Source: a virus. Taken from it: 31,415 bases of DNA. The position numbers were made by a program, and so were the translations under genes. This document shows, one piece after another, positions 1 to 31,415 of this stretch (positions are counted from its first letter, which is position 1; each line of letters begins with the position of its first letter). Under the pieces are notes generated by a model that was not told the DNA's origin, did no database searches, and saw nothing but the letters and a program-made list of their open reading frames with translations. The stretch covers positions 1 to 31,415 of the IMG/VR virus record IMGVR_UViG_3300032291_001746. One strand, written 5' to 3'.

Positions 1-61
1 CGCGAGCCCACAGCCGATGCAGTGTCACCGCACAGTATTCCACTTCGCGTCCGCTTGGCAT
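1..61 (-). CDS. Partial CDS, N-terminus of unknown protein running off the left edge
   Basis: An ATG at 61 opens a frame that stays open to the left edge (20 codons visible, starting MPSGREVEYC). It begins one base after the stop codon of the sliding clamp gene (TGA, C, ATG), and an AAGGA-type ribosome site lies about five bases upstream inside the clamp's last codons, so it looks like the next gene of the same operon. Too little is visible to name a function. Confidence 0.55.
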   Translation of the reverse strand, partial: MPSGREVEYCAVTLHRLWAR

Positions 62-62
62 G

Positions 63-1178
63 TCAGTCCTTCGCCAGCGGCATGATCACGCCCACGTTGT
101 CGCCGCAGCGCAGCACAACGGCAGACTCAGCGTCCACCACCTCGATGCTGACTGTCGGCTCCTCGTCGCCGTCGATGCCGCCGAGCCATTCGACGACGAA
201 CGCCGGGTCAAGTTTGACGCCAGCCTTGGCACCAGCCTTGACGATGTCACACGTCACGCTGGACTCGCCTTTCTCGGCGCTCTGACCATGCAGCCAGATG
301 CCGTCAGCAGAAAAGGCGTACTCGACGCCACGGGAGTCCTCTGACGAGCAGATAGCAGCCGCCCGAGTAGCGGCAAGCAGCGCCGATCGATCCACGGTGG
401 TAGACGCCACGTCACGGTCAGGAAGCACGTCACGCCAGCGAGGGAATCTGCCTTCCATGAGCAACGCCGTGACCGTCGCCGTGCCGACAGTGGCGACGAC
501 TTCCTTGCCGGTCGCTTCAAGCTGCACGCTGTCGTCACCCGCCTGGTCAGCGAGCCGGGCAATGATCTGCATCACCCGAGCCGGCACCAGCGTCGTGGAG
601 TTGTCCACGGCAAGGTCATGCTCGCACCGGACGCTCGACAGCCTTCTGCCGTCCGTAGCCACGAACGTGACGACTTCGGCTTCCACCTCGATGAGCACTG
701 CACCGAGAGCGTAGCGGCTGCTCTCAGAGTCTGCGGAGAAGACCACGCCTTTCACCGCACGGACGAATTGGTCAGCCGGTAGCCGTGTGATGGGCTTGGT
801 GCCCACAGGCTCCCACGACGGATACTCCGCTGCGTCCTCGGTCGGCAGCGTCCACTTGCCACGGTTAGCCTCGATGACGCAGCTGCTGCCGTCTGGCGTC
901 AGCGTGATCTCGTTCGCCGTGGTGCTTGACAGGATGGCGTGCAGCCGGTCCTTCGGCAAAAGAAACGTAACGCCGGGCGGGGCGTCAATTTCCACGTCAA
1001 TGCGAATCTCGCCGTCACTCCCAGAAAGCACCCCGTCCGACAGGAGCACGCTCTGGAGCACCTGCCGTACTGCCTTTCCCGGCACTGCTGCCGCCACGGC
1101 GTTCAGCGCCGCTTTTAGTGCTGGTGCCGACAGGGTCGTGCCAGCCTTTGTCTTTCGTCGTTCCTTCGTTGCTGTCAT
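63..1178 (-). CDS. dnaN-like: DNA polymerase III beta subunit-like sliding clamp
   Basis: This is a DnaN-type processivity clamp of about 371 residues, the usual length for the bacterial family. The N-terminal domain starts at the LSAPALKAALNAV stretch. The middle domain carries the hallmark RYALGAVLIEV...VATDGRRLS (compare the family's TDGHRLA), and the C-terminus VIMPLAKD matches the family's conserved VVMPMR-type tail. Clamps of this kind form a ring on DNA that tethers polymerase. An upstream ATG at 1187 is in frame, but a GAAAGG site is better spaced for the ATG at 1178. No polymerase gene is visible here, so the clamp may recruit the host polymerase or one encoded to the left. Its first ~160 bases overlap a small membrane-protein gene in another frame. 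Confidence 0.9.
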   Translation of the reverse strand: MTATKERRKTKAGTTLSAPALKAALNAVAAAVPGKAVRQVLQSVLLSDGVLSGSDGEIRIDVEIDAPPGVTFLLPKDRLHAILSSTTANEITLTPDGSSCVIEANRGKWTLPTEDAAEYPSWEPVGTKPITRLPADQFVRAVKGVVFSADSESSRYALGAVLIEVEAEVVTFVATDGRRLSSVRCEHDLAVDNSTTLVPARVMQIIARLADQAGDDSVQLEATGKEVVATVGTATVTALLMEGRFPRWRDVLPDRDVASTTVDRSALLAATRAAAICSSEDSRGVEYAFSADGIWLHGQSAEKGESSVTCDIVKAGAKAGVKLDPAFVVEWLGGIDGDEEPTVSIEVVDAESAVVLRCGDNVGVIMPLAKD

Positions 1179-1287
1179 CCTTCGCATCCTTTCGATGAAG
1201 AGAACATCCCACTAGCACGCCGAGGGCGAACATGCCCGCAGCGATGATTTGTCCAACAGCCAGCATGGCTAGGTTTTCGGTCGTCAT
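1015..1287 (-). CDS. Small membrane protein overlapping the clamp gene
   Basis: A 90-residue frame whose first 30 residues form one hydrophobic segment (about 6-28, with GVLVG at the end) followed by a positively charged, hydrophilic, probably disordered tail. Its ATG overlaps the stop of the preceding gene as ATGA, typical of coupled translation in this operon, so the start looks real. The tail is read through the first ~55 codons of the clamp gene in another frame, an unusually long same-strand overlap. Only the N-terminal membrane segment has features I would call functional. No family recognised. Confidence 0.5.
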   Translation of the reverse strand: MTTENLAMLAVGQIIAAGMFALGVLVGCSLHRKDAKDDSNEGTTKDKGWHDPVGTSTKSGAERRGGSSAGKGSTAGAPERAPVGRGAFWE

Positions 1288-1478
1288 AGCCCCACTCCAG
1301 ATCGCTCTATCACCTGTGCCAGCCTGACATTCCTGTCCAGCGAGTCAGCCAGCGTCTCCGCTGCCGTCTCAAGGAGAATCCGGTCGTCGTCGCTCACCTC
1401 GTCGTCCCACGCTCGCTGCATCAGCGCCGCCACGACGTCGCGGGGCGAACCACTGAAGACCCAGCCTTCGCCGCTCAT
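1284..1478 (-). CDS. Small acidic hypothetical protein (64 aa)
   Basis: A short acidic, helix-rich protein (for example RAWDDEVSDDDRILLETAAETL). It overlaps the upstream LexA-like gene by four bases (ATGA) and the downstream membrane protein by four bases. A GGTGAC purine-rich stretch immediately precedes the start. I do not recognise a family. The evidence for reality is the gapless coupling and the protein-like composition. Confidence 0.6.
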   Translation of the reverse strand: MSGEGWVFSGSPRDVVAALMQRAWDDEVSDDDRILLETAAETLADSLDRNVRLAQVIERSGVGL

Positions 1479-1738
1479 GCGTCACCGCCAATCATTGCCA
1501 TCCCAAGCGGCGTCAATTTCAAAGTGCGGGCCTGCCCAGGCTCACGTGTCACAACGCCTTTTCGTTCCAGCAACTTCAAGTGCGTCGCGACCGCTGCGCC
1601 GGGGCTTTTCCAGCCGTAGTGGTGCCCGATCTGACGGTAGGTGGGTGCGTAGCCATGCGCGTCCGCAAAGCCGCTGATCCACTGAAGGATGTCCAACTGG
1701 CGTGTCGTTAGTGGCTGGCGTTCTGTGGTTGTCGTCAT
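1475..1738 (-). CDS. LexA-like winged-helix DNA-binding protein lacking the peptidase domain
   Basis: The 87 residues match the N-terminal DNA-binding domain of LexA: LTTRQLDILQWI, then the APTYRQIGHHYGWKSPGAAVATHLKLLERKGVV helix-turn-helix and wing, aligning with LexA's LTARQ...PPTRAEIA...SPNAAEEHLKALARKGVI. There is no S24 peptidase domain: the protein ends soon after the wing, so it cannot self-cleave like LexA or CI. It likely regulates early phage genes or competes for host SOS sites. Its ATG overlaps the previous gene's stop (ATGA) and a perfect GGAGGTG site sits just upstream. Confidence 0.75.
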   Translation of the reverse strand: MTTTTERQPLTTRQLDILQWISGFADAHGYAPTYRQIGHHYGWKSPGAAVATHLKLLERKGVVTREPGQARTLKLTPLGMAMIGGDA

Positions 1739-2244
1739 GATGCACCTCCAAATCCGAATGGCGTGATGTCGCCGTTGTCGTCCACTCGTCCGAACTTCGG
1801 TCCTTCGCCGAGCAATCGCTTCTTTGCGTAAGCGATGACACGCAACGCTGTGCAGCTGTGCATCTTCAAAAGCTTGTCAAGAACACGGTCGTGGATGTCT
1901 TGGAAGTCAGCCGGTGCAGCCGAGTCGATGTATGCAATGAAGTCGTCAGCCAGGCGGCTGTTTTCGTCCTCGTTGACTTTGACTCCGACGCGAGGCTCTG
2001 GCGGCTTGGCGTGCGTCTTCGCCTGCCGCTTGGCGTGCGAAAGCTCACGGTAGGCATCGAGCATCCATTTCAGCTGCGGCCACTGCGTGTCGCGGCTTCG
2101 CTTCACGTTGCGGATCGCGTCGTAGAGCACGTCCTGGTCAAGCGAGCCAAGGTCGTCGCCCCACAGACGCTTCTCCTCCTCCGTGAACGAGCACGTCGGC
2201 CAGAGTTGGTTGATCGTCGTTTTGTTCTGCTCCCAAGTTCTCAC
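1735..2244 (-). CDS. Hypothetical protein; possible helicase-loader-type replication accessory
   Basis: A 169-residue soluble protein that starts at a GTG overlapping the stop of the DUF1376 gene (GTGA). The first ~70 residues (WPTCSFTEEEKRLWGDDL...VLYDAIRNVKRSRDTQWPQLKWMLDAYREL) have the layout of small phage helicase-loader/inhibitor proteins of the SPP1 G39P kind: an acidic start, a W-x-x-x-L, then a helix ending in a (W)P-x-(L/I)xx(I/L) turn. A linker rich in K, P and E follows, then a second helical part. The position next to a DUF1376 protein fits replication initiation. This is resemblance by eye only. Confidence 0.55.
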   Translation of the reverse strand: MRTWEQNKTTINQLWPTCSFTEEEKRLWGDDLGSLDQDVLYDAIRNVKRSRDTQWPQLKWMLDAYRELSHAKRQAKTHAKPPEPRVGVKVNEDENSRLADDFIAYIDSAAPADFQDIHDRVLDKLLKMHSCTALRVIAYAKKRLLGEGPKFGRVDDNGDITPFGFGGAS

Positions 2245-3068
2245 AGGTTCCCTCCCGTTGGTTGCCGTACCTTTCGCCTGACGTCCTGCTTGGCGTGGTC
2301 AAACTCGCCGGCCAAAATCCGGTCCACGTATTCAAAGAATCTGGTCACAGCGACAGGGTCGCCGAACCACTGGCAGCGAGGCAGACGGGCGAGCGCCTCA
2401 TGTGCCCTGTCGAGCCACCCTGGAGCCGCTGCGAGGTCTACCCACGACGAGGGTGCCATGAGGTGGGGCCACGGCGTCGCCCGTTCTGTGGCGTTCCAGA
2501 CGGCTGCAAAGCGGTCCCACTCGTCTGCCGCCCAGCCGGGTTTTGAGAAATCGGAAATCCCGCCCGCGCGTGTAGTGTGTGTATTTCTTTCTTCCCGTAG
2601 GGAAGAAGTTGGTGTTGACGTTGGTGTTGACGTTGACGTTGGATGGATAACGATTGCTTCACGATTGCTCTGCGACTGCTCTGCGTTTGGTGTGCGTCTG
2701 CTCTGCGTTTGCTCTGCGTTTGCTCTCGCCGCCATCGCCGCAGCCTTTGCCGAGGCTGCCCGCCTTGCCGCCTCAACCCGCTTTTCCTTGAGTTCCACGC
2801 ACCGCTCTCGGTGGTGCTCCAGCCGGGCGTTTCGCCGCTGGCCGTCCTCGCCGACCGGGAACTTGTCAGCCAGCATGGGCCAGACTGCCGTCACGCCTTG
2901 GGATAGCCGCTCCAAGCTGTCCAACTCCGCAGGCAGCGAGCCTCGATCCCACGCCACCATCAGCAGCGTGAGGTAGTGCCCTCGCTCCTCGGCAGACCAG
3001 CCAAGCGTGCTCGTCAGGAAGTCCCTGACGTAGAGCGGCATGTAGATGTCAACCTTGTGCTGTGCCAT
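2241..3068 (-). CDS. DUF1376 (YdaU-like) phage replication-associated protein
   Basis: The N-terminus matches DUF1376: VDIYMPLYVRDFLTSTLGWS...RGHYLTLLMVAWDRGSLPAE, compare the family's (Y)P-x-Y-x-x-D-(Y/F)-x-x-x-T...GAYLLLL...W. These proteins occur in phage replication modules beside helicase-loader-like genes, and their exact role is poorly known. A long alanine/arginine-rich helix and a low-complexity linker (NAEQTQS and TSTPTS repeats) join this to a C-terminal domain with tryptophans (WAADEWDRF, WPHLMAPSSW). I chose the ATG at 3068 because it leaves a 20-base overlap with the upstream gene and has an AGGGGG site. A longer frame to 3200 would overlap by 152 bases. Confidence 0.8.
   Translation of the reverse strand: MAQHKVDIYMPLYVRDFLTSTLGWSAEERGHYLTLLMVAWDRGSLPAELDSLERLSQGVTAVWPMLADKFPVGEDGQRRNARLEHHRERCVELKEKRVEAARRAASAKAAAMAARANAEQTQSRRTPNAEQSQSNREAIVIHPTSTSTPTSTPTSSLREERNTHTTRAGGISDFSKPGWAADEWDRFAAVWNATERATPWPHLMAPSSWVDLAAAPGWLDRAHEALARLPRCQWFGDPVAVTRFFEYVDRILAGEFDHAKQDVRRKVRQPTGGNL
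2589..2726 (-). repeat. Tandem short repeats and a hairpin in the DUF1376 linker
   Basis: At 2608-2643 a 12-base unit (GTTGGTGTTGAC on the plus strand) occurs twice in tandem, followed by shortened copies; it encodes the TSTSTPTSTPTSS linker. At about 2651-2726 copies of a CTGCGTTTGCT-like unit encode NAEQTQS...NAEQSQS. Directly beside them, 2589-2607 is a perfect inverted repeat (TTCTTCCC, three-base loop, GGGAAGAA). All lie inside the coding region. Confidence 0.7.
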
Positions 3069-4224
3069 CCGTGGCCCCCTTTTGCTTCCATCCCCTTGAT
3101 TCGCACCACTCCCTGTATGTCCGGTGGATTCTTGCCAACGAATCCTCACGTCCAACGTTGTGCCCGGCGCTCTGCTGAACCTCGCTGAATGAGGGAGCAA
3201 ATGAGATCAGCTTTTCCGTTAAGGCGGCTCTCTCTGCGAGAATCTCACAGACCGGCTTCGAGCGAGTCAGCAAATCATCTTGAGTGCTTGGTCTGTACTG
3301 CCTTGTCGCCTTACTGCGTCTACTGCGTTCGCGAATCTTCTTAATGCGCTTCCACTGCTCAAGCAGCTGATCAGCTTGCTCGTTGACAAGCGACAACAGC
3401 TTGGGAGGCGTAATTTCCTGCCAAGCGGTGCTGACAAGTTCGCCGTTGCGAAACGCCGTCTTGTCCTTTGGCATGTCACCTCTGGCGCGCAAGTCAATCA
3501 GCAAACGATTGATTCCTCGCTCGCCGATGCACAGCTTTTGTATTCCGCTTACAGGAGAACACGCCTGCCACCGATCAACACCAACCCATCTCCAAGCGAG
3601 CCCTAGGTAATGAAGAAAACAATGCTCAGGGCCGATTTCTTGGATAATCTCGATGGCCTTTTTCTTGAGCAAATCGTGGCACTCAAGCAGCCCTGTCGTT
3701 GCCTTGTCGATGTCTAGCGGTAATGGGTTGCGGTTTGCAAAGTCTCCGGCAGAGTCAAACAGCCATTGGCAAGAAATCCCAAGGCCAGCAAGCGACCTTT
3801 GCTTCTCAACGTATGTGTCACTTAGTGAGTGAACCGCTTCAAACGCCTGCTGAGTCCACTTGTTGTATGCGTCAAAACGACTATGCCTGTCCGTCTTGTC
3901 TGTGTACTCGTCAAGCCAGCCCTCACGCATGCCAGCGGCCAACTTCGCGCACTTGTGCCAAGGAGTCTCAAACCCGCCTTTGCATGACGTGTCAATCCTG
4001 CCTTTTGCGTGTGCGAAATGCGTTGCGATCTTCTCGCCAGCGCGAACTATCAGCCTGTGATCGCACACAGGGCACTTACAGTCGGACGTTTTGTCGCAGA
4101 GCGACTTGAAGTCTGTTGCCGTCCGCCCCATGTGATCTCTTGGGTTGGCATACTTTTCCTCTGGCGCGTACAGAACATCCTCTTCGTCGCAGGAGTCCAT
4201 ACCTTCAGATACTTCTTGAGCCAT
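3049..4224 (-). CDS. CoiA-like nuclease-family protein
   Basis: 391 residues. Near the N-terminus CPVC (Cys51, Cys54) is followed by HFAH (69-72), then ETPWH...K (Glu86, His90, Lys94), the zinc-finger-plus-helix signature of CoiA-family proteins. Next comes RFDAYNKWTQQAFEAVHSLS...VEKQRSLAGLGISCQWLFD, which aligns with the family's PD-(D/E)XK-like core (R-x-D ... E-x-Q-x-S ... R-x-x-x-Y ... W-x-x-D); here the Q position reads as V/H. CoiA acts in DNA uptake and recombination, and phage versions are thought to be recombination-related nucleases. The ATG at 4224 has a perfect GGAGGTG six bases away and overlaps the previous stop by one base. The gene is less GC-rich (about 50-53% on hand-counted lines) than its neighbours, which suggests separate acquisition. 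Confidence 0.7.
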   Translation of the reverse strand: MAQEVSEGMDSCDEEDVLYAPEEKYANPRDHMGRTATDFKSLCDKTSDCKCPVCDHRLIVRAGEKIATHFAHAKGRIDTSCKGGFETPWHKCAKLAAGMREGWLDEYTDKTDRHSRFDAYNKWTQQAFEAVHSLSDTYVEKQRSLAGLGISCQWLFDSAGDFANRNPLPLDIDKATTGLLECHDLLKKKAIEIIQEIGPEHCFLHYLGLAWRWVGVDRWQACSPVSGIQKLCIGERGINRLLIDLRARGDMPKDKTAFRNGELVSTAWQEITPPKLLSLVNEQADQLLEQWKRIKKIRERSRRSKATRQYRPSTQDDLLTRSKPVCEILAERAALTEKLISFAPSFSEVQQSAGHNVGREDSLARIHRTYREWCESRGWKQKGATDGTAQG

Positions 4225-4529
4225 TACGCACACCTCCACTCGCGCTCGCCCCGACCACTGCTACTCGTCACCACTCGTCCCGTCTCAACGATCCTGCTAG
4301 CCTTGGCAAGCTCCGCGAGTCGCTTGTTGACTTGATGCCCAAGCAGCCCACATCGAGCAGCAATGCCTGACGCCCCAGCCGGGCCGATGGCGAGTGCGTC
4401 CATGATGAGTCGCTGGTGCTCGCTGACCGGCGCTGTCTTTGCCGCAGCGTGGCTCGTCGCTGGATCGGTACGTCGGGCGGCTGCGAACAGCGGCAGATCG
4501 TTGACGGTGCTTGAGTAGTAGTCGCTCAC
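4224..4529 (-). CDS. Small winged-helix/HTH protein
   Basis: 101 residues starting at a GTG that overlaps the preceding stop (GTGA). The N-terminal part has the DPATSHAAAKTAPVSEHQ motif common in small phage DNA-binding proteins. It is followed by a winged-helix pattern: IMDALAIGPAGASGIAARCGLLGHQVNKRLAELAKASRIVETGR, that is, helix, turn, recognition helix, and wing ending in the GRV strand. A DNA-binding regulatory or replication role is likely. The target is unknown. Confidence 0.65.
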   Translation of the reverse strand: MSDYYSSTVNDLPLFAAARRTDPATSHAAAKTAPVSEHQRLIMDALAIGPAGASGIAARCGLLGHQVNKRLAELAKASRIVETGRVVTSSSGRGEREWRCA

Positions 4530-4792
4530 TGTGCAGTCTCCTTGCCTTTAGGCTTGCGCTGCATCTGCCGAATCTGCTTCTCTAGGTCAGCCGATTTCTC
4601 GCGCTCGTGCTTCAGCGCAATAACAAGCGCCCAAGCAGCCATCGGCCAACTGAGCGGATGCTTCAGCGTCTTCTCGCTGTCCTGCTCCATGTATTCGTTG
4701 ACCGCCAAGCGGACTTCGTTTTCAAGCAAGTCGCTCGGCGCGTTCGATCGAACAAGAAGGTCAATCCGTTGCGGCCTATTCATCTCGATCAT
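4526..4792 (-). CDS. Hypothetical protein (88 aa) with C-terminal coiled coil
   Basis: I place the start at the ATG at 4792 because a perfect GGAGGTG lies six bases upstream; an in-frame ATG at 4834 lacks such a site. The protein has a mixed helical N-terminus (RIDLLVRSNAPSDLLENEVRLAVNEYMEQ), a hydrophobic stretch (WPMAAWALVIAL) and a charged coiled-coil-like tail (KHEREKSADLEKQIRQM). No family recognised. It overlaps the winged-helix gene by four bases. Confidence 0.6.
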   Translation of the reverse strand: MIEMNRPQRIDLLVRSNAPSDLLENEVRLAVNEYMEQDSEKTLKHPLSWPMAAWALVIALKHEREKSADLEKQIRQMQRKPKGKETAQ

Positions 4793-4955
4793 CGTCGCCA
4801 CCTCCGTGTGTATTGGCCGCGTGTCGTGCGGCATCCGGCTGCGTTACTCAAGGAGATTTTTGAGCCGCAGCTGCGGCAGTTACTCGCCACCCATCCGCTT
4901 GGCGGCCAACGCTGCTCCGATGCAAGCAGCTACGGCAATGGCGTGCCGGTCTGTG
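4793..4955 (-). other. Gap holding an out-of-frame coding-like tail and palindromes
   Basis: Between two genes, the minus strand from 4955 to the TAA at 4880-4882 reads in one frame as DTDRHAIAVAACIGAALAAKRMGGE with no usable start codon; see the frameshift finding at 4956. A 14-base perfect palindrome (GCCGCAGCTGCGGC) lies at 4864-4877. Beyond it a weak inverted repeat, CTCAA/TTGAG, flanks AAATCTCC. No U-tract is present, so I do not call a terminator. Confidence 0.4.
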
Positions 4956-5183
4956 TCAGTCTCCGGTGTACCGAGTCAACGGCGGACGCCTCGCGAACTC
5001 TTGATCGCAGCATCTCTGGTGCTGGTCGATCAGATTGGTCAGCCACCGCACGAAGTCGTCGCCTGTGGATTGCTGGTCCACCTTGCCAGGCGGCTCGACA
5101 GCTGCGGCGATCCTTGTCGCGTTGTGCAACAACCATTTTTTGACGTACCAAACGTGACCTGGGTCAGCGAGTTGATTGCTCAT
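4956..5183 (-). CDS. Hypothetical protein (75 aa), possibly extended by +1 frameshift
   Basis: The ATG at 5183 has a GAGGTGATG site just upstream. An in-frame ATG at 5336 would overlap the preceding gene and gives a basic, unlikely leader. The protein includes WYVKKWLLHNATRIAAAVEP and DDFVRWLTNLIDQHQRCCDQEFARRPP. It ends GD-stop, where the stop is UGA followed by C. Reading +1 across this stop gives 25 more plausible residues with a hydrophobic segment, ending at 4880. No family recognised. Confidence 0.55.
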   Translation of the reverse strand: MSNQLADPGHVWYVKKWLLHNATRIAAAVEPPGKVDQQSTGDDFVRWLTNLIDQHQRCCDQEFARRPPLTRYTGD

Positions 5184-5218
5184 GTCATCACCTCTTTCGT
5201 GTTTGCGATCCCGCCCGA

Positions 5219-5494
5219 TCACCACTCGTCGCCGTAACGGCTTTTCATGCGATCGATGTACTCGTCTTCTCGTCCTGCCTTGTAAGCCGCTGCCGAGTGC
5301 TGCGAGCCCGGCTTGATGACTATTGGCGTCCTGCACTCAGGCGGCACTCGGCACGGCTCGACCGGCACCAGGCTGAGCCTGTCGGCCTCCTCCTGCTGCT
5401 CCGCGAGGATGTCGTTGGCCTCGCGGATGCGTCGCAGCCGCGCATGTTCAACCCAGTACGGGCTGGTCGTCGGTCGAATGGGTGGCTTGCTCAT
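5219..5494 (-). CDS. Hypothetical small charged protein (91 aa)
   Basis: Start chosen at the ATG at 5494 because GGGAGGTG precedes it by five bases and it overlaps the upstream stop as ATGA; a longer frame to 5509 lacks support. The protein has an arginine/glutamate-rich helix (LRRIREANDILAEQQEEADRL), a short cysteine-containing middle (EPCRVPPECRTPIVIK) and a charged C-terminus. No family recognised. Confidence 0.6.
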   Translation of the reverse strand: MSKPPIRPTTSPYWVEHARLRRIREANDILAEQQEEADRLSLVPVEPCRVPPECRTPIVIKPGSQHSAAAYKAGREDEYIDRMKSRYGDEW

Positions 5495-5772
5495 GCGGGC
5501 ACCTCCCACTTTGCGATCAGACTCCGCAGTGTGCGGACAAGGTCATCGAGGTCTGCGTTGGACGCTGGATCGGATCGCTCGCTGGCGTTGCTTTCCGCTT
5601 CTGCAAGCTGTTGACGAACAATGTCCAGCGTTTTCTCTGCCTGCAACTGACGCCGCAGGTACGGCAGCGATTGCTCTAGCAGTGCGTTCAAAACTCCTGC
5701 GCGATACTCGCCAGAGTTCATCTCACGCTCGGCAATCGTGAGGATGGCTTCAATGTGCTTGGTGTCGCTCAT
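5491..5772 (-). CDS. Hypothetical helical protein (93 aa)
   Basis: Nearly all predicted helix with coiled-coil character (LPYLRRQLQAEKTLDIVRQQLAEAES). The C-terminus EVPA-stop is encoded by the GAGGTGCCCGCATGA junction that also serves as ribosome site and start of the next gene. The start at 5772 likewise overlaps the upstream gene's stop with a GGAGGTG site. Function unknown. Confidence 0.6.
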   Translation of the reverse strand: MSDTKHIEAILTIAEREMNSGEYRAGVLNALLEQSLPYLRRQLQAEKTLDIVRQQLAEAESNASERSDPASNADLDDLVRTLRSLIAKWEVPA

Positions 5773-6050
5773 GCAGGCACCTCCGGCTTCGCTGATGCAG
5801 CAGCCTCAACTCGCAGCCTGTCCGCCTGGGCGAGCAGCCGGTGCCCGAGCGCCTCAATCCGCTGTGCCGCCTCAAGGACGGCGTCGCTGAACTCTGCGTG
5901 CCAACCCTTTGCCGGGACGAGCACGCCGCCGGTCAGTCGCACCATCGGATCGCCACCCACCGTATGGGGCTGCCCATGCTGGACGAAGTAGCTCAGACCT
6001 TCCTTCGTGAAGCCGTGATCGCTGACGCTGGACCTGTAGAGATTGGTCAT
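5769..6050 (-). CDS. Hypothetical protein (93 aa)
   Basis: A small protein with an N-terminal mixed part (DHGFTKEGLSYFVQHGQPHTVGGDPMVRLTGGVLVPAKGW) and a C-terminal helix (AVLEAAQRIEALGHRLLAQADRLRVEAAA). Its C-terminal EVPA is the same as in the next gene, because both junctions use the same GGAGGTGCC(T/C)GCATGA sequence. Start coupled to the RecT-like gene by ATGA overlap with GAGGTGACGGC upstream. No family recognised. Confidence 0.6.
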   Translation of the reverse strand: MTNLYRSSVSDHGFTKEGLSYFVQHGQPHTVGGDPMVRLTGGVLVPAKGWHAEFSDAVLEAAQRIEALGHRLLAQADRLRVEAAASAKPEVPA

Positions 6051-6883
6051 GCCGTCACCTCTTCTTGGCTCATGAGGATTTCAACCTTCGTCATCAGCAG
6101 CTTGGTGAGTTCCGAGAACTCAGCGTCCGTGATCTCGCTGGCGTCGTGGTACGTGTCCAGCTTGGAGCGAAGCGACTCGCAAGCGTCGATCGTCTTGGCG
6201 GCGCTGATCGCCAGGCGTCCAGCCTCGGCGCGAGTCCGCTGCGGCTCGACCTTGACTTTCGGCGAGAGGACGACCTTGGCCGGTCGCGGCTCGGCGTCAT
6301 CGAACTTCGGACGCACCACGATCGGCTCAGACGCGACGACCTGCTGCGGGTAGTCCTGCGCTTCCTCGGCGGTGATCAAGCCACGCAGAGCGTCAGCGAA
6401 GGCGTTACGCAGAGCAAAGCCACGAGCACGCAGTGCCAACATCCTTTCGGGATACTGGCTCCACGGCCCAGCCTTGCCAGCAAGCCCAGCACGCTTGGCG
6501 TCAGCCATCGAGAATCGGCTGACGGTCGGTGCTGGGTAGCCGCGACGCTTCGCCTCGCAGACAGCCGTCAGGTTGTCGCCTTGGCCCTCGACGTACTCCT
6601 TGACGTACTCGCAGACCGGCGAGGACTGCACCAAGGCAAGAGCGGCGTCGCCCCAAATCGTCGGCCTGCCGTTGATCACCGCAATGCTCTGGAGCGACTG
6701 CATCGGCGAGAGTCCGACTTCGCTGCCGTGCTGGATGGCCAGCATGCACGACTCGGGCTTTGACTTGAAATCCTTGGGGGCGAACTCCGAAGCCGCCACC
6801 ATCTTGGCGAAGCGGAAGGCGTCATCGAACGATTGAAGTGCCAGCCCTGTGCTAGCTCTGTGCGTGCTAATTTCCGTGCTCAT
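6047..6883 (-). CDS. RecT-like phage recombination/annealing protein (tentative)
   Basis: 278 residues. The core reads FRFAKMVAASEFAPKDFKSK..CMLAIQHGSEVGLSPMQSLQSIAVINGRPTIWGDAALALVQ, then KAGPWSQYPERMLALRARGFALRNAFADALRGLITAEEAQDYP. This pattern is common to a family of phage recombination-type proteins related in layout to RecT: early helix, AxxxGLxPxQxLxxIxVIxGRPxxxxxAxLAL, then RMLxxRAxxxALRxxFxDxLxGL. RecT-type proteins coat single-stranded DNA and promote annealing. An AAAGGA site lies eight bases before the ATG at 6883. The variable C-terminus (from ~180) contains KxKVEPQRTRAEA and helices. Family membership is from memory and needs a profile search. Confidence 0.6.
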   Translation of the reverse strand: MSTEISTHRASTGLALQSFDDAFRFAKMVAASEFAPKDFKSKPESCMLAIQHGSEVGLSPMQSLQSIAVINGRPTIWGDAALALVQSSPVCEYVKEYVEGQGDNLTAVCEAKRRGYPAPTVSRFSMADAKRAGLAGKAGPWSQYPERMLALRARGFALRNAFADALRGLITAEEAQDYPQQVVASEPIVVRPKFDDAEPRPAKVVLSPKVKVEPQRTRAEAGRLAISAAKTIDACESLRSKLDTYHDASEITDAEFSELTKLLMTKVEILMSQEEVTA

Positions 6884-7019
6884 CTGCCGTGTCCTTTCGT
6901 TTCAGTTCCTGTGAAAATCCCGGCTGTGCGTCGTGCTCACCGGGTGGTCGTTGCGTCCCTGCTGCTGGCGACTCCGTCGCCCTCCTTTCCGCTCGCTGCG
7001 TCCTGCTGGCGAGCGTTTC
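6884..7019 (-). other. Non-coding gap upstream of the RecT-like gene
   Basis: No convincing reading frame. Two imperfect copies of a TGCGTCC(C)TGCTG(CTG)GCGA-type sequence lie at about 6951-6975 and 6999-7015 on the plus strand. The second, read on the minus strand, forms a six-base stem (GCTCGC/GCGAGC) around a 12-base loop. No U-tract follows. Confidence 0.3.
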
Positions 7020-7259
7020 CTAAAACCTAATGTCCTTGACCGGCACCCTCACCCAAGCGTGATCCACGTTGACCACGACGCTGGCGTCGTCCTCCGAGAA
7101 CCACTCGATGTGGCCCGACCACTGCTTGCCAGCGGTGACACCGCTGACGAAGTCGCCAACTGCGAGGCTTGGCGTGCTGGTCGCTCCAGTGCCGTAAATC
7201 TCCTGCATTCCGGCGACGGCTCCTGCGTACTCGTTGCTGTGGGCGTCATTCGTGGTCAT
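7020..7259 (-). CDS. Small hypothetical protein with an SH3-like/beta-strand C-terminus (79 aa)
   Basis: ATG at 7259 chosen: GAAGGAG lies nine bases upstream, and a sigma70-like promoter sits at 7288-7315. The C-terminal half, SLAVGDFVSGVTAGKQWSGHIEWFSEDDASVVVNVDHAWVRVPVKDIRF, reads as a small beta barrel (GDFVxG ... WSGxIxW ... VVVN ... VPVxDIR), like small phage proteins that bind nucleic acid or a polymerase. The fold is inferred only from the strand pattern. Confidence 0.6.
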   Translation of the reverse strand: MTTNDAHSNEYAGAVAGMQEIYGTGATSTPSLAVGDFVSGVTAGKQWSGHIEWFSEDDASVVVNVDHAWVRVPVKDIRF

Positions 7260-7287
7260 GTGGGTCATCTCCTTCGTGTGTGGGCGC

Positions 7288-7315
7288 AGTGTACAAAAGA
7301 CCAGTTGTAGGTCAA
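7288..7315 (-). promoter_or_regulatory. Sigma70-like promoter for the gene at 7259
   Basis: On the minus strand TTGACC (7310-7315), 16-base spacer, TACACT (7288-7293), then an untranslated leader with a ribosome site and the ATG at 7259. Both hexamers are close to consensus. Confidence 0.55.
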
Positions 7316-7383
7316 CGATTGGGAAGTGCTTCAAAACAAGGCGTGGAGCGGTTTGTGTTTGTTGGATTTCTGCACACCATTGG

Positions 7384-7403
7384 CACTAGCGTCGGCGTTA
7401 CAA
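7384..7403 (-). promoter_or_regulatory. Operator-like repeat, site B
   Basis: Minus strand TTGTAACGCCGACGCTAGTG. It shares the core TAACGCCGACGCTA with the palindromic site at 9086-9105 and lies 28 bases from site C. Probably bound by a phage regulator. Confidence 0.5.
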
Positions 7404-7410
7404 GTGCGGC

Positions 7411-7439
7411 AAGGTAGCGACGGCGTTAGAAGTCGTCAA
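7411..7439 (-). promoter_or_regulatory. Promoter with embedded operator-like repeat, site C
   Basis: Minus strand TTGACG (7434-7439), 17-base spacer, TACCTT (7411-7416). The spacer and -10 region hold the repeat TTCTAACGCCGTCGCTACCT (7412-7431), a relative of the 9086-9105 site. The -35 overlaps the stop codon region of the small gene ending at 7436, so early transcription leftwards could be renewed and repressed here. Confidence 0.5.
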
Positions 7440-7579
7440 GTCAGAAAACGGGCGACCGTGGAAACGAGAAAATCGATGCTGTGGGCTACGGCTTGGGCGA
7501 TCTCGGAGTCAGTGCCAAGCTCCTGGCCGAAGCGGACCAGCACGAGCGACTGAATCAGTGAGTTGATGCGGCGTTTCAT
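7436..7579 (-). CDS. Very small protein (47 aa) coupled to the methyltransferase gene
   Basis: The ATG at 7579 overlaps the methyltransferase stop as ATGA, and the frame runs 47 codons (start MKRRINSLIQSLVLVRFGQEL, end VARFLT) to TGA at 7436-7438. The composition is protein-like: a basic start, then alternating hydrophobic residues of an amphipathic helix. No strong separate ribosome site is seen, so translation would depend on coupling. Function unknown. Confidence 0.5.
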   Translation of the reverse strand: MKRRINSLIQSLVLVRFGQELGTDSEIAQAVAHSIDFLVSTVARFLT

Positions 7580-8421
7580 GACGTCATTCCTTCGGCTTGC
7601 AGGATGGCCCGTCCGATGAGTTCAACGACCTGCGGAACTACTGCGTTTCCGAGGCACCTAAGTCTGTCCACCCTGCTGGGTATCCCATGAGCCACTCGAC
7701 CCACATCGGGCTCAATCGACCACCACCCTGCGGTGGCTTCGGGTACGTCTTGTTTTTCGTCTCGCCTCGCTCCACTGCGTGGTCGAGGCAGTCCCGAGCC
7801 GGTGTGTTCCAGCACGGCCCCTTGTAGTCCCTCGCCGTAGGTGTCGGCCAAAGCCGCACTGCTGTCTCTAGGCTCATTCCGGTTTTCGATCTGTGCAGCT
7901 TGGCAAAATCCGGCCCAGCCGCAGACGCTTTTGGCGTGGGCCACAAGCCAGACTCGCTGCCGGAGGTGCGGAGCGCCAACGTCGGCAGCGGCGATAACGT
8001 GCCACTCGCATACATACCCGACCGAGGCAAGCGCCCGCAGGAGTCCTCTGAACGTGCGGCCTCCATCATGGCTGAGAATGCCGACGGGATTTTCCGCCAC
8101 AAAGAACCTTGGCTGGAGATCCGCAACAACTCGGAGGGCTTCGCCCCACATCCATCGCTCATCGCTCGCACCTTTTTTCCTTCCGGCAATGCTTACGGGC
8201 TGACATGGAACGCCAGCGCATATCAGATCAACGCGCCAATCGGATCGCTGACCAAGTGGAAACGTGCGAATGTCGCCCCATCGCGTGACGTGGGGCCAGT
8301 GCTTGGCGAGCACGCGAGTCGCATAATCGTCAATCTCGACTTGCCACCGGCACTCCATGCCAGCACGCTCAAGCCCGAGGTCGAAGCCGCCAATCCCAGA
8401 GAACAGAGAGCCGAATGTCAT
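7576..8421 (-). CDS. C5-cytosine DNA methyltransferase
   Basis: Motifs in order (numbered from an in-frame ATG at 8430): I FGSLFSGIGGFDLGLERAG (residues 6-24), IV GVPCQPVSIAGRKKG with catalytic Cys76, VI AENPVG with Glu113, VIII RQRVWLVA (157-164), and X RLRCLGNAVVPQV (257-268). It transfers a methyl group from S-adenosylmethionine to cytosine C5. At about 280 residues it is small for the family: the target-recognition region between motifs VIII and X is only ~90 residues. I prefer the ATG at 8421 (AAGG nine bases upstream). No restriction endonuclease partner is visible, so protection against host restriction is the likely role. A second conserved reading frame overlaps residues ~90-264. Confidence 0.92.
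   Translation of the reverse strand: MTFGSLFSGIGGFDLGLERAGMECRWQVEIDDYATRVLAKHWPHVTRWGDIRTFPLGQRSDWRVDLICAGVPCQPVSIAGRKKGASDERWMWGEALRVVADLQPRFFVAENPVGILSHDGGRTFRGLLRALASVGYVCEWHVIAAADVGAPHLRQRVWLVAHAKSVCGWAGFCQAAQIENRNEPRDSSAALADTYGEGLQGAVLEHTGSGLPRPRSGARRDEKQDVPEATAGWWSIEPDVGRVAHGIPSRVDRLRCLGNAVVPQVVELIGRAILQAEGMTS
7638..8162 (-). CDS. Overprinted ORF inside the methyltransferase gene (WPTP/VEWLMG family)
   Basis: A different frame of the same strand is open and reads RLPRSGMYASGTLSPLPTLA, then LRTSGSESGLWPTP, a second VRLWPTPTARDYKG, and GGRLSPMWVEWLMGYPAGWTDL near the C-terminus. I recognise this pattern from stand-alone phage proteins often annotated near methylases. The motifs are alternative readings of methyltransferase motifs: SGSESGLWPTP lies over RQRVWLVAHA and VEWLMGYPAGWTDL over VGRVAHGIPSRVDRL. 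An ATG at 8162 has AAGGTG six bases upstream; a TTG at 8189 opens the same frame. It may be a true overprinted gene or a frame that stays open because the methylase codons are constrained. Confidence 0.45.
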   Translation of the reverse strand: MSDGCGAKPSELLRISSQGSLWRKIPSAFSAMMEAARSEDSCGRLPRSGMYASGTLSPLPTLALRTSGSESGLWPTPKASAAGPDFAKLHRSKTGMSLETAVRLWPTPTARDYKGPCWNTPARDCLDHAVERGETKNKTYPKPPQGGGRLSPMWVEWLMGYPAGWTDLGASETQ

Positions 8422-8451
8422 CTTCTGCATCCTTGCAGTGTGGAGAGTTCG

Positions 8452-8667
8452 TCAAGCGATCCTGCCGTCGTCCTCGCACGTCACGCCAGCCTTGCGGGCA
8501 AGGTCAATGGCATCGTCGTCCGTGACCATGTACCGGCGGCGAGCAGCCGCAAGTTGGGCGACCGGATCGCTGACGATGTACGAGACGCCAGCGTCCTGCT
8601 GGATGGTCCAGAACTGTTTGACGCCTACCGTGGCTGCGAGTCGCTGTGCGTTGTCAAGGGCTGTCAT
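8452..8667 (-). CDS. Small hypothetical protein (71 aa)
   Basis: Start ATG at 8667 with AGGA about eight bases upstream. The sequence is soluble and mixed: ALDNAQRLAATVGVKQFWTIQQDAGVSYIVSDPVAQLAA...YMVTDDDAIDLARKAG. It lies 21-30 bases ahead of the methyltransferase start, likely in the same transcript. No family recognised. Confidence 0.6.
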   Translation of the reverse strand: MTALDNAQRLAATVGVKQFWTIQQDAGVSYIVSDPVAQLAAARRRYMVTDDDAIDLARKAGVTCEDDGRIA

Positions 8668-8697
8668 TGTCTTGTTCCTGCGGTTCGTGGTCGTGTT

Positions 8698-8723
8698 GCC
8701 CGCTGGCCCAGTTGCCAGCGGGC
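8698..8723 (-). terminator. Ten-base perfect hairpin between two early genes
   Basis: GCCCGCTGGC (8698-8707) and GCCAGCGGGC (8714-8723) are perfect inverse complements around a six-base loop, 10 bases downstream of the stop of the gene ending at 8734. No U-tract follows on the minus strand, so this is a stable intergenic hairpin that could attenuate, terminate weakly or protect RNA. Confidence 0.4.
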
Positions 8724-8733
8724 GTGGTGTTGT

Positions 8734-9033
8734 TTAGAGAGCGGCGATGAACGCCGCGCTCACTCCGCTGATGTTCATCGTGAAGCAGCCGTGCAGCATG
8801 GCCGAGTAGCCGCCAACGCCAGAGCCGTCCGTGCCCCAGATGCTGCCGCCGCGAGCCTTGACAAGCGAAAGGATGCCGTAGTATTCGCCGTCCAGCTTGA
8901 CGAACTCCTCGCGGCTGCCAGCCGTGAAGTGCTTGGTGATCGTGATCACGTTTTCGCGACTGCTGATCTTCCAGCCAGCGTTACGGGCGGCAGCGGCAAA
9001 GTTGGCGGCAGCGGTCTTGGTCGAGGTCTTCAT
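8734..9033 (-). CDS. Small hypothetical protein (99 aa)
   Basis: I chose the ATG at 9033 because GGAG lies eight bases upstream. A longer frame starts at 9078, where transcription from the promoter at 9085-9112 would begin. The protein has an N-terminal alanine-rich helix (AANFAAAARNAGWKIS), then strands (NVITITKHFTAGSREEFVKLDGEYYGIL) and a glycine-rich, weakly hydrophobic end. It is the first gene after the strongest promoter/operator in the window. No family recognised. Confidence 0.6.
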   Translation of the reverse strand: MKTSTKTAAANFAAAARNAGWKISSRENVITITKHFTAGSREEFVKLDGEYYGILSLVKARGGSIWGTDGSGVGGYSAMLHGCFTMNISGVSAAFIAAL

Positions 9034-9084
9034 CGTTTCGTCTCCGGTTCGGCGTCCGCGAGTCTCATTCGCTCGCATGGGTGT

Positions 9085-9112
9085 ATTCTAGCGTCGGCGT
9101 TAGAAGTGTCAA
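9085..9112 (-). promoter_or_regulatory. Strong promoter with embedded palindromic operator, site A
   Basis: Minus strand TTGACA (9107-9112), 16-base spacer, TAGAAT (9085-9090). The 20-base sequence between and over them (9086-9105, TTCTAACGCCGACGCTAGAA) has perfect TTCTA/TAGAA arms and a nearly symmetrical core, so a repressor bound there would block RNA polymerase. An AT-rich palindrome just upstream (9119-9136) could act as an UP element. Confidence 0.65.
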
Positions 9113-9118
9113 CGGGTG

Positions 9119-9160
9119 AGAAAAAATATTTTTTCTGGTGCGTTTTAGGCCGGAAAACGC
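9119..9160 (-). terminator. Hairpin pair after the HTH gene; AT-rich palindrome
   Basis: Immediately after the stop of the gene at 9161, GCGTTTT (9140-9146) and AAAACGC (9154-9160) form a seven-base stem. Next, 9119-9136 is a perfect 18-base palindrome (AGAAAAAATATTTTTTCT) that ends in six T on the minus strand. Together they look like an intrinsic terminator for the HTH gene. The AT tract also sits just upstream of the -35 of the next promoter. Confidence 0.5.
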
Positions 9161-9406
9161 CTAATTCGCCTTAAATCCGCCCTTTGGGCGTCCGGTTTTC
9201 CCGGTCTTGGGCCGGTCGGCGGCGACCTTTTTGACCTCGGCTTCGTCAAAAACGAGGGCGGTTGGAGCGGCCCAGTAGCGAGTCAGGCCGCCCTTCTTGG
9301 CTCCAAGGATTCCAAGCTGGCGAACCCTGCCCATCGAGACGCCGAGAATCTTGGCAGCGTCTGCTGTGGATATGAGCGTCTTTCCGGTTGGTAGTGCCAT
9401 GACCAT
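9161..9406 (-). CDS. Small HTH protein (excisionase/AlpA/MerR-like), candidate regulator
   Basis: 81 residues. LISTADAAKILGVSMGRVRQLGILGAKKGGLTRYWAAPTALVFDEAEVKKVA has the order helix-turn-helix, then wing, then helix seen in MerR/excisionase-type domains; the C-terminus (DRPKTGKTGRPKGGFK) is very basic. The promoter at 9413-9440 would start transcription at about the first ATG (9406), giving a leaderless message; a second ATG lies at 9400. Its position next to the divergent integrase fits excisionase or repressor functions. Confidence 0.65.
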   Translation of the reverse strand: MVMALPTGKTLISTADAAKILGVSMGRVRQLGILGAKKGGLTRYWAAPTALVFDEAEVKKVAADRPKTGKTGRPKGGFKAN

Positions 9407-9412
9407 GCCCAG

Positions 9413-9440
9413 ATATTAACGCCGGAAGCAGAACTGTCAA
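9413..9440 (-). promoter_or_regulatory. Promoter of the HTH gene with operator-like site D
   Basis: Minus strand TTGACA (9435-9440), 16-base spacer, TAATAT (9413-9418). The sequence 9414-9433 on the plus strand (TATTAACGCCGGAAGCAGAA) matches the 9086-9105 site at 13 of 20 positions by hand alignment and shares TAACGCCG and AGAA. Binding would overlap the -10 and spacer, so autoregulation is likely. Confidence 0.55.
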
Positions 9441-9584
9441 TTCGCTGCTGAAAAATAGCCCTGTTTGCATTCGATACCGCCCCGGCTCTACCCTAGGTAC
9501 TGAACAGAACCTAAGTGGAGGATAGGTCGTTGTACAGGTGTATACTACCTCCAAACCCTACGAGAGATTTAGAGAGAGAAAACC
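9441..9584 (+). promoter_or_regulatory. Divergent control region before the integrase
   Basis: This holds a possible -10 (TATACT, 9541-9546) without a clear -35, a small palindrome TACA-GG-TGTA (9532-9541), and CCTAGGT, CCTAAGT and the inverted GGATAGG sequences within 9492-9527. These could be integrase arm or regulator sites. No attachment core can be identified from one copy. A purine-rich AGAGAGAGAAAA precedes the ATG. Confidence 0.35.
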
Positions 9585-10484
9585 ATGCTACTACGAGACA
9601 TCTACGAAAACGAATACGCCGTGATTGCAGCCCATACCGACGAGTGCCGAAGGCAGTATCGGCTGACTTTTGCCCGCTGGGCTGACCAGTTGGGGACCGA
9701 GCCGACGACTGCCCACCTCGACAGCCTGACGGTGCAGCTGTACGTGGCTCATCGGAAGAAAAGCGTCAAGGCGGCAACAGCCCGTAAAGACCGCAATCAG
9801 ATATCTGCCATCTGGTCCTACTGTGCCAAGCGTCGGTACGTGGAGCAGTTCCCGACGATCCCGCAGGTGAAGGCACCAGGCCGCATACCACGCGGCTACA
9901 CGGTCGATGACGTGTCTGCCCTGCTCCGAGAGGCTATGAGGCGGAAGCCGCCCTACAAGCCCACGCCGGTGCCTCCTCATGTGTTCATGCCGTCGCTCAT
10001 CCGAAGTTGCTGGGAGACCGCCGAGAGAATCGGCAGCCACATGGCTTTGCGTTGGCGAGACGTGGACACGCTTCAGCGGATGGTGGTGTTCCAAGCCGAG
10101 AATCGCAAAGGGCAGACCCGCGACATCATGCGGCCCATCTCCGAGGAGCAATGCCTCTGGCTCAACAAGATGCGGCGCGGCGATGACGAACTTGTCTGGC
10201 CTTGGGCTGGGCACAAGAGCACGCTGTGGCATCACTTTGGCAACGTCTGCCGGTGTGCCGGTGTGGTCAATCGTGGCTTTCACGGGCTGCGTAAGTCAGC
10301 CGCCAGCTACATGGCGCTTGCTGGCGGTGACGCTGCGGCAACTCAATTGCTTGATCATTCCAATCCGGCCATCACAAAATCCCACTACATCGATGTGACC
10401 ATTGCCAAGCCGAAGCACACGGCAATCGACCTGCTGCCCAAGCTCGACCTAGACGCCAGAAAGGACGAGCCGCCAGCGGCGTGA
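9585..10484 (+). CDS. int: Tyrosine recombinase (phage integrase)
   Basis: 299 residues. The N-terminal SAM-like/core-binding domain (about 1-95, with FARWADQLG and RKDRNQISAIWSYCAKR) is followed by the catalytic domain. All active-site residues are visible: Arg148 in ERIGSHMALRW, Lys175 in ENRKGQ, His233 and Arg236 in FHGLRKSAASY, His258 in LLDH, and nucleophile Tyr268 in SHYID. It carries out site-specific integration and excision, showing that the phage is temperate. It is one of only two plus-strand genes. An in-frame TAG lies upstream of the ATG, so no longer start exists. Confidence 0.93.
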   Translation: MLLRDIYENEYAVIAAHTDECRRQYRLTFARWADQLGTEPTTAHLDSLTVQLYVAHRKKSVKAATARKDRNQISAIWSYCAKRRYVEQFPTIPQVKAPGRIPRGYTVDDVSALLREAMRRKPPYKPTPVPPHVFMPSLIRSCWETAERIGSHMALRWRDVDTLQRMVVFQAENRKGQTRDIMRPISEEQCLWLNKMRRGDDELVWPWAGHKSTLWHHFGNVCRCAGVVNRGFHGLRKSAASYMALAGGDAAATQLLDHSNPAITKSHYIDVTIAKPKHTAIDLLPKLDLDARKDEPPAA

Positions 10485-10519
10485 CCGTTGGATACACTCA
10501 CACACGAAAGGAACTGGAC

Positions 10520-10717
10520 ATGGCAAAAAAGAAACTGACGAAAAAGAAGCCTGCGGCATCATCCGCTGACGTTAAAGCACTGCGGCAGGCTGCTCTGTTT
10601 TTGAGCAACTACGCCGAGGAGCGCGAAGGAAGCAAGTACCACTGTGACCCAGATTGGATAGCAGGATGGCGACGCACGGCGAAAAGGCTGCTGGCAATCG
10701 CTCGTCGTCTTTCGTGA
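10520..10717 (+). CDS. Small lysine-rich hypothetical protein (65 aa)
   Basis: An AAAGGA site lies seven bases before the ATG at 10520. A GTG at 10481 overlapping the integrase stop is in frame but lacks a site. The first 12 residues are very basic (AKKKLTKKKP), followed by a helical region (VKALRQAALFLSNYAEE) and DPDWIAGWRRTAKRLLAIARRL. Probably DNA-associated and co-expressed with the integrase. No family recognised. Confidence 0.6.
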   Translation: MAKKKLTKKKPAASSADVKALRQAALFLSNYAEEREGSKYHCDPDWIAGWRRTAKRLLAIARRLS

Positions 10718-10737
10718 CGGCGTAACGCCTAGCCGTC
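10716..10737. terminator. Hairpin between convergent operons
   Basis: GACGGC (10716-10721) pairs with GCCGTC (10732-10737). Inside it the alternative GGCGTAACGCC can form a shorter stem. It lies exactly between the plus-strand stop at 10717 and the minus-strand stop at 10729, where a bidirectional terminator is expected. The flanks are only modestly T- or A-rich. Confidence 0.45.
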
Positions 10738-11121
10738 AAACAAGTGCTGTTTGGCAAGTTGCCGTCGAGCCATAGCCTCCACTCGTGCGTGGCTCCCTGG
10801 CTCTGACGGCAGCTTGTCCGGCGGCGTCATGAAAGCCTCGATGTCCTCGGCTAGTGCTGCCGCCCGGTATTCCACCTCACGCACAGTGTCGAGCACGAGC
10901 GTGTGGTCACCCGCCTTGGCACGGTCTCGCAGTTCGCCTTGCCCACCCTTGCTCGGATCGTAGAGCAACTCAATGCACCAAGTGACACGAGCGCCAATCC
11001 TCGCCAGCTTCGTCAAGAACTTCCGCATTGGTGGCGTAAGCCTCTCGGGCATGCGTCTCCGCTTGCCCTTCGCTGGCGGCAAATCTTCGTCGGTCATGAA
11101 TGAACGCTGAACCTCGCCCAT
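10729..11121 (-). CDS. Hypothetical protein, last gene of the late operon (130 aa)
   Basis: A soluble helical protein, basic N-terminally (KGKRRRMPERLTPPMRKFLTKLARIG) with charged helices later (LVLDTVREVEYRAAALAEDIEAFM). An alternative ATG at 11097 is possible; neither start has a well-spaced ribosome site. I considered a terminase small subunit, but the position far from the capsid genes and the absence of a visible large subunit do not support it. Confidence 0.5.
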   Translation of the reverse strand: MGEVQRSFMTDEDLPPAKGKRRRMPERLTPPMRKFLTKLARIGARVTWCIELLYDPSKGGQGELRDRAKAGDHTLVLDTVREVEYRAAALAEDIEAFMTPPDKLPSEPGSHARVEAMARRQLAKQHLFDG

Positions 11122-11142
11122 GCGGTGAGTGTTGCACAGACG

Positions 11143-11520
11143 TCAAGTTCGCCGGGCTTCTCGGCACGCCTGACGCATCCACGTCCGGTTCGCCATGCTC
11201 TCAAACCAGAGGCGAGCAAACACCTCGACAGCCTCGCGCCCCACGTCAGCGTAGAGCGTCCGCAGTTCCGGCGACGCTCCCCACATAGCCTCGACGTCCT
11301 CGCCAACTTTGGCGATCAGCACCTTGGCGTCCATGACCGCCAGCATCTGCGACTCGGGCTGCGTCCGCGCGAGTCGTGTCCAATGCTCCGCATTCCAGCA
11401 GCGGCAGATAGCGTCAACGAACTCATCGAACGCACGCCCAGCCTGGACGGCTCGCGGGCCAATCTCTGCTCTGAGCCGGCCACGCAAGTGCGCCAGCATC
11501 CCAGCCGGCGCGGTGCTCAC
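11143..11520 (-). CDS. Hypothetical protein (125 aa)
   Basis: I place the start at the GTG at 11520, two bases after the previous stop with GGGAGGTGAC just upstream; an ATG at 11613 would overlap the preceding gene by 91 bases. The protein is helical: LRGRLRAEIGPRAVQAGRAFDEFVDAICRCWNAEHW, then AVMDAKVLIAKVGEDVEAMWG and ARLWFESMANRTWMRQACREA. No family recognised. Confidence 0.5.
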   Translation of the reverse strand: MSTAPAGMLAHLRGRLRAEIGPRAVQAGRAFDEFVDAICRCWNAEHWTRLARTQPESQMLAVMDAKVLIAKVGEDVEAMWGASPELRTLYADVGREAVEVFARLWFESMANRTWMRQACREARRT

Positions 11521-11522
11521 CG

Positions 11523-11831
11523 TCACCTCCCGCCCGCAGGCCGAGCAGGTGCAGCAGGCGTGAGCACCGCGCCGGTCGGGCTTTTGCACTTGCACGACGC
11601 CGGGCATGGGCAAGGCGTCCGGTGCCCGTCGCCGTGGACGATGAAACCCTTGCCGCCGCAGTCGGTGCAGCAGCCGGGCTTGGGAGGCTCTGGCGTCGGC
11701 TGTGGAGCCTTTTCCTGTGCCGTGGTGGCATATGCCGCCGAAACTGCCGCAGACGCTCTAGGAGCCTCGCGGTCAATTTGTGCAGGGTCAGCAGACAGAG
11801 CCGCCAGCACCGAAAGGATGTACTGCCACAT
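11523..11831 (-). CDS. Small protein with N-terminal hydrophobic segment and zinc-knuckle cysteines
   Basis: 102 residues. WQYILSVLAALSA is a short hydrophobic N-terminus (weak signal or anchor). A proline-rich linker (QEKAPQPTPEPPKPG) leads to CCTDCGGKGFIVHGDGHRTPCPCPASCKCK, which resembles a DnaJ-type CxxCxGxG zinc site followed by a second cysteine group. The start has GGTGACGC directly upstream. It lies in the membrane/lysis cluster, so an envelope role is possible. Function unknown. Confidence 0.55.
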   Translation of the reverse strand: MWQYILSVLAALSADPAQIDREAPRASAAVSAAYATTAQEKAPQPTPEPPKPGCCTDCGGKGFIVHGDGHRTPCPCPASCKCKSPTGAVLTPAAPARPAGGR

Positions 11832-11834
11832 GCG

Positions 11835-12095
11835 TCACCATCCCTGTCCGTGATTGAGGACTCGGTGCCCGTGCTCGTCAACGCGAGCGTGTACCACGTA
11901 CGCCTGCTCTGCTGGTGGCGGCTCGGCGAACGCCATGACCCAAAGCCCCAGCCGTGCGAGCCGCTGGACGAATCGCAGCACCGGGCGGCTCGGCTCGGGC
12001 TTGACCGGGCTGTAGTCGCTGGTGGCTGCCCACCAAGTCAACGCCACGGCAACCATGCCGACGACGACGGCTGTCTGTAGTTCTCGTTTGCTCAT
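11835..12095 (-). CDS. Single-span membrane protein (86 aa)
   Basis: A transmembrane segment at about residues 8-24 (TAVVVGMVAVALTWWAA) follows a basic start, then a soluble tail with EPSRPVLRFVQRLARLGLWVMAFAEPPPAEQ. It could be a spanin-like or lysis accessory protein; no lipobox is seen. ATGA overlap with the upstream GlsB-like gene. Confidence 0.55.
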   Translation of the reverse strand: MSKRELQTAVVVGMVAVALTWWAATSDYSPVKPEPSRPVLRFVQRLARLGLWVMAFAEPPPAEQAYVVHARVDEHGHRVLNHGQGW

Positions 12096-12319
12096 CGATC
12101 GTCACTCCACAGCGAGTAAGCGAACATCACAGCGACAGCGCCGATGACGCTGCCGATCAGCCCGGCTGGTGCATCACCAAACGGCAGACCGCCAGCGAGC
12201 GAACCGACGATTCCGATTCCGATAGTTGGCATCCAGCCCTCCGGGCATTTGCCGGGATAAAGCCATTTCGCGATGCCGCCGACAACGGCACCAAAGACGA
12301 GCCACAGAAGAATGCCCAT
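12092..12319 (-). CDS. GlsB/YeaQ/YmgE-like small membrane protein, candidate holin
   Basis: 75 residues with three hydrophobic segments: MGILLWLVFGAVVGGIAKWLYPGK, MPTIGIGIVGSLAGGL and LIGSVIGAVAVMFAYSLW. The start GxxxWLxxGxxxGxxAKxxxPGK is the signature of the transglycosylase-associated GlsB/YeaQ family. Its small size, multiple spans and position beside a peptidase make a holin-like role possible, but the family itself is not established as holins. AGGAG lies six bases upstream of the ATG. Confidence 0.75.
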   Translation of the reverse strand: MGILLWLVFGAVVGGIAKWLYPGKCPEGWMPTIGIGIVGSLAGGLPFGDAPAGLIGSVIGAVAVMFAYSLWSDDR

Positions 12320-12328
12320 GCGTTGCTC

Positions 12329-13465
12329 CTACTGTGCGAGATGAAAAGTGTCAGCGATGAGTCGAGCGTTCGACGGCGTGCGAGCCTGCGTCTCGGGCGG
12401 TGCAGGTGCGAGCCAGTTGCCGTGGTGAATGTCTCTGTACTTGAAGCCGTCCGTGTCGCCGATTGCCCAAGCGTCTTCGAGCATCCGAGTCTCAACGACA
12501 GAACGGCGAGCCCAGTACGAGCCGTCTGGCATGTCTGCCGGAACCTTCGGGCCTGCGATCCAGTTTGGCCCCCATGAGTTCAAGATCAGCACCAAGTCGT
12601 CAGGCGAGCCGTTCTTCTTGTGGCGTATCGCAATCGCTACTTGTTGGTGCATCCATGTGCCGGATGCTTCCGCGATGCCGTCCTTGTTGCGAACAGACTG
12701 AAAGCCCTGACTAGACGCGAGCGTTACGGGATAGCCTGACTCCAAGGCTGCCGCCAATTCCGCCCATGAGCGAACGGCAACCACATGACGCAGCGGGTGC
12801 TTCTTCGCTTCGGCGTCGAGTCTGCCGTTGTCACCCTGGCCGCCGCAACCGTAGGCACCGTATTGCCTCGCACGCTCGCCGGAATACTCTGTCAGGTCTG
12901 CGGTTGGATACTTCTGGCGATAGACGACGCCGTACTCACGGAGGAATTTTGCGGCACCGAATCCCGTGGCACCGTCAGAAAACCCACCGTAAGGCTGGGC
13001 ACCGTCACCCGGCTTGCCGCGAGCCTCAACACGGGCACCGCCATACAACGCCTCGGTCGCTGGCATCAGCGGCGGCTCTGGCAGTTTTCCAAGGGACCAC
13101 GAGACGGCTTCCGAAATGGCGACGGCGTGCATCGCGCCCCAACTGACGCAGTCGCCGATGAGTTGCCTGCCAACGACGAATGGCTTGCCGTAGCGTGCTC
13201 GATGTGCGGCATCCAGTTGGCGATACAGAAACGTATCGACGCCTTTGGCTTCCTTCATCGCCTCGGCACCCGCCTGGAAAAAGTATTTTTCGTCACCGAG
13301 AGTGGCGAGAAACTGTCGAGTTCCGACAGGGTCTGGCGTGTATCCGAACCGTGCGTCAATGACGTCAACCGTGCGGCGAGTGGCTCGCTCTACGAGCACG
13401 CCCAAGATCGCCATGACGATGACGCACGACACAGCAGACAACGACCAGCGGTCAGCGCGTGACAT
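12329..13465 (-). CDS. Membrane-anchored papain-like cysteine peptidase, candidate lysis enzyme
   Basis: About 378 residues. After a short basic start a transmembrane segment (SLSAVSCVIVMAILGVLV) precedes the catalytic domain. The papain signature is complete (numbered from the ATG at 13465): oxyanion Gln101 and catalytic Cys106 in RQLIGDCVSWGAM, His273 in GTWMHQQVAIAI, and Asn296 in LILNSWGPNW, the typical NSWG. The GTG at 13489 is an alternative start without a ribosome site. Such peptidases cleave peptides or cross-links; here the anchor and the lysis-cluster position suggest attack on the host cell envelope or virion maturation. The substrate is not known. Confidence 0.8.
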   Translation of the reverse strand: MSRADRWSLSAVSCVIVMAILGVLVERATRRTVDVIDARFGYTPDPVGTRQFLATLGDEKYFFQAGAEAMKEAKGVDTFLYRQLDAAHRARYGKPFVVGRQLIGDCVSWGAMHAVAISEAVSWSLGKLPEPPLMPATEALYGGARVEARGKPGDGAQPYGGFSDGATGFGAAKFLREYGVVYRQKYPTADLTEYSGERARQYGAYGCGGQGDNGRLDAEAKKHPLRHVVAVRSWAELAAALESGYPVTLASSQGFQSVRNKDGIAEASGTWMHQQVAIAIRHKKNGSPDDLVLILNSWGPNWIAGPKVPADMPDGSYWARRSVVETRMLEDAWAIGDTDGFKYRDIHHGNWLAPAPPETQARTPSNARLIADTFHLAQ

Positions 13466-14006
13466 CAGCGGCAGCCCTCGATAGGTCACGGAGTGCTGAC
13501 ACCCAAGCCGCCCTGCTCTCGGGCGTCACGGGACCGCCAGACGAGCCCACAGAGTCATCTAGGAACTTGTGTACGGCGTCTCGCACCTGCGGCTGCCGAG
13601 CACCGATTGACTCGCCCTTGCACCGCATCTCACGGGCGGCAATACGAAGCTCATCAAACGCCACGCCCGTCTTCAGTCGCTGGTCGTGCTGCCCGTCGTA
13701 CTCGATGCACTCCGCGAGTTCGCCGCACAGAGCCGACATCGTCGCCGCATCTTCAGCAGCAGTCGGGCCGACGAACTTGCCACGCAGCGTGAACGCATCT
13801 GGCGGCACCGGCACGGGCTGCGGCTTCGGCGCTGGCTTGCTCGGCATAAACGCAATCGCGGCAGCCACGACCAGGGCGGCAGCGGCAACGTGTTTCCCGT
13901 CGATGGTCGGCATGTGTGCCGTAGCGATGAACGCTTTCACCTTCTCGGTGATCTGCTGACCGGCGAGGACATACACGGCGAAAGCCACGAGTAACGCTGT
14001 GATCAC
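13452..14006 (-). CDS. Two-span membrane protein in the lysis cluster (184 aa)
   Basis: Hydrophobic segments at about residues 2-17 (ITALLVAFAVYVLAGQ) and 39-55 (HVAAAALVVAAAIAF), then a proline-rich linker (KPAPKPQPVPVPP) and a soluble helical domain with three cysteines. The GTG start overlaps the previous stop (GTGA) with GAGGT seven bases upstream. It could be a holin/antiholin or spanin-like partner of the peptidase. No family recognised. Confidence 0.6.
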   Translation of the reverse strand: MITALLVAFAVYVLAGQQITEKVKAFIATAHMPTIDGKHVAAAALVVAAAIAFMPSKPAPKPQPVPVPPDAFTLRGKFVGPTAAEDAATMSALCGELAECIEYDGQHDQRLKTGVAFDELRIAAREMRCKGESIGARQPQVRDAVHKFLDDSVGSSGGPVTPESRAAWVSALRDLSRAAADVTR

Positions 14007-14365
14007 GTTGCAGACCTCACCATTGGGAGCATTGATTCAACGGCACCACTCGCGAGAGCGAGGATGAACGCACGCAGAGCCGGTCGCAGGATTGCCCACG
14101 CCGGCCACGCCATCAGCGGCACGCAGCTGCTCGCTGTCGTGTCAAAGAGTGCGGCAACGGCAGCAATGGCGATGACCTTTTTTTCTGGACCGGACAAAGT
14201 CTTCACGCGATCGAGCGTCTCCACTGCGAGTCGCAGCAGAGCCACCATCAACTCGCCAAACTCCTGCCACGTCAGACCGTCAGCCGCCGTGCGCCGGGCG
14301 TCCGACAAGAACGACATGACTTTTGCGTCGAGCCCGGCGACGGCGGATGGATGGTCTGGTGCCAT
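14003..14365 (-). CDS. Holin-like membrane protein (120 aa, tentative)
   Basis: An N-terminal soluble helical part (DGLTWQEFGELMVALLRLAVETLDRVK) precedes two hydrophobic segments (VIAIAAVAALFD and VPLMAWPAWAILRPALRAFILALASG). The topology of a soluble helix then a short double span resembles class II holins. It overlaps the downstream membrane protein by four bases. Assignment rests on topology and position only. Confidence 0.5.
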   Translation of the reverse strand: MAPDHPSAVAGLDAKVMSFLSDARRTAADGLTWQEFGELMVALLRLAVETLDRVKTLSGPEKKVIAIAAVAALFDTTASSCVPLMAWPAWAILRPALRAFILALASGAVESMLPMVRSAT

Positions 14366-14395
14366 CCAGCCAGACTAGGCGGGGCAGGTGGCAAA

Positions 14396-15130
14396 CTAGA
14401 CCGGGTCTGACTGCTCCTCCCGGCGAAGCACTTCGGCGATCACCGCATAAGAAGCGATGTCCTTGAGCGTGTCGGAAAGACCGTCAAACTCGACTTTGCC
14501 GCGACGGAAATACGCTTTCAAACGGTGCATCTTGTCTGAGATTCGCAGGATCGCCCCAGCCCACGCTGGCATATGCACGACATCAGCACTGCTGCGGATG
14601 TTGCTCAGTGCGTCCTCGTCAACGCCGTAATCGAGCGTCTTGCGAAGGTGCAGATGCTTGATCTCATCAAGCACGGCAAGGAACTCGCGAGAGCCGGGCC
14701 GGATGTCGTCGTCTTGCTTGGCGAGGATGCTGTCACCCGTCCAGCGGATGTCGTCCGTTGAGGCTTCCATCTCCTTCTGTCCTTGCAGAATCCAATCGAC
14801 CGGCACCGTCTCCTCGGGCTCGGCTCGCTCGGCGGCGTACTTCTCGGCGCTGGCCTGCGCCATGACCTTCCACCGCTCTGGTGCCTCGTCTGCCGGCTGG
14901 CACTTGCCACCGTCGCAGCATCCGCCAGCCAGGCGAGTCTCTACAGCGGCTCGCAGCTGTGCGTTCGTGTCTTCGAGATTGGCGATGTGTCCTAGCATGC
15001 GTTTCCTTTCGATGAGAAGTCGTGCCACGTCTGCGGCGAGTGATCCTGCGGTGCCGGTCCATTGCCCTTGGTAGCGATACGCTCGCTGGCGTGCGTCTGC
15101 GAGATACTCGTCAGTCAATTCGTATTCCAT
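14396..15130 (-). CDS. Phage protein with DUF1599-like nucleotide pyrophosphatase domain
   Basis: 244 residues. The C-terminal ~100 residues, FLAVLDEIKHLHLRKTLDYGVDEDALSNIRSSA..AWAGAILRISDKMHRLKAYFRRGKVEFDGLSDTLKDIASYAVIAEVL, match the nucleotide-modification-associated DUF1599/MazG-like all-alpha layout: K-x-x-DY, N-(I/F), I-R-x-x-DK-x-x-R, then DTLxDxAxYA. Members are thought to hydrolyse or bind nucleoside triphosphates. The N-terminal part is coiled-coil-like (LLIERKRMLGHIANLEDTNAQLRAAVE) with a CCDGGKC cysteine patch. An AAGG site lies eight bases before the ATG. Confidence 0.65.
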   Translation of the reverse strand: MEYELTDEYLADARQRAYRYQGQWTGTAGSLAADVARLLIERKRMLGHIANLEDTNAQLRAAVETRLAGGCCDGGKCQPADEAPERWKVMAQASAEKYAAERAEPEETVPVDWILQGQKEMEASTDDIRWTGDSILAKQDDDIRPGSREFLAVLDEIKHLHLRKTLDYGVDEDALSNIRSSADVVHMPAWAGAILRISDKMHRLKAYFRRGKVEFDGLSDTLKDIASYAVIAEVLRREEQSDPV

Positions 15131-15133
15131 GCG

Positions 15134-16318
15134 TCAAGCCTTCACGCCTGCGACGTGCATTGAGGACAGCCCACCAGCCGGGTCATACAGAAACGTCTCC
15201 ATCGCTTGCCGAGAGCCGATGAATCCGTTGACGCTGTGCCAATCGTCTGGCGGACAGAGAGCCGGTGCCGTCCTAACGATGACGCCGTCAAGCGTCTCGA
15301 TCGGTCGCTGCCATTCCGCAGCCTGCGAGTGGAAGTGCCCAGTGTGCCACTCACGGTATGGGCACTCGCTCCACTGGCTGGACGCTTCCAGTGCCATGAT
15401 CTGCGGCAGTTTCTTCTTTGCTCGATGACCGTGAGCGAAGCCGAGAAGATTCCGCCCGTGCGTCAGGTACTGCCGCCCGGTGAAGTCTGCCTTGACCGCC
15501 ACAGACTTAGACCCGCGAAAGCGTTCCTGCATGATTCGCTGAAACGTCCACGACAGCACCTCGTCATGGTTGCCGTTGACGATCACGACGTCGGTCGGCA
15601 CCGTCTCGGCGGATTGATGCACCAGAGACAGCAGCACGTCGCATCCGACCTGAATCATCTTCTGAAGTCGCCCGTCACGCTCTAGCGGTGTACCACTTGT
15701 GGTACTGCCGTCCGGTCGGTCGTAGTGGAAGAGGTCGCCAACGAAGGCAATCGTGCGTCTCGCTGGCTTGTGCGTGTCGCCGGTCGCCAGCAGCTGCGTG
15801 CCCGTGTCGCCGACCAGGCGAGCGGCGATGTCGAGATCGTAGTCATCACCGCCGGTCGTCTTGCCCCATGCGTATTTGCCGAAGTGTGGGTCTGCCACGA
15901 CGAGCACCTGCCACGGTGCGTCACGCTTTGCGGCTTTGACAGACTTGGTCAAAGGCTTTCGGATGTCCTTGCGGGCGGCGTCAATCATCGCCTGCACTAC
16001 CTCGCGAGTCGTCGGCCCGCCCTTGGGCTTGAGCCTGACGAACACCCGGTGCAGTTCAATGCTGCCGCCGTCGCCGTCGCCGCATTCCCACTTCGTCGCC
16101 TCGCTGGCTGCAATCTCAAAGCGGCTCATGTCCGCCTCAATGTGCTTGAGCAAGTCCTCGACGGTCTTGATTCGCTTGGACGTCGAGCGTGCCTCAAGCA
16201 CGTCGCCTGACTGCGACTGCGTCACTTGCTCAGTGTCAGGGTTGGCGGCAGCAGCCTTTGACACTTGATCCTTGGCGACGTCTCGGGCGACATCGGCTCT
16301 TAGGCTTTTTCGAGCCAT
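15134..16318 (-). CDS. Calcineurin-like metallophosphoesterase
   Basis: 394 residues. Metal-binding motifs in order: VVADPHFGK (Asp143, His145), FVGDLFHYD (Asp195), VNGNHDE (Asn250, His251), FAHGH (His296) and EWHTGHFHS (His325-His330). This is the full two-metal phosphoesterase set. The first ~135 residues are a non-catalytic charged region. Phage members cut DNA/RNA ends or phosphate esters; the exact substrate is unknown. AGGGGG lies seven bases before the ATG, inside the last codons of the preceding gene. Confidence 0.85.
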   Translation of the reverse strand: MARKSLRADVARDVAKDQVSKAAAANPDTEQVTQSQSGDVLEARSTSKRIKTVEDLLKHIEADMSRFEIAASEATKWECGDGDGGSIELHRVFVRLKPKGGPTTREVVQAMIDAARKDIRKPLTKSVKAAKRDAPWQVLVVADPHFGKYAWGKTTGGDDYDLDIAARLVGDTGTQLLATGDTHKPARRTIAFVGDLFHYDRPDGSTTSGTPLERDGRLQKMIQVGCDVLLSLVHQSAETVPTDVVIVNGNHDEVLSWTFQRIMQERFRGSKSVAVKADFTGRQYLTHGRNLLGFAHGHRAKKKLPQIMALEASSQWSECPYREWHTGHFHSQAAEWQRPIETLDGVIVRTAPALCPPDDWHSVNGFIGSRQAMETFLYDPAGGLSSMHVAGVKA

Positions 16319-16560
16319 GCAATTACCCCCTGCATGCCGACGTTGGAGATGCCACGGGAACGCATGTTTTCGGCGAGTGCTCTAGCCAGCGTCTTCTTCC
16401 GGCTGCCGAGATCACCAGACTTCCACTCGGCTTTTATGGCGTCGAGTTCCTCGCGGTGCTCGGGTGCCAGACGCTCATACCACGTCGCCGGCCCGTGGCG
16501 AGCGTCACTTACTGCCCTTCGCACGTCGTCGCGCAGGCTGCCTCGGCTTTTCGTCTTCAC
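16300..16560 (-). CDS. Hypothetical DNA-binding-like protein (86 aa)
   Basis: I chose the GTG at 16560 because AAGGAGG lies six bases upstream; an ATG at 16755 gives an improbable leader across another gene. The protein is basic and helical: GSLRDDVRRAVSDARHGPATWYERLAPEHREELDAIKAEWKSG, then KTLARALAENMRSRGISNVGMQGVIAWLEKA, which looks like a helix-turn-helix with a final WL helix. Possibly a regulator. The last 19 bases overlap the phosphoesterase start. Confidence 0.55.
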   Translation of the reverse strand: MKTKSRGSLRDDVRRAVSDARHGPATWYERLAPEHREELDAIKAEWKSGDLGSRKKTLARALAENMRSRGISNVGMQGVIAWLEKA

Positions 16561-16708
16561 GCTGTGCCTCCTTGCGTTCCAGATGAATCCACCCGTCTTC
16601 GTCAGGGATGCCACCACCAACGCACTCCTCTTCCTCCTCGCTCTCAAACGGCGAGGCGTCCACAGGTTGCTGCGGGCTGGGCTTCGGCTGTGTTCGCTGG
16701 CGTCCCAT
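16505..16708 (-). CDS. Small charged protein (67 aa)
   Basis: A short low-complexity protein: acidic centre (ESEEEEECVGGG), a DEDGWIHLERKE stretch and a very basic tail (RQPARRRAKGSK). It overlaps the next gene by 56 bases, whose ribosome site lies inside it. No clear ribosome site of its own. Function unknown. Confidence 0.4.
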   Translation of the reverse strand: MGRQRTQPKPSPQQPVDASPFESEEEEECVGGGIPDEDGWIHLERKEAQREDEKPRQPARRRAKGSK

Positions 16709-16729
16709 GCCAACAGCGTGGCAGGACTG

Positions 16730-17155
16730 TCAAGCGTTCCGCCGGGCGTTGGCAATCGCTCTTTTCACCAACAGCCGCCCGGCCACGTCGAGGAACGGCA
16801 GGCCGCGAGCGTCGGCCTCGGCCCGCATCACGGCGACGACCTCGTCGATGCGTTCCGGCTTGCTGCACTCGTCGCATCCCCACTGATCCATCTTTTGCTG
16901 CATTGCGCGGCACTGGCACGTTGGCGTCGGCGAGATGCCGAAGCGTTTCAAGAGCTTCGACAGTTCGGTGCCTGGGCCACTGGTGGGTGCGGCTGGCGGC
17001 TCAGGCAACCGCGACACTCGCGGATAGAACTCGCTGTCAATGTCAATCGTCCACTGGTCGCCGTCCTGGCTGACGACGCACGGCAGCACCTCGTCGAGCG
17101 TGTAGCCACGCTCGGTGCAACGGGCCTCAAGGTTTGAGCGGTGGCAGGTAATCAT
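16730..17155 (-). CDS. Cysteine-rich hypothetical protein (141 aa)
   Basis: The ATG at 17155 overlaps the upstream stop as ATGA; longer frames are out of register with that gene. It starts MITCHRSNLEARCTERGYTLDEVLPCVVSQDGDQWTIDID, then has a proline-rich linker and a C-x-C ... C-x-x-C site (TCQCRAMQQKMDQWGCDEC), ending in a helical GLPFLDVAGRLLVKRAIANARRNA. This pattern recurs in planctomycete-type phages as far as I recall. The cysteines suggest a metal site. No established function. Confidence 0.6.
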   Translation of the reverse strand: MITCHRSNLEARCTERGYTLDEVLPCVVSQDGDQWTIDIDSEFYPRVSRLPEPPAAPTSGPGTELSKLLKRFGISPTPTCQCRAMQQKMDQWGCDECSKPERIDEVVAVMRAEADARGLPFLDVAGRLLVKRAIANARRNA

Positions 17156-18006
17156 GGGAGTGGGTTGGCAGCAAAGCTGACTGTGATCGTCTGCGGGTCG
17201 GCTGTATACGTATTGCCCAACGTGCCTGGGACAGTGAACGTACCATTGCAAGTCATCGTTACGGATTGCCCTACCAGCATGCTGGATAACGCAGAATAAG
17301 AATCAAGGCTTGTGCAAGTTCCCTTGTAGAATCCTTGATACCTAAGCGGGCACTGTACACCGCCCTGCTGGTAAATACGTTCTAGTGTTAGCTCAACGCG
17401 AAACCTGACACTTCCGTTGCTACATCTATCGGAAGGGTCGTCATGCAATGAATCGTATGGCGAGAACCACGCAGACACGACCATGCTGGACGACAGAACC
17501 GAAAAACCAGAGCTAATCTCAGAAGGCCCATCAACAAAAATCCCTGACTGTCCGCATGTTTCTGGCGTCGCAAGAGAAGTGTTTGCGAATGACAAATTCC
17601 TGAGTAATGCGGTGCCGCTATCTAGGAATCCCGGTTCGCCCGGCACGACAACGCCTGTAACTCCCGAAACACTTACTACCACTGGATAGGAAACGCACGG
17701 GCCGATTGCTCTGTTGTTGCTGGCAATGCAGGACGAGTCGGCGTTCTGAGTGACCATCACGCCGCCAGAGTGCAGGTCAATAAACTCACAGCAACACAAG
17801 CACGGATTCGGCGTACACACCGTTCCCACGCCGCGGAACACCTTCCCCGCCCCTTGGCACCGACACGCTGGCTTGACGCTACACGTCGTGCCCTCGCAGC
17901 ACGCGCCGTCGCCGCAGGCTTGATTGCACTCGGCTTCGGTGCGGTAGACCGTGCGACCAGTGGTCGTGACGCCACCAGGGAAGCTCGTGGATTTGTAGCA
18001 GGGCAT
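17152..18006 (-). CDS. Cysteine-rich virion or secreted protein (284 aa)
   Basis: Two parts. Residues 1-75 are cysteine-rich (CNQACGDGACCEGTTC, CRCQGAG, CTPNPCLCCC), like small disulfide-bonded modules, and are GC-rich. Residues 76-284 are beta-rich, with serine/threonine-rich strands and few charges (VSYPVVVSVSGVTGVVVPGEPG). The DNA of that part is far less GC-rich (one 60-base line about 42%). Position just downstream of tail genes suggests a tail-tip or host-binding protein. Two-part composition hints at domain swapping. ATG at 18006. Confidence 0.6.
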   Translation of the reverse strand: MPCYKSTSFPGGVTTTGRTVYRTEAECNQACGDGACCEGTTCSVKPACRCQGAGKVFRGVGTVCTPNPCLCCCEFIDLHSGGVMVTQNADSSCIASNNRAIGPCVSYPVVVSVSGVTGVVVPGEPGFLDSGTALLRNLSFANTSLATPETCGQSGIFVDGPSEISSGFSVLSSSMVVSAWFSPYDSLHDDPSDRCSNGSVRFRVELTLERIYQQGGVQCPLRYQGFYKGTCTSLDSYSALSSMLVGQSVTMTCNGTFTVPGTLGNTYTADPQTITVSFAANPLP

Positions 18007-18010
18007 TGCA

Positions 18011-18751
18011 CTAACTCAGCGTGATAACGACAGACACGTTTTGCTGCCCGGAACGAGAAACAACGCCAGTAATCGCGGAACCGTACTTTTCGTCGGAACC
18101 ACGTCTGGCCGCAAGCATTCCGTAACTATTAGCCGACACGCCGGACTGCGCTAACTGTTGGTCAACAATTGCTTTATTTGCTTCCCACACTTGCGAGTAA
18201 GTCAAAGACTGTGGGAACTCACTGCACGGCGGCCACGAATGAAACTCGTACACTCCATAGCCGACGGTGTACGAACCGGAACCGCTGCACGTTAATTCTT
18301 GCAGCGTACGGAAATCGGCTTCCGAATGAAAATACATAACAGGGAAAGGGAGCGCAATCATCACATCCGGGTAAATACGTGAGTCCGCATTCAACGTCAC
18401 AGAAAGCGTCTGCGTCCCGCAGCCTGTCGGGAAACCGGAATACGTAGTTTCCCAGCGAGACGTGGCTGGGCTTTGAGTAGATGCGACCCTCGTGAGCTGG
18501 CGAGTGCCAGAGAAGAGCGAGCCAAGAAAGCCAGCCGATGATTTGTATGGCGAGTTCGCAGTGACTAAGTTGTCCCGCATGTTGTATTTGGCAAAGTAGT
18601 CTTCGGCCGTGATGCTGACAGACACGGACGACACGTCCAGCGGCACGCAAGACAGGCTTTTGCAGCAATACCACTCCTCGCAGCACCCGCAGTTCTCTGC
18701 AAGCTTGCCGTCCTTGACGATGATTGCGTTGTTTTTGACTGCGAGTGGCAT
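18011..18751 (-). CDS. Cysteine-containing tail-associated protein (246 aa)
   Basis: Starts MPLAVKNNAIIVKDGKLAENCGCCEEWYCC, a short strand then a five-cysteine cluster, followed by a long beta-rich region with alternating aromatic residues (EDYFAKYNMRDNLVTA, PFPVMYFHSEADFRTL). GC content is low, like the adjacent gene. Linked to the previous gene by a TAATG overlap. Probably a virion surface protein; no named family. Confidence 0.6.
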   Translation of the reverse strand: MPLAVKNNAIIVKDGKLAENCGCCEEWYCCKSLSCVPLDVSSVSVSITAEDYFAKYNMRDNLVTANSPYKSSAGFLGSLFSGTRQLTRVASTQSPATSRWETTYSGFPTGCGTQTLSVTLNADSRIYPDVMIALPFPVMYFHSEADFRTLQELTCSGSGSYTVGYGVYEFHSWPPCSEFPQSLTYSQVWEANKAIVDQQLAQSGVSANSYGMLAARRGSDEKYGSAITGVVSRSGQQNVSVVITLS

Positions 18752-19434
18752 TATGTGCAGGCTGTGGTGGAGATCGTCGTGTCGGCTGGCTTCGGGTCTT
18801 TCTTGCCAATGAGGTACACGGTTTCCTTGGTGATCTTGATACCACCCGATTCAAGCGTCACGCCGGTAACGACATCAAGCTCAATCGTTGCCGTTGTGCC
18901 AAGCCGCACGAGCGCCCACTTGCCTGCGCCCGTGCCGCTTTCCTTGTAGAGAATGAGCCCCTCGCCTTTGACGCCGGTCTTGAGTTCAGACGCCGACGCC
19001 TTGCATGCGACGAACTTGTCGTCAGCCTTGTCTACCTCGACCTTGCACTGCACGACGCCACCCACGGCCACCCTGCCGATTTTCCCTGACTCAATCGGCT
19101 CTACAGCTACGCACCAAGCCGTCGTCGTCGCAGACGGCGTGCCGCCCGTCAGTACCGGCATCTCCTCAAAAGACGCTGTAGCACCGCCTGACGAGGACGT
19201 AGGCGTGATCGCCACGCCAGTGATCGCCAGCACGCCCCAGCGAGCGACTGTCACAGACGCCTGGCAGTATGCCCACGTATACGGCTTGAGCACCTGCGAG
19301 CCGGGAGAGCCTTCCGTGCCAGCGTACGCACCGAGCACCCGGTCAGCAGCGTCCTGCGCTCGATTCCACGCCCGTGCCGAGATCGCACCGCGTAGCGGCT
19401 GGCCCGGCTCAATGCGTCCATCTGGGCGTGGCAT
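18751..19434 (-). CDS. Tail-associated structural protein (227 aa)
   Basis: Starts RPDGRIEPGQPLRGAISARAWNRAQDAADRVLG, an oligomerisation-type helix typical of phage minor tail or capsid-associated proteins, then beta-rich parts (VTVARWGVLAITGVAITP, CVAVEPIESGKIGRVAVGGVVQCKVEV). The beta domain resembles a small receptor-binding barrel. TAATG junctions on both sides. Position downstream of the tape measure supports a distal-tail role. Confidence 0.6.
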   Translation of the reverse strand: MPRPDGRIEPGQPLRGAISARAWNRAQDAADRVLGAYAGTEGSPGSQVLKPYTWAYCQASVTVARWGVLAITGVAITPTSSSGGATASFEEMPVLTGGTPSATTTAWCVAVEPIESGKIGRVAVGGVVQCKVEVDKADDKFVACKASASELKTGVKGEGLILYKESGTGAGKWALVRLGTTATIELDVVTGVTLESGGIKITKETVYLIGKKDPKPADTTISTTACT

Positions 19435-20351
19435 TAGGCAATCCCTATGCCGAGCGCCGAGAAGTCGCCGTCCTTGTAGACCTTGTCCACGTACACATAC
19501 TTCGGCTTCTTGATTAAGTCAGACCCAGACGTCGAGTCCTCGTATCGCACCCAAAGGTATTCGTGCCCTTTTTTCTCTATGCCGCTGATGCTGCCAATGG
19601 TCTGGCTTGTGACGTTTGGCGACGCCGCGAAACGATATGACAGCGACCAAGGACCACGCCCCTTGTCGTCGTCCCACTCGTGCGAGCCGGAACAGCCGAG
19701 GAAGAGAACCTCGCCAGCGGCGAACCCTCGGAACGATGCGTTATTGACTGTGCCAGTGAGAGCAGCCACACCACGAATGTAGTTGTTCGTGACGTACATA
19801 TCGGGCACATCGTACGATTCCTGCCACTGCAACTGAGGCGATACGATATCCACGCCGTTGACGCCGTTGGAGTCAACGCCTATCGCCTCACTCATGCTTG
19901 GAGCGGAGCCGGACGGGTATCGACGCTCGGAACTCGCTGTAACGACAGTGGATGAGCCGCCAGAGCCACGGAACACCGTCACGGAACCACCAGCCGCCTG
20001 CGTGATGTGCTGAGTGCCGCCGGTCGTGTCAAACGACCGAGCACGCTTTAGCGGCTCCGTACCATCCTCGGCACCGTCCTTGCTGTAATTGATCGTCAGC
20101 TGCCAAGCGTTGTCGCCAAGGAACGAGACAGAGTAGGACTCTGCCATCAACTGCATGCCAGATGCACCTGGGTACTGCCAGTATCGACCGTACGTGCTGA
20201 TCTCTGCGTTGATCTCAGCGTGAAGCACTGTGTCGTCGGCAGTGCCGAAAATCTTGTATGACTTCGTGTACGACGACGTCGCCTTGCGTCCCTTGCGGAC
20301 AATTGTGGCCTGACGTGAGTCGCCGTCTTCTACCCAGACTAGAGAGCCCAT
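19434..20351 (-). CDS. Distal-tail or baseplate-type protein (305 aa)
   Basis: A beta-rich protein: SLVWVEDGDSRQATIVRKGRKATSSYTKSYKIFGTADDTVLHAEI, later SYSVSFLGDNAWQLTINYSKDG and GRGPWSLSYRFAASPN. The gene lies directly after the tape measure with a TAATG overlap, exactly where siphophages encode their distal tail protein. No motif proves it, so this is position-based. Confidence 0.55.
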   Translation of the reverse strand: MGSLVWVEDGDSRQATIVRKGRKATSSYTKSYKIFGTADDTVLHAEINAEISTYGRYWQYPGASGMQLMAESYSVSFLGDNAWQLTINYSKDGAEDGTEPLKRARSFDTTGGTQHITQAAGGSVTVFRGSGGSSTVVTASSERRYPSGSAPSMSEAIGVDSNGVNGVDIVSPQLQWQESYDVPDMYVTNNYIRGVAALTGTVNNASFRGFAAGEVLFLGCSGSHEWDDDKGRGPWSLSYRFAASPNVTSQTIGSISGIEKKGHEYLWVRYEDSTSGSDLIKKPKYVYVDKVYKDGDFSALGIGIA

Positions 20352-22384
20352 TACGCTGCCACCTTTCCACCGTCGTCAATCTTGCGGGTATTCTTTGCCG
20401 TCTCTTCCGCAGCCTTGGCTGTGCGTTCAGCAAGCGACGAACCACCGAACACGATGCCGAGGTTGAGCGATGAGAACGTGCCAGCGACCGAACCCATGCT
20501 CACGGCAGATTCAGCACCAGCGGCACCGGCTCCAGCAGTCGCCGCCTTCTCGCCGGGAGACGCAGCAGACGCACCTGTCGTGGCTGCGATTTCTTCTGCC
20601 GCCTTCTTGGCTGCGTCACGCTCGCTTTGCTTTGCCGTGGTCAAGTCGTTCAACCTGTTTTCGGCAGCAATCACGCCAGCCCTGCGGTCGGAGGCTCGCC
20701 TGGCGTTCTCGCCTTGTCTGGCAGCCTTATCGGCCTCGGCACCAGACATGATGGCACCAACTCGACCCTGCCTCTGCGTCTCAGCCTGTGCGTTTTGCGT
20801 TGCCGCCGCTGCTGTGCGGCTCTCAATGCCCGGCCGCTCCTGCATCCGCTGCTCTGCCCGTGCAGCGTTGGCGTCCCTAATGTTCTGTACTCGCTGCTCA
20901 GTGTCCTCAGCACCCGTGATGAACCCCTGCACCCGAGTCCATGCGATTTGGATGCCAGCGACGAGGTTGTCAAACGTCGCCATCACGCTGTTGGCGATGT
21001 TGTCGAAGAAGCCCATGATGAAGGCTCCCATCGTGTTCAGAATCGCCGACGAGTCGGTGTAGATTTTGTCCCAAGCGATGTAGATGCCAGCACCGACGTC
21101 CGTGAAAACGTCTTGGAACGCTGCCACCCACGGGTCAACGTAGGACATCAACGCTTCGGTGCCACGCAGCCAGCCGGCGACAAGCCCAGCCCACAGGACG
21201 TCCATCGCGCCGGTGAGGTTGCCATTGACTATGGCTTCGTAAACACCATCGAACGTCGCGCCGGCGGTTGCGGCGAGGTCGCCTAGCACCACGATTCCGT
21301 CAGAAACGGCAGGCCCGAAAGTCTCGCCGATTGCCCCTGCCGCCCGCTGGACGAGAGAAGCCACCGGGCCGAGAGCCGCACTGATCTCGTCTTTGAACTT
21401 GTAGAGAGCAAAGACAGCCGCACCGATGCCAGCCGCAACCAGAAGAACTGGGCTGGCAAGGGCAGAGAAAAGACCAAATCCTTTCAATACGAGACTTATT
21501 CCAGTGCTCAAGCCACGCAGCGAAGCACCTACTCCGTAGACAGCACCACCAAGCACGACAAGAGTCGCACCAGCCTTCAACGCTGAAGTCACAAACTGCT
21601 GATTTTCGGATATGAACTTGCCGACATTCGCGGCGACAACGGAAAGAACGCTGGCAAGGTTCGTAAGAATTGGTGCCACTGCCCCGCCGACTTGGATAAA
21701 CGCCATCTTCATTGCTGCGGACATCGCGTCCATTGCATCGCCAAGAGCATCCGCCTTCGCAGCCGTCTCAGAGTCCATGACTAGGCCGAGCCGCTTTGCT
21801 TCAGCAGCGAACGCAGCCATGCTGGCGGCACCGCCCTCAAGCATTGGCAGTATGTCTGTGCCTGCTTTGCCAAAGATTTGCATCGCAACAGCGGCACGCG
21901 AGCCTGGGTCTTTGATCGCCAACAAGCCATCGGCAATCTTCCCCATCTGCTGGTCGGCAGAGAGCCCTGCCAGATCGCTTGCCGACAGCCCCACCATCGC
22001 GAGAGCTTTTGAAGCTTCCTTGCTGCCGCTGCCAGCTGCAAAGATTGCCTTCTGCATCTTCTTGAGTGCAGTCTCGACGCCGCCCATATCGGTGCCTGTC
22101 TGCTCTGCGGCAAACTGCAACACAGATAGCGACTCAGCAGCAACGCCAGTGCGTGCGCTCATGTCGTTGAGAGCACTGCCGACGTTGGCGAATGCAGCCG
22201 CCGAAGCGAAAATCGGGCCGACGACACCGGCACCAAGTGCAGCCATCTTCGTGCCAGCCGACTGCATTGACTTGCCGATTGAGGCGATGTTCTTGTTGAC
22301 GCTCTTGAGAGCAGCAAAGAACTTTGTCGGATCGGCACCGATCTCGACAAATACGCCACCGGCTTTGACTGTTCCAGAACTCAT
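20351..22384 (-). CDS. Phage tail tape measure protein
   Basis: 677 residues, the longest gene here. N-terminal coiled coil with KSVNKNIASIGKSMQSAGTKMAALGAGVVGPIFASAAAFA, then a long alanine-rich helical body with repeated hydrophobic segments (QQFVTSALKAGATLVVLGGAVYGVGASLRGL and several more). The C-terminal quarter is rich in A, R, Q and E (coiled coil, ARAEQRMQERPGIES). This is the standard tape-measure layout that fixes tail length. The position between the chaperone and the distal-tail genes fits. ATG overlaps the chaperone extension stop as ATGA. Confidence 0.9.
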   Translation of the reverse strand: MSSGTVKAGGVFVEIGADPTKFFAALKSVNKNIASIGKSMQSAGTKMAALGAGVVGPIFASAAAFANVGSALNDMSARTGVAAESLSVLQFAAEQTGTDMGGVETALKKMQKAIFAAGSGSKEASKALAMVGLSASDLAGLSADQQMGKIADGLLAIKDPGSRAAVAMQIFGKAGTDILPMLEGGAASMAAFAAEAKRLGLVMDSETAAKADALGDAMDAMSAAMKMAFIQVGGAVAPILTNLASVLSVVAANVGKFISENQQFVTSALKAGATLVVLGGAVYGVGASLRGLSTGISLVLKGFGLFSALASPVLLVAAGIGAAVFALYKFKDEISAALGPVASLVQRAAGAIGETFGPAVSDGIVVLGDLAATAGATFDGVYEAIVNGNLTGAMDVLWAGLVAGWLRGTEALMSYVDPWVAAFQDVFTDVGAGIYIAWDKIYTDSSAILNTMGAFIMGFFDNIANSVMATFDNLVAGIQIAWTRVQGFITGAEDTEQRVQNIRDANAARAEQRMQERPGIESRTAAAATQNAQAETQRQGRVGAIMSGAEADKAARQGENARRASDRRAGVIAAENRLNDLTTAKQSERDAAKKAAEEIAATTGASAASPGEKAATAGAGAAGAESAVSMGSVAGTFSSLNLGIVFGGSSLAERTAKAAEETAKNTRKIDDGGKVAA

Positions 22385-22782
22385 ACGTGTTTCTGCCAGT
22401 CCTTGCCAAACAGCCTAGCCAGGTCTTCCGGCGTGGCCTGCCGTGGCGTGGGCTGCTTGGCGTATGGGTTGAGTTTTCGCGGATCGACTCTCGGAGTGTG
22501 CTTGTCTCTGTTTATATTTGCCGCCTGTGCCAACAGGTTCGCCGTATGCCACCACTGATGCTCTAGGCGGCTGTCTCTAGCTGCGAAGAGTTGCCTGACG
22601 GTCCACTCGCCGGGATGGACTCCGAGTATTCCTGCGGCCTCCCAGATGGCATCCCAGACGCTCCTGCCAGACTCTCGATCGTCGCCTTCTCTAGTCCCGC
22701 CTCCGCTCGATCCAGCATCTCGCTTGCGACCTCGTCCATTTTCTGAGCGAGCAACGAGATCATCTTGCGGAGGCGCTGCGGG
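22381..22782 (-). CDS. -1 frameshift extension of the tail assembly chaperone
   Basis: In the -1 frame relative to the chaperone gene an open reading frame runs from the slippery site to TGA at 22381-22383. The last ~95 residues look like a real domain: SVWDAIWEAAGILGVHPGEW, TVRQLFAARDSRLEHQWWHTANLLAQAANINRD and TPEDLARLFGKDWQKHV. It has no good start of its own and ends in an ATGA overlap with the tape measure gene, as in lambda G/GT-type systems. With the first 113 residues of the zero frame it would give a fusion of about 246 residues. Confidence 0.75.
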   Translation of the reverse strand, partial: PAAPPQDDLVARSENGRGRKRDAGSSGGGTREGDDRESGRSVWDAIWEAAGILGVHPGEWTVRQLFAARDSRLEHQWWHTANLLAQAANINRDKHTPRVDPRKLNPYAKQPTPRQATPEDLARLFGKDWQKHV

Positions 22783-23120
22783 AAAAAATCGACAAGTTCC
22801 TGCTCTAGTGCTTTCGTCGCAGCGTCCAGAGAATCGCCACGCAGGCCGTCAAGGAAGTCCTCTTTGCTCAGTCCCTTCGTCTCGACTTGCTTGGTCAGCA
22901 GTGCGTAAAGGATTTCGCCGATCTTGGCATACTGGCTGCGAAGCACTTGGAACGTCTGCGAGATGTTGGCGGCATCCACCATGTCAAACGGCACAGCCTT
23001 GCGCTCGCCGGTCTGCTCGTCCACGACGTCAACGGTGACGTTGTCACGGACACGCAAAGCAGAAGCGACGTTCAACGCCACTTGCCACGGTCGGCCTTGG
23101 TCATCACGGAACTCGCGCAT
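22563..23120 (-). CDS. Tail assembly chaperone (gpG-like, 185 aa)
   Basis: Starts at ATG 23120 with GAGGTAGCAG upstream. Helical and acidic: WQVALNVASALRVRDNVTVDVVDE, then DAANISQTFQVLRSQYAKIGEILYALLTKQVE, and LAQKMDEVASEMLDRAEAGLEK. Position just before the tape measure and after the tail-tube genes is the classical place of the gpG chaperone. The last ~30 residues of the zero frame (SGMPSGRPQEYSE...) are low complexity, consistent with a terminated product beside a frameshifted one. Confidence 0.75.
   Translation of the reverse strand: MREFRDDQGRPWQVALNVASALRVRDNVTVDVVDEQTGERKAVPFDMVDAANISQTFQVLRSQYAKIGEILYALLTKQVETKGLSKEDFLDGLRGDSLDAATKALEQELVDFFPQRLRKMISLLAQKMDEVASEMLDRAEAGLEKATIESLAGASGMPSGRPQEYSESIPASGPSGNSSQLETAA
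22782..22788 (-). promoter_or_regulatory. Slippery heptamer T_TTT_TTC for -1 frameshift
   Basis: In the zero frame the codons are GAT TTT TTC, so the minus-strand heptamer T TTT TTC fits the X_XXY_YYZ rule. A -1 slip leads into the open frame that ends at the tape measure start. I found no other classical site between here and the zero-frame stop. Confidence 0.65.
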
Positions 23121-23123
23121 CTG

Positions 23124-23486
23124 CTACCTCACAAGCCTCGGGTCAGTCATCCGTCCTTCGAGCGTGAAAGTCGCCACGCCATCGATTGGGTCTGTCTCGC
23201 TGATGCCGGTCAGCACGGCGAGGAACGAAAAGCCAGCGGCACCGCCGTTGACCATGAACGTGCCACCCGTGTGCATCTTCTGGAACGCAGTACCGAGTCC
23301 AGCAACGTCGTTCAGTTCCACGCTGACCGTGCAGTCGTAGCCGGTGCTGTAGGTTGCCGCGTAGCGACTTCCGTAGGGGTTGACATCGATGGTGCGTGCC
23401 GACTCGGTCAGCGTCACGTTGCGAGCGCTGGCGATGAAGCCGCCATCAAGTCTGATGGAGCAGTCTTTCCCCAGCGTGATCGCCAC
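23124..23486 (-). CDS. Tail tube-like protein, paralogue 1 (120 aa)
   Basis: Starts at a GTG with GGGAG upstream: AITLGKDCSIRLDGGFIASARNVTLTESARTIDVNPYGSRYAATYSTGYDCTVSVEL. The pattern (LGKD..., ARxxTxTxSAxxxDV, (T/R)xxVE(L/C), ...G.FxV...F...TIxxxxD..TFTLxGR) is shared with the next two genes and is typical of phage major tail (tube) proteins. It ends LEGRMTDPRLVR. Confidence 0.6.
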   Translation of the reverse strand: MAITLGKDCSIRLDGGFIASARNVTLTESARTIDVNPYGSRYAATYSTGYDCTVSVELNDVAGLGTAFQKMHTGGTFMVNGGAAGFSFLAVLTGISETDPIDGVATFTLEGRMTDPRLVR

Positions 23487-23807
23487 TTAGAACTCCCTGG
23501 CTGTCACGTTGTAAGTGACGGCACCGTCAATGCTGACATTCTCAGTGACGCTCATGATTGAAAACGAGCCAGCGGTTCCGGCTGCGTTCAGAGAGGTGAT
23601 GAGCCCGTCAGGATCGTGGCACTCGATTTCCCACGTCTTCGTGACGAAGCCCGCACGGCTCACCCTGCGGCCAGGAGCACCAGCAGAGCCGCCGATGTTG
23701 GAACGGTTCGAGATGTCCACGGTTTCGCATTCCTCGGTGAAGGTCGCCGAGATAATGCCTTCGCCGAACGGAGGGGCCGATGCGTCTTTGCCAAGCGAGA
23801 TAGCCAT
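23487..23807 (-). CDS. Tail tube-like protein, paralogue 2 (106 aa)
   Basis: AISLGKDASAPPFGEGIISATFTEECETVDISNRSNIGGSAG...TKTWEIECHDPDG..., ending IDGAVTYNVTAREF. It shares the LGKD start, the ETVDxS segment, WEIEC and the terminal IDGxxTYxVTxR motif with its two neighbours. Confidence 0.6.
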   Translation of the reverse strand: MAISLGKDASAPPFGEGIISATFTEECETVDISNRSNIGGSAGAPGRRVSRAGFVTKTWEIECHDPDGLITSLNAAGTAGSFSIMSVTENVSIDGAVTYNVTAREF

Positions 23808-23833
23808 GTGTGAGTGTTCCTATGCGTGAGTGG

Positions 23834-24166
23834 TTAGGCACTGACCGTGCGAGAGCCCGACACAGTGAAAGTCTCAATGCCGTCGAGAGGCTGAGACTTG
23901 CCGATGTTGGTGCAGATGTAGGTGGCGTTTCCCGTCTGCGTGCCGCTGATGGTGAACGTCCCGCCGATGCTGACGCCCGGAGCGTCCACGCACTCAAGCT
24001 CAATCGTCTGCTCAATGAGAGCCTTGCGGAACTTGCGGGAAGTGTCGCCAAACTTGGTGACGTCAACGTCTGACGCGGAGTTCGTGACGGTGCAGGATCG
24101 AGCGTTCGCGACGCCCGTGATGGTCACGTCTTTGCCGAGCGTGATTTCGACTGAGCCGATAGGCAT
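23834..24166 (-). CDS. Tail tube-like protein, paralogue 3 (110 aa)
   Basis: EITLGKDVTITGVANARSCTVTNSASDVDVTKFGDTSRKFRKALIEQTIELECVDAPG..., ending PLDGIETFTVSGSRTVSA. It carries the same LGKD, SxxDVxxFG, QTIELEC and (L/I)DGxxTFTVxGR elements. GAGGTCGAAA precedes the ATG. One copy is presumably the major tube protein and the others may form distinct tube or tail-terminal rings. Confidence 0.65.
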   Translation of the reverse strand: MPIGSVEITLGKDVTITGVANARSCTVTNSASDVDVTKFGDTSRKFRKALIEQTIELECVDAPGVSIGGTFTISGTQTGNATYICTNIGKSQPLDGIETFTVSGSRTVSA

Positions 24167-24254
24167 TTTCGACCTCGTGTGCGAGTGCCAGCGGCGCGGC
24201 TGGTTCGCTCACGGTATGGGCAGCAAGGCGGAATCTAGACCGGGTGTGCCGTTG

Positions 24255-24935
24255 CTACATCCCGCCGCCGTACCGCAGCGAGTTCCGCCACTGCTCTGGC
24301 AACTTGCCAGAAGCCACAGCAATCCTTGTGGCTCGCTCCATGTACTCTTTCCCGCGAATCGGGCGAGTGAACGAGAACACTCCCATCTGCGGCACGCCGT
24401 TCCTGCCGCCAGCCATCGGCTGCGAGTTCGTCAGCCTGCCATAGACCTTGCGGCTGTACTGCGACTGCCCTTCTCTGGCGAATGGCCGAAACCAGTATTT
24501 CGCCGTTCCACCGTACGCCTGAAGTGACGCGACCTTGTAGCCGCGAGTTGCACCAGGCCCGACAACTACGGTCTTGCTGGACGTCGAGTAGTCATACTCA
24601 AGACTTTTCCAGAGAAAGCCTTCTGGGAAGCGACTCGTCTTCCAACTTGTGACGATGTCGGACTTCGGCACCTTGTCGATCACAGCGTAAAGCTGGTAGC
24701 CCTGCCGCTCGCCGATCTTGTACCGGATGTCTGTCTTCGTCCGTGGCGCTCGCTTGCTGATCACCTTGCTAGAGCGTGCCGCATTAAAGACGATCCGGCC
24801 CGCCTTCTTGAGCGAACGTCGATTGGCGTCCTCTAACAGCCGCTTGACCTTCGGCGTGTCCCATTTGAATTTTGTGCCGACACGGAACCGAAACGGTGCC
24901 GGGAAGAACGACGGGTCAATCGCGACGATGGACAC
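24255..24935 (-). CDS. HK97 gp10-like tail protein (226 aa)
   Basis: Begins at a GTG with AGGAGG five bases upstream. A basic N-terminal region (VKRLLEDANRRSLKKAGRIVFNAARSSKVISKRAPRTK) is the signature helix of the HK97 gp10 family of head-tail/minor tail proteins. It continues with GYQLYAVIDKVPKSD, LWKSLEYDYSTSSKTVVVGPG and a C-terminal GGTAKYWFRPFAREGQSQ. Position upstream of the tube genes, with the terminator-type gene further upstream, supports a neck or tail-completion role. Confidence 0.65.
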   Translation of the reverse strand: MSIVAIDPSFFPAPFRFRVGTKFKWDTPKVKRLLEDANRRSLKKAGRIVFNAARSSKVISKRAPRTKTDIRYKIGERQGYQLYAVIDKVPKSDIVTSWKTSRFPEGFLWKSLEYDYSTSSKTVVVGPGATRGYKVASLQAYGGTAKYWFRPFAREGQSQYSRKVYGRLTNSQPMAGGRNGVPQMGVFSFTRPIRGKEYMERATRIAVASGKLPEQWRNSLRYGGGM

Positions 24936-24944
24936 AGCAGCCTC

Positions 24945-25406
24945 CTAGACAGTCGGCAGCACGTTCGCCTCAAACACCCGATAGGTAGCCGTGATGACCG
25001 CACGCCAGACGTTCCGCTCAGTAAGAGCGTCGTCAGGATTTATGTCAATGCTGACCGTCTGCGGGCTCGTGACGCCAGACGGCCAGATGACGCCAGCGCC
25101 GAACGAATGAGCACGCACGTAGAGCATGACCCTGTCTGCGAGATCGAGCATGCCGTCAACCTCACCGTCAGTCGTTACGTGCCGCCCGACAAAGACCGTG
25201 ACGGTGTAGTCCATCTGCATGTGCGTGCGACTGATTCGCGTCACGTCCGCGCTGCTTGGAATGACGACAACCCGAGGCACGCTCATGGCGTCTACGTCGA
25301 TGTTCGCCCAGTTCTTCCGCTCGACGGTGGTGGACGTGATGTTCCACGTCACGGATTGAAGACCCGTGGCGAGGCTGTCGGCGATAGTGCGTAGAACGCT
25401 GCTCAC
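24945..25406 (-). CDS. Tail terminator/completion-type protein (153 aa)
   Basis: GTG start with GGAG just upstream. SSVLRTIADSLATGLQSVTWNITSTTVERKNWANIDVDAMSVPRVVVIPSSADVTRISRTHMQMDYTVTVFVGRHVT..MLDLADRVM has the alternating strand-helix layout of phage tail terminator proteins: an N-terminal helix, V-P-R-V-V-V strand, DYTVTVFV strand, then an L-D-x-A-D-x-V helix. Assignment by layout and position. Confidence 0.55.
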   Translation of the reverse strand: MSSVLRTIADSLATGLQSVTWNITSTTVERKNWANIDVDAMSVPRVVVIPSSADVTRISRTHMQMDYTVTVFVGRHVTTDGEVDGMLDLADRVMLYVRAHSFGAGVIWPSGVTSPQTVSIDINPDDALTERNVWRAVITATYRVFEANVLPTV

Positions 25407-25428
25407 TGCGCTCCCTCCTCTAGTTGTG

Positions 25429-26304
25429 TCAACTGATGCCCCACTTGCCGATCAGATACGACTCGACAGTAGAGCGGTTGGCGTCGGAGAGTGCGGTGTC
25501 ATAGATGATGATCTCAGCGATGTCACCACTCCAGTAGCCAAGCGATGTTCCGCCGCTACTTCTGGCAGTACCAATCAGATACCCTGGGTCGGCAGTAAAA
25601 CCACCACCTGCTGTAAGCGTCCCAGTGACCGAGTAGCTTGTTGAGTTGTGAAAATACTGATTGCTTGCCAGCGACGCTTGGACAATGCAAGCAACAAAGG
25701 TGCTGGTAATCGGCAACTGTGTGCTGGCAATGCTTAGATTGTTTGTCGTAACGTCACCGCCGACGAACGAGTCTGAACCTATATATCGCTGACGCAGCAG
25801 GAAACCGCGAAAGGCTCCAGAAGCAGGTGCTATGCCGATCTGGACTATCTCTTGGCCTGCCGAGGTTGCAGACTTCGCGACAACAAAGACTGTCCTGACG
25901 CTGCCACTGGTCGGAGTTGCGGAGCCTTGCAGGAAGTTAGACGTTCCGTTGAAAGTCAGTGCGTCACGGCCGTTGATCCAGGACGCTTTTCGCTGTGGCC
26001 CGTCTGAAGACGCCGTGCAGTGGTTTGCATTTCCGGATTTGTCTTGCCACCGTGCAACCACTCCATCGGCGGCGACGAGCGAGCCGCCAGTTGTCGCATC
26101 AAAAAGTGTGCTCGCGTCAGAAGCATCTAGCCAGAGCTGAAGGCCCCCGATTGTTTGCGGCACTGCGGCAAATATCGGCCAGGTTCCGGCCTGCTTGAAA
26201 CGCTGCGCCTCCGTCAGCGTCCATACGCCACCAGCAGCGGAGTTAAAACCCGCAGTCGCTGGCACTGGTCGGTGCCCGATGTATCCGCCGAGTGGCCTAC
26301 TCAT
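25429..26304 (-). CDS. LamG/jelly-roll-like adhesin (291 aa)
   Basis: After a short N-terminal segment (MSRPLGGYIGHRPVPATAGFN), IGGLQLWLDASDASTLFD..VARWQDKSGNANHCTA...ALTFNGTSNFLQ matches the concanavalin-like LamG/jelly-roll pattern (LxLWLDAxD, WxDxSGNxNH, LxFNGTxxxL). It ends YWSGDIAEIIIYDTALSDANRSTVESYLIGKWG, the usual final strands of such domains. The domain often binds carbohydrate, so host attachment is likely. The gene is less GC-rich than its neighbours (one line about 45%). Confidence 0.8.
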   Translation of the reverse strand: MSRPLGGYIGHRPVPATAGFNSAAGGVWTLTEAQRFKQAGTWPIFAAVPQTIGGLQLWLDASDASTLFDATTGGSLVAADGVVARWQDKSGNANHCTASSDGPQRKASWINGRDALTFNGTSNFLQGSATPTSGSVRTVFVVAKSATSAGQEIVQIGIAPASGAFRGFLLRQRYIGSDSFVGGDVTTNNLSIASTQLPITSTFVACIVQASLASNQYFHNSTSYSVTGTLTAGGGFTADPGYLIGTARSSGGTSLGYWSGDIAEIIIYDTALSDANRSTVESYLIGKWGIS

Positions 26305-26500
26305 CGACCACCTCCGGCTGCGGTAGATCGCTTGCCACGACTACGCTGCGAGTCCAGCCGGTCGCCTCAAGCACGGCAGCGTCTTCGCTCCACTGCGTCG
26401 GGTCTGTGCGTGTCGTGCCGTCTGGCATCCGCACGCGAAACGGCAGGGCCGCATGAGCCACGCCGTCACGATCACGCCAGCAACCTTGCCCGATCGTCAT
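26297..26500 (-). CDS. Small hypothetical protein (67 aa)
   Basis: I chose the ATG at 26500: it overlaps the upstream stop as ATGA and AAGGAG lies five bases before it. TIGQGCWRDRDGVAHAALPFRVRMPDGTTRTDPTQWSEDAAVLEATGWTRSVVVASDLPQPEVVDE looks like a small beta-rich attachment-type domain. Probably a small tail accessory. No family recognised. Confidence 0.55.
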   Translation of the reverse strand: MTIGQGCWRDRDGVAHAALPFRVRMPDGTTRTDPTQWSEDAAVLEATGWTRSVVVASDLPQPEVVDE

Positions 26501-26871
26501 GACAGCTCCTTCCAGTTGCAATCGACGACCAAGTCGTTAGCCGCCGAGGCAGTGACGTAGATTGACTCGTTTTCGGTCAGGTTGATCTTGTTCTCGCTGC
26601 CAACCACGATCAGCGACGCATCGGCAGGGACGACGACGGTAGAGCAGATCGGGAACGCCGTGCCGGTATTCGTGGCACTGTTGAAACGCACGACCGAGAT
26701 GTCGGCAGCGTTCACGCCGTCCACGTTTGAGACGACGATGCTGTCGATGAGATACACCTTGCCACTGCTGGCAGCGTTGGCGACGAGCAGCGTTGCCGAC
26801 GTGCTGCTGAGAGCCAACTGGGCGTTCGCCATGTAGACGTTTGTGGCCGTTGCCAGATTGGGATTTGCCAT
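26497..26871 (-). CDS. Beta-rich virion protein (124 aa)
   Basis: ANPNLATATNVYMANAQLALSSTSATLLVANAASSGKVYLIDSIVVSNVDG, then TAFPICSTVVVPADASLIVVGSENKINLTENESIYVTASAANDLVVDC. Regular strands and small residues without a hydrophobic core motif suggest a capsid- or tail-decoration beta sandwich. Starts at ATG 26871, just downstream of the 71-aa gene. No specific family. Confidence 0.6.
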   Translation of the reverse strand: MANPNLATATNVYMANAQLALSSTSATLLVANAASSGKVYLIDSIVVSNVDGVNAADISVVRFNSATNTGTAFPICSTVVVPADASLIVVGSENKINLTENESIYVTASAANDLVVDCNWKELS

Positions 26872-26877
26872 AGACGA

Positions 26878-27093
26878 TCAACCTCCAAATACGATTGCCG
26901 AAATGATTGGACTGAGCCCGCCACTGCTGGCAGAGCCGCCACCCAGCGTCACGCTGACGATGTTGCCGCTGGCGGTCTTCGTATACGCTTTACCGTCCAC
27001 CCAGTTGATCGCCAGCTCGTTGGCCTCAAGGTCACTGGTGGTCGGCACCGCGCCCGTCGTGTAGCTGCGTTTTGGTTTGATCTTTGAAGGCAT
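26878..27093 (-). CDS. Small tail-fibre N-terminal-type protein (71 aa)
   Basis: SKIKPKRSYTTGAVPTTSDLEANELAINWVDGKAYTKTASGNIVSVTLGGGSASSGG follows the familiar tail-fibre adapter pattern (K-R-S-x-x-x-G-x-x-P-T-x-x-D-L-x-x-x-E-L-A-I-N-x-x-D-G-K-x-Y-x-K). AGGAG lies five bases before the ATG. Such proteins often tie a fibre to the tail. Confidence 0.7.
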   Translation of the reverse strand: MPSKIKPKRSYTTGAVPTTSDLEANELAINWVDGKAYTKTASGNIVSVTLGGGSASSGGLSPIISAIVFGG

Positions 27094-27101
27094 GGCTGCT
27101 C

Positions 27102-28847
27102 CTATACGACAGGCCGAAATACGTTGATGGGGCTGGTAGTGGCCGTGGTAGTGCCGTAGCTATTCGTCGATGTAATGACGCAGCGAACCGTTACCGAGTT
27201 GCTGGGCAGTCTTGTGATCGTGAGCGACCCGCTAGCCGTTCCGCCAAACACGCTATTCGCACCCAAGATTGATTCGACGGACGTGAACTCGTCGTTCGTA
27301 TAGGTTGCACGCGCCTGCCACTGTCGCGTGGTTGTCACGCCGCCATAGATGATTTCGCCATAAGTCACAAACACGGAGTTGCTCATCTGCGGCCAGTTGA
27401 CCGTGCTAGGCCCGTCGATGATCGTGATCTGCGGAGCGGTTACCCAATTGATATTAAGAATCGCCACTGATGACGTGACCGTAGCCGCGCCGGTAGCCGT
27501 CAGCCTGCATCGGTAGTAGTCGCCGTTGTCGGCTGCGTAGCTAAGGCCAGTGAGCGAGAGCGTGCTGGTCGTCTGGCCGCTGACGTTGGACCACGTCGAG
27601 CCGCTCGCCTCGCGCTTCTGCCACTGATACGCCAGCGTGCCAGACGTGACGCTGGCAGTGACCGAAAAAGACGCCGTACTAGCTGTGTTGGATATGGATG
27701 CGTTTTGCGGCTGTGCCGTGATCGTGATGACCGGGGCTGCCGGCACGATGACAGCCACCGACAGAGAGGCTGCATTGCTCGCGACGGATGGCAGGCCAAA
27801 GGCACCGACGACACAGCGGTAGAGGTTGCCGTCGTCTGAGCCAGAAACGCCCGTCAGAGACAGCGTCGCGGACGTGGCCGCGTCGATCGTCACCCAGCCG
27901 CTGCCTTGATTCCGTTGCCACTGGTACGCCACCGCCACGCCGGTCGAGGCCGAGGCCGCCACCGTGAACGATGCCGAGCCGGTCGAGCCTTGATTGATCG
28001 ATAGGCTCACGTCGGCTGGCTGCTGCGTGACCGAGATCGACGCCACGACGCCGACGTAGTCGCCGCCGTCCATGTCGTCGCTGCTGGTCGGCGTTGCCGC
28101 AGCCCATGCCGTGCCGTTCCAAGTTGGCACCTGGCCGGTCGTGGCCGACGACTGTGCAATGCCCGAGAGACTGATCACCGGCACGGCGTGAACGTGGTCA
28201 CTTCGGCTGGCCGTGGAGCTTGTGCCCGCCGATGCCGTTCCGAGCGCCGCAGGCGTGGCGTCTGACAGAGAAGCACCGCCGCCAGACCCAGCGGCACCGT
28301 CAGCCCCGCGAGGGATTCCGAACGCCAGGGCGACCTTTGAGCCGCCGTCGCTCGGCGTGGCCGTGACGGTGGCAGAGCTACCAGCCGAGAGCGTGGTGGC
28401 GCTGGCCGTGATCGTGGGCGTGGCGCCGTTGGTGCCATTGATTCCGTTTGCGCCAGCAGCACCGGCAGGCCCACGCGGGATAGCGAACGACAGCGTCAGA
28501 TTGCCGCCGCTCGCTGTTCCCGTCACGCTGGCGTTGCCGCTGTCAAGCGTCGTCGTGCTTCCGACCGTCACGTTTGTCGCTGGCCCAGCCGGTATGCCGA
28601 TGTCTAGCTTCGCAGCGAATGCAGTGCCGAGGTCGTTCTTGACGTACGCCTGCGAACCCGCAGCGAGAGTCGTCACGCTGTTGATTGCCAGCGTGCCAGA
28701 GACGACCGTAGCGTTGCCAGGCGAGATCGTGCCGGTAGACACGTTGACGGCACCGCCATTGCCGACAGTGGCGTTGACCGTCGAGCCGCCAGACACGGCG
28801 ACCTTCGCGGCTCCAGCGTTGGTGACGTTGACTGTGATGTCGCTCAT
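27102..28847 (-). CDS. Tail fibre/adhesin with collagen-like and Ig-like repeats (581 aa)
   Basis: Regions in order: an N-terminal beta-repeat segment (about 1-120); a G-x-x collagen-like stretch (GPAGAAGANGINGTNGA, ~126-142, and GADGAAGSGGG near 181); a SRSDHVHAVP segment (~214-223), common in phage fibres; then three Ig-like units at about 270-364, 370-467 and 470-580. The first two have the W ... YxCxV/L core (AYQWQRNQGSGWVTI...LYRCVVG; AYQWQKREASGSTW...YYRCRL). Ig-like domains are common on phage surfaces. This is probably the main host-contact fibre. Confidence 0.75.
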   Translation of the reverse strand: MSDITVNVTNAGAAKVAVSGGSTVNATVGNGGAVNVSTGTISPGNATVVSGTLAINSVTTLAAGSQAYVKNDLGTAFAAKLDIGIPAGPATNVTVGSTTTLDSGNASVTGTASGGNLTLSFAIPRGPAGAAGANGINGTNGATPTITASATTLSAGSSATVTATPSDGGSKVALAFGIPRGADGAAGSGGGASLSDATPAALGTASAGTSSTASRSDHVHAVPVISLSGIAQSSATTGQVPTWNGTAWAAATPTSSDDMDGGDYVGVVASISVTQQPADVSLSINQGSTGSASFTVAASASTGVAVAYQWQRNQGSGWVTIDAATSATLSLTGVSGSDDGNLYRCVVGAFGLPSVASNAASLSVAVIVPAAPVITITAQPQNASISNTASTASFSVTASVTSGTLAYQWQKREASGSTWSNVSGQTTSTLSLTGLSYAADNGDYYRCRLTATGAATVTSSVAILNINWVTAPQITIIDGPSTVNWPQMSNSVFVTYGEIIYGGVTTTRQWQARATYTNDEFTSVESILGANSVFGGTASGSLTITRLPSNSVTVRCVITSTNSYGTTTATTSPINVFRPVV

Positions 28848-29212
28848 GGTGCCCTTGCGATGAGGTCGCCACTAACGACAGTGCGAGTCACACCAGCAGG
28901 AGTCACCCAACGGATGAAGTGCCGGTACTGAATCGCTGGCGAAAGCGATGCCGTCTGCGTTTCGCTCACGCCCCACGTCAGAACGCCATTGGCAGCGTTT
29001 GAAATCGTGATCGTCGGCGTGATGGCAGTAGCACCGACAGCGCTGACGGTCCCGCCACCGCCACCGAAAAAGCCGTTTGTTGAGACGACATAGACGCCAG
29101 CGGTGAACGTGTAGCCTGTCACGTCAACGTCCAGATCAAGCGTGAAGTTGACCTCGTCAGAGACCACAAATGTGACCGTCAGGTCGCCCGGCAGCTGTTC
29201 AAACGTCGCCAT
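28844..29212 (-). CDS. Small beta-rich tail protein (122 aa)
   Basis: ATG at 29212 has GAGGAG eight bases upstream; a GTG at 29221 sits inside that site. The protein reads ATFEQLPGDLTVTFVVSDEVNFTLDLDVDVTGYTFTAGVYVV then GGGGGTVSAVGATAITPTITISNAANGVLTWGVSETQTASLSPAIQYRHFIRWVTPAGVTRTVVSGDLIARAP. The second half resembles phage BppU-like baseplate/fibre-adapter domains (D-x-x-x-F-x-x-x-x-x-W-x-x-P-x-G-x-x-R-T-x-x-x-G-x-(F/L)). It overlaps the fibre gene by four bases. Confidence 0.6.
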   Translation of the reverse strand: MATFEQLPGDLTVTFVVSDEVNFTLDLDVDVTGYTFTAGVYVVSTNGFFGGGGGTVSAVGATAITPTITISNAANGVLTWGVSETQTASLSPAIQYRHFIRWVTPAGVTRTVVSGDLIARAP

Positions 29213-29230
29213 TTCGTCCACTCCTCGTGG

Positions 29231-29256
29231 TTGGCATTGTCACGGACAAGAGCCAA
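29231..29256 (-). other. Hairpin just upstream of a ribosome site
   Basis: On the minus strand TTGGC pairs with GCCAA, and TTGTC with GACAA around a three-base loop. The structure ends about ten bases before the GAGGAG site for the gene at 29212. It may modulate translation or processing. No U-tract. Confidence 0.35.
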
Positions 29257-29267
29257 CAAATGACCGG

Positions 29268-29849
29268 CTATGACCCAAACGTGCCGCCATCGAGCGTCAC
29301 GTTGTCTATCGTGCCACCCGTGATCGCCACGTTGCTGGCTGACTGCGTCGCTATTGAGCCAAGCCCGAGATTTGCCCTCGCCGTCGATGCCGTGGCCGTC
29401 AACTCGCTCAGGTTGTTTGAGGTGGTCAGCTTGCCCGACAGCGAGGTAGTGACAGTGGTCGAAAACGAGGCGTCAGACCCAAGAGCGTCGGCAAGTTCCT
29501 TGAGCGTGTCGAGCGCCGCAGGGGCAGCGTTGATGACGTTGGAGATTGCCGTGGCGACAGCACTGGTCGTCGCGTAGCTCGAAAGCGTCGTGCTCAACGA
29601 AGACGTCGTGACGTAGCCGCTAAGAGCCGATGACAGGCTCGCGCTGGTCAGGTAACCGGATAGCTGGCTTGAGATGTACGCTGGGCCGCCGATAGCCTGG
29701 ACGCTTGTAGCCGTGCCGCCAGCACCGCCGGTGCCAACGCCAACCCAAAGCGTTCCGCCGCCTCCCTCACTGTACGCAAGCTCTGCATTTTGCAGCGTAG
29801 CGGGTGCCGACGACACCGTGGACCGCTTGATACGAATCGTGGTTGGCAT
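29268..29849 (-). CDS. Tail fibre repeat protein (193 aa)
   Basis: Starts TTIRIKRSTVSSAPATLQNAELAYSEGGGGTLWVGVG, a fibre-adapter start, followed by repeated serine/alanine-rich strands (SGYLTSASLSSALSGYVTTSSLSTTLSSYATTS). It contains ISNVINAAPAALDTLKELADALGSDASFSTTVTTSLSGK, a repeat unit well known from phage tail fibres, and ends with a short collagen-free TGGTIDNVTLDGGTFGS. GGAG lies eight bases before the ATG. Confidence 0.75.
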   Translation of the reverse strand: MPTTIRIKRSTVSSAPATLQNAELAYSEGGGGTLWVGVGTGGAGGTATSVQAIGGPAYISSQLSGYLTSASLSSALSGYVTTSSLSTTLSSYATTSAVATAISNVINAAPAALDTLKELADALGSDASFSTTVTTSLSGKLTTSNNLSELTATASTARANLGLGSIATQSASNVAITGGTIDNVTLDGGTFGS

Positions 29850-29850
29850 G

Positions 29851-30129
29851 TCAGTAGCTCCCGCCGTCTATGAGTTGTGGTTCGTTGATCGCCGTAACTT
29901 CAATCCATGTGGTCAAGTTGGCGTTAAGCCGCCACGCCTTCTGTGTGTCAATCACCCACACGAGCATCCCCGCCTCACGCCGCAGCTGCGGGATCGCGTC
30001 ACGCTCGGCAATGTCGGCAACGCTGCGGTATCCGCCCTTTCCGTACCGAGCCTCGTGCGAAGCGTGAGCGTCCGTCGTGTCAAACGGCACGATCGGCGCG
30101 AGTACGTTAGTGCCTTTGATGCTTGACAT
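29851..30129 (-). CDS. Small tail/fibre-associated protein (92 aa)
   Basis: SSIKGTNVLAPIVPFDTTDAHASHEARYGKGGYRSVADIAERDAIPQLRREAGMLVWVIDTQKAWRLNANLTTWIEVT. The D-T-x-D-x-x-x-(T/S)-H-x-x-x-Y-G-K-G-G-x-R-x-V pattern followed by R-x-x-G-M-x-V-x-V is frequent in small phage tail proteins. One base separates it from the fibre gene. Confidence 0.65.
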   Translation of the reverse strand: MSSIKGTNVLAPIVPFDTTDAHASHEARYGKGGYRSVADIAERDAIPQLRREAGMLVWVIDTQKAWRLNANLTTWIEVTAINEPQLIDGGSY

Positions 30130-30132
30130 ACG

Positions 30133-30822
30133 TCAACTCACAGTCAGATTGACGGTGCCGGTGATCGGATACGTTGAGCGATAGATGCCGTAGCTTGTCG
30201 CCGTCTGCCCAGCGAACGTGATCGTCCGTTGCGTCGTCTCAAAGGCAGACGACGTCAAGCCGCTGACGGCAAACGTCGGTACGCCGAAACTTGTCGGCAG
30301 GACGACATAGACATACGCAGTCTGTGCCGTGATCGTCCTAGACTGTGCCCGAGTGCCTCCGAGGTCATTAGCGAGGCTCGCGACAATCTGAGCGTCAGTG
30401 ATGGTCGTGGCAGCGAACGAGCCCCAGAAGCGACGCCTGAGCGTCGGAACGACTTGCGACGCCTCGGCAGTGGCAATCGTGTGGACTCGCACCGTCGTGC
30501 GGAATGCGTCGCCGTAATGAAACACAGGGACGCCACGCGGGCTGGTCACTTCATAAGTGATGTCAACGCCGTTGATCGTGTCGATGATTCGGTCGTGCCG
30601 CAGCGGCTCACCAAACGGCAGCGTGCCAGCCTTGATGACGAAGTCACGGGACTCCCACTGCTCGATCACGCCGCTCGTGCCTTGCGACTCAAAGCGGCTT
30701 GTGCCGATAGTGGCTAGCACTGCGCCAAAGTCGGCACCGCGAGAGTAGCGGACAGACCGCGACGCACTCGCCGACAACTGGCCGGCGAGCCAAGACGCAC
30801 CGCTGGCGAGCAGGTCGGACAT
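30133..30822 (-). CDS. Head-tail connector/neck-type protein (229 aa, tentative)
   Basis: I chose the ATG at 30822 because GAGG lies five bases upstream. The N-terminal ~100 residues (SDLLASGASWLAGQLSASASRSVRYSRGADFGAVLATIGTSRFES..VIEQWESRDFVIKAGTLPFGEPLRHDRI) look like a head-completion/stopper domain. The C-terminal part (AAYVYVVLPTSFG-type strands, FAGQTATSYGIYRSTYPI) resembles a fibronectin-like domain. It lies between capsid decoration and fibre genes. Confidence 0.55.
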   Translation of the reverse strand: MSDLLASGASWLAGQLSASASRSVRYSRGADFGAVLATIGTSRFESQGTSGVIEQWESRDFVIKAGTLPFGEPLRHDRIIDTINGVDITYEVTSPRGVPVFHYGDAFRTTVRVHTIATAEASQVVPTLRRRFWGSFAATTITDAQIVASLANDLGGTRAQSRTITAQTAYVYVVLPTSFGVPTFAVSGLTSSAFETTQRTITFAGQTATSYGIYRSTYPITGTVNLTVS

Positions 30823-30866
30823 TGGCACCTCGGTCTACAAGACCGCCGGCGGCGCGGAAAGGAGAA

Positions 30867-30880
30867 CGCTGCCGCCAGCG
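30867..30880 (-). other. Short hairpin in the connector upstream gap
   Basis: On the minus strand CGCTG pairs with CAGCG around GCGG, and TTCTCCTTT follows. Nearby, 12-base palindromic GCCGCCGGCGGC (plus strand) forms another possible structure. Weak terminator or processing hairpin between the decoration protein and connector genes. Confidence 0.3.
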
Positions 30881-30905
30881 GCTTGCAGGTGGGACGGGGA
30901 CAAGA

Positions 30906-31241
30906 TCAGCCGACGTTGAGGATCACCTGCACGGTCGTGTCAGTGGTCGAGGCAGCCCTAGCAGCCTTGCCAGCACGCTTGTTGTCCGTGGAAGTCGTGG
31001 TGATGTTGCCAGCCGTGGCGTCCCAGTAGACGACAGCGCCTTGGCTGATCGCCTTGTTGCTAGCCGCAGCCGCCTTCGGCATCGACCAGACGCCATCGAC
31101 AGCAACTGTACCGAGAGCGTTGGCAGCAATCGCCACGGGAGCGACGCACACGAGATCATTGAGCACCACCACGCCACCGACCGCGACAGCGGACGAAGGC
31201 GTGTGTTCGATGAGGCAGCCAGCCTGAACGTAATCAGCCAT
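30906..31241 (-). CDS. DUF2190 capsid decoration-type protein (111 aa)
   Basis: ATG at 31241 chosen with AGGTGA five bases upstream (a longer frame to 31250 lacks a site). ADYVQAGCLIEHTPSSAVAVGGVVVLNDLVCVAPVAIAANALGTVAVDGVWSMPKAAAASNKAISQGAVVYWDATAGNITTT matches DUF2190: Y-x-x-x-G-x-x-(I/L), (A/V)xxGxVVxx, (G)xxAVxGVWxxPK, GxxVYWD. These are small capsid cement/decoration proteins, usually encoded next to the major capsid gene, as here. Confidence 0.85.
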   Translation of the reverse strand: MADYVQAGCLIEHTPSSAVAVGGVVVLNDLVCVAPVAIAANALGTVAVDGVWSMPKAAAASNKAISQGAVVYWDATAGNITTTSTDNKRAGKAARAASTTDTTVQVILNVG

Positions 31242-31284
31242 GAGGATCACCTAGCTTTCTGGGTATGGGTTGGTTGGAATCATG

Positions 31285-31316
31285 CCGCCGGGCGGGCTTG
31301 GGCTCCCGCCCGGCGG
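31285..31316 (-). terminator. Twelve-base perfect GC-rich hairpin between capsid and decoration genes
   Basis: CCGCCGGGCGGG (31285-31296) and CCCGCCCGGCGG (31305-31316) are exact inverse complements around an eight-base loop. The hairpin sits between the capsid stop (31335) and the DUF2190 start. No U-tract follows on the minus strand (GGCATGATTCC), so it is more likely a partial terminator or an RNA-stabilising element than a complete intrinsic terminator. Confidence 0.5.
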
Positions 31317-31334
31317 TCACGGTTTGTCTTCAGA

Positions 31335-31415
31335 TCAAGAAGCGTCGGCCTTCACGCCGGCGAGGTATTCGGCCTTGGCGACGCCAAAGTCGAAGTAGCC
31401 ACGCATCTGCACGCC
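31335..31415 (-). CDS. Partial CDS, C-terminus of probable major capsid protein
   Basis: The final 26 residues are visible: GVQMRGYFDFGVAKAEYLAG then VKADAS, stop at 31335-31337. The RGYFDFGVA segment and the position immediately before a DUF2190 decoration protein fit an HK97-fold major capsid protein. Runs off the right edge. Confidence 0.55.
   Translation of the reverse strand, partial: GVQMRGYFDFGVAKAEYLAGVKADAS

Follow-up and report, generated by a model that had tools for sequence, protein, structure and literature searches.

We found that a 31.4-kb virus record (IMGVR_UViG_3300032291_001746, positions 1–31,415, GC 60%; the whole stretch analysed, hereafter the window) very probably encodes a two-polypeptide C5-cytosine methyltransferase in two reading frames of one strand. 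The catalytic polypeptide, α, is read in frame 0, and the putative recognition polypeptide with motif IX, β, would be read in the +1 frame from a start of its own. α (284 residues; 7576–8430, minus strand, as for all features of the two frames below) contains motifs I–VIII and X and no motif IX. The 183-codon open +1 stretch (7638–8189) that holds β is nested within it, and is recognized by stop-codon depletion, by a PHROG match and by its in-frame counterpart in single-chain relatives. α would bind AdoMet and contribute both PCQ, the catalytic motif, and motif VIII, pass over the small domain via a disordered linker, and close with the motif X helix. β, probably 174 residues long, would form the small domain, comprising the WPTP target-recognition modules and motif IX (LSPMWVEWLMGYPAGW). 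In this phage translation of β would begin at a separate start within the α gene, and β would join α in a single enzyme whose sequence specificity may be set by the WPTP modules. We also consider it fairly probable that the window represents a class of C5-methyltransferases, very widespread in phages and bacteria, in which the specificity subunit is nested wholly in the catalytic gene, selection acts on both frames throughout the target-recognition region, small indels interconvert the nested, split and single-chain forms, and the β N-terminus was born by overprinting.

PF00145 matches α with an E value of 5.9e-49, and the match is confined to profile positions 1–164 of 324. Motif IV (CAGVPCQPVS, with the catalytic Cys) lies at 8191–8220, where +1 stop depletion sets in across the family, and motif VIII (GAPHLRQRVWLVA; +1 reading RTSGSESGLWPTP) was placed at 7939–7977 by comparison of homologues. 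The original prediction had taken the α stretch VGRVAHGIPSRVDRL for the motif X area. This stretch is not motif X; the true motif X is the following LGNAVVPQVVELIGRAI (7603–7653), again in frame 0, as indicated by motif conservation and the AlphaFold model. That model (80 sequences; pLDDT 78, pTM 0.70) is confident at residues 1–170 and about 262–283, the latter being the motif X helix. Residues about 184–252 (7678–7881), inside the β TRD and motif IX region, have pLDDT mostly below 50 and no secondary structure, and are predicted to be disordered. The α model superimposes on M.HhaI with a Z score of 26.8 (Foldseek was also run); the 206 aligned residues span 10–326 of 327 with a gap, and the missing part is therefore the small domain. 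The gap coincides with the stretch where β bears the WPTP modules and motif IX. The predicted fold of α is thus that of the large domain of M.HhaI, with motifs I–VIII and X. In a canonical single-chain enzyme, one chain holds all of these together with the TRD and motif IX; α is without motif IX, and its linker is predicted to be disordered.

The +1 frame had been proposed as a conserved reading frame overprinted on the methylase gene, and its coordinates and motifs hold: SGSESGLWPTP does overlap motif VIII, the frame is open from 8189 to 7638, and AAGGTG-CGAGCG-ATG is present, giving 174 residues from the ATG at 8162. WPTP module 1 (LWPTPKAS) lies at 7923–7946 and module 2 (LWPTPTARDYKG; α reading LADTYGEGLQG) at 7818–7853. 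Among 109–114 β sequences, T85 and P86 of the first and P115, T116 and P117 of the second are nearly invariant. Over the α stretch VGRVAHGIPSRVDRL, the +1 frame reads MWVEWLMGYPAGWTDL, so the region once called the motif X area carries motif IX (WVEWLMGYPAGW) in the other frame. This β motif IX (GGGRLSPMWVEWLMGYPAGWTDL, 7659–7727) was placed by alignment to M.HhaI 273–289 via the single-chain viral contig L184. The +1 product matches PHROG_1008 "DNA methyltransferase" with an E value of 2.2e-22, and small PHROGs match its VEWLMG end; no family was matched in Pfam or NCBIfam. Phage proteins with such motifs had been mentioned in the original prediction, and annotated relatives do exist: PHROG_1008, and in Paenibacillus phage Shelly the product gp56, named "g55 internal gene" by the depositors.

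From sequence comparison, we identify WVEWLMG-P as the conserved motif IX of C5-cytosine methyltransferases that is absent from the 284-residue α, because single-chain relatives hold WVEWLMG in frame and split relatives hold TRD, WVEWLMG, and motif X together. L184 matches PF00145 at positions 1–323 of 324, and phmmer aligned its RLNPDWVEWLMGYPLGWT...GLGNAVVP with M.HhaI 273–317 (KLHPRECARVMGYPDSYK...FGNSVV), a motif IX segment that is weak alone (2.4 bits) and collinear with a strong N-terminal match. PHROG_1008, the β family, matches L184 residues 281–332 with an E value of 8.5e-10. Motif IX is confined to β, as PF00145 stops on α at profile position 164 and WVEWLMG is read in β. The choice that had been offered, between a new family overprinted on methylase genes and a widespread misannotation, was therefore a wrong one: what spans WPTP...VEWLMG is the TRD and motif IX of the methylase itself, one frame over. 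Overprinting seems to hold for the N-terminal portion of the +1 product, which lies over motifs IV–VIII and for which we found no relative outside these genes; it does not apply to the TRD and motif IX part. A de novo overprinted gene has no homology to the family of its host gene, and the C-terminal part of β is motif IX. Profile searches of β against PDB structures gave nothing credible, and AlphaFold of β alone (pLDDT 61, pTM 0.31) gave no recognizable fold. Such a model may be expected of a half-domain that needs its partner, and we do not count it as support for two chains.

Both frames are under selection, because stops are depleted in +1 given α and in α given β. When synonymous codons were permuted gene by gene, leaving the frame-0 protein unchanged, 286 stops were expected in +1 in 89 related loci and 11 were observed; the loci are kin, so that these counts are not independent draws, though divergence among them is high and the third frame serves as an internal control. 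The +1 frame was fully open in 81 of these loci (3.8 expected), and 81 had a VEWLMG-like motif (0.05 expected). The third frame, +2, was unremarkable, with 886 stops against 848 expected, and showed no depletion in any region. By region, +1 stops observed and expected were 208 and 234 before PCQ, 6 and 258 from PCQ to motif VIII, 1 and 102 in the TRD, and 5 and 39 over EP..GN. The depletion thus runs from the PCQ motif to WVEWLMG, with a sharp boundary. In the reverse test, we chose 124 loci on the +1 motif only; these had 4 frame-0 stops between motifs VIII and IX (415 expected), and frame 0 was open in 123 of them (8.5 expected). Eight ordinary phage C5-methyltransferases (L314, L316, L318, L322, L323, L398, L408, and L411) showed no depletion from PCQ to motif VIII, with 44 stops in +1 and about 41 expected. 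In an HMM score test, +1 stood strongly above the reshuffled genes (36/39 and 39/39), and frame +2 showed a smaller excess, which we attribute to frozen third positions carried over; our case therefore rests on the stops and the substitution rates.

Substitution rates differ by codon position. From 201 distinct dual-coded genes we drew 97 pairs and calculated difference rates at α codon positions 1, 2, and 3. These were 0.246, 0.182, and 0.521 before the overlap and 0.289, 0.226, and 0.538 after it. Over motifs IV–VIII the rates were 0.216, 0.135, and 0.374. In the TRD they were 0.597, 0.441, and 0.416 when aligned on β, with α position 1, the β wobble position, changing fastest, and 0.540, 0.448, and 0.530 when aligned on α. 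Even under the α alignment, the TRD has no codon structure of α's own. Over motif IX the rates were 0.222, 0.029, and 0.031: the α-silent positions are almost frozen, and the position that varies is the wobble of β.

The window offers three start candidates for β, TTG at 8189, a GTG, and ATG at 8162; an earlier start is excluded because a +1 in-frame stop lies just after PCQ. ATG 8162 is the best candidate, giving a likely translated ORF of 174 residues at 7638–8162. It is preceded at six bases by AAGGTG (8169–8174), a candidate ribosome-binding site, and the upstream stop and the Shine-Dalgarno enrichment in other loci point the same way. Among 104 loci in which the β ORF is bounded upstream, 80 have a Shine-Dalgarno 4-mer at the first ATG, versus 118 of 586 internal in-frame ATGs (p 5e-29). 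Strong Shine-Dalgarno sequences accompany 33 of the 104 first ATGs and 14 of the 586 internal ones (p 4e-19). A point against this reading is that the β start varies in place among the nearest relatives of the window: L010 has the ATG 8162 start, and in L090 and L092 it was looked for without success.

The same +1 frame occurs in homologues from phages of Lacticaseibacillus, Acinetobacter, Paenibacillus, and Mycobacterium, in environmental podoviruses and in fecal phages, low GC included. These share, with variations, the +1 landmarks LPRSGM..NG..LPxLAP, WPTP modules and GGxLNPxWVEWLMGxPxGWTDL. We gathered 80 viral contig loci by frame-0 alignment, 80 by +1 motif (some contigs recur), and 80 loci from bacterial genomes. 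The nested form is found in almost every viral locus examined. Of the 80 bacterial loci, which were retrieved with the +1 motif, at least 67 carry PCQ as well as motif X in the other frame, and in the rest PCQ or motif X was mostly just unmatched by the regular expression. In most relatives with a broken frame 0, motifs I–VIII share one frame and TRD, IX, and X follow together in the next (for example L219, L212, and L181). In L219, α stops just after motif VIII and a second ORF with its own ATG spans TRD, IX, and X. Single-chain examples are L184 and gp70 of mycobacteriophage ShiLan, an actinophage methylase. A search for homologues with only the second frame intact, using the pattern TGGGTTGA, which forces a frame-0 stop within WVEWLMG, gave mostly split methylases and no clear stand-alone genes. 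On a tree of the α core, split and single-chain rows turn up at various places between the dual ones, with at least five and two supported changes, respectively, on a tree that does not polarize the forms and whose sampling favoured the dual ones. The interspersed forms are consistent with single indels that shift the recognition half between frames.

Such nesting is already known from one bacterial enzyme: the β polypeptide of M.EcoHK31I (YGGCCR), of about 176 residues, is encoded in another frame within the α gene. The 174 residues of the window β come close to this, and the window nesting, 8189–7638 in the +1 frame of 8430–7576 with both frames under selection, is of the same kind. In the published motif distribution of M.EcoHK31I, motifs I–VIII and X fall to the large polypeptide and motif IX alone to the small one (PMC3404938), as in the window. 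M.AquI (CYCGRG) is naturally split between motif VIII/TRD and IX, and its small subunit has motifs IX–X (PMC3404938). By these motif distributions the window matches M.EcoHK31I, whereas the split relatives L219 and L212 match M.AquI; in the window, motif X stays in α and is thus not shared with IX as in M.AquI. M.EcoHK31I differs in being part of a restriction-modification system, while the window gene is phage-borne, with genes for RecT, a clamp and an integrase around it. The predicted TRD of M.EcoHK31I is placed in the large subunit (PMC3404938), while we assign the WPTP/TRD modules to β. A C5-methyltransferase cut between motif VIII and the TRD shows efficient complementation (PMC5944983). 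The "g55 internal gene" of the Paenibacillus larvae Fernvirus group (Shelly gp56) and PHROG_1008 are likewise annotated +1 products over a cytosine methyltransferase gene; they are labelled methyltransferase or internal gene, and a role as TRD/motif IX subunit is unstated. ShiLan gp70 and L184 have motifs I–VIII and X and the same kind of motif IX (EWMMG), with LPTP modules also in ShiLan, and differ from the window in that TRD, IX, and X share the frame of I–VIII. Our literature search returned nothing specific on this overlap in phages and no account of the spread of the nested form; that it is conserved in hundreds of genes from phages and bacteria appears not to have been described in the papers searched.

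A ribosomal shift into +1 after motif VIII could instead yield a single-chain methyltransferase alongside unshifted α, with no separate β. The C-terminal half of β is plainly a methyltransferase TRD and motif IX, and single-chain versions exist, as that reading expects; yet shifting near motif VIII would not require +1 to be open upstream, where PCQ to motif VIII is nearly free of stops, and the return of motif X to frame 0 in the dual form means that two shifts would be needed. The ribosome-binding sites at the first β ATG, together with the frame being open back to PCQ, favour separate initiation, and we regard frameshifting as unlikely. Equally improbable, in our judgement, is an independent overprinted +1 protein with some other role, for example in anti-restriction or regulation, rather than a methyltransferase subunit. 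Its N-terminal part overlaps the catalytic core without known relatives outside these genes and AlphaFold finds no recognizable fold for β, as might be expected of such a protein, but its C-terminal part is motif IX, the sole motif that α lacks, and the same frame in split relatives also bears motif X.

That the second frame is open by accident, through codon statistics or conservation of the methylase, with the phage annotation spurious, has very little chance of being right. Long shadow frames are common at the 60% GC of the window, yet reshuffling predicts far more stops than were seen, and the +1 frame stays open in homologues at 45–50% GC. The third frame and the ordinary methylases behave as expected by chance, and the α-silent sites are nearly frozen over motif IX. 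Misannotation and codon bias were ruled out by the stop tests in both directions, the substitution rates and the ordinary-methylase controls. The second frame is real and not a misannotation; frequent stops in homologues, which were to count against it, do not occur, and codon statistics are insufficient to account for its openness. 

The neighbouring genes encode a DNA polymerase III β clamp (63–1187), a RecT-family protein (6047–6883) and a phage integrase (9585–10484), and there is a weak metallophosphoesterase match at 15134–16318. The virus thus has its own sliding clamp (63–1187, minus strand), with all three Pfam domains present. No restriction endonuclease was recognized among the nine neighbour genes scanned. 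The enzyme is likely an orphan methyltransferase guarding phage DNA, and methylation would shield that DNA from host restriction.

To our knowledge, long same-strand overlaps with both frames demonstrably selected are rare outside small viruses. The nested overlap occurs here in at least 201 distinct genes examined, from many phage and bacterial lineages. Its functional reading is clear, with one subunit for catalysis and one for recognition, and alleles that are naturally split or fused serve as controls. Annotation pipelines retain one frame, with the other called hypothetical or the gene possibly called broken, and databases and specificity predictions therefore lack the recognition half for many phage methylases. 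The system is also a natural test bed for a protein segment arising atop a conserved enzyme core.

Several loci show further variations. In those of ShiLan (L170) and MidnightRain (L173), LPTP modules are divided between the frames, with the first ones in +1; frame 0 holds the later modules in ShiLan and only motif IX in MidnightRain. L121 has two dual-coded methylases in tandem, and in the first copy α reads ESRMGGMADGFPRWLD over the β motif IX and then EPDCGRVATGVKNRVPRLKALGNAVVPQ, an arrangement that suggests a route by which α may have regained motif X. In L088 (about 3001–4050), an insert between motifs IX and X has an HNH/zinc-ribbon-like +1 reading (CAQCG...RHH...CQRCH...CVICG) and is perhaps a homing-endonuclease remnant. 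Of the E. coli prophages of PCP07014 and PT62 (L311 and L312/L313), that of PT62 carries two methylases, both dual-coded, one of a different subfamily with the +1 reading LNPAHSRWLMGLPRAWD; the PCP07014 prophage copy is a pseudogene with an internal stop according to RefSeq. A second methylase family (phi29862/IPP64-type C5-methyltransferases, mainly from Firmicutes phages; L315, L325–L404, and L410) has no +1 stops from PCQ to motif VIII versus 72.8 expected in 20 non-redundant members. This family keeps motifs IX and X in its main frame, and the +1 ORF ends just after DILEAEVDEKYYLS, which we take to be the segment that follows motif VIII in ordinary methylases.
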